Shown here piece after piece: positions 1 to 64,000 of a DNA stretch of 64,000 nucleotides. This DNA comes from Thermogemmata fonticola (lineage in GTDB: Bacteria > Planctomycetota > Planctomycetia > Gemmatales > Gemmataceae): assembly GCF_013694095.1 (NCBI RefSeq), contig NZ_JACEFB010000002.1:372001-436000 (forward strand), read 5' to 3'. The notes below the pieces were generated by a model. It had not been told where the DNA came from and made no database searches. It saw nothing but the letters and a program-made list of their open reading frames with translations. Made by a program: the position numbers and the translations under genes. Every line of letters starts with the position of its first letter. Position 1 is the stretch's first letter.

Positions 1-1
1 C

Positions 2-1750
2 CCCCAATCTCCCCCTCGTGACCATATTCGGGAAGGTGTGGAAACGGTGGTCTTTGTCGTGGTGCTGGTGCTGCTGTTGAAACTGTTTGTGACTGAGGCC
101 TTCGTGATCCCGACCGGCTCGATGGCGGAAACTCTCTACGGATACCAAAAGATCATCACCTGTCCGATGTGCGGGTATCACTTCCCGGTGAATGCCCATG
201 ATGAAGCCGAGGGGAATCCGATCACGCGCCGCCCCTCCCCGCTGGTGGGTTTTTGCTGCCCCAATTGCCGGTATCAAGGACACATCGAGGAAGTCCGCCC
301 CGCTCCCACGCTCAACTCCGGCGATCGGGTGCTGGTTCTCAAACCTCTCTATCATTTCCGTTCGCCGCGACGAGGGGAAGTGGTAGTGTTCCGCTTTCCC
401 GAAAAACCCCAGGACAACTATACTGCTCAGAATTACATCAAACGGGCGATTGGCTTCGGAGGTGAAACGATTGCGATCTTCCGCGGGGATTTATACGTGA
501 CCACGGCCCTGGACTATCCCGAAGAGGAGTGCGATGAGTTCGGCCAGCCCATATACCCACGTCCTGCCGATCCCACGGACTTGTGGAAGCCCCGTTACAT
601 GTACTCTAACGTTTATGACACGAATCCCCGCGCGCTGAGCCTCTTCGAGGCTTCGCGGAAGGCCCATTTTCGTCCGGGAAGCGGGGGATTCACGATCATT
701 CGTAAAGAGGAAGCGCAGGTGCTCGCCGATCGGCGCATTGTCTTCCACAACGACTATCAGCCAGAGGAATTGGTCCGGCAAGCACGGGCTTTGGGGCTAC
801 GGGATGCTCAGGGACAGGAGTTGATTTGGTGGACCCGCTGGTACATCGACCGCGATACCGATGGGGCGTGGACCGTCAATGATCCGGCCCGTCCGACCGT
901 TTTCACCCATGATCATCCGGAGCAGCACTGGATTCGCTATCGCCATTTGGCCCATCCGTGGAAGCGGCGGGGTCCTGATGCCCACGATCCGACACCGCCG
1001 ACTGACATCGCACAGTTGGCTCAACAGAAACCTCTGCCTATCGATAACTTTCTCGGTTACAATGCGGGACGCGATGCTGACAACATCCGAGCCTGGCGCG
1101 ATACCTCCCAAGACCGCTTGTGGGTGGGAGACCTGTTCTTGGAAGCGGAGGTACAATTTGCCAGCAGCGAGACCGAGGTGGTTTTCGAGCTATCGCGCGG
1201 CGTCAATCGCTTTCAGGCTCAGTTCACTCCTGGACGAGTCACCCTCCGGCGGATCGGTAAAGGTGCAGAAGAGTTTGGCACCCCAAGCCGCCCCTGTCGC
1301 ATTCAGGCTGGACAACGCCATCACCTCCGCTTTGCCAATGTCGATGCCCGCTTATGGGTGTGGATCGATGGCCGGCGTGTTGATTTTGGCCCCGAAGCAG
1401 ATTATCTCCCGATGGAACCGGGACCTGAAGACCAAGCTGATCCGGAGGGTTGGGTCTACGCCAATGATGTCGAGCGGCCAGCGAGCATCGGAGTCAAAGG
1501 AAAGGCCACGGTGAGGCATCTGGTGCTCTCCCGAGACATCTACTACACCAGTGCTCGTTTGCCCCCGGATTTCAGTCAGCCGGATGTCTACTACGTCCAG
1601 CCGGGACACTATCTCTGCCTGGGCGATAACAGCGCGCAGAGTTCCGATAGCCGCAAGTGGGGACTGGTGCCGGATCGCCTCCTCTTGGGTAAGGCTGTCT
1701 TTGTTTTCTGGCCAGCATACCCGGAAATGCGCATCGGCTTGATCAAGTGA
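2..1750 (+). CDS. lepB: Signal peptidase I, 5' end cut by window edge, with very large insert
   Basis: Membrane-anchored serine protease that removes signal peptides from exported proteins. The reading frame is open to the left edge, and the residues before the GTG at 38 still look like the family N-terminus, so the true start lies outside. Numbered from that GTG, a membrane helix (about 4-18) is followed by PTGSM with the nucleophile Ser28, a CPMC...CPNC zinc-ribbon-like insert (42-77), and NYIKRAIG with the general base Lys135. The C-terminal box GDNSAQSSDSRKWG is near 530. Between the Lys box and this last box lie about 370 extra residues, part of them (about 360-490) a beta-rich stretch resembling a concanavalin/LamG fold. 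Bacterial enzymes are usually 200-350 residues. All catalytic residues are present, so it is probably active. Confidence 0.93.
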   Translation, partial: PQSPPRDHIREGVETVVFVVVLVLLLKLFVTEAFVIPTGSMAETLYGYQKIITCPMCGYHFPVNAHDEAEGNPITRRPSPLVGFCCPNCRYQGHIEEVRPAPTLNSGDRVLVLKPLYHFRSPRRGEVVVFRFPEKPQDNYTAQNYIKRAIGFGGETIAIFRGDLYVTTALDYPEEECDEFGQPIYPRPADPTDLWKPRYMYSNVYDTNPRALSLFEASRKAHFRPGSGGFTIIRKEEAQVLADRRIVFHNDYQPEELVRQARALGLRDAQGQELIWWTRWYIDRDTDGAWTVNDPARPTVFTHDHPEQHWIRYRHLAHPWKRRGPDAHDPTPPTDIAQLAQQKPLPIDNFLGYNAGRDADNIRAWRDTSQDRLWVGDLFLEAEVQFASSETEVVFELSRGVNRFQAQFTPGRVTLRRIGKGAEEFGTPSRPCRIQAGQRHHLRFANVDARLWVWIDGRRVDFGPEADYLPMEPGPEDQADPEGWVYANDVERPASIGVKGKATVRHLVLSRDIYYTSARLPPDFSQPDVYYVQPGHYLCLGDNSAQSSDSRKWGLVPDRLLLGKAVFVFWPAYPEMRIGLIK

Positions 1751-1980
1751 ACTGTGGCCTGGAGATGTCGGAGGTTAGATCAGAAAAAGCCACTGACATT
1801 CCGGTGTACTCTGGAGTGTTAATTGGTGATGCCCTGATGTGTCGGGTGAACCGGGCACGGGACAGCTTCAGATTGATCACCTTGTTGTGGTCGGACTGAT
1901 TAGCGCAGTGTGATTGCGGACGGCAAATCAGGGAACGCGGGAGCAGACGAACTTGACTCAGGCAGGATGCGAGAGAACCT

Positions 1981-2367
1981 ATGCTTAGCGGTGAGATCCA
2001 AATCCGTGTGCGCTATGCAGAAACAGACCGGATGGGGCTGTTGCATCATGCCAATTATCTGGTCTATTTCGAGCAAGCCCGCACGGAGTTGCTTCGGCAA
2101 TACGGAGCCAGCTACAAGGACCTGGAAGATCAGGGCTACTATCTGGTGATCGCCAAGGTGGAGATCAAGTATAAAAGCCCCGCCTATTATGACGATGTGC
2201 TGACCATCCGCACAACTGTTGTTCGGACGACGCCGGTGCGCATCGAGCATCGCTACGAAGTGTTCCGGGAAGGGGTGCTGATCTGCGAGGGGATGACCAC
2301 CTTGGCATGCGTCGATAAACAGGGCCGATTGCAAGCAATGCCCCGTTGGCTAATGGAGGCGAAGTAG
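1981..2367 (+). CDS. ybgC: Acyl-CoA thioesterase of the YbgC / 4-hydroxybenzoyl-CoA family
   Basis: Single hotdog-domain protein of 128 residues, the usual length for the family. The family motif is clear: AETDRMG with Asp16 in the catalytic position, then HHANYLVYFEQART, where the Tyr/Phe and Glu residues follow the helix of the fold. YbgC-type enzymes hydrolyse acyl-CoA thioesters in the cytoplasm and in many bacteria sit with tol-pal genes. Here the next genes downstream (from 2570) include ExbB/TolQ-like and ExbD/TolR-like proteins, which recalls the ybgC-tolQ-tolR order. That parallel is inference, because 200 bp separate them and the downstream proteins are divergent. No strong Shine-Dalgarno precedes the ATG. 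Confidence 0.88.
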   Translation: MLSGEIQIRVRYAETDRMGLLHHANYLVYFEQARTELLRQYGASYKDLEDQGYYLVIAKVEIKYKSPAYYDDVLTIRTTVVRTTPVRIEHRYEVFREGVLICEGMTTLACVDKQGRLQAMPRWLMEAK

Positions 2368-2569
2368 CCATAACGAAAACGGCTGTTCCGATGGATGGCC
2401 GTGTATCTCTGCCGTTGCTGGTGGGAATGATTTGAGACGGGGATTGGCCGGATGAACCATCCCCTTCCCCTTTTGAATCAGAGGGCATCATTCCACACCG
2501 GGCCTAAGGTTGGTTCCCCAGAAGGTAGGGTGGCGAACGTCCGATAGGGCAACGAGGTAGGGTGCAGAC

Positions 2570-3103
2570 GTGCGGCGCTTCTGGATTCATCATGTATTGC
2601 CGACGATGCTGGCCGCGGTTCCCGTGGTCCTAGCTGCATTAGTGTTTGCCGCGATTCCTCCCGATGTCCGCCAGGAATATCTCCAGCGCGTCCGGAATCA
2701 TCCGATCGACTGGATCATCCTGGGATTAGGTTTTGCCTTGTTCTTAGCCCAAATCTGGCTCTGCCGACGGGCGCTAATCTGGCAGGATCAGTTGGGGGAC
2801 TTTGACATTAGTACGGATCGCTGGCTGAGTCATCTGGCTCAGGGCGCGGAGTGGTTTCCTTTGCTGGGGTTGATGGGTACGGTGATCGCCATCCTCCAGA
2901 CCTTCAGTACGATCACTCCCGGTGCTCGGCCGGATGCCGCGGAGATCATCCGCAAGTACGCGCCAGCGATCACTGCGACGGGGGGCGGACTGTACATGGC
3001 CTTCATCAATATCCTACCAAGTTGGATTGCGAATGTTGGCCGGGATTTGATTCGTACCTTCGGCGGTCCGGCCCTCTTGCCGGAGGCGATGGATGCGGAG
3101 TGA
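2570..3103 (+). CDS. MotA/TolQ/ExbB-like proton channel family membrane protein
   Basis: A 177-residue inner-membrane protein with about four hydrophobic segments (about 10-30, 46-66, 93-113, 130-152). The second half carries the family signature: WFPLLGLMGTVIAILQTF, then a short loop and APAITATGGGLYMAFINI, matching the GLxGTV...AL..T..GL..A pattern of TolQ/ExbB/MotA. These proteins form proton-conducting rings that energise a partner carrying an Asp in its single helix, and such a partner is encoded next (3315). It is shorter than E. coli ExbB (about 240) and lacks a long cytoplasmic loop. The GTG start has a GAGGTAGGG sequence 6-14 nt upstream. The family call is firm; the process it energises is unknown. 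Confidence 0.8.
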   Translation: MRRFWIHHVLPTMLAAVPVVLAALVFAAIPPDVRQEYLQRVRNHPIDWIILGLGFALFLAQIWLCRRALIWQDQLGDFDISTDRWLSHLAQGAEWFPLLGLMGTVIAILQTFSTITPGARPDAAEIIRKYAPAITATGGGLYMAFINILPSWIANVGRDLIRTFGGPALLPEAMDAE

Positions 3104-3314
3104 TGTTCCGGAGCTTTACCCTCAGTCAGAGCTTTGCCAGCGGTGGAAAAGTTGCTTGCATGGCAGTGAGGAGTGACAAAGTAGTCAGGCATTCGGAGGG
3201 TGCAATCCGCGAAAGGCCGCTCAGATGTGGCGATGGCCCGCCAAAGGTTGGGTGAAAACCGTGACGGATGACAGCGTGTGATGGCGGTGAACAGGAAGGG
3301 CGGGAGGATCGAAT

Positions 3315-3860
3315 GTGATTCGTATGCCGCGCCGGTCGGTGACCCGTTTTTTCATCCCCTTGATCGATGTGCTCATTCTGTTGTTTGCCATCTTCCTGCT
3401 GATGCCCTATGTCAGTGATCCGGTGCCAGAGGAGCCAGAACCGAAACCGAAGTCGGACGCTACCGCCTCCGAATCGCCTTTGCCTGAGGATGTTCGCGAA
3501 TTGCAAAAACTCTTGCGGGAAGAGCGGCGTCGAGTCGCTCGACTGGAGGAGGAACGCAAACGACGATTGACCGAGGGACTCCTGGTCTGCGTCTTGCAAA
3601 TCGATCCGCAGGATGGCACCTTGCATTATCATGATGCCGAACGCCAAGATATTCGGAATGAAGCGGATGCCCTGCGTTTGATTGCCCGGCAGAAAGCCTT
3701 GGCGAGTGCCCAAGGGGTGAAAGACCTTTACTTTCTGATCCTCTGGCCTCGCGTACCCAGCGCCTTTCCGACTCAGGCCCAGGAAGCCCAATATCGGCAT
3801 TGGTTCCGCGATGTGCCCTTGGGATTTGACCGCGGAAACGCCAACGCGGGAGGGAAATAA
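3315..3860 (+). CDS. ExbD/TolR-like single-helix membrane protein with coiled coil
   Basis: A 181-residue protein with one N-terminal membrane helix (about 12-31) reading FFIPLIDVLILLFAIF. Asp18 is at the position of the proton-carrying Asp of ExbD (Asp25) and TolR (Asp23). A Pro/Glu-rich linker and a charged coiled-coil-like stretch (about 58-90) follow, then a compact C-terminal region that would lie in the periplasm. Helix, Asp and linker match ExbD/TolR topology, but the periplasmic domain is not a clear ExbD match. It is encoded downstream of the ExbB-like gene and 1 nt before the next gene, so channel partner is the simplest reading. The start is GTG or the ATG three codons later. Confidence 0.72.
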   Translation: MIRMPRRSVTRFFIPLIDVLILLFAIFLLMPYVSDPVPEEPEPKPKSDATASESPLPEDVRELQKLLREERRRVARLEEERKRRLTEGLLVCVLQIDPQDGTLHYHDAERQDIRNEADALRLIARQKALASAQGVKDLYFLILWPRVPSAFPTQAQEAQYRHWFRDVPLGFDRGNANAGGK

Positions 3861-3861
3861 C

Positions 3862-4611
3862 ATGTTTGCTTCAGCCATTCCCATCTCGCCGTCTTTGGGG
3901 CTCGCCGCCATCCGTCCGATGGTTGGTTCCCGAACGCTTTGGGCGAACTGGATGGACAACCTGGCCCGCCAGGCCACCGTGCTTGTCATAAAACTGCTAA
4001 TCATCGCCGGGGCTTATTTAGTTGGCTCGCTCTTGGGAACCTTGCTGGCAGTGGCCCTCAACCGCTGGGTGTTTCGCAAAAAAATGCCGGAGGTGGGAAA
4101 ACAGTTGTGCTCTCTGCTCTGCGGCCTATTGCTGGCACTGTTAGCTGCATTGTTTGTTATGGGTTCGGGGGGAAATGGTTTATTCGGAGGAGGTGGCGGC
4201 GGAGAGGGAAACGGTGAAAATCCCAATCCCGCCCAGAAGGAAGGATCTTCGAATGGCAATCTTCCACCGCGGGACAACGAGGAGAAGCCATCACCTTCTC
4301 AGACTTCGCCTCCGCATCAACGGGAAGTTTCCAGGGTCATTCGCGTCACCGTGTTGGCCGGTGAAGCGGTGCAGAAAATGGGACACTTCTATTTGCTCGA
4401 AGATGATCCCACCCCGCGGACATTCGCCGAGATCACCGAGGCCATCCTGCAACGCTGCTCCAAAACCAGCGAACGCTTAACGGTGTGGATTCTCTTTCTG
4501 GCGGATCCGAGGCGGGCGCCGCCGCTAAATGACCCCAAAGTCACTCGTTTGGTAGATTGGGTCCGACAGGAAGCAGGACTGGATGTCACGTTACCCACGC
4601 GTCCCCGATGA
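3862..4611 (+). CDS. Two-helix membrane protein with Gly-rich linker, third gene of the ExbBD-like/GTPase cluster
   Basis: Family not recognised. The ATG lies 1 nt after the ExbD-like stop with GGGAGG upstream, implying coupling; an in-frame upstream GTG is less likely. The 249-residue product has hydrophobic segments at about 35-65 and 80-105. A low-complexity Gly/Asn run with more than a dozen Gly and a Pro/Ser-rich linker follow, then a conserved-looking C-terminal region of about 90 residues with alternating beta and alpha character. That region (VIRVTVLAGEAVQKMG onward) slightly resembles the periplasmic domain of ExbD/TolR, so the pair might form a heteromeric ExbD-like module. That is inference; the sequence itself shows topology and operon position only. 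Confidence 0.6.
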   Translation: MFASAIPISPSLGLAAIRPMVGSRTLWANWMDNLARQATVLVIKLLIIAGAYLVGSLLGTLLAVALNRWVFRKKMPEVGKQLCSLLCGLLLALLAALFVMGSGGNGLFGGGGGGEGNGENPNPAQKEGSSNGNLPPRDNEEKPSPSQTSPPHQREVSRVIRVTVLAGEAVQKMGHFYLLEDDPTPRTFAEITEAILQRCSKTSERLTVWILFLADPRRAPPLNDPKVTRLVDWVRQEAGLDVTLPTRPR

Positions 4612-4741
4612 AGCAAAGAGGTGAAGGGAAGAGGGCAGAACAAAGCCGAATCAAACCCCAACGGACCCTGGAGGCGGCGGAGAACCGACAGGTGAATCGT
4701 CCGGAAGGTGTACGGCTGCACTTTATCGGTTCGCGGGAATC

Positions 4742-7555
4742 ATGAATCTACCTGCATCAGGAAATGAAAGGCGGACGTTTTCGAGAAATCAGCGCCCGGC
4801 AGCGGATGCGCCTCAAGTTTTACTGTTCGGCCATTCGGGTGCGGGTAAGACGACTCTGTTAGCGTCCTTGATGCGAGCCGGAGAGAGAAAACCGGACGTG
4901 ATCGGCGGGCGTATCATGGATACCTCTGGCCGGTTGACTCAGTTTGCAGAGGCTTTCTACAGCGGCGCGGAACTCCCTCCCACCGAGGCGGAAGTCGTCA
5001 GTTACACGCTTCAGATAGGACCGATCCCCACTCACTTGCCCGACCGGCATGAGGTGTCCTCACAGTCTGTCAGTCTCGCCGCCGATTGGCAGAGTGTTAT
5101 CATCCATGATTGTTCTGGGGAAGCGGTGAAACACTACTTGTCGTCGCTCCCGCCGGAGGGGAGCACCCCGCTTCCACCCTCATTGCCGGCTGGCTTGACC
5201 GAGCATGGGCGAACATCGAGCCAGCATGCGAGGAGAACCGATTCCGGTAGGCCATCCTCTTTTCCCCTTGTCGGGGAGCAGTGGCACACCAAACGTGACC
5301 CAGGAGAATTGCAACAGGTGCTCCAGGAGGCGGATGCGCTGGTGGTGCTGGTGGCGGCCACGGCCTCAGAACTGGAGTTGTCAGAAGCCTTTTCGGAGTT
5401 TCGCCGTTTTCTCTCGGCTTTGCAGGCGGCACGGTGTAGTGCACGGAAGGTGGGCGGTTTCCCAGTCTTTTTAGTTCTGACTCAGTGCGATCGCTTGGCT
5501 TGTCCTGGTGATACCCGTCCGATTTGGGAGTCCCGTGTGCAGGCTCGCAGCGAACGCGCCTATGCTGCCTTTGAAGCCTTTTTGCGCCGGGAGTCGGAGC
5601 CGGAGCTTCCGCCGTCCGACGTCCGGCAAACCACCTTGGCGGAACGCGCCGAGGCGGGCGAGGTTGCGGTGTCGGGCGGCGTGGAGGAATGGACAGAGGA
5701 AGGAGCGCATCGCCTGCTCTTCACGCCGTTTGGCCATTTGGACCTGCATGTGTATGCCGTGGCAGCACGCTGTCCCGGCTTTTCGGCGGTGGCGGAGGGT
5801 GATGCAGCACCTTACCATGTGGCCGAACTTTTCCGCGATGTTTTCCAGGCGGCAGCAGGCCAGCGGCGGCGGCAGCATCAGGTGGACCGCCGCTTGCAAT
5901 GGACGATCCGCAGCATGGGCGCATTCCTGACGGCGGCTCTAACGGTCCTGGTCGTCCTCTTTCTGGACCCTCCTCGTGTGGAGCAACCCACCTTGGCCGA
6001 GATGGTGGCGGGCTACCGCGAGCATGAACCTCCCCCCGCGGAACGCCTGGCAGCAACCCGCTTAGCCCTGCACCGCCAGACCCTCGAGCGTTTCCGGGAT
6101 CATACGGACTTTTGGCAACTTTCCCCGGAATTGCAAGGATTTGTCCTCCAACGCTTGCGGGAAATCGAGGATTATCGGGCTTTACGCCGGCGCCTGGTGT
6201 CTTCAGCCGGTCCTGCCAACTGCCGGACATTGGCGGAACTGGAACAACTGGAGCAGGCCCTGCGCGATGGAGCTTTGTCGATTCCTTCCGGCCACGGCTA
6301 CGATTGGAGCGCGACTGAGGTGGGCCGCTGGCGGGAGAAATGGCTGCATGACATCGCGGTCATTCGGCGAGCGGAACAACAACTCCAGGAGCTATACCGG
6401 GATCGGGTGCGCCTGGTCCAACGGCTGATGGATGTCGATCATTTCTTGGGAAGCTGGCGGGAGGAGGCCAACGTAGTGATTCAGCTTCAGGAGCCTCCCT
6501 ACCGCCTGGAGGAGCCTTTACCGGGTGCGATCTCTGTGCCAGACTTACCCGTGGGACAGGGGACGGCTGTTATCTGGTTCGTTCCCTACCACTTCGAGGG
6601 TGTAGTGCAGTGGCGTGAAGAGTGGCGGCGGTGGCAGCAGCGGTTGGAAGCTCTGCGTGACCTGGCAGATGCCTGCGGCCTGACACACGGGTCAAACCCT
6701 CCGACTCCGCTCCGAGTCCCGGCGGCGAGCGGTTTAGCCACCTCTGCCGAAGGACCAGCCCAGCGGTGGCAGCAATTGCAGCAGCATTACGGCCTGTATC
6801 TGTCCCAGCCCGCCCTGTGGGAAGCCAGTCAGTTTCCGGAACGGATTCGCGTTGTGCTTCAGGACCACAGGTCGCGTTTTCTGCGTGGGGTTGGACGCCA
6901 GTTACGGCAGGAATTGCAACGGCAACTGGGGCAGGTGAACGGGCTGGATGATACGCCGCTCCGGTGGCGGCAAGTCGCCGAACTCTTGCGTCATCCCAGT
7001 GGAGATGTCGCTGCGTGGGGAAAACTTCTGCATGTCGTCCTTCGGCAAGGAGATCTCCAAGCGGCCGAGCCATTAGCAGAGCTGGCAGGGTTTCTCAGCC
7101 ATGAGAGTTTCACGCTGGAGTTGCATGGCGTAGATGTGTGGCTGCCGCCGGACCTGGCTTTGGAGCCACCCCGTCCCGATGGGCCTCTAGTGCTTAAGTG
7201 GGCCGGCCCTATGAGGGAGGAGGTGATTCTACGGTTCCCCCAAATGGGGACACCCCTCCGCGAGGGGTCGGGCCGCCTGTATATCTTCCAGGCGGAAAAG
7301 ATGGAAAAGATTCAGTACCGCCCCGGTGATACCTTGACTCTCGAGTTGCCTTTGCGAGCTGGTCAGGAGACGATGCGGTTGGTATGGGATCGCGGACGAA
7401 GTGCTAGCTATCAGTTCGACGGCATACACCAGCCGCCGAGGTTGATCCGGGCTGATGGACGTACGGAAGCGGCCCGCGGCGTGCGGCTTTCGACTTTGGC
7501 AGGTTCTGTCTGGCCGGTACCTCCTCCGTTGTGGTACGCTGTGCTCAACCCTTGA
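4742..7555 (+). CDS. Large membrane-anchored P-loop GTPase-like protein
   Basis: A 937-residue protein with an N-terminal nucleotide-binding domain: Walker A GHSGAGKTT (30-38), a DCSG motif (123-126) in the place of the G3 DxxG, and TQCD (247-250) in the place of G4 (N/T)KxD, which points to a GTPase of the TRAFAC class. A single membrane helix at about 392-410 is followed by roughly 520 residues rich in Arg/Gln/Glu/Leu helices, then a beta-rich C-terminal region (about 770-920). The layout of GTPase, helix and long helical region loosely recalls IcmF/TssM and the double-GTPase conflict proteins, but I cannot assign a family. It is the last gene of the cluster that starts with the ExbB-like gene. 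The start ATG has only a weak ribosome site. Confidence 0.7.
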   Translation: MNLPASGNERRTFSRNQRPAADAPQVLLFGHSGAGKTTLLASLMRAGERKPDVIGGRIMDTSGRLTQFAEAFYSGAELPPTEAEVVSYTLQIGPIPTHLPDRHEVSSQSVSLAADWQSVIIHDCSGEAVKHYLSSLPPEGSTPLPPSLPAGLTEHGRTSSQHARRTDSGRPSSFPLVGEQWHTKRDPGELQQVLQEADALVVLVAATASELELSEAFSEFRRFLSALQAARCSARKVGGFPVFLVLTQCDRLACPGDTRPIWESRVQARSERAYAAFEAFLRRESEPELPPSDVRQTTLAERAEAGEVAVSGGVEEWTEEGAHRLLFTPFGHLDLHVYAVAARCPGFSAVAEGDAAPYHVAELFRDVFQAAAGQRRRQHQVDRRLQWTIRSMGAFLTAALTVLVVLFLDPPRVEQPTLAEMVAGYREHEPPPAERLAATRLALHRQTLERFRDHTDFWQLSPELQGFVLQRLREIEDYRALRRRLVSSAGPANCRTLAELEQLEQALRDGALSIPSGHGYDWSATEVGRWREKWLHDIAVIRRAEQQLQELYRDRVRLVQRLMDVDHFLGSWREEANVVIQLQEPPYRLEEPLPGAISVPDLPVGQGTAVIWFVPYHFEGVVQWREEWRRWQQRLEALRDLADACGLTHGSNPPTPLRVPAASGLATSAEGPAQRWQQLQQHYGLYLSQPALWEASQFPERIRVVLQDHRSRFLRGVGRQLRQELQRQLGQVNGLDDTPLRWRQVAELLRHPSGDVAAWGKLLHVVLRQGDLQAAEPLAELAGFLSHESFTLELHGVDVWLPPDLALEPPRPDGPLVLKWAGPMREEVILRFPQMGTPLREGSGRLYIFQAEKMEKIQYRPGDTLTLELPLRAGQETMRLVWDRGRSASYQFDGIHQPPRLIRADGRTEAARGVRLSTLAGSVWPVPPPLWYAVLNP

Positions 7556-7782
7556 AGCTGTCTGCTGAATCGGATCGACTGACCTTCTGATCTGAAGAAG
7601 CCGATCCTGCCCGCTGCAAGGCCGGCTCTCCTGCTGGAGTTCGCCTCATCGGAATGCTATCTTGAGGTTGTTGAGTAGGGAGTGGGGCCACGCAGTCCAA
7701 GCGGTATAACAATAGCTAGGCAGGCGGGGTGTCGGCTTGGTTCGCAGAAGGTGACGCCTGTTTGCTAAGGCCGGGAGCAGGC

Positions 7783-8703
7783 ATGAGCGCTATGCACATC
7801 CGGGATATTTTCGCCCAACATCATCCGACATTCAGTTTCGAATTTTTCCCTCCGAAGACGGAAGAGGGCAGCGAGGCATTGTTTCGTACGATCGCTGCCC
7901 TTCAAGAGTTGGAGCCGTCCTTTGTTTCCGTGACTTATGGAGCGGGGGGGTCCACCCGCGACCGGACTCATGATCTGGTAGTACGCATCCAGAAGGAGAC
8001 CCGTTTGACCGCAGTGTCTCATTTGACCTGTGTGTGTCATAGCCGCGAGGAAATCGCCGCGATCCTGGGTCGATACGCTCGTGCCGGAGTCCTGAACATC
8101 TTGGCCCTTCGGGGCGACCCTCCCCGTTCCATGCCGCACTACGATCGGTCCCAAGATGCGTTCCGCTACGCCGCGGAGTTGGTCCGCTTCATTCGTGAGT
8201 TTCCAGAGCCGCCGGACCCCCGTGGTTTTGGGATCGGCGTGGCCGGTTTCCCGGAAGGGCATCCGGAGTGTCCCAACCGCCTCAAGGAGATGGATTACCT
8301 CAAGCGAAAAGTGGATGCCGGAGCTGATTACATTTGCACCCAGTTGTTCTTCGACAATCGGGACTTTTACGACTTCCGGGAACGCTGTGAGTTGGCTGGG
8401 ATCCGCGTTCCCATCATCGCTGGCATCATGCCGATCACGAGCCGTAAAAATCTGGAAACCATGGCGGAGCTAGCAGCCGGTGCTCGCTTTCCGGCCAAGT
8501 TGCTCCGGGCAGTAGGGCGATGCAGCGATGATGAGGATGTTGCGCGGGTCGGTATCAGTTGGGCCACCGAACAATGCGCCGACTTGTTGCACAATCAGGT
8601 CCGCGGCATCCACTTCTACACGCTCAATCGCTCGGATGCCACAGTGCAGATCTATCGGAACCTCGGGGTAAAAAGCTCGCGTGCCCTGCGCCAGGCGATC
8701 TGA
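7783..8703 (+). CDS. metF: 5,10-methylenetetrahydrofolate reductase
   Basis: FAD-dependent cytoplasmic enzyme that reduces methylene-THF to methyl-THF for methionine synthesis. It shows the family start FSFEFFPPKT with Glu20 in the catalytic position, SVTYGAGGS, the LALRGDPP flavin/folate loop and an AGIMPITSRKN stretch near residue 210. Its 306 residues match bacterial MetF (about 296). I chose the ATG at 7783 because GGGAG precedes it by about 7 nt and the family begins there; a GTG at 7729 would add 18 residues of no family character. It stands alone, with ggt downstream on the same strand. No SAM riboswitch pattern was seen in the leader. Confidence 0.96.
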   Translation: MSAMHIRDIFAQHHPTFSFEFFPPKTEEGSEALFRTIAALQELEPSFVSVTYGAGGSTRDRTHDLVVRIQKETRLTAVSHLTCVCHSREEIAAILGRYARAGVLNILALRGDPPRSMPHYDRSQDAFRYAAELVRFIREFPEPPDPRGFGIGVAGFPEGHPECPNRLKEMDYLKRKVDAGADYICTQLFFDNRDFYDFRERCELAGIRVPIIAGIMPITSRKNLETMAELAAGARFPAKLLRAVGRCSDDEDVARVGISWATEQCADLLHNQVRGIHFYTLNRSDATVQIYRNLGVKSSRALRQAI

Positions 8704-8823
8704 AGTAAAGGGTAGGATTCTCACGGCAGAACCGGTGAGGCGCAGAGCCGGTGATGGAAACCGGGGCACAGTCGGTTGAAAACGGGAACCAAAAGCACTT
8801 GATGCGATACCGAAGGAGTAGCC

Positions 8824-10512
8824 ATGCGCCTTCTTGCAACGGCTGGGGTCGTGTGGGTAGCGTTGACATTGTCGGTTCCGGCTCAAAAGGCGGAACCATC
8901 CTTGGCGACCTCCCGCGAGGGGGAAAAAGGGGTCGTGGTCTGCGTCTCTCCGATAGCGGCTGAGGTGGGAGCTGCGATTCTGCGTCGTGGAGGGAATGCG
9001 GTGGATGCTGCTGTGGCAGTCGCATTTGCCCTGGCTGTGAGTTGGCCGGAGGCCGGAAACATCGGCGGCGGCGGCTTCATGATGATTGCTTCCCCCCGCC
9101 ACGCCGTGACTTGTGTCGAGTTTCGCGAAACGTCTCCCCGCGCGGCCCCGGAAAACCTTTTTGCCGACGGGAAGGTGAGCGCCTGGGAGGCCAAAGCCGC
9201 CGGGGTGCCCGGAACCGTGCGTGGCCTGGCCCTGGCTCATCAGCGCTTCGGCCAACTTCCCTGGGAGGAGCTTGTGGCGCCGGCGATCGAGCTGGCCGAG
9301 AAGGGGATCACCGTCAACGCCGCACTGGCTCGCTCGCTCCAGCGTGTGTGGGGCGACCCTAAGACAACGCATGCCGAATTCCGCCGCTTATTCTCGCCCC
9401 CCGATGGACGCCGGTGGCAAGCCGGAGACCGCCTGATTCAAAAAGACCTGGGACGGACTTTGCGGCTGATCGCCCAGCAAGGTCCCGAAGCGTTTTATAC
9501 CGGCCCAATTGCCGAAATGATTGTGCGGGAGATGCAAGCCAGCGGAGGGTTGATCACCGCGGAGGACCTGAAAGCCTACCGTGCTCAGGAACGAACCCCC
9601 ATCCATATCCAGTTTCGGGGGTATGACATTTACGCGCCTCCCCCTCCCAGTTCTGGAGGGATCACCTTGGCTCTCATGTTGCATATGCTCGAAGGAATGG
9701 ATTTGAAGTCGCACGGGCGCTGGTCCGTTGATACTTACCACACACTGATCGAGGTGATGCGGCGGGCGTATGCCGATCGTGCTCGCTATCTGGGAGACCC
9801 GGATTTTACGCCGATTCCGGCCCACCTCACCAGCCGGGAGTATGCGCGCCGCTTGGCAGCGACCATTCGCCCGGACAAAGCCACTCCGAGTGCAGAAGTG
9901 GCGCCGGACCTGCCCGTGCTGCCGGAGGGAGAATCCACGACGCACTTCTCCATCATCGACCGTCATGGCATGGCAGTCAGCACCACCTATACCTTGGAGA
10001 ACAGTTACGGCTGCCGGGTAGCTGTCCGCGGCGCCGGCTTCCTCCTCAATAACGAAATGACCGACTTTAATCCTCGTCCCGGAGTGACAACGGCGGATGG
10101 CCGGATTGGCACCCCTCCTAACTGCATTGCGCCCGGCAAGCGGATGCTCAGCTCTATGACGCCGACGGTTGTGTGTCACAAAGGCCGAGTCGTACTGGTA
10201 ACAGGTAGTCCGGGAGGGCGCACGATCATCAATACCGTCTTATGCGTGCTGCTCAACCGCCTGGAATTCGGTATGCCGCCGGAGCAATGTGTGTCCGCAC
10301 CGCGCCTGCATCATCAATGGTTCCCCGATGTGGCCCGTTTGGAAGTGACTCCGAACCAGAAGGAATTAGTCGCTACGTTGCAGCGCCGGGGTCACCGCCT
10401 TATGTCTGGCGGCCGTCAAGGAGATGCCCATTCCATCTTTGTCGATCAAGCCACGGGCCGCCGCACAGCAGTTGCGGATCGACGTATCGACGGGGCCATC
10501 GCTGCGGAGTAA
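8824..10512 (+). CDS. ggt: Gamma-glutamyltransferase
   Basis: Exported N-terminal nucleophile hydrolase that cleaves or transfers the gamma-glutamyl group of glutathione. The 562-residue precursor begins with a signal peptide (MRLLATAGVVWVALTL...). The early block GGNAVDAAVAVAFAL and GGGGFM are family hallmarks, and the self-cleavage site is the TTHFS motif with the nucleophile Thr372. The later PGGRTIIN stretch also belongs to the family. Length and order are normal, so autoprocessing into large and small subunits is expected. An AAGGAG ribosome site lies 6 nt before the ATG. The neighbouring genes on the other strand are not obviously linked. Confidence 0.95.
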   Translation: MRLLATAGVVWVALTLSVPAQKAEPSLATSREGEKGVVVCVSPIAAEVGAAILRRGGNAVDAAVAVAFALAVSWPEAGNIGGGGFMMIASPRHAVTCVEFRETSPRAAPENLFADGKVSAWEAKAAGVPGTVRGLALAHQRFGQLPWEELVAPAIELAEKGITVNAALARSLQRVWGDPKTTHAEFRRLFSPPDGRRWQAGDRLIQKDLGRTLRLIAQQGPEAFYTGPIAEMIVREMQASGGLITAEDLKAYRAQERTPIHIQFRGYDIYAPPPPSSGGITLALMLHMLEGMDLKSHGRWSVDTYHTLIEVMRRAYADRARYLGDPDFTPIPAHLTSREYARRLAATIRPDKATPSAEVAPDLPVLPEGESTTHFSIIDRHGMAVSTTYTLENSYGCRVAVRGAGFLLNNEMTDFNPRPGVTTADGRIGTPPNCIAPGKRMLSSMTPTVVCHKGRVVLVTGSPGGRTIINTVLCVLLNRLEFGMPPEQCVSAPRLHHQWFPDVARLEVTPNQKELVATLQRRGHRLMSGGRQGDAHSIFVDQATGRRTAVADRRIDGAIAAE

Positions 10513-10596
10513 ATGTTCGACGAGAAAGCGGTAAAACGCGATTGGGCTTCGATTCCTCACGAGGAGATCGTGCCTCATGCGCAAAAGGTTGGTGTC

Positions 10597-11607
10597 TCAG
10601 GTGGAAAACAGGGAACGTCCTAGACCCTGAGCGCGTGCCAATTCCACGAGCCGGGCAGCTAGGGCTATATCCTCGATCCCCAGACCAAGTGACTTGAAGA
10701 TGGTGATGTCCTCAGCAGATTGCCGTCCGGGGTAACGGCCTATGAGCAAAGGCGCCAATTCGATGATATCGGACCACTCCAGTATGCCGCTGTTGAGAGG
10801 CGCGACGAAGTCTCCCGCCTCCATGCGAGCCTGATCCTTGCTATCGACGACGACGAGGGTGGCACGACGGAACACTTCGACATCCGCTTCCGCCTTACTG
10901 ATCATGTTGGAACCGATGAGATTGATATGTTGGCCGGGGGAAAGCCATTCACCCCACAAGACAGGCTCGCGGGCGGTGGTGGCGGTGATGATGATGTCCA
11001 GGCCGCGGACAGCATCCTCCGGGCGATCGACCGGCACCACCTCGACTGCCGTTTCAACGGAGAGCCGCTCGGCAAAGGCACGCCGCCGTTCGGCATCACG
11101 GGAGTAAACTCGAACGTGTTCGATCGGGCGGACCTTGCAGACAGCCAGGATTTGGGTTCGCGCCTGCTTGCCGGTTCCCAAGCATCCCACCGTGCGGGCA
11201 TCGGAGCGTGCCAATTTCCGCGTCGCGACGCCGGTGGCAGCGCCCGTGCGGAATTGACCTAACACGTCGGCTTCCAGCCACGCCACCAAGGCACCGGTCT
11301 TGCCGTCATACAGCGTCACGTGGAAGCGCGTCCCCTGCTTGCTGGAGGTGTAGGCTTTGAAGCCGATGATGCCCAACGTCTTCGCCGCAGCGGGCAAAAC
11401 ATGCAGCATAACATGGTCGGTTTGGCAGCGTTGGCGCGGGACGTTTTCGGCTTCTTCCAAAGCCATCTTCCGGAAGGCAGTGGCGACGGCCTCTAAGGCG
11501 AGGTCCATGGTCACCAATTGTTCTACCTCCGCTTCCGTGAGATAAAGAGCAGTCATAGTCGTAACCATTGTCGAAACCCGAGTTGCCGGTTGCGTCACGA
11601 GTAGCAT
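10597..11607 (-). CDS. Ornithine cyclodeaminase / mu-crystallin family dehydrogenase
   Basis: NAD(P)-dependent enzyme of 336 residues. It carries the family blocks GFKAYTSSK (substrate Lys), GQFRTGAATGVATRKLA (with the substrate-binding Arg) and a Rossmann loop GCLGTGKQARTQ, then LIGSN and a DSKDQARMEAGD stretch. Family members are ornithine cyclodeaminase, alanine dehydrogenase or imine reductases; sequence alone does not decide the substrate. The ATG is 3 nt after the stop of the aminotransferase gene, and its AGGAGAG ribosome site overlaps that stop, so the two are translationally coupled. An internal ATG 17 codons later is closer to the usual family start. Coupling to an aminotransferase suggests amino acid metabolism. 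Confidence 0.87.
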   Translation of the reverse strand: MLLVTQPATRVSTMVTTMTALYLTEAEVEQLVTMDLALEAVATAFRKMALEEAENVPRQRCQTDHVMLHVLPAAAKTLGIIGFKAYTSSKQGTRFHVTLYDGKTGALVAWLEADVLGQFRTGAATGVATRKLARSDARTVGCLGTGKQARTQILAVCKVRPIEHVRVYSRDAERRRAFAERLSVETAVEVVPVDRPEDAVRGLDIIITATTAREPVLWGEWLSPGQHINLIGSNMISKAEADVEVFRRATLVVVDSKDQARMEAGDFVAPLNSGILEWSDIIELAPLLIGRYPGRQSAEDITIFKSLGLGIEDIALAARLVELARAQGLGRSLFST

Positions 11608-11610
11608 AAC

Positions 11611-12816
11611 TCATCTCTCCTGAGCTGTCTGCAACCATTCGGCCAAGCGGGCCAGACCAGCGGTGATGACCTCCCGGCTAGTGGCGAAGGACATGCGGAC
11701 ATATCCCTCCGCACCAAAAGCGACACCGGGCACCAAATTGACATGAGCCTGTTGAAGCAGTGCAGTACAGAAGGACAACGAATCGCTAACCCATAAGCCT
11801 CCGTAGTGCTTGTGGAAGTAAGCGGTCACATCAAAGAAGGCGTAAAAGGCCCCCTCCGGCTCATGCAAACGGACGTGGGGAATCTGGCGGAGGAGCCGGC
11901 AGGTCAATTCCCGGCGGGCCGCAAACTCCGCGCGCATGTGGGCGACGCATTCTTGAGGTCCGTCCAAGGCCGCCACCAAGGCGGCTTGGGAGATACTGCT
12001 GGGGCAACTGGTTTCTTGACTCTGAATGGCATCCATGGCTTTGACCACGTGCCCTGGGGCAATCGCCCAGCCCATGCGCCAGCCGGTCATGGCGTAACTC
12101 TTGCTGGCACCACTGATGGTAATGGTACGCTGCCGCAGCTCCGGGCGGAGTGTGGCGATGCATGTCGGTTGAGCATTCCCATAAGTGAGTTGTTCGTAAA
12201 TCTCATCACTGAGAATGGCGGCGTCACTGTGGTTGAGAAGGGTATCGACTAACTGTTCTAGCTCCTGACGGGTGTACACAGTGCCTGTGGGATTGCAAGG
12301 TGAGTTGATCATCAGTAGGCGCGTCCGCGGTGTCAGAGCCGAGCGGAGTTGCTCCGGGGTGAGTTTGAAGCCGGTCTCCGGTCTCGTTTCCAGGAGTACG
12401 GGTTTAGCACCCGTCATGAGGACGAGGTCGGAATAGCTGACCCAATAGGGACTAGGGATGAGCACTTCATCACCGGGACCAACGGTGGCGGCCAAGGCGT
12501 TGTGGATGGAATGCTTGGCACCGTTGGAAACGATCACATTTTCTGGTTCAATCGCCAGGTTGTGAAAACGCTGATACCAGCGGCAAATGGCGTTTTTGAC
12601 TTCGGGCGTGCCACTGGTCGGTGTGTAGTGGGTCTGGCCGCGGCGCGCCGCCTCAGCGGCAGCAGCACAGATGTGTTCGGGAGTATTAAAATCCGGCTCT
12701 CCCAGACTGAAATCGTAAACAGTGATCCCTGCCGCTTTCAATTGACGCGCCTTGGCTCCCGCTGCTAAAGTGGCCGACGGCTTGATCGACTCCGCAAGTT
12801 TGGAAATCCGGATCAT
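11611..12816 (-). CDS. aspC: Class I/II pyridoxal-phosphate aminotransferase, aspartate aminotransferase type
   Basis: PLP enzyme of 401 residues, fold type I, subgroup I-gamma as in Thermus and Bacillus aspartate aminotransferases. Key blocks are FSLGEPDFNTP, YTPTSGTPEV, NGAKHSI, the NSPCNPTGTV loop with the substrate Asn, SDEIYEQLTY, and SGASKSYAMTGWR with the PLP Lys239. A C-terminal Arg in MSFATSREVI fits the substrate carboxylate site. It would transaminate aspartate with 2-oxoglutarate, although prephenate or other substrates cannot be excluded for this subgroup. It is the first gene of a two-gene operon with the coupled cyclodeaminase-family gene. Confidence 0.93.
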   Translation of the reverse strand: MIRISKLAESIKPSATLAAGAKARQLKAAGITVYDFSLGEPDFNTPEHICAAAAEAARRGQTHYTPTSGTPEVKNAICRWYQRFHNLAIEPENVIVSNGAKHSIHNALAATVGPGDEVLIPSPYWVSYSDLVLMTGAKPVLLETRPETGFKLTPEQLRSALTPRTRLLMINSPCNPTGTVYTRQELEQLVDTLLNHSDAAILSDEIYEQLTYGNAQPTCIATLRPELRQRTITISGASKSYAMTGWRMGWAIAPGHVVKAMDAIQSQETSCPSSISQAALVAALDGPQECVAHMRAEFAARRELTCRLLRQIPHVRLHEPEGAFYAFFDVTAYFHKHYGGLWVSDSLSFCTALLQQAHVNLVPGVAFGAEGYVRMSFATSREVITAGLARLAEWLQTAQER

Positions 12817-12926
12817 GACAGACTCAACCTAACTAAACGGGGAGAAGGTCCTTTCCCCTCATCGTACCGAAAATGCCCCGGTTGGACATGATCGATCGCA
12901 CTCCCCAGGTGCAGTGTAAGGAGCCG

Positions 12927-14303
12927 ATGATGTTGGGGATTTCCCGAGCGGCCAGGAGTTTGCACCACGTGGTGCTGTGTGTGCATCGCTACCCCCCGGC
13001 GCTAGGCGGAGCGGAGACCTATGCCCAACGCCTGGCTGGCTACCTGCATGCGGAAGGGGGCTGCCACGTTCGCGTCTGGACGACGACGGCTCGGACCTTG
13101 GAACAGATGTGGCATCCCCTGCCATCGCTCTACTCTCCTATACGCGAACGGCGCGGCGAAGCGGTCATCGAACGCTTTCCGCCGTTACGGGGATTTCCGG
13201 GGCGGCGGTGGGTGCTCAAAGCCCTCTCGCTATTACCCCATCCTTTGTGGCGGAGCCTGACGGTGCCGTGCAATCCGATCTGTCCCTCCATGTGGCACCA
13301 GGCCCAACGCTATGCGGGACCGGTGCATGCGGTCCATGCGTTGGCATTCCCTTACGCCTTTATTGCCGCTTGTGCCTGGCGACTGGCGCGGTGCCGTCAG
13401 GTCCCCTTTTTTCTAACCCCCTTTCTCCATTTTGGCGATCTGAACGATCCCCGTGATCCGATCCGTCGGGCCTACACGGCCTGGCATCTCCGCTGGCTAT
13501 TACGGCAAGCCGACGGTGTTTTTGTCCAAACGGAGGCGGAACGGCAGGTGGTCTTAGCGTGTGGGGTGGCACCGCAGCGGGTCCATCTTCAAGGGATGGG
13601 GGTAGATATCCGTGAATGCACGGGAGGGAACCGACGGGAAACACGGCGGCGATGGGGAATCGATGAACAGACACCCGTGATCGGACATCTGGCCAACCTG
13701 TCCCGTGCGAAGGGGACCATCGATCTGCTCCAAGCCGCGGAACGCTTGCAGAAGCGAGGCATTCCGTGCCGCCTTGTGTTGGCAGGACCGGCTATGCCCG
13801 ACTTCCGCCGCGTCTGGTCGCAGTGCTCTGGCTCAGATATTGTCTATCTCGGCCCGCTCTCACCCCAGCAAAAAAAAGATTTTTTCGCGGCGATTGATCT
13901 GCTGGCCCTCCCTTCGCGAACCGATTCCTTTGGCCTGGTGCTGCTAGAAGCCTGGGCTAATGCGAGACCGAATGTTGCTTACCGGGCAGGGGGTCCTGGT
14001 GTGTTGATCCGCCACGAACAGGACGGCTTGTTGGCCCGCTGTGGAGATGTCAATGACTTGACGGAGCAATTGGCTCGCTTGCTTTGCAATCCCTCTTGGC
14101 GCACTATGATGGGAAGCCGGGGACAGCAGCGAATCGCGCACGAATTCCAATGGCAGGACAAACTGGATTTGGTCTGGCAAGTAATGGCGGAAACGGCCCA
14201 GCGAAAACAGCAGCGTAGCTCCCGGACATTAATTTCCCTGTTCCCCTCCTCCTTTCCCGCTTCTGCCGCTTCTACTCAAGCCGGAGCGGGCCTCTGTCGA
14301 TAG
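12927..14303 (+). CDS. Glycosyltransferase family 4 (GT-B fold)
   Basis: A 458-residue glycosyltransferase. The N-terminal domain has HRYPPALGGAETYAQRL, the typical acceptor-side Gly-rich loop. The C-terminal domain has GHLANLSRAKGTIDLLQA and the donor-site block DSFGLVLLEAWANARPNV, which supplies the EX7E-like Glu residues, then AGGPGVLIRHEQDGLL. It probably transfers a sugar from a nucleotide donor in envelope glycan synthesis. I chose the ATG at 12927 because TAAGGAG lies 5-10 nt upstream; upstream in-frame ATGs have no such site. It is divergent from the aminotransferase gene, with a leader of about 110 bp between them, and a small lipoprotein gene follows. Confidence 0.9.
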   Translation: MMLGISRAARSLHHVVLCVHRYPPALGGAETYAQRLAGYLHAEGGCHVRVWTTTARTLEQMWHPLPSLYSPIRERRGEAVIERFPPLRGFPGRRWVLKALSLLPHPLWRSLTVPCNPICPSMWHQAQRYAGPVHAVHALAFPYAFIAACAWRLARCRQVPFFLTPFLHFGDLNDPRDPIRRAYTAWHLRWLLRQADGVFVQTEAERQVVLACGVAPQRVHLQGMGVDIRECTGGNRRETRRRWGIDEQTPVIGHLANLSRAKGTIDLLQAAERLQKRGIPCRLVLAGPAMPDFRRVWSQCSGSDIVYLGPLSPQQKKDFFAAIDLLALPSRTDSFGLVLLEAWANARPNVAYRAGGPGVLIRHEQDGLLARCGDVNDLTEQLARLLCNPSWRTMMGSRGQQRIAHEFQWQDKLDLVWQVMAETAQRKQQRSSRTLISLFPSSFPASAASTQAGAGLCR

Positions 14304-14412
14304 CAAACGTGACCGTTCGGTATTGATCCGGCGTGCATCCATGTTTCGGTCTGGCGTTCTGATGGGGGTCGGTGCAGCGCTCTTATGTGGTGGAGTCCGC
14401 TCTAGCATTCTC

Positions 14413-14634
14413 ATGGGGTACCGATGGGGACTCTTGGCTGCGCTCCTGTTGGCAATGGCGGGCTGTGCTTGGGCACGCCGGCCCTTTGCGGATGATCCCC
14501 TCCTGCGCGAGGGACAGGGGATATGGGGTGATCCGCGTCAGGCGGCGATTCTGCCTCCAGCGCCGCAGGAGCCATTACCGCCTTCCCCGCCGTATCCGGA
14601 AAATCTGCCGACCTTGGAATGGGAACGGCACTAG
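14413..14634 (+). CDS. Small predicted lipoprotein
   Basis: A 73-residue protein of unknown function. The first 18 residues form a short lipoprotein signal peptide ending in the lipobox LAMAGC, so Cys18 would be lipidated after signal peptidase II cleavage. The mature part is short and Pro-rich (LPPAPQEPLPPSPPYP). In-frame starts further upstream (14323, 14341) would give an unusually long signal peptide, so I prefer 14413, although no clear ribosome site marks it. A similar small lipoprotein is encoded at 52374. Real coding status is likely but not certain. Confidence 0.55.
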   Translation: MGYRWGLLAALLLAMAGCAWARRPFADDPLLREGQGIWGDPRQAAILPPAPQEPLPPSPPYPENLPTLEWERH

Positions 14635-14816
14635 GGGGATTTTGGAGTGATAACGGGGTTGATCGCGCTCTGAATATGGAAGAGGGATGGAATCGGTTGG
14701 GTGCGGCATTCCCCGGAAAAAGCCAGCAATAACACGCCTGGCAGTTATACCCCAGCACTGTCCAAGGACGCCGGGCATGCGATACCTGGAGAGATTTTCA
14801 AACTCGGATTGGCCTT

Positions 14817-17507
14817 TCAATCCCGGATCAGTGGGATGCGCTCCGGCGGGGTGTTGGGGTCCGGTTTGGCGAAGAAGGAATCGACCCGCCAGAAGTGGAT
14901 GGACAGAGACTGATCCCCAGCGAGGACCTGGGTGCCGTTGGAAAGGAACGCCACGCCACTGATGGGGGCGGCGTGCTGCTTCCACAGAGCAACCTGGGGC
15001 TGTTGCCGCTCCGCGGTATCCCAGAGGCGGACCGTCCGATCCGCTCCGCCGGAGAGGAGCCAACGCCCGCCATCTTTGAGGGCCAAGGCACGGATGGGGC
15101 CGCTGTGGCCGGTCAAAGTGGCGATGGCTGCGGGCTGACCGTGCTTCCAGAGGCGGATCGTGCCATCATCAAAACCTGCGGCGTACCACCGGCCGTCAGG
15201 ACTGACTGCCACGGCAGACACGGGAGCGGGGAAAGGACCGTGACGCCCGCGCTCTTCCCCCGTTTTGGCGTCGAGGAGTAAGAGGAAGCGGCCAGCGGCG
15301 ACCAAAAGCCTCTCACCGGTGGGGTCGGCGGCCAGTGCGGTGATGTATCCCAAACCTTCGCGGCGCCACAGCTCGGAGCCATCGCGGAAGCGCCAGGCGG
15401 CCAGCGAGCCATCGTAACTGCCACTGTACGCCCAAGGCTGGCTTGGATGGAGTGCTACGGCACTGACCAAGCCACTATGCTCCGTGTAGCGCTGCATTTC
15501 CAGGCCTGTAGCTAGATCCCAGAGGCGGGCAACCCCATCCATGCCGCCGCTGAGGGCATACTTGCCGTCTGGAGGCATAGCGACACTCCACACACTAGCA
15601 GTGTGACCGACGAGGCGCTTGACATCGCGCCGTCCTTCCACATCCCAGAGCCGCACCGAGCGATCCGCCGCCGCGACCACGGCCCGGCGCCCCTCCGGGA
15701 AAAAGACCATCTGATGGGCTGTTCCCGCGAGCGATTCCAGCGGATCGAGTTCGCCAGTATTGTCTTCGTTGCTCGGACCGTTTAAACTCGCCACAAAGAG
15801 GGTGCCCAACTGCAACTCTCGGATCAGATCGCCGAAAGCCTGCACCCAAATCTGGCGAGTAATGGTCCCACCTGGAGGAAGCAAACTGCCGAAGTGACGG
15901 CGCAACACAGGGGATTGAGCCACCCCTTCGCGGAAGCGGGCCACGGTCAGTCCAGCCTCCGCCGCCGCTAGCTCAATATCCAGGTCCGCCTCGTATTTGA
16001 GGGTCACCGTGCTGACCGCTTCCTGGCGGGCCACTCGTGCTCCCGTTTGGGCGACGGCCTCAGCGAAGCGCTTCATGTCCTCGTGCATCACCTTCAAGGC
16101 GGCCTCCTTGCCCGGATAGAGCGCGCGGATCAATTCGGCTTCTCGCCGGGTGAAGGCCTTCGGGTTTTTCTCGAGGTGATCCCGCATTTGGTCCGCCTTG
16201 GGCATAATGCCGGTCACGTGACAGGACATGCAGGAGACCCCCGCCTCCACGGCCCGATCGGGACGCCGCGGATCACTGACGATGTTCACCGGCGCTTTAT
16301 CCAAGCGCGCATTGTTCGCATTGGCGATAAAGAAGGCATGCAACCCGTTCGGAAGAGCGAAAATGGCTTCACCCCCGGCATGGCGGAAGGGATTCTCGGC
16401 TAACCCGGCGGGACCGAGAGGGAAGGCGAACACGTTGCGGGGGTCCGGAACCAGCGTTCCTTCCAGACGATTGGCCAAATTGGCCGGCGGCTCATCGAAA
16501 TCATAGGTGCGCCAGTACATGCCGTGGGCGGAGTCGTGCCGCTCCAAAATGCGATTGAAGCGTGATACACCGGAACCGTTGAAGGCCAAGCGAATGACAC
16601 GCTCTTGTTGGATATTGCGGGCGGCATCGACGCGGATGAGCCGTTCGAGTTCGGTCAAGCTGACCGGCAGTTGCAAAACATCGTAGTATAGGGGAGCGCG
16701 GCTAGCCGTGGCGATAAACCAGTCCCCCCGGACGCAGGGCATGCGGGCCAAGGTGAAGGTGCTCAAGACCCTTGCCGCCGTCGTGTCCTCCAAGATTCCG
16801 TAAGGATACTCCTGCAAAATCCGATTCCAGATCGTGGCATCCCATTGGTACCACCGTAGATCAATGCGGAAGACGGTTTTAGCCTCATCGAGCGGAACGG
16901 GATTCATGATCTTGGAACCCCAGGAAAGGGAGTTGACCAGCTTGTTGAGAGCATTGCGATACGTTTGCAGCTCATCCTGTGACAGCCCTGCGTTATAGAG
17001 ATGATGGAAGGTGAAAAAGCGCTGGAAGCGGCGTGCTCGTGGCTCTAGGCGTTCCAGGTCTGCCAGGATCAGGTTGTGGACTTCAGCAGAGGTAATGGGC
17101 TTGCGGGAAGCCGTCACCGCTGAGGCGGGCAGCGGAGCACCTTGGGTAATCCAGCGGCGGATGATCGCCAGGTCCTGAGCGGAGGGGCGGGGATGCTCTT
17201 CGGGCGGGGGCATGGTGCCATCCTCTAGCCGCCGCCAGAGTCGACTTTCTTCCAGCTTGCCAGGTATGATCTTTTTCCGAGCCAGTAGCTTGCCCAGATC
17301 GGTGATGTAGTTTACTCCGCCTTCGACGGTTCCATCCTGGCCATGGCAACGGTAACAATGGGTACGCAAGATAGTTTGCACCTGCTCCGCCAAGCGGATG
17401 TTTTCCGGAGATGAGTCCGGCTCGGCTGCACCAAGAGAGCCTACGGGTGTGACCAAACCGCCACCCAGGCTTACCCCGATGACAATCACACGCCAAAGCC
17501 TGGACAT
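14817..17507 (-). CDS. Planctomycete c-type haem protein fused to WD40 repeats
   Basis: An exported 896-residue protein. After a signal peptide it has CYRCH (Cys51, Cys54, His55), a c-type haem site in a planctomycete cytochrome C type domain, and a second haem site CMSCH (Cys426, Cys429, His430). The last part from about residue 615 holds WD40 repeats (VRLWDVEGRR, ARLWDLATG, IRLWKHG, VRLWDTAER), enough for one beta-propeller. Such fusions are abundant in Planctomycetes; their electron partners and function are unknown. A strong GGGAGGA ribosome site precedes the ATG. The gene stands alone on the minus strand, 349 bp downstream of the GH38-like gene. Confidence 0.85.
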   Translation of the reverse strand: MSRLWRVIVIGVSLGGGLVTPVGSLGAAEPDSSPENIRLAEQVQTILRTHCYRCHGQDGTVEGGVNYITDLGKLLARKKIIPGKLEESRLWRRLEDGTMPPPEEHPRPSAQDLAIIRRWITQGAPLPASAVTASRKPITSAEVHNLILADLERLEPRARRFQRFFTFHHLYNAGLSQDELQTYRNALNKLVNSLSWGSKIMNPVPLDEAKTVFRIDLRWYQWDATIWNRILQEYPYGILEDTTAARVLSTFTLARMPCVRGDWFIATASRAPLYYDVLQLPVSLTELERLIRVDAARNIQQERVIRLAFNGSGVSRFNRILERHDSAHGMYWRTYDFDEPPANLANRLEGTLVPDPRNVFAFPLGPAGLAENPFRHAGGEAIFALPNGLHAFFIANANNARLDKAPVNIVSDPRRPDRAVEAGVSCMSCHVTGIMPKADQMRDHLEKNPKAFTRREAELIRALYPGKEAALKVMHEDMKRFAEAVAQTGARVARQEAVSTVTLKYEADLDIELAAAEAGLTVARFREGVAQSPVLRRHFGSLLPPGGTITRQIWVQAFGDLIRELQLGTLFVASLNGPSNEDNTGELDPLESLAGTAHQMVFFPEGRRAVVAAADRSVRLWDVEGRRDVKRLVGHTASVWSVAMPPDGKYALSGGMDGVARLWDLATGLEMQRYTEHSGLVSAVALHPSQPWAYSGSYDGSLAAWRFRDGSELWRREGLGYITALAADPTGERLLVAAGRFLLLLDAKTGEERGRHGPFPAPVSAVAVSPDGRWYAAGFDDGTIRLWKHGQPAAIATLTGHSGPIRALALKDGGRWLLSGGADRTVRLWDTAERQQPQVALWKQHAAPISGVAFLSNGTQVLAGDQSLSIHFWRVDSFFAKPDPNTPPERIPLIRD

Positions 17508-17856
17508 GTTCGATCCTCCCCTCGTGCAGGCTATAACTGCTTGCAGTAGTGGTTTACTCTGATTGCCAGCAACGCCAATTCACGTGCTGCTAGGAGCAAC
17601 GGTTCTCATCATTTCCGACGAAACACGTGGTGTCCTCGTTTGGCCCTCTCGAAGAACACCCTAGAACATTCTGGTGTGCCCGCTGTCGAGGCGGAAACAT
17701 CCCGTTACACCAGCCGCTTCAGCCCCTGATGGTTTCCTGCTGCCAGGGGGTTGTATCTGGCTGGAGAAAGGGCATCAGGTGAGGACAGTGGGGGAGTTTC
17801 CCCTCGGCGGTGAGGAGTGCTGGCCGAACGCAATGTGAGGAGGACAACTTAACAGC

Positions 17857-20682
17857 TCAATCCCATTCGACGAGGATGCGGAAGAGTTCGTCACCGGAGT
17901 AATCCACATGGAGGGCATCGCCGGAGACGATCAAGGGTTGCAGAGGCTGTCCCAAGCCGTCAATGCGGCTGGCGCGGCTGGGGTCTCGGGCAAAGCGGCA
18001 CTCCGCCGTTCCTGCAAAGCCCGATGTTTCCAAGCAGCGGAGGGCAATGGCCCGATCGGCACCGGCGGAGGGTGGAGCTGGGCGCAGGCTCGTAACCAGA
18101 AGATTCGGCATATCGATATGAACGAGCCAACCGCTCGGTCCCCACGGAGGTGGCCCTCGATCCGTTTGGACCAATGGGGCTGGAGAAATCCATCCCTGGG
18201 CCGTGGGCATGGGAAAATCCCGGTCGGTGGACAGCAGCAGATCGAAAGTCCGCTCTTCTTCCCCTTCTGTTACGAGAAGTACATCTACCATACGCTGGTG
18301 GTGACGTTGCAGAAACGGCAGCCCCCCGGTGTAAAGGAACGAACGTTCGTTGCCGAGGCGCACCTCCAAATAATCCCCGCTCCAGGGACGGGTGGCGCTC
18401 GTGGGTTCGTTGCGGCCGTGGATGCCTCGGAACAGGACGGCCCGTTCATCCCGCCAGCCAAAACGGGCCGCATAGTATGCATGCCACGGGTAACCGCTCG
18501 GCGGATGGCGGATGTCCTCCCAACTGATGCGAATCTCCAACACAGGGCGGCCCAGCCATGCGCGAAAGCGCTGCCGGAAAACCGCCAACACTTCATCGTG
18601 TTCGTTCCGCAATTCACCGATGCTGGTAATTTCACCTAGCGCGGCCCCGCAATGAGTCACGGAAATGTCGCGAGCGATCATGCGGCTGCCCGGATTGAAC
18701 ACAAGTTGTTGTCCGAAGCGGGTATGGCGGCGCCGCAGGTCTCGGAAGGAACGGATGCCTCCTGTCTTGGAGTCTATGTCACACTCGAAAAACTCGTTGC
18801 GGACTGTGAGACCTTCGGCCAGCGTGAGTCGTGGCTTAGGGGGCGGAGTTCCTGGTACTCCGCGGGGGAACCAAGCATAACCAAACGGCGGGACCTCGAC
18901 GACCAGGCAGGCTCTCCCTTCTTCATATTCCGCGGCTATGACGGGATCGGCTACCGGGATCGGGGCTGGTACATCATTCAGCTCCAGGGCGACCCGGCGG
19001 GTATAATTGCAAGGATTGAAGAGGAGATATCCCGGCTTCTGCGAAGGGGAGCGGGCTTGCAATCGTTCCGCCAGTTTCTTTGCCCAGGCTTCTTGCAGCC
19101 GGGCCCAATGGGCGTGGGTGGTTTCGTCCGTCAGCACGCGGCGCTGCGGACCGGCTGTTTCCACGGTGCGTTCCAGGTCTTCCAGGTCTGCGAGCAATTT
19201 ATCGTCATCCAGGGTAGGCCGAGGAGTGACGGATCGGTGCAAGCCGGCCAGGGTGAAAACGGCATCCAGCCGCCGCCGCCACCGCCAGAAATGGGCAAAG
19301 CCGGAGATTGGGTCAGGCCGTTTCTGTTGTGTGACCCGATCGTCGAGATCATCAACGAAAAATTCGTCCGCTGCTTGGGGACCGATGTAATCACCTGCGA
19401 CCACATCCGTGAAGTAGCGGTGGAGAGGCACAGATTCGCCGAAGACAGGGGCCAGTTCGGATAAGGACAATAGGTCCTCGTAGCACGGGGCGGGGGGAAG
19501 GACTTGATGCAGAAGAGTCAAGGTGGGAGCCGCATCGTTGGTGTACGCCTGATACATATGGTACACCAGGTTGAAGAAGGTCAGCGGATCATGGGCGGGC
19601 AGCGGTTCGCGGCAGAAGGCATCGACTGCTGTACCATCGGGGGCTGGCCAGTGCACCGCCGTGGAATACACCCGAGGGAGCGTCGCGCCAGGTTGGGGCC
19701 AGAGAATCGCATGGCGATAGCCCATGTGCTGCAACCAACCCGGAAGCAGGGGGTGATAAGCGCTGCGCTGCCGGGCATAGACGAGACTCCAAGTGCCGAG
19801 TAGCCGGCGGACCGTTTCCTGGGCCAACCGCAGATTCCAGAGCTGGGATTCTAAGGGGAGAAAGCTATCTTCGCGCTCCTGATACGCTCCGCAGCAGATG
19901 TCCACATACGACGGCAATTGATCAGGAAAGGCCGATCGCAAGGTCGCGAACCGTGCCGGTACCTCTTCCGCTAAGCGCTCCAGGGTGCTTCCCGCCGTTA
20001 GGACGCAAACGGGTAAGCGAGCTTGGAAGGCCTTCGGCCAATCAGCCTGCAACTGCTGGGGATCGAGTTGAATGCATTCCACCCACACCAGACGTTGGGG
20101 GTGAATTTGTTCCCGCGCCTGCTGCAATTTTTCGGCAGCGGCTCGCAAAGACGGTCGCGGATCGCCCCCTTCCAACAAACTCTGGACGGCTGCTGTCACG
20201 TCCTGCCAGAAGGCGGCTCCGTCGAGGAGTCGCACATGGTCCGAAGCCTCGTAAAGGGTGTCCAGCAGCAGATAGCCATAACCCAAACCGAAGAACAGGC
20301 GGACGGCATCGGCGGGGGCTTCTAGCAACGCCGGAGGGGAGCCAGCTTGATGGGCGGCGCTGAGAAGCCGGCTGAGGGTTTCCGAGCGGTCTGAGGTGGC
20401 CTCCAGGGCATAAGCCGGGGCCATTTCCACTCGCTGTTTCCAGTCGTCCGGCTGAAACAACTGAGGGCCTTTGGGTAACACATAAATAAAACCCGCCGAG
20501 GGAGTGTCGTGATCGTAGGAATTGGACGGTTGCGGAGGCTGGCTGGCATTCCACAACGCCGCAGGATGCCACATTACGATGTAGCCGTTGAGCCAGGCGG
20601 CGACCTCCTCCGCCTCAAGCTGCAAGGGGTACGAAGTGGGCAACCTCAATGCGGACAGCAGATGCAATTGGCGCTGAACCAT
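17857..20682 (-). CDS. Divergent glycoside hydrolase 38-like (alpha-mannosidase type) protein
   Basis: The last third (about residue 630 onward) has the GH38 beta-sandwich signature: VRNEFFECDIDSKTGGIRSFRD, followed by LVFNPGSRMIARD and an ILEIRI-type strand, as in alpha-mannosidases. The N-terminal half, about 450 residues, is the right size for the GH38 (beta/alpha)7 barrel but lacks the HxHxD zinc motif near the start, so it may be inactive or act on something else. No signal peptide is visible, suggesting a cytoplasmic protein. I chose the ATG at 20682; an upstream TTG (20712) is possible, and AGGAG lies unusually far (about 15 nt) from the ATG. Confidence 0.65.
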   Translation of the reverse strand: MVQRQLHLLSALRLPTSYPLQLEAEEVAAWLNGYIVMWHPAALWNASQPPQPSNSYDHDTPSAGFIYVLPKGPQLFQPDDWKQRVEMAPAYALEATSDRSETLSRLLSAAHQAGSPPALLEAPADAVRLFFGLGYGYLLLDTLYEASDHVRLLDGAAFWQDVTAAVQSLLEGGDPRPSLRAAAEKLQQAREQIHPQRLVWVECIQLDPQQLQADWPKAFQARLPVCVLTAGSTLERLAEEVPARFATLRSAFPDQLPSYVDICCGAYQEREDSFLPLESQLWNLRLAQETVRRLLGTWSLVYARQRSAYHPLLPGWLQHMGYRHAILWPQPGATLPRVYSTAVHWPAPDGTAVDAFCREPLPAHDPLTFFNLVYHMYQAYTNDAAPTLTLLHQVLPPAPCYEDLLSLSELAPVFGESVPLHRYFTDVVAGDYIGPQAADEFFVDDLDDRVTQQKRPDPISGFAHFWRWRRRLDAVFTLAGLHRSVTPRPTLDDDKLLADLEDLERTVETAGPQRRVLTDETTHAHWARLQEAWAKKLAERLQARSPSQKPGYLLFNPCNYTRRVALELNDVPAPIPVADPVIAAEYEEGRACLVVEVPPFGYAWFPRGVPGTPPPKPRLTLAEGLTVRNEFFECDIDSKTGGIRSFRDLRRRHTRFGQQLVFNPGSRMIARDISVTHCGAALGEITSIGELRNEHDEVLAVFRQRFRAWLGRPVLEIRISWEDIRHPPSGYPWHAYYAARFGWRDERAVLFRGIHGRNEPTSATRPWSGDYLEVRLGNERSFLYTGGLPFLQRHHQRMVDVLLVTEGEEERTFDLLLSTDRDFPMPTAQGWISPAPLVQTDRGPPPWGPSGWLVHIDMPNLLVTSLRPAPPSAGADRAIALRCLETSGFAGTAECRFARDPSRASRIDGLGQPLQPLIVSGDALHVDYSGDELFRILVEWD

Positions 20683-21084
20683 ACGGATTCTCAAGGACTC
20701 CTGACTGCCCAACTGGGAAACTCTACCGCCTCTTCATCCCATTATCCTACGACCTCTTTCCCAATCATTGTGCGGCATAACTTTTCGGTTGGACATGCCG
20801 TCGGCACACCCCGCTTTGTCGTCCGCTCCGAAGAAGTATCAGCCGGAGAGAACCCCTCCCCGTCAGCGGGCTCCGCGTTCCGTTCGTGCTGCCGCTTCGT
20901 TCCTGGGATGGCAGTCCTCGTCGGGCTATACGGACTGGAGGCGGTTGGGCGCGGATTTGGTGCCAAACGCGGCACTGTTAGGAAATCAGGTCGGTCCCCA
21001 ACAGGAGGGGTGGTCTGAATGAGGATTTATCGGACTGTATGGCGGATTACCGGAGGGGTTGTTGATTCCGGCTAGACTTTTCAA

Positions 21085-21111
21085 TTGTGAGTCGCCTGGA
21101 CTTGCTATAAA
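21085..21111 (+). promoter_or_regulatory. Possible promoter of the ECF sigma factor gene
   Basis: A TATAAA box at 21106-21111 lies 15 nt downstream of TTGTGA (21085-21090), just before the sigma factor gene. The spacing is shorter than the usual 17 nt, so this is a weak call. If used, transcription would start about 7 nt before the GTG at 21125, which would favour a start at the in-frame GTG codons 21155 or 21161. Confidence 0.3.
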
Positions 21112-21124
21112 CTAACGGCAAAGA

Positions 21125-21991
21125 GTGGGAAGGGAGCGGACTTTTAGCGGACTTGTGCTCGTGGATTCTAAACCCTTCACCCAATACGATCGGGATTTAC
21201 TCAAGCGGTGCCTGCACAAGGAACCGGGAGCGTGGAATGATTTTGTCGATCGCTATCTGAGTCTGATTTATCACGTCATCAATTACACGGCCTATTTGCG
21301 GAGTGTGCGATTGGGTCCGGAAGATGTGGAGGATATAGCCGCGGATATCTTACTGCAACTCGTGGAGGAGAATTTCAAGATTCTGCGGCAATTCCGAGGC
21401 GAATCGAGTCTGGCCACCTACCTGACGGTGGTAGCCCGGCGGCTGTGTGTGCGTGAATTGGTCCGGCGGAAGAAGCGGCAGGAAGCCTTAGCACGCGGAG
21501 ATGTCGTTGTCCCGCCCAGCGAGGTTGAGGGCGATCCGGCGGCTCAGAAGGGACTGGAGCGCCTGGAAGAGGTGGAATACCTTTTGAAACATCTCAAGGG
21601 GCGGGAACGGGAAATCGTCCGGCTCTATTATCTGGAAGGTCGGACGTACGAAGAAATCAGCATCGAAACAAACGTGCCCGTGAACACGATCGGGGTCGTG
21701 CTCTCACGTGCCCGCGAGAAGCTCCGCCGGCTGGCAAAGCGTTCCCCCTCTCCGGCTGCTGGTGCTGCCCAAAAGGAACCAACTGCCAGTCCCGCTCCTG
21801 TGCGCACCGTCAATCCTCCGGGGCAGAAGACTCTCCCCGACCCTCTCGCTGCGGCATCCAGCTCAAGCACCCCTGCCTCGTCTGCACCAGCTCAGGAATC
21901 CGCCACACCCTCTGCAACTCCGGCTAGCGAACCACCACCCACTCCACCGGCTTCATCGCAGGCTGAGCCTCCCGCTGCCACATCCAATTGA
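21125..21991 (+). CDS. RNA polymerase ECF-type sigma factor with long Pro/Ala/Ser tail
   Basis: A 288-residue sigma-70 family protein. Region 2 is seen in DVEDIAADILLQLVEENF and the following RQFRGESSLATYLTVVARR; region 4 is seen in KGREREIVRLYYLEGRTYEEI and VPVNTIGVVLSRAREKLRRL, the helix-turn-helix for the -35 element. Regions 2 and 4 fill the first 205 or so residues. The remaining 80 are a low-complexity Pro/Ala/Ser/Thr tail of unknown role, not typical of ECF factors. No anti-sigma gene lies next to it, which is common in planctomycetes where such factors may be controlled by other means (inference). The start is uncertain: GTG at 21125, 21155 or 21161. Confidence 0.88.
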   Translation: MGRERTFSGLVLVDSKPFTQYDRDLLKRCLHKEPGAWNDFVDRYLSLIYHVINYTAYLRSVRLGPEDVEDIAADILLQLVEENFKILRQFRGESSLATYLTVVARRLCVRELVRRKKRQEALARGDVVVPPSEVEGDPAAQKGLERLEEVEYLLKHLKGREREIVRLYYLEGRTYEEISIETNVPVNTIGVVLSRAREKLRRLAKRSPSPAAGAAQKEPTASPAPVRTVNPPGQKTLPDPLAAASSSSTPASSAPAQESATPSATPASEPPPTPPASSQAEPPAATSN

Positions 21992-22179
21992 CGGTGCTCT
22001 TGTAGCTCCAACTTGCAATGACAGGCATTACATCCTCCTTGCGATGCTAGGCATCACCTTTTGCGTGAACCCGAAGGGATGAAAGGCCGCCTTTAGGACT
22101 GCGATGGTGATGAAGGGGCATGTGGCCGAGATCAACATATGACCGGCTTGGTTACTGGAATGCCTCGATGGCGAGCGTC

Positions 22180-23433
22180 TTACTGATCTTTGGGGTTTTC
22201 TCCCGTCAAAATGAGGCGGAGGATTTGGGGCCGGCAGCGGAAACGGATCGGTTCCCGCCCGCTTAACCCCCGACAGACCGTCATAACAGTCCTGCCAGCT
22301 TGAAACACTCCGCTATCGAATCGCCGACTGTAAAGACTCGGCACAAAAATCGGCCCAATCACAGGCAAGCGGATTTGCCCGCCGTGAACGTGGCCGCATA
22401 CCAACAGGTCGATCTGTTGCCGGATAGCCCAAGAGAAATTGTCCGGCGTGTGGCTCAGCCCCAAGCGGAAGGCGGCGTGTGCCGGAGGTTCATCTTGCTC
22501 CGCAGGAGCTGGAAGCCAAGGGCCTTCGTGACCAATGACTGCCAATGATTCGCCCCGTACGCTGATGAGTTGCCACTGAGACAATAGCACCTGGTATCCC
22601 GCCGCATGCAAGCAGGCGCGAATTTGGTCTGGACCGTGGGACACGTCATGATTGCCCAGAATCGCCAACTTGCCGTAGCGTGCAGCTATCGGCCCCAATA
22701 GCGGTACGATCCATTCCCGGTGGTCGTTGCGATCAACGTAGTCGCCAAGCAGGCATACCAGATCAGGGTAGGGACCTTGCAGCACGGTGGCGATCACTTG
22801 CTCGAACCAGCGCCGGCTGGGGGTACCGTGGAAGTGGAAATCGCTCAGGACCAGCAAGTGCAAACCGTGCAGGGTCAGGGGAAGGTGGGGCAACCGCAGG
22901 ATTTGCTCTGTGATTTCTAGGCGAAAGATCTCGTTACCCGGCAATCGGGCGGCCCAACGCATGTAGCCATCCCCCACCAAGTCCTGAATGTGCTGTTTCC
23001 CGAAATCGTAATGCTGGCTCTGCTCTTTCTGAAGGCAAGGCGGCGGCCGGCGCACCACCCGCTTCCAGGTTACCCAGGGGAAAACCAGACCCCCCAGCAC
23101 CAGGCAAGCGGCAGCATAAAGAGCGGCCACTGCTGCGCCAGGAGCTTTTTTGCCGAATGCTAGATACTCCCTCAGCCCGGTCCCAGTGCTGGTGTTGCAG
23201 CGGAAGTTCTGATAATGCTGGAACAATTCCGACTCACTCCAGAGGCTGTAACCGATCACGGCGGGGTATGCCGCGATGATGGCGGCGGTCGTGTAACGCC
23301 ACAATCGCAGTAAGGATTTCGGCCACGGCCGCCCGTAGAAATGATTGAGCAGAGCGGTCCAGAGCACAGCATGGCCGATTCCAGCTACCAAGAGGAGCAA
23401 GCCTAAGCATACCGACGGGGAAAAACTGTTCAT
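22180..23433 (-). CDS. Membrane-anchored metallophosphoesterase, YkuE/YaeI type
   Basis: A 417-residue protein with three hydrophobic segments in the first 130 residues, then a calcineurin-like phosphoesterase domain. All metal-site motifs are present: SDFHFHG (DxH), GDYVDRND (GDxxD), GNHD, and near the end CGHVHGGQ (GHxH). YkuE/LpxG-type members hydrolyse phosphodiester or pyrophosphate bonds in lipids at the membrane; the substrate here is unknown. It starts 11 nt after pyrE ends on the same strand, so the two form an operon, although there is no functional link that I recognise. Confidence 0.87.
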   Translation of the reverse strand: MNSFSPSVCLGLLLLVAGIGHAVLWTALLNHFYGRPWPKSLLRLWRYTTAAIIAAYPAVIGYSLWSESELFQHYQNFRCNTSTGTGLREYLAFGKKAPGAAVAALYAAACLVLGGLVFPWVTWKRVVRRPPPCLQKEQSQHYDFGKQHIQDLVGDGYMRWAARLPGNEIFRLEITEQILRLPHLPLTLHGLHLLVLSDFHFHGTPSRRWFEQVIATVLQGPYPDLVCLLGDYVDRNDHREWIVPLLGPIAARYGKLAILGNHDVSHGPDQIRACLHAAGYQVLLSQWQLISVRGESLAVIGHEGPWLPAPAEQDEPPAHAAFRLGLSHTPDNFSWAIRQQIDLLVCGHVHGGQIRLPVIGPIFVPSLYSRRFDSGVFQAGRTVMTVCRGLSGREPIRFRCRPQILRLILTGENPKDQ

Positions 23434-23444
23434 CGTTCCGCTCG

Positions 23445-23993
23445 TCAGCTCTCTTCCGGTGATAGGCCAAAGTCGCGAATGGTGAACAGTGATCGCACAT
23501 CGTAGCGTGCAAGAGTCTGGGCCGCTCCTTCCAGCCGATCGCAGATGGCCAGTACCCGGACCACATGTGCTCCCCGCGCTTCTACAGCCTCGATGGCCTG
23601 GGATACGCTTTTGCCCGTGGTGAGAACGTCTTCGAGCACTACGACCCGATCCCCCGCTTGCACCCGCCCTTCCAAGCGTTCCCGGCTGCCATGCTCTTTA
23701 GCTTGCTTGCGGACGAAAAAACCCTCCCGGCTTTGACCGCGCTGATGGTAAGCGAGCAGGACAGCCGCTGTCATGGGGATCGCTCCCACCTCCATGCCGC
23801 CGAAAGCATGGCAATCCACGTCCGCACTGGCCTCATATAGGCATTCGCCAAGCAAAGCCAGCGCTTCCGAATGGAAGAGCACCTGTTTCGAGTTGATGTA
23901 GTACCGGCTTTTCCGCCCGGATGCTAGGGTGAAATCCCCAAACTGGAGGGCGCGTTGCTGAAACAACTCGCGCAACCGCTCATGAGCTGTCAT
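23445..23993 (-). CDS. pyrE: Orotate phosphoribosyltransferase
   Basis: Enzyme of UMP synthesis that joins orotate and PRPP. The PRPP-binding loop VVVLEDVLTTGKSV is at 117-130, the catalytic flexible loop FVRKQAKEHG at 93-102, and the N-terminal block DFTLASGRKSRYYIN at 20-34. At 182 residues it is slightly short but normal for the family. I chose the ATG at 23993, where the family begins, with GGGAG about 10 nt upstream; the frame stays open another 82 codons upstream without family character. It is followed at once by the metallophosphoesterase gene and is divergent from phhB. Confidence 0.94.
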   Translation of the reverse strand: MTAHERLRELFQQRALQFGDFTLASGRKSRYYINSKQVLFHSEALALLGECLYEASADVDCHAFGGMEVGAIPMTAAVLLAYHQRGQSREGFFVRKQAKEHGSRERLEGRVQAGDRVVVLEDVLTTGKSVSQAIEAVEARGAHVVRVLAICDRLEGAAQTLARYDVRSLFTIRDFGLSPEES

Positions 23994-24237
23994 CAATTGA
24001 TCGCTCCCGTAAAAACGATTGCTCCCGAAAACACTTGCCCAACCAAGGCCTCGCAGGAGAAACGGCAGCCTCAGACCGATCATCGGACCGTGGGATACTG
24101 CCTCTCCCCCTTGCAATGGGACGATTTCTCCTGCACCATGATGGATGTACCGCGCCATGAGCTTGGGGACAATTGCTCCGCAGTCAGGAGCCAGTTTGCC
24201 AGGCTCTTCTTGTACCATGCAAAGGAGGTAAAAGGCC

Positions 24238-24591
24238 ATGTCGAACTTGCGTACCTATAGCGACGACGAGGTGCGGGCGAAACTGGCCGAGTTAGGCCTG
24301 ACCGAGTGGTATCTGGAGGATGGCTGGATCCGCCGCAAGTATAACACGGATGGCTGGCCACAAACCCTCATGGCGGTCAATGCCATCGGCTTTCTCTGCG
24401 AGGCCGCCTGGCATCATGCCGATCTCGCTGTGACGTGGGGAAAACTCTGGGTCAAACTCAAGACTCATGAGGCAGGAGGAATCACCGACCGCGACTTCGA
24501 ATTGGCTCGAAAAATTGAGGAAGTCGTCCTCTGGCGGCCCAGCGGAGGCGCCCTAACGGGCAATCCTAAGAAGTTTGTCTTCAGTAAATGA
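24238..24591 (+). CDS. phhB: Pterin-4a-carbinolamine dehydratase
   Basis: A 117-residue enzyme that dehydrates 4a-hydroxytetrahydrobiopterin, recycling the pterin cofactor of aromatic amino acid hydroxylases. The active-site pattern is intact: CEAAWHHADLAV with His59 and His60, then LKTHEAGGITDRD with His77, matching the His-His-His triad of the family. A perfect AAGGAGGT ribosome site lies 8 nt before the ATG. No aromatic amino acid hydroxylase gene is in the window, so the role may be in moonlighting or pterin metabolism elsewhere (inference). Confidence 0.92.
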   Translation: MSNLRTYSDDEVRAKLAELGLTEWYLEDGWIRRKYNTDGWPQTLMAVNAIGFLCEAAWHHADLAVTWGKLWVKLKTHEAGGITDRDFELARKIEEVVLWRPSGGALTGNPKKFVFSK

Positions 24592-24730
24592 GTGTGCCTC
24601 CCCTTCGGGGCGATTGAGCTACTGGTTGGACCGGCCATGCTTCCAACGGGAAGTCATGGCTTACAAGGAATTTCGCTCGCTGTAGGGCTTTCGCTCAGTT
24701 TTCCTAGCCAGAGTTTAAGGAGACTTCTTC

Positions 24731-26020
24731 ATGCAACCGGGCACAGGATTGCGTCGCCGGAGTAAGGCCGTTGCTGTGACTCTCAGTAGCATCATGGCCG
24801 GCCTGATAGCCGCCCTGGGTTCAACCGTTACTTCGGGTTGGTCCCAGGAGAAATCCCCAGAGTGGCAGCAGGTGGTCGTTCGCTTGCCGCTCCCTCGCGA
24901 GGCGGCTGAGTCGATCGGACACCTCATTTATGGAGAAGGTCAAAGTGTTCCGGTTCAAGTGGTACCTCCCGGATTGGGGGATGACCCTTCCATGGGAAGT
25001 TATGTGGTCTGTGTCATTCCACGATGGAATGCGTCAAAACCTTTGCGGCTAGCGAAAGTACCAACCCTAGCGGAGCCTCTGAAAGGACAATTCCGACTTG
25101 AAGAGAAACCCAACGAAACACTCGATGTGGTTTGGAGGGAGAACAATGTTGTCCGGCCTGTTCTCCAATATGTGTTCCGGCCGCATGATCCGAACGATCA
25201 TTACTTCACCTTCAAGCCGTTCCATCACGTCTATGATCCGGTGCAGGGAGCCACCGTGTTGACGAGCGGGGCGGTGAAAACAGCCAAGGAGGGATTATTC
25301 CCACACCACCGGGGACTGTTTTTCGGTTACAACCGCATCAGCTATGGCAACGGCCAGACGGCGGATATCTGGCACGGCACCAACGGTGTTTTCAGTCAGC
25401 ATGAGCGGTTCCTAGAGCGGACGGCGGGACCGGTCCTGTCTCGCCACCGTGCGCGTATAGGGTGGTACGGCCGGGATGGGCAGATATTTGCCCAAGAGGA
25501 ACGGGAAGTTTCTGTGTTTGCCACCTCAGGGGGCACTCTCATCGAGTGGTCTTCCCTCTTGACGACCAAACTGCCCAAAGTTCGCTTGGATGGCGATCCG
25601 CAACATGCGGGGTTTCATTTTCGGGCAGCTCAGGAGGTCGCCAGCAACGGCAAGCAGAATACGTACTACCTGCGGCCGGATGGTCGAGGTAAGGTCGGGG
25701 AGACGCGCAACTGGGATGCCAAGAAGCCCGATCCGCGGACGGTGGATCTGCCGTGGAATGCTATGAGTTTTGTTGTCGGCGGAAAACGATACACCGTTCT
25801 GCGGGTCGTTCATCCGGCCAATCCTCGCCCAAGCCGCGGGAGTGAGCGGGATTACGGCCGCTTCGGGGATTATGTCGAGTATGACCTGACGCCCGACAAG
25901 CCCCTGCATCTGCGCTACCGCCTCTGGGTGCAAGCCGGGGAAATGACCGTAGAACAGTGTCAGGCTATAGCGGCTGCTTTCCGCACGCCTCCGGCAGTCG
26001 AGTGGCAAAGTCCACGCTGA
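24731..26020 (+). CDS. DUF6807 (PmoA-like) family secreted protein
   Basis: A 429-residue exported protein with a signal peptide in the first 40 residues. The diagnostic motif of the family, PHHRGLFFGYNRI followed by DIWHGTNG, is present in the middle, with a beta-rich fold throughout. The Pfam name refers to methane oxygenase PmoA, but this family is not a methane monooxygenase; members are frequent in planctomycetes and often lie near carbohydrate-related genes. Function is unknown. AAGGAG is 9 nt before the ATG. Confidence 0.78.
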   Translation: MQPGTGLRRRSKAVAVTLSSIMAGLIAALGSTVTSGWSQEKSPEWQQVVVRLPLPREAAESIGHLIYGEGQSVPVQVVPPGLGDDPSMGSYVVCVIPRWNASKPLRLAKVPTLAEPLKGQFRLEEKPNETLDVVWRENNVVRPVLQYVFRPHDPNDHYFTFKPFHHVYDPVQGATVLTSGAVKTAKEGLFPHHRGLFFGYNRISYGNGQTADIWHGTNGVFSQHERFLERTAGPVLSRHRARIGWYGRDGQIFAQEEREVSVFATSGGTLIEWSSLLTTKLPKVRLDGDPQHAGFHFRAAQEVASNGKQNTYYLRPDGRGKVGETRNWDAKKPDPRTVDLPWNAMSFVVGGKRYTVLRVVHPANPRPSRGSERDYGRFGDYVEYDLTPDKPLHLRYRLWVQAGEMTVEQCQAIAAAFRTPPAVEWQSPR

Positions 26021-26192
26021 ATCCTACCGATGGCCTATGGGTTCCCGGACGCGAAGCTAATGAGGCTTGACAATTGTTTCGCTTTGCAACGTTTTTTTCA
26101 GGTGGGGACTTTGCATCACCCGGAGCAGTTGCTAAACTGTGGGCACCTGATCGGCCGGATCGGAAGGTCGGTCCGGGGTCAGAGGATGTGGA

Positions 26193-26206
26193 CCTGTTTC
26201 AGGAGG
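26193..26206 (+). promoter_or_regulatory. Leader with ribosome site, shared with the fasciclin gene
   Basis: The 14-nt string CCTGTTTCAGGAGG occurs here and again at 60484-60497, each time ending exactly 7 nt before the start codon of a small secreted protein. It includes the AGGAGG ribosome site. Exact identity of the preceding eight bases is more than the ribosome site alone explains. Confidence 0.6.
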
Positions 26207-26213
26207 AAGCACT

Positions 26214-26666
26214 GTGAAGAAGTATCTGTTGAGCATGGCGGCGGTGTGTGGTTTGGGTGCGCTGGCCTGGGCGGCAGACCCCCCGGCAGGCAGCAACCCT
26301 CCCACAGCTCCCTCTCCCTCACCGGCTGCAACCGCGCCAGCAGCGCCGACGGCACCCACAGTGGTGACCACGACGACATCGGGTCGGCGTTTCGGCCTGC
26401 TGGCCCGGCTCCGAGAACGCCGCGCTACACGCATCGTCTACACGGCGCCGGTCACCGCACCGTCCACCACTCCCAGCACGACGGTTCCCATGCCCATGCC
26501 CAAGCCGGGAGATGGCACCAGCAGCTCGAACAACAGCAAGGTTGTGCCCGCGAGTGGCAGCACGCCGACCCCCAGCGCCGACGCAGGCACCACTGTTGTC
26601 ACTTCGGAACGTGTCGTACCGGTCCGCCGGATGGGTCTGCTCCAACGGTTGCGCTTGCGCCGCTGA
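26214..26666 (+). CDS. Small secreted low-complexity protein with repeated RR-x-GLL-x-RLR motif
   Basis: A 150-residue protein with an N-terminal signal peptide (MKKYLLSMAAVCGLGALAWA), then long Pro/Ala/Thr/Ser tracts. A basic motif occurs twice: RRFGLLARLRERR near residue 59 and RRMGLLQRLRLRR at the C-terminus, each preceded by a Val/Thr-rich stretch. The motif is likely the functional or interaction part. Function unknown. The GTG start is backed by AGGAGG in the leader at 26193, and a stem-loop follows the stop directly. Confidence 0.68.
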   Translation: MKKYLLSMAAVCGLGALAWAADPPAGSNPPTAPSPSPAATAPAAPTAPTVVTTTTSGRRFGLLARLRERRATRIVYTAPVTAPSTTPSTTVPMPMPKPGDGTSSSNNSKVVPASGSTPTPSADAGTTVVTSERVVPVRRMGLLQRLRLRR

Positions 26667-26667
26667 G

Positions 26668-26716
26668 GGAACGCGGGCTGCAGCATTCCCATGACCAGGA
26701 GAATGCTGCACGTTCC
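26668..26716 (+). terminator. Stem-loop after the low-complexity secreted protein gene
   Basis: Perfect 9-bp inverted repeat GCAGCATTC (26680-26688) and GAATGCTGC (26701-26709) with a 12-nt loop, enclosed by GGAACG (26668-26673) and CGTTCC (26711-26716). It begins 2 nt after the stop codon. The following sequence has only a short T run, so it may be a weak terminator or an mRNA-stabilising hairpin. Confidence 0.6.
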
Positions 26717-26752
26717 ATTCACCTTTTGTGATCCGGAAACCTAGGACGCTTG

Positions 26753-26792
26753 AGCCGATCTGCAACGACACGAGCGGGTCGGCTTGTTTTTT
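26753..26792 (+). terminator. Possible second terminator
   Basis: AGCCGA (26753-26758) pairs with TCGGCT (26779-26784), followed by TGTTTTTT. The loop is 20 nt, long for an intrinsic terminator, so this is a moderate call. It lies between the convergent genes at 26214 and 26797. Confidence 0.4.
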
Positions 26793-26796
26793 CCGT

Positions 26797-27372
26797 TTAG
26801 CAACAGACCCGTCCTGGCGGCTCGTCGCGTTTCCATTCCAGCAGGGATTGGGTTTTGACAATCGTCCATTCCTCAGGAAAGGTGTGAAAGCAGGACAAAC
26901 TCAAGCCTCTGCGAACGGGTTGGCTCCTAATGAGACTCAGCGGTGCCAGGCTCAGCCGGTGGCGCGGTTGATAGTGGAATAACAATCCCCGGCTTATACC
27001 TTCCGCGACGAGTTCTTCATGGAGGTGAACGAACTGTTCCGGCGGGAGTTGCTCACGTTGTACACAACAGTGGTATCGCCAGAGCGGGGTCAGATCGAAA
27101 CAACAGGTGCGTTCGCCTTCTACGTTTTTATGGATCAACCGCCCGGTTTCCGGAAGTTCCATGTGAGTTTCGCCGAGCACTTCCTCCAAGCAGGCGTCTT
27201 CCAGCCTCCAGCTCAAAGAGTGCCCGCTGGGTATGAGGCGTATTCCCAAGGTATATCCCGGACCCATCACTTGCCGGTTCGCCACGATAGCAAACAGCTC
27301 CGGATGCAGGACCCGGTGATATACGACAAAGCGGAGGGTTTTTACCGGTGGCCGTATCAAGGTGCCCGCCAT
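26797..27372 (-). CDS. DUF2617 family protein
   Basis: A 191-residue cytoplasmic protein. The C-terminal stretch ending CFHTFPEEWTIVKTQSLLE matches my memory of the DUF2617 family, whose members show HTYP..... V+T+S near the C-terminus; the centre is rich in His/Leu with LFHYQPRHRLSLAPLSLI. No function is known. The ATG at 27372 has only a weak GGGAAC upstream. It is convergent with the low-complexity protein gene and in line with the Cys/Gly repeat gene upstream, separated by a terminator. Confidence 0.55.
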   Translation of the reverse strand: MAGTLIRPPVKTLRFVVYHRVLHPELFAIVANRQVMGPGYTLGIRLIPSGHSLSWRLEDACLEEVLGETHMELPETGRLIHKNVEGERTCCFDLTPLWRYHCCVQREQLPPEQFVHLHEELVAEGISRGLLFHYQPRHRLSLAPLSLIRSQPVRRGLSLSCFHTFPEEWTIVKTQSLLEWKRDEPPGRVCC

Positions 27373-27524
27373 GAGTTCCCAATCACTTTCAATAATCCTG
27401 ATAGCTCGTCAAGCAGCAACTTTTCCTCTCTTTAGTCCAGCAGGTTTTCGCAGGAATTTCAAGCTCTGTGTGGCCGTTTTGTCTCGGCTTGGGCAAATGC
27501 TTGGTCAGCGTTAGGCGGCAGACG

Positions 27525-27563
27525 TGGAAAACAAAACGGGGGTCAGGTTGCCCGTGACCCCCG
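27525..27563 (-). terminator. Intrinsic terminator after the Cys/Gly repeat protein gene
   Basis: Perfect 9-bp inverted repeat CGGGGGTCA (27537-27545) and TGACCCCCG (27555-27563) with a 9-nt loop. Read on the minus strand it is followed by TTTTGTTTT, so it terminates the gene whose stop lies 38 nt upstream. Confidence 0.85.
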
Positions 27564-27601
27564 AATGCCTGCCATCGAGCTGTCTTCAGCAGGAAATGTT
27601 G

Positions 27602-28081
27602 TCAGTTTCTTGGGCGCACCAGAATGAAGCGCTCCACCGTGGCATCCGCAGGCACAACGAGAGCGCTCGGCTCTTCCTGTTTGGTTTGGGTCTTGGGAGC
27701 TTCCTTCTTCGGCTCAGGCTTGGGAGCTTCCTTCTTCGGCTCCGTGGGAGCGGGTTGGGGTGAAGCTGTAGCTCCGTGGCAACCGTGCCCCGCAATCGCC
27801 CCGTGGCAGCCAGCTCCTCGCTTGCCGAACAGACCTCCTCCGTGGCATCCCGCTCGATTGAACAGTCCGCCTCCTTGGCACCCGGCCCGCTTGCTGAACA
27901 AGCCACCACCCTGGCATCCCGCCCGGTTGAACAGTCCGCCGAAGCATCCAGCCTTGGCCCCATGGCATCCCGCGGCAGCGCCGTGGCAACCCGCCGTGGC
28001 ACCTTGGCAGCCCCCCTTGTTCCCGAAGGCCGGGGTGTCGGGTGTCCCTGCCACCGCCAACATCAGCACCATACCGTACAT
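27602..28081 (-). CDS. Secreted protein with nine GC(H/Q/F)G repeats
   Basis: A 159-residue protein of unknown function. After a short hydrophobic leader (MYGMVLMLAVAG) come nine units of Gly-Cys-(His/Gln/Phe)-Gly, of which five are GCHG, three are GCQG and one GCFG. They are spaced by Ala/Thr or GGLFNRA/GGLFSKRA linkers. A charged Pro/Lys/Glu segment (KKEAPKPEPKKEAPK) and a short tail (PSALVVPADATVERFILV) end the protein; the tail slightly resembles the end of the planctomycete TIGR03000 domain. The Cys/His content would suit metal binding or disulphide cross-linking (inference). GGAGGAG lies 7 nt before the ATG, and a strong terminator follows, so the gene is well supported. Confidence 0.75.
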   Translation of the reverse strand: MYGMVLMLAVAGTPDTPAFGNKGGCQGATAGCHGAAAGCHGAKAGCFGGLFNRAGCQGGGLFSKRAGCQGGGLFNRAGCHGGGLFGKRGAGCHGAIAGHGCHGATASPQPAPTEPKKEAPKPEPKKEAPKTQTKQEEPSALVVPADATVERFILVRPRN

Positions 28082-28683
28082 TGCGATGCTCCTCCGAGGT
28101 GTTTGGACCTACGTGAGTCGGAGTTTATACATCTTCCACTGGCACACCCCCACAGCGTGCCTAGCTTCCGACTCCATCCCATGCCACGAATATCCCCTCT
28201 CCTCGTCCTCGTTGCTCCGGGACGGTAGGGTATTCGCTCATACCATGAATCTAAGGATCGCTTTGGCCCTAGTCAACGGTAAAGTGGGAAGTCTAGCTGC
28301 GACAGGTGAAAATAGGGGACTGGCGGAAACGATTGCTAGGGTCCGCGCGATCCTAGCGGTCGAACCGGCCAGTCGGAAGGTGCCGCCTGCAATAGGATGG
28401 CATTATGAAACAGGCTTGAGCGAGGTCCTTCGAGTATCTGAGGTGTTCGCTCTTGCGAAGCCTTGGGTTCGGGTGTATCATATCCCCGGAAATAAGACCT
28501 AATTATCCTGTTTTCACGATTCTAGGTGGATGCTAGCGGGCGCTTCGGCCAACAGAAGAGAGAGGGAATGCGTTATGCTACCGTGCTAAGGCAGTCGATG
28601 GAATCAGGTGGAGTCGTCCAGGCAGTCGAACAAGGCAGATTCCGGGATGCCGATCATCATCCTCTGAGGCAGCGAGTCCAGTC
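28082..28683. other. Intergenic region without a convincing gene
   Basis: Divergent region between the Cys/Gly repeat gene and the membrane protein gene. A TATAAA in the minus direction near 28125 could serve the repeat gene. An 85-codon frame on the plus strand (28245-28502) has no ribosome site and no recognisable family; it may be chance or a remnant. Confidence 0.5.
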
Positions 28684-30027
28684 ATGGAACACGACACAGC
28701 GGCCGTCGTCCATCTTCCTCGTTCTGCAGCGGAAGCCGTTCCTCCTTGGCCGACCCCATTAGTCGTGCGGCTGGCAGTTTCAGGTCTCCTCATCAACGGC
28801 ATCGCCGCCGTGTTGGGGGGCATCCATTACCTGGTGTCCTTTCCCCCATGGCTGGACGGCGTGCGTGTCCTTTTGGTATTGGCGGGGTGCATCCTGACCG
28901 GGGCGGCACTTTCCTGGCGGGCGGAGGTGTGGTGGACCTGGGGCTTGGCGGCGGCCACGGCACTGGTCGGTTGGGCAGGCTTGCCGGAAACATGGGATTC
29001 GTATCGCCTGGTTTTGGGTGTCGCGGTGGCGGTAGCCCTGGGCGGGGCGCTGTTATTGGCGGTGCCCAAAACCTGGCGCTTGGCCGCCATTTCCCTGTAT
29101 CTGCTCTTTCACTTCGGGGGCATTTTTCTGGCGACAACCTCGCCACATACTCATAACTATCCAGCCCCGATGGTCACCATTCAGTTATACACCCGCTTGT
29201 ACCACCCGTACTTGCAGTTCATCTACATGCGGAACGCCTACCACTTTTACTCTCCCGAACCGGGTCCGGCGAGCCTGCTCGTGTTTCTGCTGCGCACCGA
29301 CACGGGCCAACATGTCCAAGCGGTCGATCCGCAAACCGGCAATCCCTACGAGCGTAAAGTCTACAAGCATCAATGGGTGGTGATGCCCCGGCGGCCGGAT
29401 GATGTGCGGGACCCGCTCGGACTGTCCTACTACCGGCGGTTATCCCTGACGGAACAATTGGCACGTGGCAGCCCTGGTGTGATCGTTCCCGAAATCTTCG
29501 AGAAGTCGGAAGTGCAAGCTCGGCGAATGACCCGCTTGGGCCTGATCCCCTTGCATCCGACGGAGCCGATCGGCTTGCAATATCGCTTGCCGAATTCCGA
29601 TGTGATGCGCTACTTGCTTCCCTCTTATGCTTCGCATGTCATTCTGTATCACACTCCCGACGTTCAGACGGCAGCACGGACGACGGTGAAAATCTATCGC
29701 CTGGAACATCGGACCCTGCGCGTGGAGACGTTCGCAGCCCGCCAGCCAGATGGCAGCTATGCCAGCCCGTTCCATCCCACCACTTATTTGCCCTTTTTCA
29801 TGGGGGAATTCGATGCGAATGGAGAGCTGATCCATCCCCAAGATGAACTGCTCAACTGGCTGGTTCCGGTGATGCCGCGAGAACCGCGACCCAATGATCC
29901 GGATGATCCGTTCCGGAAAACGTACCTGGATTACATGTCGGTGCATGCTTTGGACCTGACCCCGCAACAGGTGCTGCGCGCGGACGAATCGGCGGGGGAA
30001 GTCTTCAATTGGAGTCTGTTGCGATGA
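28684..30027 (+). CDS. Membrane protein, partner of the HTTM-domain protein
   Basis: A 447-residue protein with about five hydrophobic segments in residues 20-145, then a 300-residue polar part. Family not recognised. Its stop overlaps the start of the HTTM gene by an ATGA, the mark of translational coupling, so the two products probably act together. The polar part contains several Tyr/His/Pro-rich segments (YHPYLQFIYMRNAYHFYSPEP) and could be extracytoplasmic. I keep the ATG at 28684, without a strong ribosome site. Confidence 0.7.
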   Translation: MEHDTAAVVHLPRSAAEAVPPWPTPLVVRLAVSGLLINGIAAVLGGIHYLVSFPPWLDGVRVLLVLAGCILTGAALSWRAEVWWTWGLAAATALVGWAGLPETWDSYRLVLGVAVAVALGGALLLAVPKTWRLAAISLYLLFHFGGIFLATTSPHTHNYPAPMVTIQLYTRLYHPYLQFIYMRNAYHFYSPEPGPASLLVFLLRTDTGQHVQAVDPQTGNPYERKVYKHQWVVMPRRPDDVRDPLGLSYYRRLSLTEQLARGSPGVIVPEIFEKSEVQARRMTRLGLIPLHPTEPIGLQYRLPNSDVMRYLLPSYASHVILYHTPDVQTAARTTVKIYRLEHRTLRVETFAARQPDGSYASPFHPTTYLPFFMGEFDANGELIHPQDELLNWLVPVMPREPRPNDPDDPFRKTYLDYMSVHALDLTPQQVLRADESAGEVFNWSLLR

Positions 30028-31979
30028 GTCAAGAGACACCCCAAGCGGCGGCTTCGGAGTCCGCTTTTCCCCCGGTGGGTATCGATGCCAAATTCACGGC
30101 TCCGGACGTGCAACCGCGTTCCCCGTGGCAACGCTGGCGGGATTTCTGGTTCTGCCCCGCGGACCCCACCACGCTGGCGTTCATCCGCATTAGCACCGGC
30201 TTGCTCGTGCTCTATATCCATCTGGCTTACAGTCTGGACTTGCAGGCGTTCTTCGGCGAACACGGTTGGTATGCCGCCCGCTTCATCAATCGGGAGCGCA
30301 AGGAATCGCCCATGGTGGTGACACCGTGGCTGGATCATTGGGAGGACAGCCAAGAGGGTTGGGCGCAGTTATCGGATTTCCCTCACCGACGCGCCGCTTT
30401 GATGCGCTTCCTGCGTTCCTTGCCAGCGGATGCCGCGCAGAGGCAACGTGATCTCGCCTATCTCCAGCGGATCTTCGCCTATCGTAATTCGGCGGATGTG
30501 CTCATTGCCCTCAATTATGTCCAATCGATGGCGACGGAGCGCGAGCTGGAACGGTATCTGACGGCCCTGCAAGGGGGCCAAGTGGAACTGAGCGAAGAAA
30601 TCGTCATTGGCGCCCGGCCCAAAAGCTTCGGCAAGCAATACGAACCGCCCCCTGTTTTCGCCACCCTGTCTGCGGACGAAAAACGTCAATTGGCGCAAGA
30701 GATCCGCCATTTCTGGCACGCCCTGGCGCGGGTACCTTGGATCGATCCCAAACAGGAGCGGACTTACGTTATCAATCACTTCATGGAAGCCGGTCCGGTT
30801 ATGCGCCAGGCCTTGCTCGAGTTCATGTTGACCCTGCCGGATGATGAACAACAACGCAACGCCCTTCTGGACTACTTGGAATACTGGAATGTGGACCCGC
30901 GCAAGGTCTATCGTCAAGGGCATGCCATCTTTTCGATGTGGTTCCATGTCACCGATCCGACGGCGATGGCATGCATCCATGCGGGGGTCTTGGTGCTGAT
31001 CGCCTTGTTTACCGTCGGCTTGTTCACTCGGGTCACCTCGGTGCTGGTGTGGCTGGCCACGGTCAGTTACATCCACCGCACTCAGCAGATCCTCTTCGGC
31101 ATGGACACCATGATGAACATCCTCCTGTTCTATTTGATGATTGGCAATTGCGGGGCGGCATTATCCCTGGACCGGCTGATCGCTCGTTATCGTGCCACAC
31201 GGGCAGCTTTGCGGCGCGGGGGCCTTGATGCTGCGACACGGGCTTTCCTAGCTTACCCACCCCCTTCGGTGGCTGCCGGCTTCGCGCAAAGGCTCATCCA
31301 AGTCCATTTCTGCTTCATCTACATGGCTGCCGGCCTATCCAAACTCAAAGGGGGAATGTGGTGGCATGGCCAGGCCTTTTGGGAAGTGCTTGTCAATCCG
31401 GAATTCACCCTCTTGCACTACAGTTGGTACGAAAACACAATTCGTTGGCTGGTATCCTTCAAGCCGGTGTATCACATCATGCTCGTCTCGGCGGTGTGGT
31501 TCACGCTGTTTGTCGAAATTGCTGGTCCGTTCCTGCTCTGGACCCGCTTGCGCTGGTTGATCATTTTCCTAGCTACGCTCATGCATGCTATCATCGCGGT
31601 GCTGATGGGTCTGAACTTGTTCGAGCTGTTGATGATTGTGATGTTGCTGGCTTTCCTACCGGATCGTGTCATCCGCGATCGCTTCCGCGGCGGTCCGGAT
31701 TTGCCGCGGTTCCGCTGGTGTTTCCACCTGCCGCGGGATGCGGAATGCCGGACGGCTGCTTGGATTGCGGCGATCGATGTGGATAATCAGGTGCGCCTAC
31801 AACCCGTCAGTGCGGAGCAGAAAACTCCCTACTTGCTCCGAGACAATGGTGAAATGTTACGGGATCGGGAGGCGGTGCAAGTCTTGGTATCCTCACTCCG
31901 GCTCGCACCGTTGCTTGTACCATTGTTGTGGCTCCCCGGCATGGGCGGCTGGCTGACTCGTCGGCTATTCCCCTCATAA
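30024..31979 (+). CDS. HTTM-domain membrane protein (vitamin K-dependent carboxylase-like)
   Basis: A 651-residue polytopic protein of the HTTM family, related to vitamin K-dependent gamma-glutamyl carboxylase. The N-terminal entry FWFCPADPTTLAFIRISTGL, then FFGEHGWYA, and the later FTRVTSVLVWLATVSYIHRTQ and IYMAAGLSKLKGGMWWHGQA are the usual family blocks. About 230 mostly polar residues (about 85-300) are inserted between the first and second helix blocks. The role of bacterial HTTM proteins is unknown. It overlaps the upstream membrane protein by ATGA; an earlier in-frame TTG at 30009 is not needed. Confidence 0.82.
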   Translation: MSQETPQAAASESAFPPVGIDAKFTAPDVQPRSPWQRWRDFWFCPADPTTLAFIRISTGLLVLYIHLAYSLDLQAFFGEHGWYAARFINRERKESPMVVTPWLDHWEDSQEGWAQLSDFPHRRAALMRFLRSLPADAAQRQRDLAYLQRIFAYRNSADVLIALNYVQSMATERELERYLTALQGGQVELSEEIVIGARPKSFGKQYEPPPVFATLSADEKRQLAQEIRHFWHALARVPWIDPKQERTYVINHFMEAGPVMRQALLEFMLTLPDDEQQRNALLDYLEYWNVDPRKVYRQGHAIFSMWFHVTDPTAMACIHAGVLVLIALFTVGLFTRVTSVLVWLATVSYIHRTQQILFGMDTMMNILLFYLMIGNCGAALSLDRLIARYRATRAALRRGGLDAATRAFLAYPPPSVAAGFAQRLIQVHFCFIYMAAGLSKLKGGMWWHGQAFWEVLVNPEFTLLHYSWYENTIRWLVSFKPVYHIMLVSAVWFTLFVEIAGPFLLWTRLRWLIIFLATLMHAIIAVLMGLNLFELLMIVMLLAFLPDRVIRDRFRGGPDLPRFRWCFHLPRDAECRTAAWIAAIDVDNQVRLQPVSAEQKTPYLLRDNGEMLRDREAVQVLVSSLRLAPLLVPLLWLPGMGGWLTRRLFPS

Positions 31980-32293
31980 ATGTTTTCTACCGCTATTCTC
32001 CAGAAACTCATTCCGTCATGCCCCTTTGGGGTAAATTCGCTTCCGCTGGCCTCCATGAGCCTATCCCCCGAGCGACACCGGCTATCCCATCTGTTTTCGG
32101 CTGAACCCTCCAACACGGCGGTATTTGCTTGGATTTGGGGTTGGTTCAGGCCCTGAAAGTGGGTTCTGATTACTCAAGAGAAGCATGGACCCTTGAAGGC
32201 CTGGGGTTCAAGGACTGATCATGCGGGTGGGCGAAGGAAAGTTTCAAGCTGCTTAGGGAAAGCCGTCGATTCTCCCATGATAGGAAGAAGTAG
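31980..32293. other. Intergenic region with a short inverted repeat
   Basis: About 310 bp between HTTM and the Pro-rich secreted protein gene. CCTTGAA (32191-32197) and TTCAAGG (32207-32213) form a 7-bp inverted repeat with a 9-nt loop and no T run. Nothing else recognisable. Confidence 0.4.
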
Positions 32294-33958
32294 GTGAGTG
32301 GGGACGGCGGAGGAGGCGCCGGAGTGGGACGACCGCTACTGCTGCTGGCCGTGCTCGGGGCTGCCGCCGTGGCGGTCTGGCCGGGGATTTACGCTCAGGA
32401 TGACGGTCCTCCCCCCTACTATTGGCCGCACCGGACCGTCGGAATCCCGGTCAACGTGGACCAACTCCAACGGCTCCCCCAGCCCCCCGCCTACCTCCAG
32501 TTGTACTACGCTGTTCAGCGCGGAACCTTCCAGAAAGGCCCGCGCCTGCCCGTGAATCAGCTCCAGCCCCTCGATGGAGGCAAACGGGGCTTCCTGTTCA
32601 CCGCGGAGAGGGATGGCGATTTCGAGTTTACAGTCCAGTTTGTTTATGCCGATGGCTCGACCAGTCCGCGGGTGGAAGAGCTAGCGCCCCAGCAACGGAT
32701 CATCATCGATACTACGCCGCCCGTGGTTCGCATCTTGGCTTTACCGGATGGGGTGGAATGGCAAGCCACGGATGAACATCTCGATCCGCGGGGGATACAA
32801 CTTCAGTGCCGTTGGCCGGGAACACGGGATTGGACCACCGTGACCGATCGGGCCATGCGAGCCACGGATCGGTATAACTGGCAACTTCCAGCGGGTAAGA
32901 GCCTCGAGGTGCGTGTTTTGGCCCGGGATCGGGCTGGCAACACTGGCGTATCCCCTGTGGTGCGCATTCCGCCGGAAGGGGCGGCCACGGCAGGGCTGAT
33001 GCGACCCCATCCCGCGCCGGACTGGCTAGGCGGCGGGCGAAGCTTGCCCGCGCCCCGGATCGATTACGTCAATTCCCTGAAATTCGACGTTGAGTTCTCA
33101 ATCCAACGGATGGGCCGCTCCGGCGTGCGCGCCGCATATTTGTTTGTTCTGAAAAATACCGGCGGCTGGGAGTTTGCCAAGAAAGTGGATGTGCAATTGC
33201 GGCCCGGTGAGAAAGACCCAATCCTGACGATTCCCTACGAGGCCTCCAGCGAGGGAACCTACGGCTTTTATGTCATCCCCGAAAGCGGGGCTGGCAAGCG
33301 CGCTGACGACCCGCGCACTGATGATCCGCCGATGCTGTATGTTGTCGTAGATACCACTCCCCCTTATCTCAAGATCACCGGCGTCCAAGTTCGGCCTGGA
33401 AACCGCGGTCCATTAGTCGAGATAACCTGGGAGTGCGCCGACCCGAATCTCATGCCGCAGCCGGTCAGCTTGGAATGGTCGTTGGATCGTACAGCGGCCA
33501 AATGGAATGAGGTCAAATACCGCTTGGATAACTTGCCCAACAGCAGCGTGGGGCGGTACGTGTGGGAAATTTCCGATCCGCAGCTATGGAAGTTCTGGCT
33601 GCGCGCGCGGGCCGTGGACAAGGCAGCTAACACGACCGAATACATCTGGCCCGAAGAAGTGATTGTGGACTTGGAGAAGCCAGCCGCCACGATCCACAAG
33701 GTGCGTAGCAGTGGAAAGGGGGGCAGTGGCGGTTCCTCGACGCCTCCTCCCACCGTGACCCTCCCTCCAGGAGGAGAGCCAGCTCCAGGATCGCCTGCCT
33801 CGCCGCCGCCCCCGCCGCCTACACCGTCGGCGAATCAGCCTTCCCCCCCTATCCCCAGTGGTATGGGACTGCCGCCTCCGCCGCCTGCTGCTGCTTCTCC
33901 CCCTGATGTGCCCGCCGCAGCGCCCACCCCTCCGCCGTCAGCGCCTTCCGGCACCTGA
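32294..33958 (+). CDS. Secreted beta-sandwich protein with Pro-rich tail
   Basis: A 554-residue protein with a signal peptide (core GRPLLLLAVLGAAAVAVW). The body consists of beta-rich, Ig-like segments marked by repeated VDTTPP / IDTTPP motifs (near residues 140 and 350) and a third copy-like DLEKPA (near 460), typical of domains in extracellular matrix or adhesion proteins. The last 75 residues are a Pro/Ala/Ser low-complexity tail. It probably acts at the cell surface; the ligand is unknown. The GTG start has AGGAAG upstream. It stands alone between HTTM and the small heat-shock genes. Confidence 0.7.
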   Translation: MSGDGGGGAGVGRPLLLLAVLGAAAVAVWPGIYAQDDGPPPYYWPHRTVGIPVNVDQLQRLPQPPAYLQLYYAVQRGTFQKGPRLPVNQLQPLDGGKRGFLFTAERDGDFEFTVQFVYADGSTSPRVEELAPQQRIIIDTTPPVVRILALPDGVEWQATDEHLDPRGIQLQCRWPGTRDWTTVTDRAMRATDRYNWQLPAGKSLEVRVLARDRAGNTGVSPVVRIPPEGAATAGLMRPHPAPDWLGGGRSLPAPRIDYVNSLKFDVEFSIQRMGRSGVRAAYLFVLKNTGGWEFAKKVDVQLRPGEKDPILTIPYEASSEGTYGFYVIPESGAGKRADDPRTDDPPMLYVVVDTTPPYLKITGVQVRPGNRGPLVEITWECADPNLMPQPVSLEWSLDRTAAKWNEVKYRLDNLPNSSVGRYVWEISDPQLWKFWLRARAVDKAANTTEYIWPEEVIVDLEKPAATIHKVRSSGKGGSGGSSTPPPTVTLPPGGEPAPGSPASPPPPPPTPSANQPSPPIPSGMGLPPPPPAAASPPDVPAAAPTPPPSAPSGT

Positions 33959-34139
33959 GACCCAGGCGACCTTACCCTGCGATGTCCTCGGCCCCGGCGG
34001 GATTCCCCATTAGATACCATTACCGCTAGTTCGTCACTGGCGACCGGCTATAAGTCGCACGTCGCTGCTTCCAAAGCGAACCTTTTTCCCCCGGACACCT
34101 CTCTAAAGGTGTGGATGGACCAAAAGACATACCATCTGA

Positions 34140-34167
34140 CAACGGATAGTATCGCTCATATCCGTTG
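34140..34167. promoter_or_regulatory. Perfect inverted repeat upstream of the small heat-shock genes
   Basis: CAACGGATA (34140-34148) and TATCCGTTG (34159-34167) are perfect 9-bp arms with a 10-nt spacer, ending 42 nt before the first hsp20 ATG. It is not CIRCE (TTAGCACTC-N9-GAGTGCTAA). It could be an operator of a heat-shock regulator, or a hairpin in the leader RNA. Confidence 0.6.
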
Positions 34168-34209
34168 AAGACTGACTAGCATGACGAGTTATTGAAGGGA
34201 GATGAGACT

Positions 34210-34647
34210 ATGGTCCTGAGTCGACGCCATCCGTTTGATGTGCTCTGGGAAGAGTTCAACCAGGTGCAAGATGAGTTTGCCCGGCTCTTCAATCGAGCGG
34301 CAAGTTGGGCTGTGACGGCGGCCAGCGGCCTGCCTATTTCCGTGTGGGAAGATGATAATGCTGTGTATGCCGAGGCGGATTTGCCCGGTGTGGACCCAGC
34401 CAAATTGGAAGTTACCGTCACCGAAGGCAATCGTCTAGCGATTCAAGGCGAACGGCCTGCACCGCAGATCGAGGGGGCAAGCTGGTTGCGCCAGGAACGT
34501 CCCTACGGCAAGTTCTACCGGGAAGTGGTGCTGCCGGCCCTCGTCGATCCAGACAAGGTGGAGGCTAAGTATGAATTGGGAGTGCTGCGGCTGACACTCC
34601 CGAAGCATGAAGCGGCCAAGCCTCGCAAGATTGTGGTGCAGGGCTGA
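34210..34647 (+). CDS. Small heat-shock protein (Hsp20/alpha-crystallin), first of a tandem pair
   Basis: ATP-independent cytoplasmic chaperone that holds unfolding proteins. The 145-residue product has a variable N-terminal part (LWEEFNQVQDEFARLF), the alpha-crystallin domain from about 45, with LPGVDPAKLEVTVTEGNRLAIQ and the C-terminal hallmark YELGVLRLTLPK. The ATG at 34210 has AGGGAGA upstream; an earlier in-frame TTG is not used by the family. A second Hsp20 gene follows after 120 bp, probably cotranscribed, and a perfect inverted repeat lies upstream. Confidence 0.93.
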   Translation: MVLSRRHPFDVLWEEFNQVQDEFARLFNRAASWAVTAASGLPISVWEDDNAVYAEADLPGVDPAKLEVTVTEGNRLAIQGERPAPQIEGASWLRQERPYGKFYREVVLPALVDPDKVEAKYELGVLRLTLPKHEAAKPRKIVVQG

Positions 34648-34767
34648 ACCTTTCCGAGGCCAATGAGGCCGTGGCAGTAGGAAAAGTTCACTTAACGCCG
34701 CGGCCATCCATTCTCTTGATCCGTGGAATGCTCGAGCGTTTTCCCTTGGGGAAAAGGAGGAGAAACT

Positions 34768-35130
34768 ATGTCTCAAATCGTGCATGATTCGACACCAACG
34801 ACCCCAGCGGTGCCTGCAGCAGAGCGTAGTGTTACTCTCGTTCCGCGTGTAGACATTTTGGAGACAGAAAACGAATATCTCGTGCTGGCGGACATGCCGG
34901 GTGTATCCCCCCAGGATATGGACATCCGTTTCGACAAGGGGGAGCTGACGGTGGTCGGGCGCCGCCCTGCAGGCCGTAACTACGAGGCCAGCTCCTATCA
35001 GCGGAGTTTCCAGGTGGCGGACACTATCGCGGCTGACAAAATCACCGCGGAGCTGAAAGCGGGGGTTTTGACCATCCATCTTCCGAAGGTCGAAGCTGTC
35101 AAACCGCGGCGGATCACCGTCACCGGCTGA
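34768..35130 (+). CDS. Small heat-shock protein (Hsp20/alpha-crystallin), second of a tandem pair
   Basis: A 120-residue protein with little besides the alpha-crystallin domain: RVDILETENEYLVLADMPGV, then GELTVVGRRP and the hallmark LKAGVLTIHLPK. It differs clearly from the first copy and lacks its N-terminal region, so the pair may form mixed oligomers or have different clients (inference). AAGGAGG lies 6-12 nt before the ATG. A strong terminator lies about 100 bp downstream. Confidence 0.92.
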   Translation: MSQIVHDSTPTTPAVPAAERSVTLVPRVDILETENEYLVLADMPGVSPQDMDIRFDKGELTVVGRRPAGRNYEASSYQRSFQVADTIAADKITAELKAGVLTIHLPKVEAVKPRRITVTG

Positions 35131-35431
35131 AGCACCAAATAAACCATCGAGAACGCCCACCATCCGGCAGGGAGCACTCCGAAAAGGTCTCACGGGAAAG
35201 GCACAGGAAGGTTGCTCCCACCGTCCACCCCTAAAAGCCCGGGTATTTGCCCGGTTTTTTTTTTGCTTGGTACGGCAGGATCCTAAACCCTCAAAGTGTG
35301 AGGCAAGGGGGTGTGCGGGTAAAATGAGTGGCAAGGCGAACCATCGCGGCGGCTTGACCGTAATAGCGGCAGCATCTAGCGTGATTTTGGGGATGTGACA
35401 GATCGGGCAACTCGCGGGATGAGGAGAACTC
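35131..35431. other. Intergenic region after the heat-shock pair
   Basis: About 300 bp holding the terminator at 35236 and then a leader for the following large membrane protein gene. Nothing else recognisable. Confidence 0.5.
35236..35264 (+). terminator. Intrinsic terminator of the small heat-shock operon
   Basis: CCGGG (35239-35243) pairs with CCCGG (35250-35254) across a 6-nt loop, with a run of ten T directly after. It is about 105 nt after the second Hsp20 stop codon. Confidence 0.88.
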
Positions 35432-38400
35432 GTGAAACGAACATCGCCGCCTCCTCCGGAGTCACAAGCATCACCTCCGGTTGCTGATACCCCTCCTCAA
35501 CAAGTGCCTACCGCTGTAGGATCGGATCGCCGTGCCGTTCCGGCAGCTTCGAGTCACCAGGGACCAAGGTGGTTTCACCTCGTCGATCATCTTTTGGTGG
35601 TGCTGGTGGTGGTGCTAGTTTTTTTCTTGGCTTCGTTTCCCGCTCGCAATTCCGATGTTTGGCTGCATTTGGCGTCGGGCAAGCGGATTCTAACCGGTGA
35701 GTATTTTCCAGGGGGTCATGATCCCTTCAGTTATTCTGCCGCCGATCGTGTTTGGGTGCACCATTGCTGGCTTTTTGACATCATAGCCTATCTGACTTAC
35801 TCCGTTCACCAATATGGGCTGGTACTTTTCAAGGCGGTGCTGATTACCGCGGCCTTTGGTTTGCTGCTGTTGTTGCGTCGTCCGGGGTTTGCCCTGTGGC
35901 CGTGGAGTGTATGCTTGGCCGTGGCGGCTTTGGCGGCAGCTCCTCAATTCGTGTTCCGTTCCAGCGTCGTTTCCCTGCTGTTTCTCAGCTTGACTCTCGT
36001 TCTGCTCTTACGGGGGAGTCCACTCCTCGCTCGCCCTTGGCGCTGGGTTGTAGCAGTGGCGGCGATCTTCTGGCTGTGGGCTATGTGTGATCAATGGTTT
36101 TTCCTCGGTCCTTTCGCGCTCTTATTGACCCTACTGGGAGAAACGATCCAACGGTATTGGCAGCAGAAGAAATCCTCGGCATCAGGGACCAATGCGTCTT
36201 CGGAAACCCCGGCGCTGCCAGCGGAAGAGGCCAACGATGCTCTGGGACCGCTCCCTCCTCGCCCCGCTTTGGTAAGAGCGTTGATTCTGGGAGTGGCGGC
36301 TTGTACCCTCACGCCGTTGCATGTGCGGATTTGGGAGCTACCGGTGGAATTGACCGGGGCGGCTGTCCAGGACCCCCGGCTGGAGCAGTTGTTTCTAGGA
36401 CCACTCGATCGCGTCTATTACAGTAGCCCCTCCTTCGGGAGAAACCTCAATGGCTTAGCTTACGCGATCTTACTGCTCGGCGGGGGTGCTCTGCTGGCTT
36501 TTGGGGTGGGCCGGTTGCAACTCGCTCATGTCGCTTTGTGGTTAGGCATGGCCGCCTTGAGTTTGCAGTCTCTCTCCGCGATTCCCTTTTTCGCCCTGGT
36601 GGCGGTGCCACTAATGGCGGCTCAACTCAACCAGTTATCGAACCGAGTACAATGGACCGGCTGGAACGAGGTGCGCTCCCGCTTGTTGTTTCTGGGCTCC
36701 GTGTTGGGCCGCTGGCTAAGTCTGGCCGCCTTGCTCCTCGCTTTGGCTTGTGCCTGGCCGGGTTGGTTGCATCCCGCACCGGGACATCCCTCGGCGCGCC
36801 GCCACGTGGGTTGGACCGTTGACCCCGACCCGGCTTTGGTTCGAGCTGCCCAACGCCTGCAACAGTGGCGGGAAGAGGGCAAGTTGCCTCCGGAAGCCCG
36901 CGGTTTCTTGGCTTCCCCGGAACTGGCCAACTACTGCGCCTGGTTTGCACCAGCGGAGAAGGTGTTCATTAACAGCCGCTACACCCACCACAAGCCGGAA
37001 TTGTCGGTGCTAGGCGCAGTCCGCGGAGCCTTGGGTTTGCACTTGCGGGGTGAATCGCCGGGCAGTGATGAATTGGTCCGCCAACTGGCCCCCTGGAAGG
37101 TGGAATACCTGGGAGTGCACTTTACGGTGATCGAATCCCGCCGCCAACCGGAATTGACTGCCCTCGTGCAGCAACTTCTTTGGCAAGATGAGGAGCATTT
37201 CTCCCTGTGGTACCTGGATGGCCGCACGACACTGGGCGGCTGGCGTGAACGGGCGGGGCGCGAACAACCTGCTTTTCACCAACTGAAGCTGAATGTCGTG
37301 GAGCTAGCCTTTGGCGAGAAGGTGCCCCGGCTTCCCCCCCTTGCCGTGCAGCCAATTCCCCCGCGCTTGGGATGGGAGGCGGACTTTGTGCGGTACCCGC
37401 GCTGGCCTTCGCCGGCCATCGATGAGGCACTAGGCTGGGCGCAATATAGCCGCCTTCTGGAAGTGCAACACCAACAACACCTGCTGGCGATCCAGATGAC
37501 TCTGCAAGCCGCGGACCACGTTCTGGGCGGCAGCGGTCTCCTTTTGCACGTGACGCCAACCTGGCCTGCCAGCGCGGAGCAACTGGCGGTTCCTTTCTTG
37601 GCTTTGCGAGCGGCCCGGCGTGCTCAGGCGGATGACCCGAATGACCCGGATTGCTATGCCGTTCTGGCTGAAGCCCTTTCTCTCCCCCGTCTGCCATTAT
37701 CCATCGATGAACGCAGCGTCGCACGGGTGACAGCTCTCAGGCAGTGCTTGGCCCGGATGCCGCCGCCCTCCGAGTACGCCTTTGGGATCTATCACGCTCA
37801 TCCGACCAAGATCGCGGCCCAATTGGCGAGTCTGTATCTGGGGGAACGCCAAGCAGCAGGGTACTTCACCGGCCTGCCGGTCAATCTGCCGGCGTTCCAT
37901 GTGCTTCGGCGGATCGGAGCTACGGGAGCAGCCATCATTCGCGGAGGACAAGTCGCGGAACGTTCTCCCACCGTCACCTTACTGCCGATGGACTTAGCGC
38001 GGGACGCCCTCCGCTTGGCCCAAAGCTATTTGGATCAAGATGAGCGGGCTTTCGGAGAGCAAACCCCCAAGATCGCGCAGGAACTGGCCGGATTTCTCAA
38101 ACAGGTCGAAGACGACACCCAACGTTTGGAAAATCTTTACGAGCGGGAAAAACTCCGCTTGCCTGCCCAAGGTCAAGTCGCGTTAGCACAGTTGGTTTTG
38201 GCCCTGCGCCACAATCTTGTGGGCGAGGCGTTACGACTGCTGGAAGATACACAATGGCAAACGTCAGCGGATTTGAAAGAGGCGGCAGCGGAAATCGAGT
38301 TTGCCCGCCTCGTGCTCTTGGTGGCGGTCGGACGCCTGGAAGATGCTGCTGCCCTTCTGGAAGCAGCGCCGAACCGTTACGAGGGAGTGGTTTCCTTGCG

Positions 38401-38911
38401 CGAGCCGGCCCGTTGGTTACGCTATCAAATGGCCGTCCTCACGGGTGACTACGAGGAAGCCGGCGCCATTCTCGAAGATTTCGCCGCCATGAATATCGGT
38501 CAGGATCCCCCTTTGCCGAAGCGTGGCGAAATCCTGGGGCAGTTTCCGGGCATTCCCTGGATTACTCGTCCCGATGGCCAGCCCTTTCCATATGGTCTCA
38601 TTGAAATGCAGGGTTTGACCGCCTGGCTGCGACCTCATCTGCTGGACAGACTGGTGCAGGGCCAATTGCTCAGTGCACTCCAGGCGCCATACGATCATTA
38701 TCGGCAACAGTTGATTCTGCGGCGTGTTTCGGATGCGGAGTATTTTTGGCGGCGGGGCTACTTGTATTTGGTCGAAGGGGATATACTTAGGGCGCGTCAA
38801 TGTCTGGAGCAGGCACGGCGTCCGGGTGTGCCGCAGTGGAATGTTCCGGAGTACAGCCAGACGACAGCCGACGAATACCGCCGCCTGCTAAAACGCATCC
38901 GGCATCCCTAG
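35432..38911 (+). CDS. Large polytopic membrane protein with long soluble C-terminal region
   Basis: A 1159-residue protein. After a Pro-rich N-terminus come about ten membrane helices up to about residue 450. The first loop reads NSDVWLHLASGKRILTGE followed by HDPFSYSAADRVWVHHCWLF, a pattern I know from many unannotated bacterial membrane proteins with a GT-C-like layout; the aspartates recall the D/E pair of GT-C glycosyltransferases (inference). The last 650 residues are helical and TPR-like in character (ARQCLEQARRPG at the end). GAGGAG precedes the GTG start. It is followed on the same strand by the amidohydrolase gene. Confidence 0.72.
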   Translation: MKRTSPPPPESQASPPVADTPPQQVPTAVGSDRRAVPAASSHQGPRWFHLVDHLLVVLVVVLVFFLASFPARNSDVWLHLASGKRILTGEYFPGGHDPFSYSAADRVWVHHCWLFDIIAYLTYSVHQYGLVLFKAVLITAAFGLLLLLRRPGFALWPWSVCLAVAALAAAPQFVFRSSVVSLLFLSLTLVLLLRGSPLLARPWRWVVAVAAIFWLWAMCDQWFFLGPFALLLTLLGETIQRYWQQKKSSASGTNASSETPALPAEEANDALGPLPPRPALVRALILGVAACTLTPLHVRIWELPVELTGAAVQDPRLEQLFLGPLDRVYYSSPSFGRNLNGLAYAILLLGGGALLAFGVGRLQLAHVALWLGMAALSLQSLSAIPFFALVAVPLMAAQLNQLSNRVQWTGWNEVRSRLLFLGSVLGRWLSLAALLLALACAWPGWLHPAPGHPSARRHVGWTVDPDPALVRAAQRLQQWREEGKLPPEARGFLASPELANYCAWFAPAEKVFINSRYTHHKPELSVLGAVRGALGLHLRGESPGSDELVRQLAPWKVEYLGVHFTVIESRRQPELTALVQQLLWQDEEHFSLWYLDGRTTLGGWRERAGREQPAFHQLKLNVVELAFGEKVPRLPPLAVQPIPPRLGWEADFVRYPRWPSPAIDEALGWAQYSRLLEVQHQQHLLAIQMTLQAADHVLGGSGLLLHVTPTWPASAEQLAVPFLALRAARRAQADDPNDPDCYAVLAEALSLPRLPLSIDERSVARVTALRQCLARMPPPSEYAFGIYHAHPTKIAAQLASLYLGERQAAGYFTGLPVNLPAFHVLRRIGATGAAIIRGGQVAERSPTVTLLPMDLARDALRLAQSYLDQDERAFGEQTPKIAQELAGFLKQVEDDTQRLENLYEREKLRLPAQGQVALAQLVLALRHNLVGEALRLLEDTQWQTSADLKEAAAEIEFARLVLLVAVGRLEDAAALLEAAPNRYEGVVSLREPARWLRYQMAVLTGDYEEAGAILEDFAAMNIGQDPPLPKRGEILGQFPGIPWITRPDGQPFPYGLIEMQGLTAWLRPHLLDRLVQGQLLSALQAPYDHYRQQLILRRVSDAEYFWRRGYLYLVEGDILRARQCLEQARRPGVPQWNVPEYSQTTADEYRRLLKRIRHP

Positions 38912-38980
38912 ACCGCAACGTCGCGGGTGCCCTTCGTTGGTCTCCGGAATCTCCTCTTTCTCACACGGAGGGTTATTCTC

Positions 38981-39904
38981 ATGCGCAGCTACTGGAAGGT
39001 CGCCGGCGTCCAAATGAATTGCCGCTTAGGCGACAAAGCCTTCAATGTCGCGGAAGTCTGCCGAAAGTTGCGGGAAGCTGCCCATGGCGGCGCCCATTTA
39101 GTCGTCTTTCCCGAATGTTGCCTGACTGGCTACGGCTTCGACTCGCGGGAAGCCATTCGCCAAGTCGCCGAGCCGCTCCCCGGACCGAGCACCGAGATCA
39201 TCGCGCGGGAGTGCCGCCGCCATCACGTCTGGGCGGTTGTAGGATTGTTTGAAAGCACGGAGCAAGGACAGCTTTTCAACGCCGCCGCTCTGATTGGCCC
39301 CGAAGGCTTCGCCGCTTCTTACCGTAAGATCCATCTGCCCTGTGTGGGTGCCGATCGCTTTACCGATCCTGGCGACCGCCCCTTTGCGGTCCACGATCTC
39401 GGCGGCTTGCGTTTGGGTATCAACATCTGTTTTGATGGCAGCTTTCCCGAATCGGCCCGCATCCTCACCCTGTTGGGAGCCGACCTGATCGTGCTGCCGA
39501 CCAATTGGGCCTCTAATGCCCGGCGGATGGCGGAGTTGGTCGCTTCGGCACGCGCCTGGGAAAATCACGTGTACTATTTGGCAGTCAATCGCGTCGGAGA
39601 TGAAGCGGGGTTCCATTACATCGGCCTCAGTTCCGCGGCGGATTATATGGGCAACCTGTTGTATTTCGCCCCGCCGGATGTGGAAGAGATTTTCACCATC
39701 GATGTCTATCCCGCCGAGGCCGCCAACAAACGTGTCGTCCATTGCCACGGCGTCTATGAAATTGATCGCGTCAATTGGCGACGGCCCGAAATGTACGCTC
39801 CGCTCGTTGAACCAATGAGCCTACCCTTTCGGGGCCACTATAACCTGGAACGGAAAGCCCCGGCTGGGCGAACAGCCTCCCCCCAACCGGCGGCTGTTTC
39901 CTGA
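38981..39904 (+). CDS. Carbon-nitrogen hydrolase (nitrilase superfamily amidohydrolase)
   Basis: A 307-residue enzyme with the superfamily Glu-Lys-Cys triad: Glu45 in VVFPECCLTG, Lys116 in YRKIHLP, and Cys150 in GINICFDGSFPES. Family members hydrolyse amides such as N-carbamoyl compounds, omega-amides or nitriles in the cytoplasm; the substrate cannot be fixed here. The ATG at 38981 has GGAGGG about 10 nt upstream; an upstream GTG (38927) would add 18 unrelated residues. Confidence 0.92.
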   Translation: MRSYWKVAGVQMNCRLGDKAFNVAEVCRKLREAAHGGAHLVVFPECCLTGYGFDSREAIRQVAEPLPGPSTEIIARECRRHHVWAVVGLFESTEQGQLFNAAALIGPEGFAASYRKIHLPCVGADRFTDPGDRPFAVHDLGGLRLGINICFDGSFPESARILTLLGADLIVLPTNWASNARRMAELVASARAWENHVYYLAVNRVGDEAGFHYIGLSSAADYMGNLLYFAPPDVEEIFTIDVYPAEAANKRVVHCHGVYEIDRVNWRRPEMYAPLVEPMSLPFRGHYNLERKAPAGRTASPQPAAVS

Positions 39905-40077
39905 AGCGTCGTCTCTGGCTTATCGGCAATCGATGGATTCTGCCCTTCGCTTGATAGCAAGGTTGCTTTTCTGTAAGGAACGTGTCTGCTCCTCCTCCGA
40001 TGGCCAGGGTTGCCTGGAACGGAGGAGATGGGAAGAACCGCTCGCTTCACGAGCTGCGCTGGTCCTCGTGGACCTGA

Positions 40078-40746
40078 TCAGGGATGGTCATCGATGCGCC
40101 GTTCACGGAGATACTTGATGCGGCAGCCTGCGGCGGCACTGGTTTCGGCCACGGGGACGGGTTGACCGGCGAGCACGGCTTCCACGGCATCAATCAGGTA
40201 CTGTCGCTGCGGTGTTCCAGGGGGTGCACGGTCATCGATGGCCCCAGTATAAACAATCCGCCGTTGGCGATCCAGCACGAAAACCTCCGGCGTGAAGACG
40301 GCACCATATTTGCGGGCAATCTGCTGGCTCGGATCATAAAGATAGGGGAAGTTGAAACCGCGTTTTTCCGCCCGCTGCCGCATGGCCGGCAAGGCATCTT
40401 CGCTCCCCGTGTTGACATTGATGGCCACGAGAGCGACCCGCGCTTTTTCCCCCTGCGTGTAGCGTTGGGCGAACGCTTTGAGTCGGTCCTCATAGGCCGC
40501 CGCGACTGGACAGCTATTGCAGGTGAACACCACCACGACCACCTCTTTGTCCTTCAAGTCGGCCAGAGCATGTTTGCGGCCATCGGTCCCTTCCAGGCCT
40601 TCCCAAGCGGGTGCGGCATCGCCGGGGGAAAGCACCTTGTTGTATTTCCCCGGTTTGTGGGCGCCGGACGCCGCTTCTGACGCCATCAGTGATACCGTTC
40701 CCCCAACGAGGGCGAGAAGTGACACCCAGGAGCGTGTTGCGAACAT
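40078..40746 (-). CDS. Exported redoxin / thioredoxin-like protein
   Basis: A 222-residue protein with a signal peptide and a thioredoxin fold. The active site reads FTCNSCPVA (Cys76, Cys79), followed by the cis-Pro loop FTPEVFVLD, as in the AhpC/TSA-redoxin branch common in planctomycetes. It probably acts in the periplasm in disulphide or peroxide chemistry. A C-terminal tail of about 35 residues (VAETSAAAGCRIKYLRE) includes a third Cys and is unusual. It is divergent from the small protein gene at 40880. Confidence 0.87.
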   Translation of the reverse strand: MFATRSWVSLLALVGGTVSLMASEAASGAHKPGKYNKVLSPGDAAPAWEGLEGTDGRKHALADLKDKEVVVVVFTCNSCPVAAAYEDRLKAFAQRYTQGEKARVALVAINVNTGSEDALPAMRQRAEKRGFNFPYLYDPSQQIARKYGAVFTPEVFVLDRQRRIVYTGAIDDRAPPGTPQRQYLIDAVEAVLAGQPVPVAETSAAAGCRIKYLRERRIDDHP

Positions 40747-40879
40747 CGTTCACCTCAATACATGCCAGGGGAGACACTCTGCGAACAGCATCGGGACAAC
40801 GGTGGCTACCTCCGACACGAGCTGTGTCACTGGCCTGGCGGACTAGTGATATAGAATACAAAGCAATAGGGAGATCGTG

Positions 40880-41338
40880 ATGTGGTACCGTGTTTTTGGC
40901 TTGTCGGATGTGGAAGTGTCGCCCGTGGCGCTTGCGGAACATCTCCATGCCACGGGATTGCCAGTAGAGCCGCATTTTCGTGGAGATGAGTGGGGGTGGA
41001 CGAGCGGGGAACTGCGTCTGCCAGGAGCAGGCACGCCCATTTATCTGAACCGCTATCTGACGACGGTAGATGACCTCCGCCATGACTTGAATGCCTACGC
41101 CGCCGAATTGGAGACCTGTGACTATCATCCCAACCATCGTCGCCTCATGGAACATGCCATTCAGACGCAGCAGTTGATTGTTCTCCGCCGTCCCGCCGAT
41201 GCGCCCGACGAAGCCGCAGTGCTAGCTACCTTGGAACGGGCTTGCCAGTTTCTAGCGGAACAGACGCAAGGCGTGTATCAGATCGATGGGCGCGGCTGGT
41301 TTGCAGCGAGCGGGGAGTTGTTGCTCCCTGAATACTAA
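40880..41338 (+). CDS. Conserved-looking hypothetical protein
   Basis: A 152-residue cytoplasmic protein, family not recognised. It has no signal peptide or membrane helix, and is rich in Glu/Leu/Arg with a regular pattern of helices and strands (LYLNRYLTTVDDLRHDL-like segment). AGGGAGA lies 6-12 nt before the ATG, and the GTG one codon earlier is less likely. Base composition matches the neighbours and the frame is clean, so it is probably real. Confidence 0.65.
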   Translation: MWYRVFGLSDVEVSPVALAEHLHATGLPVEPHFRGDEWGWTSGELRLPGAGTPIYLNRYLTTVDDLRHDLNAYAAELETCDYHPNHRRLMEHAIQTQQLIVLRRPADAPDEAAVLATLERACQFLAEQTQGVYQIDGRGWFAASGELLLPEY

Positions 41339-41419
41339 GCATGGCTGCTCGTTCTCGCTCGCGGGGAGCCACGTGCAGCTTCCAGTCGGGCTGCGGGTTG
41401 TGCCACGTCCAGAGGAAGG

Positions 41420-42697
41420 TCAATCCGCTGCTTCGTAATCCACAACATCGAGGAGGTGTCCCAGTTTATCCCGTTTCGTGGCCAGATAGTGGCGATTGTG
41501 AACCCCCGGCGGGATGAGGATCGGCACCCGCTCAACGATCCGTAAGCCATATCCTTCCAGGCCGATGACTTTCCGGGGATTGTTGGTGAGCAAGCGGATG
41601 TCCCGCACGCCCAGGTCATGGAGGATTTGCGCACCGATGCCGAAGTGCCGTAAGTCGGGGGCGAAGCCCAGGCGGCGGTTGGCTTCGACGGTGTCCAGTC
41701 CCTCCTCCTGTTGCAGCTTGTAGGCCCGGAGTTTGTTGAGCAGTCCGATGCCGCGCCCTTCCTGCCGCATGTAAACGATGACGCCCCGGCCAGCTTCGGC
41801 GATCTGCTTCATCGCCGATGTCAATTGCGCTCCGCAGTCGCATTTAGTCGAGTGTAGGGCATCCCCTGTGAGGCATTCACTGTGCATGCGGACCAGCACC
41901 GCTTCCTCCTGGACAGGAACGACGCCGGGAGCGGTTTCCCGTCCAATGCCGCCGAGGGTCAGCGCCAGATGCGGCTCCGGGTCCACCAAAGAGGAATAGA
42001 CAATCAGGTCGAAGATGGCGAATTCCGTGGGGAGTTGCAAGGCGATTTCCCGCTTAATGAGTTTTTCGCGCCGCCGGCGATATTCGATCAAATCGGCAAT
42101 GGTGCATAGCTTGAGGCGGTGGCGCTGGCAGAACTGCTGCAAGTCGGGGAGGCGGGCCATCGTACCATCTTCGTTGAGGATTTCGCAGATCACCGCCACC
42201 TCGCGTAGACCCGCCAGCCGGCACAGATCGACGCTGCCTTCAGTATGGCCAGCGCGGACGAGAACTCCGCCGGGCCGAGCAATCAGGCCGTCCATGTGGC
42301 CCTTATCGCGTACCAAGTCCTGCGGCCCGCTATGGGGATCGGCACACACCTGAATGGTGCGGCAGCGATCGTAAGCCGAAATGCCGGTCGTGATGCCGTG
42401 GCGAGCATCGAAATTGTGCGTGAACGGCGTAGCGGAAGGGTCCAGGTTTACGCCCGGCAGCAGCTCCAGACCCAGACGGTCAGCGTTCGCTTTGGACATC
42501 GCCACACAGAGCCGGCCGCAAGCATTGCGGATCATGAAGTTGACCGCCTGCGGGGTGACTTTCTCCGCCGCCATGACCAAGTCGCCTTCATTTTCCCGCT
42601 GCTCGTCATCGACAAGCACGATCATGCGTCCGGCTCGCAGTTCTTCGAGCGCCTCTTCGATCGTGGCAAAACCTGTACTGTGCGTCATAGATGGCAT
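41420..42697 (-). CDS. ribBA: Bifunctional riboflavin synthesis enzyme: DHBP synthase and GTP cyclohydrolase II
   Basis: Two-domain enzyme of 425 residues starting both branches of riboflavin synthesis. The N-terminal DHBP synthase has QRENEGDLVMAAE and HGITTGISAYDR, the metal and substrate loops. The C-terminal GTP cyclohydrolase II has HSECLTGDALHSTKCDCGAQL with the three zinc cysteines, then RQEGRGIGLLNKLRAY. I chose the ATG at 42697 (AAGGTT upstream); a second ATG three codons later is possible, and the frame extends 46 codons upstream without family character. No FMN riboswitch pattern was seen upstream. Confidence 0.95.
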   Translation of the reverse strand: MPSMTHSTGFATIEEALEELRAGRMIVLVDDEQRENEGDLVMAAEKVTPQAVNFMIRNACGRLCVAMSKANADRLGLELLPGVNLDPSATPFTHNFDARHGITTGISAYDRCRTIQVCADPHSGPQDLVRDKGHMDGLIARPGGVLVRAGHTEGSVDLCRLAGLREVAVICEILNEDGTMARLPDLQQFCQRHRLKLCTIADLIEYRRRREKLIKREIALQLPTEFAIFDLIVYSSLVDPEPHLALTLGGIGRETAPGVVPVQEEAVLVRMHSECLTGDALHSTKCDCGAQLTSAMKQIAEAGRGVIVYMRQEGRGIGLLNKLRAYKLQQEEGLDTVEANRRLGFAPDLRHFGIGAQILHDLGVRDIRLLTNNPRKVIGLEGYGLRIVERVPILIPPGVHNRHYLATKRDKLGHLLDVVDYEAAD

Positions 42698-42937
42698 CCC
42701 AAATAACCTTGGGAACGATAGAGCGGGTGGACAGGCCCACGGCGATCCCCCCTTGCTCCCATTGTAGGCGTGCCGCGGGGGGGCCAAGCGGTTCCGAGTA
42801 TCCTCAGACGAAGCGCGGAAGGCGATAGCGCCCACAAAACTGCCAGTAGCCCGGAAAAAGGGAGGGGCAGGGCAGGGCTACCTCTCTGGCAACGATTGTT
42901 TCGTGAACAATCGTGTTGCCGCGTAGAATGCCGACGA

Positions 42938-44446
42938 TTACGGTGCGTCGGGGATCGGCTCACCTGGCATGGCGCGGGTGGGCATGATCCGATACAGATC
43001 GCTTTCCAGGCGGGCAATGCGCCAGTGGAAATCTTGGGAGAGGAATTCTGTGGGCGAGGCGAAAGCTTCCTGGCCGGGACGGGCAGCTTCCCGCGCTTGT
43101 TGCAGTTGTTGCAGCAGGTTTGTATCCCGGCTGACCACGACCAAGCGCCCGCGGGCGGCAGCCATTGCCGCGGCACCGGCCCCAGGGAAGGGAAGCTCGC
43201 AGGGTACATGCACTTCCACGCGGTCGGGATACACCTGAAGGATGTCCTGAGTGTCCGGACTGTTACGCAGGCGCGATTGGGGCGGCAACAGTCCATAGCT
43301 TTGCCAAATGGTTCGGAAGAGCGTTTTTTGCTCGGGTGAAGGGATGCCCTCGTTCGGCAGGGTCAGAAACTTGTCCTGGAAGAACTGGGTCGATTCGGCG
43401 GTGATGAATGGGAGGGGACCGCTTGCTCCCCCGGCGAGAGCCTGCCGGGCTAATGTGTGGATCGCCTGCTGTTCCCAGAAGGCCGCCTGTTTCAGCGGTG
43501 CAATGGTGCGCTGGTAGAGATAATGTTGGACATGGGGTCCTTGGGAGCTGGCGGTGATGAATTGGCGGCCAAACTGTCCCCCGGAGACCTCCAGAGCGGC
43601 GAGCATGGCCCCGTAGCGGGTATATTGGACCTTGTCCCGGATGATAAAGCCATTGGCGGGAATGACCACGGCCCATTGCCGTCCAGCCGCGGCCTCCGCA
43701 GCGGTGGTCGGTTCGATTCCCTTGACTGGGATACTCAGGGGAAATACGCCTTCGGGACAAGTTAAGGTCGCGCCGAATTCGCACTCCACGCCCCACGGCC
43801 GGGAAGACCAGTTCCGCACGCTGGTGACCGTCACTTGACACTGACCCCGGTTGCGGTTGCACACGCGGACCAGATCACTTTGCCGGAACTGGGTGTACGG
43901 GTCCCGGAACTCGCTGCGTAGTTGCTGGGTGTTTTCCGGGCGCAGCCCGCTGCGTCGCCCAGGTTCCAACGTGCGGATGAAGGCCCGATTGAGGCTGACC
44001 TCGGCATCCCCCTCCGCGCTGGTCAACTGCCCCAGCCAGCGTTGGATTTCCGCCTCTCCATCCCGGCGGATCGAGTAGTCGATGGCAAAGAGATATGCGG
44101 CATAAACCAAGCCGCCGACCACGGCTACCCACCAGGACGCATTGACCAGATCTACACCGTAAAGCAGTCCGGTACGGGTGCCCTCGGAGTTCTGGATCAA
44201 TCGTCGGGCTGCGAAGCTGAGCACGATAGCAATCGCAGGCAGAACCAATAGCTCCGGCAGCACCAGCGGGCGGCGGGTAGTGAACGCCGTGTAGGCGGCA
44301 AACAGCAGGGTAAAAACGAAGGCCGCGGCCACTAAGGCTGCCGCCACCGCCATCCACGATACCGGGACATAATCCGAAGTGTCGGTGGTCGCCGGTAAAC
44401 TCGGCGTCGGAGTGGTGAGAGTGGTCGGCGGAGTCGGTGAGTCCAT
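42938..44446 (-). CDS. Membrane protein of unknown function, member of a three-gene run with an M16 protease
   Basis: A 502-residue protein. A Thr/Pro-rich N-terminus is followed by three hydrophobic segments (about 30-58, 62-80, 100-118), then about 380 polar residues. It shows CNRNRGQCQV and VECEFGATLTCPEG segments, hinting at a Cys-containing beta domain. Family not recognised. It lies downstream of the DUF1573-like membrane protein gene and the M16 protease on the same strand, so a joint envelope role is possible (inference). Confidence 0.68.
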   Translation of the reverse strand: MDSPTPPTTLTTPTPSLPATTDTSDYVPVSWMAVAAALVAAAFVFTLLFAAYTAFTTRRPLVLPELLVLPAIAIVLSFAARRLIQNSEGTRTGLLYGVDLVNASWWVAVVGGLVYAAYLFAIDYSIRRDGEAEIQRWLGQLTSAEGDAEVSLNRAFIRTLEPGRRSGLRPENTQQLRSEFRDPYTQFRQSDLVRVCNRNRGQCQVTVTSVRNWSSRPWGVECEFGATLTCPEGVFPLSIPVKGIEPTTAAEAAAGRQWAVVIPANGFIIRDKVQYTRYGAMLAALEVSGGQFGRQFITASSQGPHVQHYLYQRTIAPLKQAAFWEQQAIHTLARQALAGGASGPLPFITAESTQFFQDKFLTLPNEGIPSPEQKTLFRTIWQSYGLLPPQSRLRNSPDTQDILQVYPDRVEVHVPCELPFPGAGAAAMAAARGRLVVVSRDTNLLQQLQQAREAARPGQEAFASPTEFLSQDFHWRIARLESDLYRIMPTRAMPGEPIPDAP

Positions 44447-44674
44447 ATTCGTTTTACTCCTGTCGCTGGACAGCAGCTATCTTTTTCTCCATGGGCGGAT
44501 ATTCCCGCACAGGCAGGGTGGGTTGTTTGATTCTACGGTCAGGCTTGCTGTCCGGTTCAAGCAGGGGGGATTGATCCCACTTGTTCCAATCGAGCATACG
44601 CGGTCGAGCAGGCCACTAAAAGGCCTGACGATTTCAGCGTTGCTAGAGGAAACGTTCCCCTCAAAGCCTGCCTA

Positions 44675-46279
44675 TTAGCGGCCGAGGCGTGCTTCGCCCC
44701 GGACGGGAATGCGGATCCGTTGGGGTCGCGGCCCCTGGATTTCCAGAACCACGATCCCGTTGAGGCGGCCCGCTTCCACTTCGGGTTCCTCAGTGCGGCT
44801 GGGCACCCGCAGTTTCAGTTCGTAGCACCCGCGATCCCCTCGCGCCGGCAATCGCTGAAGCTGCACTTGCAAATACCGCGGACTGCGCTCGCTGGGAACC
44901 TCGACCAGTACCATATCCGGGCGTTCGGTAAACACGTAAACCGTGTGCGGTCCGACACCCCGCAGCAAAGGGAAAGGTCCCAAATTGATGTCGCTGGCGT
45001 TTTCGTCGAGCCAAACTTGCCCGCGCACAACGCCGCTGAGCCGGACACCCCGTTCTAACGCTCCCGGAGCGGCGAACCAGATTTCCCGCACCAACTGGCC
45101 AATATCGATCCGCTGGCCTCCGACACTCGGCTGAATCAGCACGGGGTAACGATAGGCGGCGGTGACGCGGATTGGCCGCTTCTGCTCGGCCATGAGCCGC
45201 TGGCGAAACGCGGACATTTCTTCGGCGCTCAGCGGTTGCGGCGGCCCGACGCTTACGAAGGGTCCCGGTGTGCCTGGAAGGCCTCGCGGCAGGCGAATGT
45301 CCACACTCGGCGGCACAAACACCTGGGCCGAAGTTGCATCGGCGGAGAACCCCCGTGTGCTGGAATAGACAATCAAGTCATACTGCTTCGGAGGCGACTC
45401 TTCCCTCAATTCCCCAATCGACAAGGTGGCCGGGCTGACCTCGAAGGGATTAACTCCTTCAAAGTGAATGATGAATGTGTTGTAGCTGAACTGGTTGGAC
45501 CCTTCCAGCAGGGTAATGAAGTTGGCGCGGAGCGGTTCGCGGGCACCGTAGGTTTCTACCAGAAACTGCAATTCCAGGATGCCCCACTGCGGGGACCAGC
45601 CGTCGGGATTGTTCGCGGCGGGCATGCGAAAGGTGGCATGGGGTTCATCCCGGAACCGATAGGCTTGCCAGCTACTTGGCTGCTCTAAGTAGGCTCCCAA
45701 GCGGGCGGCTGGCCCCGCTTGTCCCAACGGCAACAAGTTGACGCCGAACTGAGGCAGGATCGCCGCCGCTTGCATTTGCAGCATCTTTTGGGTCAGCTCC
45801 CTGGGCAAGACGGCGAAGCGTCCTCCGCTGCACGACATGCAACTGACACGTTCCAATTGCAACAGCGCGGCTTGATTGTGCCGGTTTTCACACCAGAAAC
45901 TGGCGCTGTGGACCTGCGACCCCACTTCAAAAAAGCCGGGGAAAATCCGGTCCTGGAGGTTGAAACGGGAGCGATCCTCGGCATCGCGCGCGGCAAACGC
46001 GGAGGGCGCCAACAAGTACAACCCCCGGTACGCCGCCTCTTCCGTTGGTGGGTCCCACCGCCGCTCTGAGGAGAAGAACCGCAGGGGTGGCTCGCCGCTT
46101 CCTGCCGTAACTGGTGAGACGCTCTCTTTTTCTTCCTCAATGCGTGGGGAATACTGGGCAAAAAACGTGATGCCGAAGACCACGCTTGTTAGCACCGCCA
46201 GGGGAACTGCCACCCGTAGCATGGCGCGCAGTCGGGTGCCCAGCGATGCTGTGTCCCCGGTGGTTGCTTGCTTGTTCAT
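44675..46279 (-). CDS. Membrane-anchored protein with DUF1573-like segments
   Basis: A 534-residue protein anchored by an N-terminal helix (about 25-46). The following part, ASFWCENRHNQAALLQLERV followed by SCMSCSGGR, resembles the DUF1573 pattern of a beta-sandwich ending in a Cys motif; the C-terminal strands (GRLNGIVVLEI then IRIPVRGEAR) also fit that family. The middle is probably another beta-sandwich. It would face the periplasm. Function is unknown. It is preceded by the M16 protease gene and followed by a membrane protein gene, all on the minus strand. Confidence 0.65.
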   Translation of the reverse strand: MNKQATTGDTASLGTRLRAMLRVAVPLAVLTSVVFGITFFAQYSPRIEEEKESVSPVTAGSGEPPLRFFSSERRWDPPTEEAAYRGLYLLAPSAFAARDAEDRSRFNLQDRIFPGFFEVGSQVHSASFWCENRHNQAALLQLERVSCMSCSGGRFAVLPRELTQKMLQMQAAAILPQFGVNLLPLGQAGPAARLGAYLEQPSSWQAYRFRDEPHATFRMPAANNPDGWSPQWGILELQFLVETYGAREPLRANFITLLEGSNQFSYNTFIIHFEGVNPFEVSPATLSIGELREESPPKQYDLIVYSSTRGFSADATSAQVFVPPSVDIRLPRGLPGTPGPFVSVGPPQPLSAEEMSAFRQRLMAEQKRPIRVTAAYRYPVLIQPSVGGQRIDIGQLVREIWFAAPGALERGVRLSGVVRGQVWLDENASDINLGPFPLLRGVGPHTVYVFTERPDMVLVEVPSERSPRYLQVQLQRLPARGDRGCYELKLRVPSRTEEPEVEAGRLNGIVVLEIQGPRPQRIRIPVRGEARLGR

Positions 46280-46583
46280 GACCTGCTCTCGCGGTCCTGG
46301 ATGTTGTGCACCTTACACGGAACTATCGGCCTGCCAACCCATTTATTCTACGACATCCCGCTCAGCGGCGTTCGCAGGGTTGCTTGAAACGGAGCACGTG
46401 GCTATGCCGAAGTTGAGAAAGGCCACACTCGAACCTCTTTCCGTCCGGCAGGCCAAAAAGTTTGAGGCGATCGCAAGGGGAGCTTGGCGGAACGATCATA
46501 TCGAGAGGTGGAGAAATGTGACCTCCAGAGGCCGGCTGCACCGAAATAGCAGGCTAAGGGTCTCCTTGGGACGTGCGAATGTT
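46280..46583. other. Intergenic region
   Basis: About 300 bp between the M16 protease stop and the DUF1573-like gene start. I saw no terminator, repeat or gene here. Confidence 0.4.
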
Positions 46584-49436
46584 TTACTTTCTCAGAGGCC
46601 GCCCTTGAGCGTCAATAGGACCTACCGCGACGATGATCAGCCGCTGGGGATCGAGATATTTTCGCGCCACAGCTTGAACGTCTGCTGGGGTCACTTGAGC
46701 TACCTCCCGGCGGAAGGTGTCCGGATAATCCTTGCCAAGATTGTAGCGTTCGATGGCTAAGAGTTGGGCTGCCAGGTCTTGCCGCGTAGCGAAACGAAAC
46801 GGCATGCTTCCGAGCAGGTATTTCTTGGCGTCTTCGACTTCCTGTGCCGTCGGCGGTTCCTCGCGGATGCGCTCAATTTCCCGGATGAAGCTGCGTTGGA
46901 CATCAAGGAAGCTTTTCGCAAATGTGCCGATGTAACCGCTGAAAGTGCCGGGTTGCTTGCCAGCGTTCCCCGTGATGGTGGCACGGACCGTGTAGGCTAG
47001 GCCCATCCGGTCACGCAGGGTGGCCGAGAGCCGATCCGTAAAACCGGGGCCTGTGCCCAGAACGTTATCCATGACCAGAAGCTTATAGTAATCGGGGTTA
47101 TTGCGAGTGATCCCCAAGTGGCCGATGAAAACATGGACCTGGGCTGCCTTCGGGTCCGAAACGATTTGCACTTCGCGGGAAGTAATCGGTGGGGATGGCA
47201 ACTGGAGAGGTTGAGCGGGCAGTGGCTTCCACGCGCGGGTCAATTCTTCAATCTTCCGCAGCATGATGGCAGAGTCGAAGTCCCCTACGGCCACCACCGT
47301 GGTGACATTCGGAGCGAAGGTGGCGGCATGGAAGGCCTTGCAATCTTGGGGTGTCAGTTTCTCGACCGTCGCTCGGCTTCCCAATTCTGGACGTGCCAAA
47401 GGATGCGCCCCATAGATTTTCTGCCGGAACAGGTGCAATCCTCGCTGGAAGGGTTGGGTGGCCAGGTCTTCGAGGCGGGACAACTGCCGGGCTTGGGCAC
47501 GCTGGAAGGCTTCCGCGGGAAAGGTCGGTTGGGTCAAGCACTCGAAGAGGAGAGACAGGCCCGTGTCCAAGTCGGGCCGCAGCACTTGGAATCCTCCGCC
47601 GCTGGCGTGCATGTGGAGGCTGCCGCCAGCATTTTCGATCAACTCCGCAATCTGTGGGCCGGTGTAACGCTGGGTTCCTTCGTCGAGCAAGTCTCCCATG
47701 AGGGCAGCCACCCCGGCTTTGTCCGCAGGTTCCCGGAGTCGCACATCCGCCACTTCGGCCTCAACAATGACCATGGGAAGGCGGTGATCTTCCCATAACC
47801 AGACCACCAGGCCATTGGGCAGGACATGCCGCTGGGCCGCTTGCAAGGAGAACTGATGGCCGTTTGCCGCAGGGGCAGCCGCTGGATTACGCGTGGGACG
47901 CTGGGCGGGTGTCAGGACCTGCTCCCCAGGGAATGATCGCTGGAATCCTCCCTGCCGGTGTGGTGGCGGAGAGCCGCCCGTCTTCTTCTCCTCGGCGGGC
48001 GGCACGGACCAAACGATGCATGCTTGGCGGCGCTGCAGATACTGTCGTGCCACACGCTGGATGTCTCGCGGCTGTACTTGCAAGAGCCGCTCTAGATATG
48101 TCGTGTAGAAGCGCGGGACATCGTCCCCGCCGGGGTAGCACGCGGCACGCGCGATCGCATTCGCCAAATTGTGCACATCATCAGCGGCAAAGATGAAATG
48201 AGCGAGCACTTGGCGCCGGGCACGCGCGAGTTCCGCCGGGCTGACCTCTTCTTCGCCAAGGCGCTCCAGTTCCCGCAGCACCAACTCCTCGGCCCGCTGC
48301 CGATCCTTCCCTTGGAGCAAGTCCAGTTGAATGGCGAACCAGCCGGGATAGCGGCCTGCGTAATTGCCGGTCCGCACGGAGGCCGCCAGCCGCTCCTGTT
48401 CCACCAGCAGGCGGTATAATCGGGACGTCCGCCCACCCGAAAGAATGTTGTCCACCAAATCCAGCACTACATCTTCGAGTGTGCCCACTGCCACGGTGTT
48501 GAAACCCATCAGCATTCGTGGCGCGTCGAATTTGGAGGGAAACTCGTGGCGGGTGGGACCGGAGCGTTCCGGATAAAAGCGGGGCGTCTTGCGCGGCGGC
48601 AGTTCCCCCTTGGGCAAGGGACCAAACAATTGACGGACCTTGGCAAGCGCTTCGGCGGCGTCAAAACCCCCCACGATGACCAAGGCTGCATTATTGGGAT
48701 GATACCAGTTATCGTAATGCCGTCGGATGATCTCCGCGGTCGCAGCCCGGACATGTTCCCGCTGGCCGATCACCGGATGGGAATAGGGCGAATCGGGAGG
48801 ATACAGCAGCTTCAAAATGGCCTTGTATTCCAAATCGCCGGGCATGTCCTCATTGCGTTCTAGCTCCGCGATCACCGCCCCTTTTTCCTGTTCAAACTCG
48901 TGTCGGGTATCGATCCGCGTGTTTCGCATCCGATCCGCTTCGATCTCCAAAGCCACTTGCCACCGATCCGCTGCGAAATCGAAGTGATAGACGGTCATAT
49001 CCTCCGTGGTGTAGGCGTTGTTTCGCCCGCCGTTGCGTTGGGTGATCCGGTCGATGTCTCCCGGCATGAGCTTGTCTGTGCCCTTGAACAGAAGATGTTC
49101 CAGATAGTGCGAGAGGCCCGTTTGACTCTTCTCCTCATCAGCGGAGCCAACTTGGTATGCCATCATGACTGTCACGACCGGTGTGTTGGCCATCGGCAAC
49201 AGATACACTCTCAGCCCGTTGTCCAGTGTGTGTTTCTGGAGATGGCTCAACAAACCCTGGACCGTCTGAACCAGTTGCCGGTCCGCCTCGGTTCCTGGGG
49301 CTTGCTGTTTGGCCCCGGCGGTTTGTTGCTCAGCCTCTGCGGTCTCGTAGACGGGCAGGGGGATCGCCAGCCCCAGTCCCGCCCAGGTGAGCAAAAATAA
49401 TCCCAGGGCGTCATTCCAGGCGATTCTCCGCAACAT
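46584..49436 (-). CDS. M16 family zinc metalloprotease (pitrilysin type), exported
   Basis: A 950-residue protease with an N-terminal signal anchor. The inverted zinc motif HYLEH (His110, Glu113, His114) is complete and is followed about 75 residues later by AVIAELERNEDMPG, which supplies the zinc Glu. The second half (from about 550) is the usual inactive M16 repeat, ending with a C-terminal M16 domain. Family members degrade peptides or process exported proteins. TAGGAGA precedes the ATG by 7 nt. It is the first gene of a probable run with the two membrane protein genes downstream. Confidence 0.92.
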   Translation of the reverse strand: MLRRIAWNDALGLFLLTWAGLGLAIPLPVYETAEAEQQTAGAKQQAPGTEADRQLVQTVQGLLSHLQKHTLDNGLRVYLLPMANTPVVTVMMAYQVGSADEEKSQTGLSHYLEHLLFKGTDKLMPGDIDRITQRNGGRNNAYTTEDMTVYHFDFAADRWQVALEIEADRMRNTRIDTRHEFEQEKGAVIAELERNEDMPGDLEYKAILKLLYPPDSPYSHPVIGQREHVRAATAEIIRRHYDNWYHPNNAALVIVGGFDAAEALAKVRQLFGPLPKGELPPRKTPRFYPERSGPTRHEFPSKFDAPRMLMGFNTVAVGTLEDVVLDLVDNILSGGRTSRLYRLLVEQERLAASVRTGNYAGRYPGWFAIQLDLLQGKDRQRAEELVLRELERLGEEEVSPAELARARRQVLAHFIFAADDVHNLANAIARAACYPGGDDVPRFYTTYLERLLQVQPRDIQRVARQYLQRRQACIVWSVPPAEEKKTGGSPPPHRQGGFQRSFPGEQVLTPAQRPTRNPAAAPAANGHQFSLQAAQRHVLPNGLVVWLWEDHRLPMVIVEAEVADVRLREPADKAGVAALMGDLLDEGTQRYTGPQIAELIENAGGSLHMHASGGGFQVLRPDLDTGLSLLFECLTQPTFPAEAFQRAQARQLSRLEDLATQPFQRGLHLFRQKIYGAHPLARPELGSRATVEKLTPQDCKAFHAATFAPNVTTVVAVGDFDSAIMLRKIEELTRAWKPLPAQPLQLPSPPITSREVQIVSDPKAAQVHVFIGHLGITRNNPDYYKLLVMDNVLGTGPGFTDRLSATLRDRMGLAYTVRATITGNAGKQPGTFSGYIGTFAKSFLDVQRSFIREIERIREEPPTAQEVEDAKKYLLGSMPFRFATRQDLAAQLLAIERYNLGKDYPDTFRREVAQVTPADVQAVARKYLDPQRLIIVAVGPIDAQGRPLRK

Positions 49437-49528
49437 CGAAGTCTCCTAACGTGGCTGATTTCGTATGATCCAAGCCCCCCCATAAATCACATCCGAAATG
49501 ATATTCTGTATCAAGGCAGTAATGGAGC

Positions 49529-50605
49529 CTATTTTTTCATAAAAGGGACGGGATGCAATTCGACCGTACCTTCCTCGTCGTCCGCGACTGCGAGCAGGGG
49601 TTCACGGGGGGAGAAGGCGAGGGCGGAAACCCACGGAATGGTGGTCGATTGCTGCCCCAGAAGTTGAGGGGATGGACCGCTGAGATCAAAAAATTGGAGG
49701 GTGACATAATCATCATCTTCATCCTTGGTAGCCACAACGAGGCGATTGTTGGGACCGACAGCCGCCGTTAGAGCCTGGAGGGGCAGAATCTGAGCCGGTC
49801 CACGAATGACTTGGCTGCCCGGCACGCGCCACAGAGACACTTGCGTCGCATTGTTAGCCACGAGCCACCGTCCGTCTGTGGAGAAACTGATGCTGATGGG
49901 ATCGTCTAACCCCGGAGCCGGAACATCTTTGTCCAACACCCGGGTGTCGCCCAAACCGACCAAGACGATGCGGCCGGCTTCCCCCTTGGGTCCCGCGGCA
50001 CAGTAAGCGGCTGTCAGTGTACTTTCCCGATCGGGAATCGAAGCGATGGCGACGACATGGGCACCGGCAGGCAAAGGCAACTCGAACAGGGAGCGATTGA
50101 CCAGGGAATACGCTTGCAAGCGTCCTTCGGTTCCTTCCCGGCGCGCTACAAAACAGAGTTTGCCGTCGCCTGTGATCGTGCCGATCAAGTCCGGGTTGGG
50201 ATTGTAGGTGTCCTCATAACGGATCGTGATTTTTTTAAGATCGGAAACGTCCCAGACAACGACGCTGGCACGGGAGGTCATGCTCAAATACCGTCCCTCC
50301 GCCGAGACGCCCAAATGGCTGATGCGTGCCCCTCCTTCGCGCGGGTCCTGCAAGCGGGCCAGGAGTTCGCCGTTGGCTAAACTCCAGAGGCGAATATCGC
50401 CGTTTCCCCCCCCGACGGCCAGCCAAGCTCCTTGGGGATGAAACACCATCGACGTAATGCCGCCCCGATGTCCCGTCAGCTTGCGAATCGGCGCCGGGGG
50501 AGCTTGGCGAGCAGCTTGGCTCTCCCAGCAAAAACTTCCCCACGACATCAAGTAGAAGCAGCCGAGGATGGCTCCTACAACACCCCAAGTTGATCCTCGA
50601 CGCAT
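49529..50605 (-). CDS. WD40 repeat protein with N-terminal membrane anchor
   Basis: A 358-residue protein with a hydrophobic N-terminus (VVGAILGCFYLMSWGSF) that is either a signal peptide or anchor, then WD40-like repeats (GGITSMVFHPQGAWLAVGGG, DIRLWSLANGELLARL, ALAFSPREPLLAVAD). About five repeats are visible, several degenerate, enough for a propeller. Probably exported, with a scaffold role. GGAGGTGGAG lies just before the ATG. It stands downstream of rplC on the same strand after 245 bp. Confidence 0.78.
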   Translation of the reverse strand: MRRGSTWGVVGAILGCFYLMSWGSFCWESQAARQAPPAPIRKLTGHRGGITSMVFHPQGAWLAVGGGNGDIRLWSLANGELLARLQDPREGGARISHLGVSAEGRYLSMTSRASVVVWDVSDLKKITIRYEDTYNPNPDLIGTITGDGKLCFVARREGTEGRLQAYSLVNRSLFELPLPAGAHVVAIASIPDRESTLTAAYCAAGPKGEAGRIVLVGLGDTRVLDKDVPAPGLDDPISISFSTDGRWLVANNATQVSLWRVPGSQVIRGPAQILPLQALTAAVGPNNRLVVATKDEDDDYVTLQFFDLSGPSPQLLGQQSTTIPWVSALAFSPREPLLAVADDEEGTVELHPVPFMKK

Positions 50606-50654
50606 GACTCCACCTCCGGTGCCATTTCCAACAAAGACCAGCTACCCTGAATTA

Positions 50655-50696
50655 CCCGTGATGCCCCCTTGGGAAGCACCCGTGATGCCTCCTTGG
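50655..50696. repeat. Tandem 18-nt direct repeat
   Basis: CCCGTGATGCCCCCTTGG (50655-50672) and CCCGTGATGCCTCCTTGG (50679-50696) differ at one base and lie 24 nt apart, between rplC and the WD40 gene. On the minus strand they read as AAGGAGGC-like and AAGGGGGC-like sequences. Origin unknown. Confidence 0.7.
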
Positions 50697-50850
50697 AGGC
50701 AATGTACACGCTAAGGTGGCTGCCATCATGAAAAATACCCGGCCTGAGCGCGGGGTGCCTGGACAGAAAGGACCAGTTACCGCAGAGAGGCGAGGGGGGA
50801 AGCGGGCGCGGTTTGGAGGAGATGGGTTTGTTGAAGCGGAAACTTTCCGT

Positions 50851-51759
50851 TTACTTGGTTTTCGCGGGGGCTTCGACTTTGCGTGTTTTCGCTTTGGGAG
50901 AACCAGGACCGACCTTGTTGGTCGGGCGGATGAGAACAAGCCCGCCGTTAGGGCCAGGGATGCCGCCACGGACGAGCATGAGGTGGTTATCGGGGTCCAA
51001 GCGGACTACCGCGAGATTGCGGATAGTGACCCGCTCGTGGCCATAGCGTCCGGCACGCCGCTGGCCTTTCTTTGGCCGGCCGGTGCCGCGGTTGCTGGCA
51101 TGCGAGGCTGTCGAGCCTGCTTGGCGGTGGACCTTCTTGGCGCCGTGGGAGGCGGGCAATCCCGCAAAACCATGCCGCTTCATCACACCCGCCGTGCCGC
51201 GCCCCTTGCTGATGCCAGTGACATCTACCGCCGGCACATCCTTGAAAACGTCCATCAACGTCAGGACTTGGCCGACCTTGAAAGTCATATCCTCGGTGTA
51301 AGCTTCGTACTTTTTGTTGGCTCCCTCCCCCGTGACGCGAATGCGTTCCACCGTGATCTTCGCTTCTGCTGGCCCGATCTCGTGTAGCCGGGTAATAAAG
51401 GCCCCCGCCCGGTCCAAACGGAACTCGCGAATATACCTCTGCGGTTCGCAGTCCGCCTTAGGGGGCAGGACCACACCGGCCTTCAGGCGGGCTTCCTTCC
51501 GCTTCGACTTGAGGTTTGCCGCTACATGGCCCTGTTCGGGACGTGTCGCCCGCTTACGGGGTTTGTCCTTGTAACCGAGTTGAATCGCGGCATAACCGTC
51601 CTTGACGACCTCTTCCCCATTCTCTCCCTTCGCGGTGGGGTACTTGATCTGCAACACCGGGCAGGGACCAACCTGCAGAACTGTGACCGGTTCCACAGTT
51701 CCATCTGGTTGGAACACCTGCGTCATGCCGATCTTTGTTCCCAAGAGTCCGACAGACAT
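50851..51759 (-). CDS. rplC: 50S ribosomal protein L3, extended form, isolated gene
   Basis: L3 is a core large-subunit protein near the peptidyl transferase centre. N-terminal block SVGLLGTKIGMTQVF and C-terminal block VPGP-like GGIPGPNGGLVLIRP, with ASHGAKKVHRQAGS between, identify it. At 302 residues it is much longer than bacterial L3 (about 210): there is an insert after the N-terminal domain (about 60-160) and a Lys-rich tail (PGSPKAKTRKVEAPAKTK). The ATG at 51759 has GAGGTG upstream. L4, L23 and S10 genes are not next to it, unlike the usual S10 operon. Confidence 0.95.
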   Translation of the reverse strand: MSVGLLGTKIGMTQVFQPDGTVEPVTVLQVGPCPVLQIKYPTAKGENGEEVVKDGYAAIQLGYKDKPRKRATRPEQGHVAANLKSKRKEARLKAGVVLPPKADCEPQRYIREFRLDRAGAFITRLHEIGPAEAKITVERIRVTGEGANKKYEAYTEDMTFKVGQVLTLMDVFKDVPAVDVTGISKGRGTAGVMKRHGFAGLPASHGAKKVHRQAGSTASHASNRGTGRPKKGQRRAGRYGHERVTIRNLAVVRLDPDNHLMLVRGGIPGPNGGLVLIRPTNKVGPGSPKAKTRKVEAPAKTK

Positions 51760-52373
51760 GGAACACCTCGACGCCAGTAACGGTTCATTGCGGGTCATCC
51801 GGCTGGCCTGCGAACGGGACCGCCCCACGCATCAGCCTGCTGCCTCTTGCTTTCGAGAGGGCCGAATGGGCCGCAAACCTTTCGGGAAAAGGCATTCTAT
51901 GGCCCCGCCGCCATTCGGCGAGAGTCGGAGCCGCCCCCCGATTCTTCGCCCCTTCGTTCGGCTGCATGCAGATCCTCTTTGGGAGAGTGAATGGGCCGGG
52001 AAGCTGGGGCACGAGAGGTGTGTTTTCGCACCCCGATCACCACCGGTCACGTCGATCAGTCATCTGTTGTCTCGTTTCTCGGTCCCAGGAGATTGAAGAT
52101 CAGAGGGCACAGCAGGTGCCTATAGCGCTGCGCGACAGCTCGCAGAGCTGTTGCAGGTGGCGCGAGCCTGTGAGGAGTTGCGCTGCGTTTGTGCAGAGTT
52201 GAAGTAGGAAGCGTGCCGCTGAGGAAAAATGTTCCGCTACTGCGGGAAAATCCGAGAACAAGGGACAATGTGGGAGCGGGGACAGGGATTCGGCTGAATC
52301 CTCTGGTCAGATCGCGGCGATGGTGCTATTGAGTTGATCCGATCGCTGTTGGATGGCTGTCAGGAGAGGGATC
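51760..52373. other. Intergenic region with inverted repeats and a strong hairpin
   Basis: About 600 bp between rplC (minus) and a lipoprotein gene (plus). It holds GCCGAATGG (51861-51869) and CCATTCGGC (51911-51919), a perfect 9-bp inverted repeat with a 41-nt spacer that can be extended by inner GGGCC/GGCCC, lying in the rplC leader. It also holds a 10-bp hairpin at 52132-52154. No ORF looks real. Confidence 0.55.
52132..52154. repeat. Strong hairpin with GCA loop
   Basis: GCGACAGCTC (52132-52141) pairs with GAGCTGTTGC (52145-52154), one G-U pair included, over the 3-nt loop GCA. There is no T run on either side, so it is not a standard terminator; it may belong to a structured RNA. Confidence 0.55.
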
Positions 52374-52631
52374 ATGAGCGGGCGAAGGATGGTCCGGGCG
52401 AGCGGCTGGTGTGGCTGGGCGATGTTGGGACTGTTGGGGCTGGTTGTGGCGAGCGGCTGCAACCGCTTTCTAGGGCCGCGGGAAGTGCGGCAATTGGGCC
52501 GGCCTGACGCACCGGGTTACACCATTGACGAACAGCAGCGGCGCGGGCGGGAGCGCTTGACCGTCATCGAGGATGACTTCCGGGTCGGTCCGAAAACCTA
52601 TGCCGACCGCCCGTCTCCCATTGGCCGCTGA
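52374..52631 (+). CDS. Small predicted lipoprotein
   Basis: An 85-residue protein with a signal peptide ending in the lipobox LVVASGC, so the Cys would be lipidated. The mature part of about 60 residues is charged (EQQRRGRERLTVIEDDF) with no known family. I chose the ATG at 52374 because AGGAGAGGGATC precedes it; another ATG five codons later is possible. Similar in size and plan to the lipoprotein at 14413, but without clear sequence similarity. It stands alone. Confidence 0.62.
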   Translation: MSGRRMVRASGWCGWAMLGLLGLVVASGCNRFLGPREVRQLGRPDAPGYTIDEQQRRGRERLTVIEDDFRVGPKTYADRPSPIGR

Positions 52632-52911
52632 TGGTGCCCCATTTTGGATCGCTGACGATGGCGTACCCTCCGTTTCGCTCCCCGCGGCGCACACCATCGG
52701 GCTGGCCCGGCCAATTCCACGGATTTACCGCTCTGCGTGTAGCCGCCTTTCCGCCGCCATCGCCGCTGGTTCTGTTCTGTCATTTCCACTGCCTTCCCGT
52801 CATTTCCCGTCATTAAGGGATTGTCCACCTTGTCCCGGATTGTCCGAGGCGGTGGGAGTGAGACGGTTCCCGGCGGGGAAGGCATCGATGAGAATGGGGA
52901 GTAGTATTTTT

Positions 52912-52955
52912 GGACGCAACAGCCAACCCAACTTTGGGACGCAACGGCCAACCCA
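52912..52955. repeat. 19-nt direct repeat with 25-bp period upstream of the Memo-family promoter
   Basis: GGACGCAACAGCCAACCCA (52912-52930) and GGACGCAACGGCCAACCCA (52937-52955) differ by one base. They end 17 nt before the TTGACA of a candidate promoter, which suits activator binding sites (inference). Confidence 0.65.
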
Positions 52956-52972
52956 GGAGGGAGTGCACTATA

Positions 52973-53002
52973 CTTGACAACGGTCGCTTGGGGACGTGAG
53001 AA
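52973..53002 (+). promoter_or_regulatory. Candidate sigma-70 type promoter for the Memo-family gene
   Basis: TTGACA at 52973-52978 is a perfect -35 box. GAGAAT, 18 nt downstream, matches the -10 box at four of six positions. The start codon of the Memo-family gene lies about 80 nt further on. Confidence 0.5.
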
Positions 53003-53083
53003 TCGCTACAGACCGGCGTGTGAGAAGAGCCAACGTATGATCTTATTCTGCCCAGGAATGAGGCAACGGGGAGGCTTCGATTG

Positions 53084-54307
53084 ATGGCAGCGGTGGAAAG
53101 TTCGACAGGGGAACGGCCTAAGTTACGGGCGGGTTTGGCCGCTCAGCCCCATCGATACGGGGAATTCGTGCTCTTCGATCCGCTCCGAATCGGCAAGCCG
53201 GTGGTCCTGTCCGCGGCGGCACTGGCGGCGGTGGATCGCTTCGATGGCCGCCGTTCCCCCTACGAGATCGCCTTCCAATTGAATGTGGAATTTCCGCAGA
53301 TCCGCGTGGATGGCGAAGCGATCGCTATGCTGGCAAAGGCCTTAGATGAGGCCTTACTTTTGGACTCGCCGCGCTTTTGGAATCAGGTCCGTGGGCCGAT
53401 CCGCAAACCGATTTGTATTGGAACCTACGAGGCGGAGCCGGAACCCTTGCGCGAGCAACTGACTGAACTGTTCGTAGCCGATGGCGGACCTGGTTTGCCC
53501 CGCGAAGAAAAGGCTTCGTCCTCCTCCCGCCTGCGTGCTGTGCTCGTGCCCCACATGGATTACACCCGCGGCAACATCACCTATGGCCACGGCTTCAAGG
53601 AGCTATTCGAACGAACTGACGCCAGTGTGTTTGTGATCATCGGCACCTCGCACTACTCTCCTGCCCGTTTCTCCCTTACCGAGCAGCATTTCGAGACGCC
53701 TCTCGGTGTCGTCGAAACCGATCGAGATTACGTCCAGCGGATTGCTGAGGCCTACGGTGACGGCGTTTTTGCAGACCCCTTGGCCCATGCACCGGAGCAT
53801 TCGATCGAACTGGAAGTGGTGCTCCTGCAATTCCTGTTGGGGCAAAGGCGCCCTTTCAAGATCGTGCCGCTGTTGGTCGGCAGCATGCAGGATTGTGTCG
53901 AGGAGCAGGCGGACCCCTCGGCTAAGGAAGACATCGACCGCATGGTGAAAGTATTGCGGCAGGTGGAGGAGCAATCGAAGGAACCGGTGTGCTACGTGAT
54001 CAGCGGTGATTTGGCCCACATCGGCCCTAAGTTTGACGACCCCCGCCCGGTGGATGCTCCCTGGCTGGCCGACAGCCGGCAGAAGGATCAAGCGGTGCTC
54101 CAGGCCTTGGAAACGGCGGACAGCCGCCGGTTTTTCCAGACGATCGCGGCGGAAGGAAACGCCCGGCGTATCTGCGGTTTGTCCCCGACATGGCTGACAT
54201 TGCAGGTAGCGCAACCGGCACGGGGCCAGACGTTGCATTACCAGCAGTACGTGCATCCGGAAGGGTACGAAAGTGTCAGTTTCGCTGCCGCAGCCTTCTT
54301 CGGATGA
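53084..54307 (+). CDS. AmmeMemoRadiSam system protein B (Memo family)
   Basis: A 407-residue protein. The Memo domain covers about residues 145-407 with VPHMDYTRG, GTSHYSPA and PEHSIELEVVLLQF, which carry conserved His residues of the metal-site fold; the human Cys of this site is replaced here in SGDLAHIG. An extra N-terminal domain (about 20-105), VLFDPLRIGKPVVLS then YEIAFQLNVE, looks like a PqqD-type winged helix. The biochemical role of Memo is unresolved. The radical SAM and AMMECR1 partners are not next to it. ATG at 53084 with GGGGAGG upstream. Its end overlaps the following hydrolase gene. Confidence 0.88.
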   Translation: MAAVESSTGERPKLRAGLAAQPHRYGEFVLFDPLRIGKPVVLSAAALAAVDRFDGRRSPYEIAFQLNVEFPQIRVDGEAIAMLAKALDEALLLDSPRFWNQVRGPIRKPICIGTYEAEPEPLREQLTELFVADGGPGLPREEKASSSSRLRAVLVPHMDYTRGNITYGHGFKELFERTDASVFVIIGTSHYSPARFSLTEQHFETPLGVVETDRDYVQRIAEAYGDGVFADPLAHAPEHSIELEVVLLQFLLGQRRPFKIVPLLVGSMQDCVEEQADPSAKEDIDRMVKVLRQVEEQSKEPVCYVISGDLAHIGPKFDDPRPVDAPWLADSRQKDQAVLQALETADSRRFFQTIAAEGNARRICGLSPTWLTLQVAQPARGQTLHYQQYVHPEGYESVSFAAAAFFG

Positions 54308-55262
54308 ACTGGCCAGGCACTCTGTGCTCGCAACTCACCCGCCGACAGGGCACTGCCAGGACGAGAGCGGTACCGACGGCGCGATCACTCTAGCGGCCTA
54401 CCACGTGACAGCAGAGCAGTACCTTCGAGCCTGGCAGAACTACCGGCAACAGGTTCGCCACGGGCAAATCAGGACGGGCCGCTATCAGCTCCGCTATTTC
54501 ACCTGGGGTCAGGGACGGCCGCTCGTCTTCATCCACGGCATGGCCGATGCTCCGCAGGCTTTCATCATGGTCATGGAGGAATTGCGCGAGCGCTTTTGCT
54601 GCGTGGCCTATGCCTTGCCGGATGGCTGCCGCGATGGCGCGAATCTGTCGCGGTATCGCTTGTCCGACTATGCTGCGGACCTGCTCGCTCTGCTTGATCA
54701 CCTCGGATTTGCTGAAGCCGCGGTTGTGGGGTCCTCGTTTGGTTCTCTGATCTGCCTGCATGTTCTGCGTCACGCGCCGCAGCGGTGCCGCTGGGGAATC
54801 CTGCAAAACGGCTTTGCCTGGCGTCCGTTGAGCCGGTGGGAAAGAGAGCTGGCCCGGTGGGGTCGCCGCTTGCCTGGCTGGTTTGGCGATTGGCCGAATC
54901 TCCACGCCGCAGTTATGTGTTTCCTAGAACCGGTGATGACCCGGCAGCTTCCCGCCTCAGTCACGGCGGCCTACTTGCGCCATGCGGCTCACACTCCGAT
55001 CGCCGCGGCGGCCTGGCGGGCTTGGACCATTGCCCAAAGCGACCTGCGCCCTCTGTTGCCGGATATTCATCAGCCGGTGCTACTCATTACGGGGGATCAG
55101 GATCGTCTGGTTCCGCCGGACTGCTGGCAGCAGTTGCAGGAAGGCCTCCCCTGTTGTCAGCGGGCCCAAATCCCCGGTTGCGGCCATTATCCCCAGTACA
55201 GCCATCCGCAAATCATGGCCGAGGTCATCGAGAACTTTTTGCATCAACACCTGCCACAATGA
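54273..55262 (+). CDS. Alpha/beta hydrolase
   Basis: A 329-residue alpha/beta hydrolase with the catalytic triad in order: nucleophile elbow VVGSSFGS, Asp in LLITGDQDRLVPPD, and His in GCGHYPQYSHP; FIHGMADAP is the oxyanion loop. The substrate is unknown. The start is uncertain: GTG at 54273 overlaps the Memo gene by 35 bp, while in-frame GTG codons at 54324 and 54405 lie closer to the family domain. It is likely cotranscribed with the Memo gene and is convergent with trpC. Confidence 0.87.
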   Translation: MSVSLPQPSSDELARHSVLATHPPTGHCQDESGTDGAITLAAYHVTAEQYLRAWQNYRQQVRHGQIRTGRYQLRYFTWGQGRPLVFIHGMADAPQAFIMVMEELRERFCCVAYALPDGCRDGANLSRYRLSDYAADLLALLDHLGFAEAAVVGSSFGSLICLHVLRHAPQRCRWGILQNGFAWRPLSRWERELARWGRRLPGWFGDWPNLHAAVMCFLEPVMTRQLPASVTAAYLRHAAHTPIAAAAWRAWTIAQSDLRPLLPDIHQPVLLITGDQDRLVPPDCWQQLQEGLPCCQRAQIPGCGHYPQYSHPQIMAEVIENFLHQHLPQ

Positions 55263-55286
55263 GTTTCCCGGCGGTAGGCAGTCTCA

Positions 55287-56093
55287 TCAGACAGAGGCGT
55301 TAGCGGAGGTGGCATTCATGAGTAAACGCTGCAGAGCTAAGCCGGGGTCCGAGGCACGCATCAGGGATTCGCCGATGAGCAAGGCACGAACCCCCGCCTG
55401 GCGGAGCCGCTCCACATCCGTCGGTGTGCTGATGCCGCTTTCGCTCACGACGATCCGATCCGGCGGGATGCGGGGCAGCAGGTCTAGGGTGTGTTCCAGA
55501 CGCGTCACAAAGGTCCGCAGATCGCGGTTGTTGATGCCGATCACCGGGGCGCCGGTATCAAGGACCCGTGGCAACTCTTGGGCATCGTGCAGCTCCAGGA
55601 GCACGTGGATTCCCAAGGCCGTTGCCTGCTGGTAGAGGTACTGCAATTGGGAACCGGGTAAGCATTCGGCAATGAGCAGGACCGCATCCGCACCCGCTGC
55701 TCTTGCTTCCCAAAGCTGGTAGGGATCAAAGATAAAATCCTTGCGGAGCACGGGGAGCCGGACGTGCTGCTGGACGCGTGAGAGGACCTCCAAGTTGCCC
55801 TGAAAAAACTCCTCCTCGGTCAATACGCTAAGGGCATGGGCGCCGTGCCGCTGGTAGCTTAGGGCGATGGCCAGAGGGTCGAAGTCCGCCCGGATGACCC
55901 CAGCGGAGGGTGACGCCTTCTTGATTTCTGCGATCACAGCAAGAGGAGAGGCGGTTCGCAGTGCGGCGGTAAAATCCCGGCAGGGCGGCAAGTGAGCCAA
56001 GCGGCGCTCCAGCTCCACGAGAGGGAGTCGTTCGCGGGCCGCCTCGACCTGCCTCGCCTTGACTTGCAGGATACGATCGAGAATGCTCGGCAT
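55287..56093 (-). CDS. trpC: Indole-3-glycerol-phosphate synthase
   Basis: Tryptophan synthesis enzyme that closes the indole ring. It is a 268-residue (beta/alpha)8 barrel with AVIAEIKKASPSAGVIR (Glu56, Lys58), then LRKDFIFDPYQL, AVLLIAECL, VIGINNRDLRTF and VSESGISTPTDV, all family blocks with the phosphate-binding loops. I chose the ATG at 56093, where the family begins (TGGAG upstream); the frame is open 52 codons further. No other trp genes are beside it, so the pathway is scattered, as often in planctomycetes. Confidence 0.95.
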   Translation of the reverse strand: MPSILDRILQVKARQVEAARERLPLVELERRLAHLPPCRDFTAALRTASPLAVIAEIKKASPSAGVIRADFDPLAIALSYQRHGAHALSVLTEEEFFQGNLEVLSRVQQHVRLPVLRKDFIFDPYQLWEARAAGADAVLLIAECLPGSQLQYLYQQATALGIHVLLELHDAQELPRVLDTGAPVIGINNRDLRTFVTRLEHTLDLLPRIPPDRIVVSESGISTPTDVERLRQAGVRALLIGESLMRASDPGLALQRLLMNATSANASV

Positions 56094-56196
56094 GACACTC
56101 CATCCAGTAGCAGGGTGAAGCAGTGCTCCTGTTTCTTCTTCTAGAGTATGGGAAGCTGCCCTGGGCATCAGGGGGTGGCCGCTGAGGCCGGCGAGC

Positions 56197-57180
56197 ATGG
56201 GGGAAGGGGTCGAGCAAATCGGTGGGATGTTGTTGGCGGGCAGCCTCACCGCGGTGGGGGTCCTCTTGCCGGGTCTGCTGGCCTGGAAGCTCTCTCAGCG
56301 GCGGGAAGTACCCCTGCTGCCGCCAGCCCGCGTTTGGCGATTCTCCTGGACCGGCCTGGATTTGTTGGCCGGGATCCTCGTGATACAGGCCATTCCCGCG
56401 CTGCTATTACTGACGGGCCTGTCGGTTTGGGAAGCCCCGGTGTGGGCCTTTCCTTTGCAGGTGCTATTTTTCCTCTTCTTTCAGCGGAATCTCCTGTCTC
56501 GGATTGAGGTGCCTCCGTCCGAGTCGCTTCGCCGAGTCTGGCCGGCCCGCTTGGCTCTGGCTGCCGGAGCGTGGACCCTGCTCGCACCCCTCGTGCTCGG
56601 TTTCAATGGCCTCATCGATTGGACCTACAGCCAACTCGGCGGGGAACCCAAAGAACACCCCCTGACCCAGTTGGATGTCTCGGTGCCGCGGAATGCTCTC
56701 CTCCTGGTTTTACAAGCATGCGTGGCGGCCCCCTGGGTCGAGGAGTGCGTCATGCGCGGCCTGGTGTTGCCCTGGCTTCTAGCAGCACGGACGGAACGGC
56801 GGCGAACCCTATCCGAGGGAGCGTGGCTGACGCTAACAGCCCAGCAACGAGCGTGGGTGGTGGTCGGAGTTGCTCTTTGGCCTGCGTGGAACTGCCCTCA
56901 CTGGGAAGCGGTGATCTTTCTCGGTCTATTAGCTCTCGGCCTGGTGGTGCTCCAGCGGATTCCGCTTCGCCACCGCCGCCATTGGTGTGCCGTGTATGCC
57001 TCGGCCGTCGTGTTTGCCATGTTCCACAGTGCCGTCTGGCCGTCACCGCTCCCCTTGTTCGTTCTGGGCCTCGGCTTGGGATGGCTAGCAGTCTGGACTC
57101 GCGGCTTCTTCTGCCCCGCTTTGCTCCATGCCTTCTTCAATGCCGTATCGACACTTTACCTTTTGATCTTTGGCTCATGA
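56197..57180 (+). CDS. CPBP family intramembrane glutamic protease
   Basis: A 327-residue protein with about seven to eight membrane helices. The CPBP motifs are present: VEECVMRG (Glu182, Glu183, Arg187), FAMFHS (the FxxxH motif) and LHAFFN (the HxxxN motif). This group (formerly Abi) includes CAAX-processing proteases and bacteriocin self-immunity proteins. The N-terminal third carries two to three extra helices. Divergent from trpC. The ATG has no strong ribosome site. Confidence 0.88.
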   Translation: MGEGVEQIGGMLLAGSLTAVGVLLPGLLAWKLSQRREVPLLPPARVWRFSWTGLDLLAGILVIQAIPALLLLTGLSVWEAPVWAFPLQVLFFLFFQRNLLSRIEVPPSESLRRVWPARLALAAGAWTLLAPLVLGFNGLIDWTYSQLGGEPKEHPLTQLDVSVPRNALLLVLQACVAAPWVEECVMRGLVLPWLLAARTERRRTLSEGAWLTLTAQQRAWVVVGVALWPAWNCPHWEAVIFLGLLALGLVVLQRIPLRHRRHWCAVYASAVVFAMFHSAVWPSPLPLFVLGLGLGWLAVWTRGFFCPALLHAFFNAVSTLYLLIFGS

Positions 57181-57263
57181 TCCACGGCTAATACTGACGG
57201 CAAGGGTGCACGGAAAGGTATGCCGGGAAGGCAGAAAGTCGTGCGGTAGCCAGCCGGCCCGCC

Positions 57264-57334
57264 AGGCGGCCTGCCGGGAATGGTGGGCGTTGGGTCAAAC
57301 GGGGATTGATCATCAGGCGGCTTGCCGGGACTGG
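57264..57334. repeat. 20-nt direct repeat at the end of the glycosyltransferase gene
   Basis: AGGCGGCCTGCCGGGAATGG (57264-57283) and AGGCGGCTTGCCGGGACTGG (57315-57334) differ at two bases and lie 51 nt apart. The second copy lies in the last codons of the glycosyltransferase, the first just after its stop. It suggests a small duplication at the gene end. Confidence 0.6.
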
Positions 57335-58533
57335 CTTTGTGTCAAGTCGTCAATTGTTTCGCTGAGGGGGCGGTTCAGAATGCGGTGATAAACCTCGAGG
57401 ACAGTTTTCGCGGCTCGGTCCCAGCGAAAGGCGGCGGCGTAGTGCGGTCCCCGGCGACGATAGTCCTCCAACCAATCTGGCTCGCGGATGGTCCGCTCCA
57501 TAGCTTTGCGCCAAGCGGGGAGATCATGAGGGTCCAGTGCGACGGCATTGCCACCGGCGATCTCTTGAAGCGAGGCCGCCGTGGAAATAATAGCAGCTCC
57601 GCCGCAGGCCATCATTTCCAAAGGCGGAAGGCCGAACCCCTCGTAATAGGACGGGTAGAGCAATGCGGTGGCACCGCTGTACAGGGCCGGCAGGTCCTCA
57701 TCCGCCACGTAACCGAGGTAGCGGACCCCACGGTGTTGCCCGATTTCTTCCCAAAATTGCCGCTCCGGTTCGGATTTCCAGCCCCACAGACCTCCGAGGA
57801 CCAAGGGGCAGTGCTCGCGGACCGTGGGCGGCAAGTCGCAATAGGCTCGCAGGAGTGTCAGGACGTTTTTACGCGGTTCGATGGTGCCGACGTAGAGCAG
57901 ATAGCGCGGCGGCAAGTGCCAGCGCTGGCGTAGGGCCGCGATGGCCTCGGAGCTGGCAGGCCGAAAATGCTCTGCAATCCCGCAATAGATGGTGGTGATG
58001 CAGGCGGGGGAAACGCCCAAGTGGCGCACGGCCTCCTGTCGCACCGCTTCGGAATCGACCAGAATGTGAGCAGCGCGTGCCACACCCCGTGCAAAAGCCG
58101 CTTCATGCCGTCGGACCCGCTCCGGTGGATGCCACTGCGGATAGAGCAGCACGGACAGATCGTGTACTGTCACCACCGTCGGGGTCGGCACAGCGAACGG
58201 CACGAGGTTGGGTTCGTGATACAAGTCGAAGCGGCCGAGCCGGGCGGCCAAATGAAAGTGGGCGGCGTAAAACCCGCGGGCAAGCTGCCAGCTCCACTGT
58301 CGCAGCCATTTCGGAGCCGGAGCGGAGAGCAGACGAGAGACCGGCCGGGAAACTTGGGGAGATGCAACGGCTTGCCGGAAGCCGGCCAAGCGGCGGTGCC
58401 ACCACACTCCAGGGTAAAGCCAAATGTGGTCCTGCGGGGCGAGGCGGACCAAGGCGTGGTAAAGATGCCAAGCGCTATGTCCGACCCCCGTGCGTCGCCG
58501 TAAGGCAGAAGCTCCGTTGAACAGAACACGCAT
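57313..58533 (-). CDS. Glycosyltransferase family 4 in a polysaccharide-export cassette
   Basis: A 406-residue GT-B enzyme. It starts with MRVLFNGASALRRRTGVGH, a family 4 pattern, has LYVGTIEPRKNVLTLL at the domain border and the donor block YPSYYEGFGLPPLEMMACGGA with the EX7E-like Glu residues. It probably builds or extends a surface glycan. It is third in a minus-strand run after the ABC permease (60265) and ATPase (59361) genes, consistent with a role in making the exported polysaccharide. The C-terminal codons take part in a direct repeat. Confidence 0.9.
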   Translation of the reverse strand: MRVLFNGASALRRRTGVGHSAWHLYHALVRLAPQDHIWLYPGVWWHRRLAGFRQAVASPQVSRPVSRLLSAPAPKWLRQWSWQLARGFYAAHFHLAARLGRFDLYHEPNLVPFAVPTPTVVTVHDLSVLLYPQWHPPERVRRHEAAFARGVARAAHILVDSEAVRQEAVRHLGVSPACITTIYCGIAEHFRPASSEAIAALRQRWHLPPRYLLYVGTIEPRKNVLTLLRAYCDLPPTVREHCPLVLGGLWGWKSEPERQFWEEIGQHRGVRYLGYVADEDLPALYSGATALLYPSYYEGFGLPPLEMMACGGAAIISTAASLQEIAGGNAVALDPHDLPAWRKAMERTIREPDWLEDYRRRGPHYAAAFRWDRAAKTVLEVYHRILNRPLSETIDDLTQSQSRQAA

Positions 58534-58590
58534 AAGCTATTTCCCGCACCGACTGCATCGCAAATTACTGCTGAAACACATGCAACCGCT

Positions 58591-59361
58591 TCAGGCGGCA
58601 CGGGCCGGCTGCGCGTGGGCGCGTTCAGCCATTGCTTGAGTGTAGGCTTCAATGACGCTTTCGCTCGGTCCGGCCATGACAATTTCCCCCCGCCGCAACC
58701 ACAAGACGCGGTTGCAGGTTTCCCGGATCGTGTTCAGATCATGGGACACCAGGACCATCAAGCGCGAGGCGGACATCAATTCCCGCATCCGCGCTCTCGC
58801 CTTCTGCTGGAAAGCCATGTCGCCCACGGCGAGGACCTCATCGATGAGGAGGATTTCCGGATTCGCCGCCGTCGCAATGGAAAAAGCCAAACGCATCCGC
58901 ATACCCGCCGAGTAGTTCCGCACCGGCAGGGACAAAAACTCTCCCAACTCAGAAAACGCGGCGATCGCCTCAATTTTGTCGCGCAAGGTCGCCGGGGTTT
59001 CCCCTTGCAAATAGGAGCGATACACAATGTTTTCCCAGCCGCTGGCCTCTGGCTCAAAACCTAACGTAATGTCGAAGAGTGAACAAATCCGTCCCTCTAC
59101 GTGGCAGCGGCCTTGCGTGGGCGGATAAATCCCTGCCAGCATCTTCAACAGTGTAGACTTGCCGGCGCCATTATGGCCGATCACACCAATCCGCTCCCCT
59201 TCCTGAGCGGTGAAATTGATACGGGACAAAGCACGGATCTTAACTGGAGGATTGAGGGATTTCCTGAATAAACCACGCACTATATATTCTTTGAAACTTA
59301 CTTTCTGATACTTATAAACTAGGAATTCGATAGATGCATCTTCAACTACTATGGAAGGCAT
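58591..59361 (-). CDS. wzt: ABC transporter ATPase for polysaccharide or teichoic acid export
   Basis: ATPase of the Wzt/KpsT/TagH group, 256 residues. Walker A GHNGAGKST (62-70), signature YSAGMRMRLAF (150-160), Walker B LLIDEVLAVGD (171-181) and the H-loop LVSHDLNT are intact. It lacks the C-terminal sugar-binding domain of Wzt proteins with chain-terminus recognition, so it is more like KpsT or TagH. AAGGAAG is 7 nt before the ATG. Its first 80 or so bases and the 100-bp gap before it are AT-rich in contrast to neighbours. The permease gene lies upstream. Confidence 0.92.
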   Translation of the reverse strand: MPSIVVEDASIEFLVYKYQKVSFKEYIVRGLFRKSLNPPVKIRALSRINFTAQEGERIGVIGHNGAGKSTLLKMLAGIYPPTQGRCHVEGRICSLFDITLGFEPEASGWENIVYRSYLQGETPATLRDKIEAIAAFSELGEFLSLPVRNYSAGMRMRLAFSIATAANPEILLIDEVLAVGDMAFQQKARARMRELMSASRLMVLVSHDLNTIRETCNRVLWLRRGEIVMAGPSESVIEAYTQAMAERAHAQPARAA

Positions 59362-59464
59362 AGGTTATCTTCCTTAGGAGAGATAAAACATAGCATTCTA
59401 AGGTTTTAGTATGTAAGTATAAGTTAGAGTACCTTATGTGGTAGCGAGTAACACGCGCTATCCA
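59362..59464. other. AT-rich spacer between export permease and ATPase genes
   Basis: About 100 bp with A+T near two thirds, continuing about 80 bp into the ATPase gene. A TATACT in the minus direction might be a -10 box. Unusual for this G+C-rich window. Confidence 0.5.
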
Positions 59465-60265
59465 TTACAGATGGAAGATCAAGCGTTTGTGGAGCCAGGC
59501 GACAACACCCAGGGCCAAAGCCGCCAGCAGCAGGGTGAAACCACTCGCTAGGAAGTACAGATTCGGGGGCGGCCATAGTCCGGTCAACAAGGGGTAACGT
59601 ACCATCTCGAGCATCCAGTACACGGGATTGGCATCGACGACCCAACCGAGGTCTTTATCGTCTAGAAGCCGTCGACTATACATAATGGGTGTGAGGAAAA
59701 AGAGGAATTGGGTGCCCACTTCCAAAAGATGAACAGTATCGTGGAAATAAACATTGACGTAGGCTGCGATTGTCGCTACCGACCAGGCGCAGAAAAAGAT
59801 AATTGCCAATGCCGGTAAGACGAAAACGACACGGAAAAGCACACGGATTTCCTGCTGAAAAGCCGCAACCATGAGAAATACCACACCTAAAGCAATCAAG
59901 GCATGTATGGCCTGACCCAGAACGGTACGCAGTGTGTAAATCGTGTAAGGCAAGGGGCTTTGGCGAATATAGGCTTCGTTGGCTTGGAACGTGCGGCAGC
60001 CGTGCAGGGCGGAATCTCGCAGGAAGCCCCATACCGCGAGACTAGCCAGGACAGAGGCCGCATAGCGGGTTGGTTCGCCCCCGCCAAGCAAATTGCTGAA
60101 CACCACTGTAAACACCGCCGTCATGGCGATGGGATGGAGTAAGGACCAGCCAATTCCTAACACGGACCGCCGGTAACGTTGACGCAAATCCAGTTTCACT
60201 AAGGCCAACAGGAAGTAGCGGTAGCGCCACACTGCCGCCAGATGCTGCATCATACTTCGCCTCAC
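59465..60265 (-). CDS. wzm: ABC-2 type permease for polysaccharide or teichoic acid export
   Basis: A 266-residue membrane protein of the Wzm/KpsM/TagG group with six hydrophobic segments. Start YRYFLLALVKLDLRQRYRR, then SVLGIGWSLLHP, and an end with FLASGFTLLLAALALG are typical. With the ATPase gene 103 bp downstream it forms the exporter that moves lipid-linked glycan across the inner membrane. Start chosen at the first ATG; an ATG four codons later is an alternative. Confidence 0.9.
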   Translation of the reverse strand: MRRSMMQHLAAVWRYRYFLLALVKLDLRQRYRRSVLGIGWSLLHPIAMTAVFTVVFSNLLGGGEPTRYAASVLASLAVWGFLRDSALHGCRTFQANEAYIRQSPLPYTIYTLRTVLGQAIHALIALGVVFLMVAAFQQEIRVLFRVVFVLPALAIIFFCAWSVATIAAYVNVYFHDTVHLLEVGTQFLFFLTPIMYSRRLLDDKDLGWVVDANPVYWMLEMVRYPLLTGLWPPPNLYFLASGFTLLLAALALGVVAWLHKRLIFHL

Positions 60266-60331
60266 CGTCCCGGATCGAGCAGCGTTGTATTCAAAGGTGG
60301 TACGTTACCCGATAGTTCCCACATTCGCCAA

Positions 60332-60367
60332 GGCCAATTTTTCCCACGCTACGGCCAATTTCTCCCA
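60332..60367. repeat. Direct repeat with 21-bp period upstream of the fasciclin gene
   Basis: GGCCAATTTTTCCCA (60332-60346) and GGCCAATTTCTCCCA (60353-60367) differ at one base and are exactly 21 bp apart, two helical turns. The shape suits tandem sites of one DNA-binding protein acting on the fasciclin gene or on the divergent wzm gene. Confidence 0.65.
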
Positions 60368-60441
60368 GCGATCTTTCGGCTTTTTCCCGAAGGAAGCCCT
60401 CGAATTGGACGGGCACGACAAAAGGCGCCTATGGATATTTT

Positions 60442-60467
60442 GCCGCTCTGGTTCAAGATCGAGCGGC
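60442..60467 (+). promoter_or_regulatory. Inverted repeat in the fasciclin gene leader
   Basis: GCCGCTC (60442-60448) and GAGCGGC (60461-60467) are perfect 7-bp arms with a 12-nt loop, ending 37 nt before the start codon. It may form a hairpin in the leader or be an operator. Confidence 0.5.
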
Positions 60468-60483
60468 TGTCAGTACCCATGTA

Positions 60484-60497
60484 CCTGTTTCAGGAGG
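60484..60497 (+). promoter_or_regulatory. Leader with ribosome site, shared with the gene at 26214
   Basis: The string CCTGTTTCAGGAGG is identical to the one at 26193-26206, with the same 7-nt gap to the start codon. It contains the AGGAGG ribosome site of the fasciclin gene. Confidence 0.6.
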
Positions 60498-60504
60498 TTT
60501 GAAG

Positions 60505-60978
60505 ATGCGTGCCTTGTGTGCCGTTGCTGCCGCTGCCATTGCTGGCTGGGGTTTTGTTCCAACAGTCTGGGCGGATGACAAACCCGCCACTGTCGCCGAC
60601 ATTGTGGCGTCCTCCCAAAACCACACGATCCTGCTGACTGCGGTCAAGGAGGCGGGATTGGTGGACACCCTCAAGGGAAAGGGGCCCTTCACCGTCTTCG
60701 CCCCCACGGATGATGCCTTCAAGGCCTTGGGTGAGGATACCATCAAGAAAGTGCTTGCGGACAAGGACTTGCTCAAGAAGATTCTGCTCGCCCACGTGAT
60801 TGTCGGGAAGGAAGCGAAGGCGGCGGATGTTTTGAAGCTCGATGGCCAAGAGGTGAACGGCTTCAAGATCGACACCAAGAGTGGAGTGAAGATCGGCGAA
60901 GCCAAGGTGATCAAGGCGGACTTGCTCGCGGGCAATGGTGTGGTCCATGTGATCGACAAAGTGCTCCTGCCCAAGTAA
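60505..60978 (+). CDS. Secreted fasciclin (FAS1) domain protein
   Basis: A 157-residue protein with a signal peptide (MRALCAVAAAAIAGWGFV) and a single FAS1 domain. The domain shows KGKGPFTVFAPTDDAFKAL, the H1 block, and NGVVHVIDKVLLPK, the H2 block with the conserved His-x-Ile-Asp. Such proteins take part in cell surface adhesion. I chose the ATG at 60505 because AGGAGG lies 8 nt upstream; a TTG two codons earlier is not needed. A strong terminator follows. Confidence 0.93.
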   Translation: MRALCAVAAAAIAGWGFVPTVWADDKPATVADIVASSQNHTILLTAVKEAGLVDTLKGKGPFTVFAPTDDAFKALGEDTIKKVLADKDLLKKILLAHVIVGKEAKAADVLKLDGQEVNGFKIDTKSGVKIGEAKVIKADLLAGNGVVHVIDKVLLPK

Positions 60979-61285
60979 GTCCCTTCGGGACTGGTCGAAT
61001 CCCCGCGGCTTGCAATCTTACCCCCTCCCTTTCGTAAGGCCGGCCTGGCTTGAAGCCAAGCTGGCTTCTTTTTTGGTTCTCTTCTGTTTGCTATTTTTTC
61101 CTGTCCTATCGGCAGAAGGTGTGTAGTCTGGAGATGAATAGCCCTCCGCCGCCCCGCTGCCCTTCACCCACTGCTGCCTGTGATGGCAGCTAGCCCCACC
61201 CCAGGGAAGCTCGCGCCCGCACGGATACCGCAGCGGAGTGTAGAAACACCGCAAAGCGCGAATCTGAAGGGAGAGGAGGAAGTTT
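60979..61285. other. Intergenic region with the fasciclin terminator
   Basis: About 300 bp between two plus-strand genes. The terminator at 61052 is the only clear element; the rest is the leader of the next gene. Confidence 0.5.
61052..61074 (+). terminator. Intrinsic terminator after the fasciclin gene
   Basis: GAAGCCA (61052-61058) pairs with TGGCTTC (61062-61068) over a 3-nt loop, directly followed by six T. A clean rho-independent terminator about 73 nt after the stop codon. Confidence 0.9.
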
Positions 61286-62488
61286 ATGAAGCCGAAGCGT
61301 ATCGCCGCGATCGTGACGGAGTATCGCCGCTGGTCCCATGCCGATGTGATTCTGCGGAATCTGTTGGATGGCTATCCCGGCGGCGGGCGGCCTGGCATGG
61401 AGTTGGTCTCGCTTTATACTGATCAGGTCCCCAAAAACGACATGAGTCGGGACCTGGCCAAGAAACACGGGTTCCGCCTGTGTGCGACGATTGCGGAAGC
61501 GTTGACTTTGGGAGGGGACAAGCTGGAGGTGGACGGAGTGCTCTCCATCGGGGAGCATGGGAAATATCCGCACAATGACAAGGGTCAAATCCTCTATCCG
61601 CGCCGTCGGTTCTTTGCGGAAATTTGTGCGGTGTTTTCCCGAACAGGGCGGAGCGTACCGGTGTTCAATGACAAGCATCTGGCAGCGACGTGGGAGGATG
61701 CCCACTGGATGTACGAGCAGGCCCGTAAGCTGATGGTACCTCTGCTGGCGGGTTCCTCGATCCCGGTGACCTGGCGGAAACCGGACCTGACGTTGCCGAA
61801 GGGGTGCGAGCTGGTAGGGGCGGTGCAGGTCGGCTACGGACCGCTGGAAGGGTATGGCTTCCACGCTCTGGAAGGTTTGCAGTGCATGGTCGAACGGCGG
61901 CGCTTGCCGGGCAATGGCACGGAACAAGGCGTCGTGGCGGTCACGTGTCATTTTGGTGCGGCCATGTGGCAGCGCTTCGATGAGTTCCCCTGGGCCAAAC
62001 GATTGCTGGAGGCCATAGTGCCGTTGGTCCGCTATCACGCCGGGGGAGACATCCGCCAAGTGAGCCAGCGGGCTAGGGATGCGGCTATCTTCGAGATCGA
62101 GTACCGGGATGGTTTGCGTGCCTTCGTGGTCATGCCCAATGGTTGGATTTATGAGAACGAGGGCGGGTCTTTCTACTTTGCCGGCCTGCGCCGTGGGTCG
62201 GCTGATCCGGACGTGTGCCAATTTTACTTGCAGCAACCCGACCCATTTGCCCATTTTGCCGAACTGACGAAAGCGATCGACCATCTCATGCAGACTACTC
62301 ATCCCCCCTATCCCGTGGAAAGGACGCTGTTGACGACGGGGATTCTCGATGCCGCCATGACCAGCCGGTACGAAAAGGGGCAGCGCCAAACCACGCCGCA
62401 TTTGCGGGACATTCGCTATGCCGCCAGTGACTGGAAGCATGCGCAAGGACCGATTCCCCCGGCGGCAGGCAAGAAGGCCGATCGCTAA
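61286..62488 (+). CDS. Conserved planctomycete protein of unknown function
   Basis: A 400-residue cytoplasmic protein. From memory, it matches a family conserved in planctomycetes and verrucomicrobia, with MKPKRIAAIVTEYRRWSHAD at the start, EALTLGGDKLEVDGVLSIGE, PVFNDKHLAATWE, AGSSIPVTWRKP and FHALEGLQCMVERR; the first part resembles a Rossmann domain of Gfo/Idh/MocA oxidoreductases, but the classical GxGxxG motif is not seen. Activity is unknown. GGAGGAAG lies before the ATG. A TPR-like protein gene follows after 73 bp on the same strand. Confidence 0.78.
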   Translation: MKPKRIAAIVTEYRRWSHADVILRNLLDGYPGGGRPGMELVSLYTDQVPKNDMSRDLAKKHGFRLCATIAEALTLGGDKLEVDGVLSIGEHGKYPHNDKGQILYPRRRFFAEICAVFSRTGRSVPVFNDKHLAATWEDAHWMYEQARKLMVPLLAGSSIPVTWRKPDLTLPKGCELVGAVQVGYGPLEGYGFHALEGLQCMVERRRLPGNGTEQGVVAVTCHFGAAMWQRFDEFPWAKRLLEAIVPLVRYHAGGDIRQVSQRARDAAIFEIEYRDGLRAFVVMPNGWIYENEGGSFYFAGLRRGSADPDVCQFYLQQPDPFAHFAELTKAIDHLMQTTHPPYPVERTLLTTGILDAAMTSRYEKGQRQTTPHLRDIRYAASDWKHAQGPIPPAAGKKADR

Positions 62489-62561
62489 GGCCATCAAGCC
62501 CAGAGGAAGTGCCGAGATCGCTACAATGCTTCTGGGAGGAAACGGCCAAAAGGAGACGCTC

Positions 62562-63725
62562 ATGATGGAGCGATGGCAGCGGTGGGTCAGCCTGCTGGCG
62601 GCGGTCATCGTGGGAATCAGCGGGGCGGGAAGGGGCCGGGCCTCCTTACCCTCGGAGGATCCGCGTTTTGTGGTGGGAGATAGCAGCGGAATTCATCCGT
62701 TGCCGTTCGAGGAGTTTTACCGCCGCTTAGGCATCTTGATGAACGTGCGGGATGAGCGGTTGCGGGACGGACAGCCCAATCCGGATCGGCAGGCATTTCT
62801 CCAGCGTGTCCAACAGTGGGGCCAGCAACCTGCTTCCAACGGTCGGGAAGCGGCGATGCGAGCGGCGGACCTGCTGCGGCTGGGGAAGATCGACGCGGCC
62901 CTAAATGTCCTGTCTCCCCGGCTGCGCGACCCCCGCCCTGATTACTTCGTGGCTATCGTCCTGGGGCATATCTACGCCGAACGCGGGGACTGGAAAACTG
63001 CCCTCCGGTATCACCAGGAAGGATTGCTCGATGCCCGCTTCCCCTCCCAAGTTCCTGGCTTGAACGAGCGGCAGAGAGAGTGGTGGGAAAAACTCGACCG
63101 GGACTATGTGCCGCATTATTACCGCTTGCGGCTGCAAGAGGCGGAAGAGCGCCAAGGGAAAACGCCGGCGGAGTTGGCCCGCTTGGCGGAAGAGGAGCAA
63201 GTGCTCGGCCTGTTTCCCTTGCCGGAACGTGGACAGGCTTCAGTGCAACCGGTGCGCTTTGTCAATGATAACGGCGAGTACGAACCGGGTCGCTTGGCTG
63301 CTGCAGAACGAGCAAAGTTGCCCCCGGATGCCTTGGCTATCGTCCAGCAGATGCTCTTCTGGTATCCCGGCGATACGCGCCTATTCTGGCTGCTCGGCGA
63401 GTTGTACGCGGCGGAGGGGAATGTCGATGCCGCCTTTCAGATCTTCGATGCCTGCACCTGGGGCAGGCAATATGGCAACCGCCGCCTGCTCATGGAACAC
63501 CGGCACGTGGTGGACACCCTCCGTCAGCGGCAGGCCGCATCCCGCAGTCCTGCTGATGAACCGTTGCTGGGGCCCTCCTCGCCTGAACCTGCCGCTCCCG
63601 AAGAGCCGGCGCCGATCAGCATGCGGTCGATCGCCCTGTATTTCGTACTTGTCGGCCTCGTGGCCTTGGTAGCGTTGGCACGGGCTGTAGCACGCCGTAG
63701 GGGGCGCGGGCCACTCCACCGCTAG
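62562..63725 (+). CDS. TPR-like protein with signal peptide and C-terminal membrane helix
   Basis: A 387-residue protein. The N-terminus carries a signal peptide (QRWVSLLAAVIVGISGAG), the middle has helical repeats (KIDAALNVLSPRLRDP, HIYAERGDWKTALRYHQEGL, GELYAAEGNVDAAFQIFDA) in TPR style, and the end has a membrane helix (SIALYFVLVGLVALVALA) followed by Arg-rich residues. It probably acts as an envelope scaffold. I chose the ATG at 62562 (AAAGGAG upstream); the frame is open 48 codons upstream without sense. Confidence 0.72.
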   Translation: MMERWQRWVSLLAAVIVGISGAGRGRASLPSEDPRFVVGDSSGIHPLPFEEFYRRLGILMNVRDERLRDGQPNPDRQAFLQRVQQWGQQPASNGREAAMRAADLLRLGKIDAALNVLSPRLRDPRPDYFVAIVLGHIYAERGDWKTALRYHQEGLLDARFPSQVPGLNERQREWWEKLDRDYVPHYYRLRLQEAEERQGKTPAELARLAEEEQVLGLFPLPERGQASVQPVRFVNDNGEYEPGRLAAAERAKLPPDALAIVQQMLFWYPGDTRLFWLLGELYAAEGNVDAAFQIFDACTWGRQYGNRRLLMEHRHVVDTLRQRQAASRSPADEPLLGPSSPEPAAPEEPAPISMRSIALYFVLVGLVALVALARAVARRRGRGPLHR

Positions 63726-63875
63726 TTGCCGGAACCGCTAGGAGCCGAACCCTTGCTTGGCTTGGTAAAGGCGGCTTCCTTGCCAAGCTCCCGCGGCCTT
63801 GCAGAAGCGGGCAAAGTTGCGGCGGGAGACCAGTTCGTGGAGGAAAAAACCCACGCAGCCGGAGACGCCAGCCGC

Positions 63876-64000
63876 TCAATACTTGCGGATGACACCTTCG
63901 AGCACGCCCAGAATCTGGATTTCGTGTTTGGCAGGATTGACGATGATCGGTTCCATCTGGTCGTTCATCGGTTCGAGGCGAATCTGGTCCCGCCGGCGGA
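63876..64000 (-). CDS. lexA: 3' end of LexA repressor gene, cut by the window edge
   Basis: The last 41 codons of a minus-strand gene whose start lies beyond the right edge. They read RRDQIRLEPMNDQMEPIIVN followed by EIQILGVLEGVIRKY and a stop, the typical end of LexA (RLEPxNxxMEPI ... V.GVVxGVIRRY). LexA represses SOS genes and cleaves itself through a Ser-Lys dyad; those residues lie outside the window. The fragment has no start codon here, so it is easily missed. Confidence 0.82.
   Translation of the reverse strand, partial: RRRDQIRLEPMNDQMEPIIVNPAKHEIQILGVLEGVIRKY

Follow-up and report, generated by a model that had tools for sequence, protein, structure and literature searches.

The four genes at positions 2570-7555 of a 64,000 nt stretch of the Thermogemmata fonticola genome (GCF_013694095.1, contig NZ_JACEFB010000002.1, positions 372,001-436,000 of the forward strand; hereafter the window) appear to specify a variant of the TolQR/ExbBD-type motors that carries a GTPase partner and whose function is putative. 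On balance we favor, with modest confidence, the interpretation that their products form a single trans-envelope machine, driven by protons and belonging with the 5:2 motors TolQR, ExbBD and MotAB, wherein the GTPase protein serves as both transducer and switch.

Organization of the block

A preliminary description of this locus reported four genes on the same strand, the exbD-like gene and the third gene being 1 nt apart. All four are present, and the spacing is as described (stop codon TAA at 3858-3860, next ATG at 3862). The features of the block are as follows.

38-1750, + strand: signal peptidase I (LepB), second of two copies (PF10502, 108.5 bits; L101 ORF 13760-15751)
1981-2367, + strand: YbgC/FadM-type hotdog acyl-CoA thioesterase (TIGR00051, 95.9 bits, cut-off 68.7; synteny)
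2570-3103, + strand: TolQ/ExbB-like channel subunit of 177 aa with a GTG start; its cytoplasmic loop is very short (PF01618, TolQ match, alignment)
2879-2881, + strand: Thr104 of GLMGTV, invariant, aligned with GTV of TolQ (homologue alignment, PDB TolQ match)
2978-2980, + strand: Thr137 of ITATGGG, invariant, aligned with IAT of TolQ TM3 (homologue alignment, PDB TolQ match)
3315-3860, + strand: TolR/ExbD-like subunit, 181 aa, one TM helix (12-30), charged linker, C-terminal domain (alignment, profiles, hydropathy)
3366-3368, + strand: Asp18, located within the TM helix (FFIPLIDVLILLF) at the proton-carrier position (invariant among 19 homologues)
3862-4611, + strand: predicted second TolR/ExbD-type protein, 249 aa, two TM helices, Gly-rich linker, C-terminal ExbD-like domain (predicted model, fold match, weak profile similarity to the cluster's own ExbD)
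4333-4608, + strand: ExbD/TolR-like periplasmic domain, residues 158-249 of the third protein (VIA-align fold match)
4742-7555, + strand: GTPase-TM-periplasmic protein, 937 aa (motifs, profiles, predicted model)
4829-4852, + strand: Walker A/G1 motif GHSGAGKT, residues 30-37 (sequence, homologue alignment)
5108-5119, + strand: G3-type DCSG, residues 123-126 (sequence, homologue alignment)
5480-5491, + strand: G4-type TQCD, residues 247-250 (sequence, homologue alignment)
5912-5968, + strand: single TM helix, residues 391-409 (hydropathy; helix 360-406 in the model)
5969-7552, + strand: predicted periplasmic region, helical at ~418-786 and beta-rich toward the C terminus at ~790-925 (model, mostly pLDDT over 85)

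The lepB open reading frame starts ~240 nt ahead of the window and is the constant upstream neighbor of the block. The thioesterase, which had been taken to recall the ybgC-tolQ-tolR order, indeed belongs to the YbgC/FadM family and is likewise a constant neighbor. A Pfam scan of genes 38-8703 identified Peptidase_S26, 4HBT, MotA_ExbB and MTHFR. The housekeeping genes within the block are lepB, ybgC, MTHFR and GGT. Promoter and terminator scans gave signals no higher than in shuffled sequences.

The putative motor subunits

The first protein matches the MotA/TolQ/ExbB channel family profile PF01618 (36.3 bits, cut-off 22.9), and TolQ is its top PDB sequence match (E 0.004). The GLxGTV motif by which it had originally been recognized is kept, together with AITATG, across an alignment of 19 homologues, and the last two TM helices carry the pore threonines Thr104 and Thr137.

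As proposed in the preliminary description, the second protein has a single N-terminal TM helix with an Asp in the proton-carrying position, which is the arrangement of ExbD and TolR. The window protein itself gives no match to PF02472 (ExbD), and weak matches appear in 5 of its 19 homologues (best E 0.034). The proposed ExbD identity rests on the TM motif and weak profile matches.

The third protein had been described just as a membrane protein with two helices and a Gly-rich linker. Both features are there, but the C-terminal ExbD/TolR-like domain had been missed. When the predicted model was compared with known structures by VIA-align, the first five ranks were all TolR or ExbD (Z 7.6-8.5; next unrelated entries at most 6.1), among them TolR 5by4 (Z 8.5) and ExbD 8p9r (8.3), 8vgd (8.2) and 8vgc (8.0). 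These values near 8 are only modest, and Foldseek alone returned no significant match. Profiles of the second and third proteins match across the same domain with E 0.0023 (controls 0.09-0.76). By predicted fold, the third protein is a second ExbD/TolR-type subunit. It differs from the usual pattern of one TM helix with an Asp in having two TM helices and no conserved TM Asp, and a profile comparison with the gene in third place in clusters of distant planctomycetes was not significant.

A GTPase joined to a predicted periplasmic arm

The fourth protein has the 937 residues, the Walker A, DCSG and TQCD motifs and the central helix previously ascribed to it. Its GTPase domain is predicted to adopt a Rag/Gtr-like fold (Z up to 17.8, VIA-align on the model), although the list of structural matches is filled by small GTPases and speaks for the GTPase part only. 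Run against PDB sequences, the GTPase profile matched at the P-loop only.

In profile comparisons suggested by the preliminary description, the best match of the GTPase domain was TssM (E 8e-11, 97% probability; LepA control 1.8e-4, 48%). The TM, helical and beta parts are collinear with TssM at E 0.02-0.3 per part, values that are individually non-significant. The curated TssM/IcmF model TIGR03348 scores 14.8 bits against a cut-off of 388, and the IcmF-related domain PF06761 was not found in this genome. For the DO-GTPase2 family (PF19993) the window protein reaches 23.0 bits, below the cut-off of 27, with 7 of the 13 homologues giving E <0.01. The GTPase is only distantly TssM-like and DO-GTPase-like.

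Most family members retain intact GTPase motifs. In basal genera, the TM helix and periplasmic arm of the fourth-gene product match (E 2.5e-46) and the P-loop is absent. Because these relatives keep the arm without the P-loop, GTP is probably a switch rather than the engine, and the binding of GTP seems to be an optional addition to the trans-envelope machine.

Conservation and cluster breaks

The order lepB-ybgC-exbB-exbD-TM2-GTPase, in which TM2 is the third gene, is kept in the 18 loci retrieved, to the extent that the individual contigs cover it, and also in one sister-family genome. This conservation is far beyond chance. In sister-family genomes G285 and G286 no GTPase was recognized after TM2; one of the contigs stops shortly after. 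The exbD profile is found in 58 of 61 genomes of the Gemmata family, where the block is core. Among 248 genomes of the class, 50 have both the GTPase and exbD profiles, 11 have exbD only and none has the GTPase without exbD (Fisher p 5e-42, kinship between genomes ignored).

The cluster breaks at two points. In G432, G279 and G265, ybgC-exbB-exbD is separate from TM2-GTPase, and in G255 and G426 the segment from lepB through TM2 is separate from the GTPase; all parts are retained in every case. In the single-contig genome G432 the two halves lie megabases apart. This co-occurrence, which reaches widely through the family and well beyond the genome first described, and the retention of parts even where the cluster is split argue that the four genes belong together.

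Comparison with known systems

The block shares with Tol-Pal (YbgC-TolQ-TolR-TolA-TolB-Pal) the ybgC-tolQ-tolR order, a TolQ/TolR-type motor and a partner that has one TM helix and a large periplasmic portion. It differs in having two TolR-type subunits and a GTPase-bearing partner, and no TolA-type transducer motif. A search of 14 genomes of the class, that of T. fonticola among them, detected positive controls but no TolB_N (PF04052). The TM helix of the fourth protein, which reads SMGAFLTAALTVLVVLFLD and has no His, lacks the SHLS/His docking motif of TolA and TonB, so there is no indication that the protein docks on the ring as TolA does.

The gliding motor AglRQS-MglA of Myxococcus offers a similar parts list (one TolQ, two TolR and a Ras-fold GTPase). 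However, the GTPase MglA is a small soluble protein that is encoded separately, unlike the GTPase of the block, and there are no gliding genes at the block. TssM/IcmF of type VI secretion resembles the fourth protein in its cytoplasmic GTPase, TM segment and large periplasmic helical and beta part; the fourth protein differs in having an ExbBD partner and in lacking both a curated match and the N-terminal TM hairpin. A further related layout is that of PVC bacteria, including planctomycetes, in which one TolQ-like gene and two different TolR-like genes precede a membrane-tethered vWA transducer (PMC12204202). That transducer is a vWA protein with SHLS, whereas the window encodes a GTPase-TM-helical-beta protein, and no GTPase is mentioned in PMC12204202. 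In the literature searched we found no description of an ExbB/ExbD-type motor paired with a membrane GTPase.

Proposed machine and alternative readings

In the machine that we favor, the TolQ-like ring (2570-3103) would conduct protons past Asp18 of the TolR-like axle (3315-3860), and the second TolR-like protein (3862-4611), with its extra TM helix, may join the axle or a periplasmic head. The transducer would be the fourth protein (4742-7555), which a single TM helix holds in the membrane. Its ~500-residue periplasmic arm may receive force, or may be fixed to the cell wall or the outer membrane. Its Ras-fold GTPase on the cytoplasmic side, whose closest resemblance is to TssM/IcmF and the double-GTPases, would set where or when the motor engages. 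The cellular role would probably be envelope maintenance or remodeling in growth and budding, in place of Tol-Pal. On its cytoplasmic side the ring protein has very short segments, which leave little surface for a cytoplasmic GTPase, a point that counts against this machine. A more specific version, in which the cytoplasmic GTP state of a TssM-like transducer on a 5:2 motor controls the force transmitted across the periplasm as a lineage-specific stand-in for Tol-Pal, is put forward tentatively.

The combination of a proton motor with a membrane GTPase, as originally suggested, stands. The grounds for rejection named in the preliminary description do not apply, given the wide co-occurrence in the family, the ExbB match above its cut-off and the only distant likeness of the GTPase to TssM and DO-GTPases. 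The central idea of a channel driving, or gated by, the GTPase is weakened because several lineages lose the P-loop of the fourth protein and retain the rest. A GTPase-gated channel, the second option of the preliminary description, in which the GTPase senses a signal from cytoplasm or envelope and opens or closes the ExbBD channel to yield proton flow rather than mechanical work, would fit the intact GTPase motifs of most family members and the missing SHLS motif, but we judge it unlikely: basal lineages retain the channel, the second ExbD and the periplasmic arm without the P-loop, so that the arm and not the GTPase appears indispensable, and the core distribution does not point to a lethal effector. 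The affinity of the GTPase domain to TssM, with the collinear alignment of the remaining parts (each non-significant), could instead reflect an anchoring or export complex, with the fourth protein as a secretion-type scaffold of the inner membrane and ExbBD as the power source for opening or transport. We regard this as quite unlikely, given the missing IcmF-related domain, the TIGR03348 score and the lack of any further secretion gene within the block. A surface motility or polarity machine like AglRQS-MglA, despite the same kinds of parts, has very little probability, since the GTPase belongs to a large membrane-anchored protein and no gliding-type genes lie alongside; gliding is not known for relatives of Gemmata.

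The presence of housekeeping genes in the block would also suit simple operon inertia, ExbBD and the GTPase being unrelated in their jobs. We find this improbable: both halves survive breaks at two points, none of the 248 genomes has the GTPase without ExbD, and the same genome carries elsewhere a divergent exbB-exbD-TM-TM-GTPase (DO-GTPase1) cluster with the same combination. That second cluster is sporadic in distribution and its GTPase passes the PF19975 cut-off, which, with the sub-threshold PF19993 match of the window protein, could be read as a DO-GTPase conflict system with recruited ExbBD, in keeping with an early suggestion of a defense device. The likeness to DO-GTPase systems is that of a related GTPase family. 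Those systems pair with GAP1 and variable effectors, unlike the window block (Kaur et al., 2020, PMC7159879), and that work makes no mention of ExbB, ExbD or TolQ. No GAP1 partner was seen in the Pfam scan of genes 38-8703, and none of 12 neighborhoods of PF19975 genes elsewhere in the phylum contains this ExbB/ExbD. Within the family, the block is a stable core element that adjoins lepB and ybgC, and it has no variable effector. PADLOC matched at the P-loop level only, with no defense family of substance, and plasmids and viral contigs hold no relative of the window GTPase; a defense island was rejected on these last two grounds. A defense function of the block is unlikely, and recruitment into a conflict system is the reading to which we give least credence.

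Significance

Budding and extensive internal membranes characterize the Gemmata lineage. Planctomycetes have no FtsZ (PMC12283558) and, judging by the 14 genomes searched, no TolB. Being core, family-wide and adjacent to ybgC, the motor block is a direct, testable candidate for energizing the outer membrane during planctomycete budding; published genetics exist for Gemmata obscuriglobus (PMC6606645). The block also suggests a common root of motor transducers and TssM/DO-type membrane GTPases, and it offers a natural example of a machine that persists while its GTPase domain decays, which sets engine apart from switch.

A conserved block of ExbB-like, ExbD-like and GTPase genes

The four open reading frames for which the preliminary description proposed an energised membrane GTPase system lie where it placed them, and the third does begin (ATG at 3862) 1 nt past the TAA of the second.

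2570-3103, + strand, ExbB-like protein (PF01618, 36.3 bits, above the cut-off of 22.9)
3315-3860, + strand, ExbD-like protein with an ExbD-type helix, FFIPLIDVLILLFAIFLLM, that includes Asp18
3862-4611, + strand, third protein (TM2)
4742-7555, + strand, GTPase-TM-periplasmic protein with motifs GHSGAGKT, DCSG and TQCD and a single TM helix near residue 400

The hotdog thioesterase noted upstream is YbgC (TIGR00051, 95.9 bits, cut-off 68.7), and two LepB genes also precede the block. The two signal peptidase I genes lie side by side, are diverged and carry large insertions; they occupy 38-1750 of the window and L101:12047-13579, a locus of the same genome, and this pair sits before ybgC in most loci read. 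A LepA-like GTPase gene lies 5′ of lepB in the relatives examined, and exbB and exbD are 211 nt apart in the window versus a 4 nt overlap in most relatives.

By searching genome contigs with the ExbB-like protein, we gathered 18 relatives (Gemmataceae, Gemmata or other planctomycetes). The genes do occur together: the order LepB-LepB-YbgC-ExbB-ExbD-TM2-GTPase is kept in all 18 as far as contigs extend, often with MTHFR and GGT next. At locus L063 the third gene fell under the tblastn limit and was recognised by eye, and the L064 contig stops within it. Identity to the window proteins is 54-88% for ExbB, 46-77% for ExbD, 27-58% for TM2 and 28-54% for the GTPase.

Among 248 genomes from the class, 61 are positive for the ExbD profile: 58 of the 61 in the family and 3 of its sister family. 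All 50 genomes positive for the GTPase profile are also ExbD-positive (Fisher p 5e-42, uncorrected for shared ancestry). Beyond the order, a sample of 334 genomes over the phylum yielded none, with the best two candidates per genome scored, so that distant ones may escape. Because the sister-family genome G282 has the same order, LepB-YbgC-ExbB-ExbD-TM2-GTPase, the block predates the family. At a sister-family locus (L139:6608-9137), TM2 is followed, starting at 9137, by a different gene set in which no GTPase could be recognised.

Some genomes have broken clusters. In the one-contig assembly of G432, YbgC-ExbB-ExbD maps to 3.13 Mb, and TM2-GTPase-MTHFR-GGT to 9.36 Mb in a total of 9.38 Mb. 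G279 and G265 break at the same place; in G255 and G426 the break separates TM2 from the GTPase gene. The breaks thus fall at two distinct points, which suggests that the cluster was split on at least two occasions. Every broken cluster retains all parts, indicating that functional linkage of the block genes exceeds operon inertia.

Structure of the third and fourth proteins

In the AlphaFold2 model of the third protein, two helices (23-69 and 77-103) lead through a Gly/Pro linker of low confidence to a confidently modelled C-terminal domain (158-249, pLDDT about 80-95), whose elements run beta-beta-alpha-beta-alpha-beta. Foldseek alone gave no match at E below 0.001. A second aligner ranked TolR 5by4 first (Z 8.5, 3.4 Å, 85 residues), with ExbD 8p9r, 8vgd, 8vgc and 8pek also on top (Z 8.3-7.6) and unrelated structures next at Z 6.1 or less. 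The cluster's own ExbD profile matched this domain at E 0.0023 (controls 0.09-0.76). Given these fold and profile matches, the block's components include a single TolQ-like subunit and two distinct TolR-like ones. GTPases go unmentioned in the paper on modules of TolQ with two heterologous TolRs in PVC bacteria (PMC12204202).

The GTPase domain of the fourth protein has a Ras-superfamily fold, nearest to Rag/Gtr GTPases (Z up to 17.8); its PF19993 (DO-GTPase2) score of 23.0 is under the cut-off of 27. A relation to TssM, raised in the preliminary description, found a match: TssM of other planctomycetes hit a wider GTPase profile of 59 sequences in the G3-G4 region at E 8e-11, versus 1.8e-4 for the control GTPase LepA, these E-values being pairwise and uncalibrated. 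A forced whole-length alignment with TssM is collinear across the TM, helical and beta parts, each non-significant alone. A high-confidence prediction for the periplasmic part (418-925) shows a helical region and a beta-rich domain. At L104:8195-10569 the fourth gene is two ORFs, of 539 aa (GTPase and TM) and 270 aa (later part), and in several genera the protein is shorter, about 510-570 aa.

Nearly all close relatives retain an intact Walker A. Genera g201, g196, g204 and g207, which appear basal as judged from lower similarity rather than a tree, encode a 517-672 aa protein in this position. Taken as a group with G282, they match the TM and periplasmic arm at E 2.5e-46, and the canonical P-loop is absent (GPPESDKS at its position in G282). 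GTP binding thus appears dispensable there, and the membrane and periplasmic parts do not. Orthologues with such a decayed GTPase domain, TM and arm kept, are:

L134:9091-11046
L136:8165-10078
L137:430-2385
L138:6217-8163
L102:7935-9899

Related clusters

A divergent second cluster lies in the same genome.

L100:9092-14083 (contig C7, about 63091-68082), ExbB-ExbD-TM-TM-DO-GTPase1-TM

Its ExbB (137 aa) matches the window family's profile at E 6e-17, its ExbD (149 aa) has the TM Asp, and its two two-TM proteins are mutually related (E 7e-7). The GTPase-TM protein matches PF19975 (DO-GTPase1; 31.2 bits, cut-off 27) and the window GTPase family (E 8e-10). A 268 aa membrane protein is also present. 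That one genome holds this unusual combination twice strengthens the motor-GTPase link. The second cluster is sporadic (2 of 59 relatives, one interrupted by a stop) and may be a version with an accessory or conflict role.

In three planctomycetes that do not belong to the class, short ExbB and ExbD genes precede one for a protein with a single TM and another for a long, membrane-anchored product, beta-helix-like by eye:

L145:6098-9414
L146:6972-9955
L149:8964-11863

Profile comparison of their third genes with that of the window family was non-significant. These modules suggest that the fourth partner may be exchangeable.

Proposed function

The best-supported reading of these sequences is that the four genes would form a trans-envelope machine driven by protons, in which the fourth protein would act as transducer and GTP would add a layer of regulation. 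In the open papers searched, coupling of an ExbB/TolQ motor to a membrane GTPase in this setting is unreported. By its parts the putative motor resembles known 5:2 motors, and its GTPase pairing is a variant of these; that it is a categorically new, GTP-switched force transducer is less likely than not. The genes around ybgC match the setting of tolQR. TolB, unlike the controls, was undetected in 14 genomes of the class. On both grounds, our leading guess is that the block may serve a Tol-Pal-like role in the envelope.
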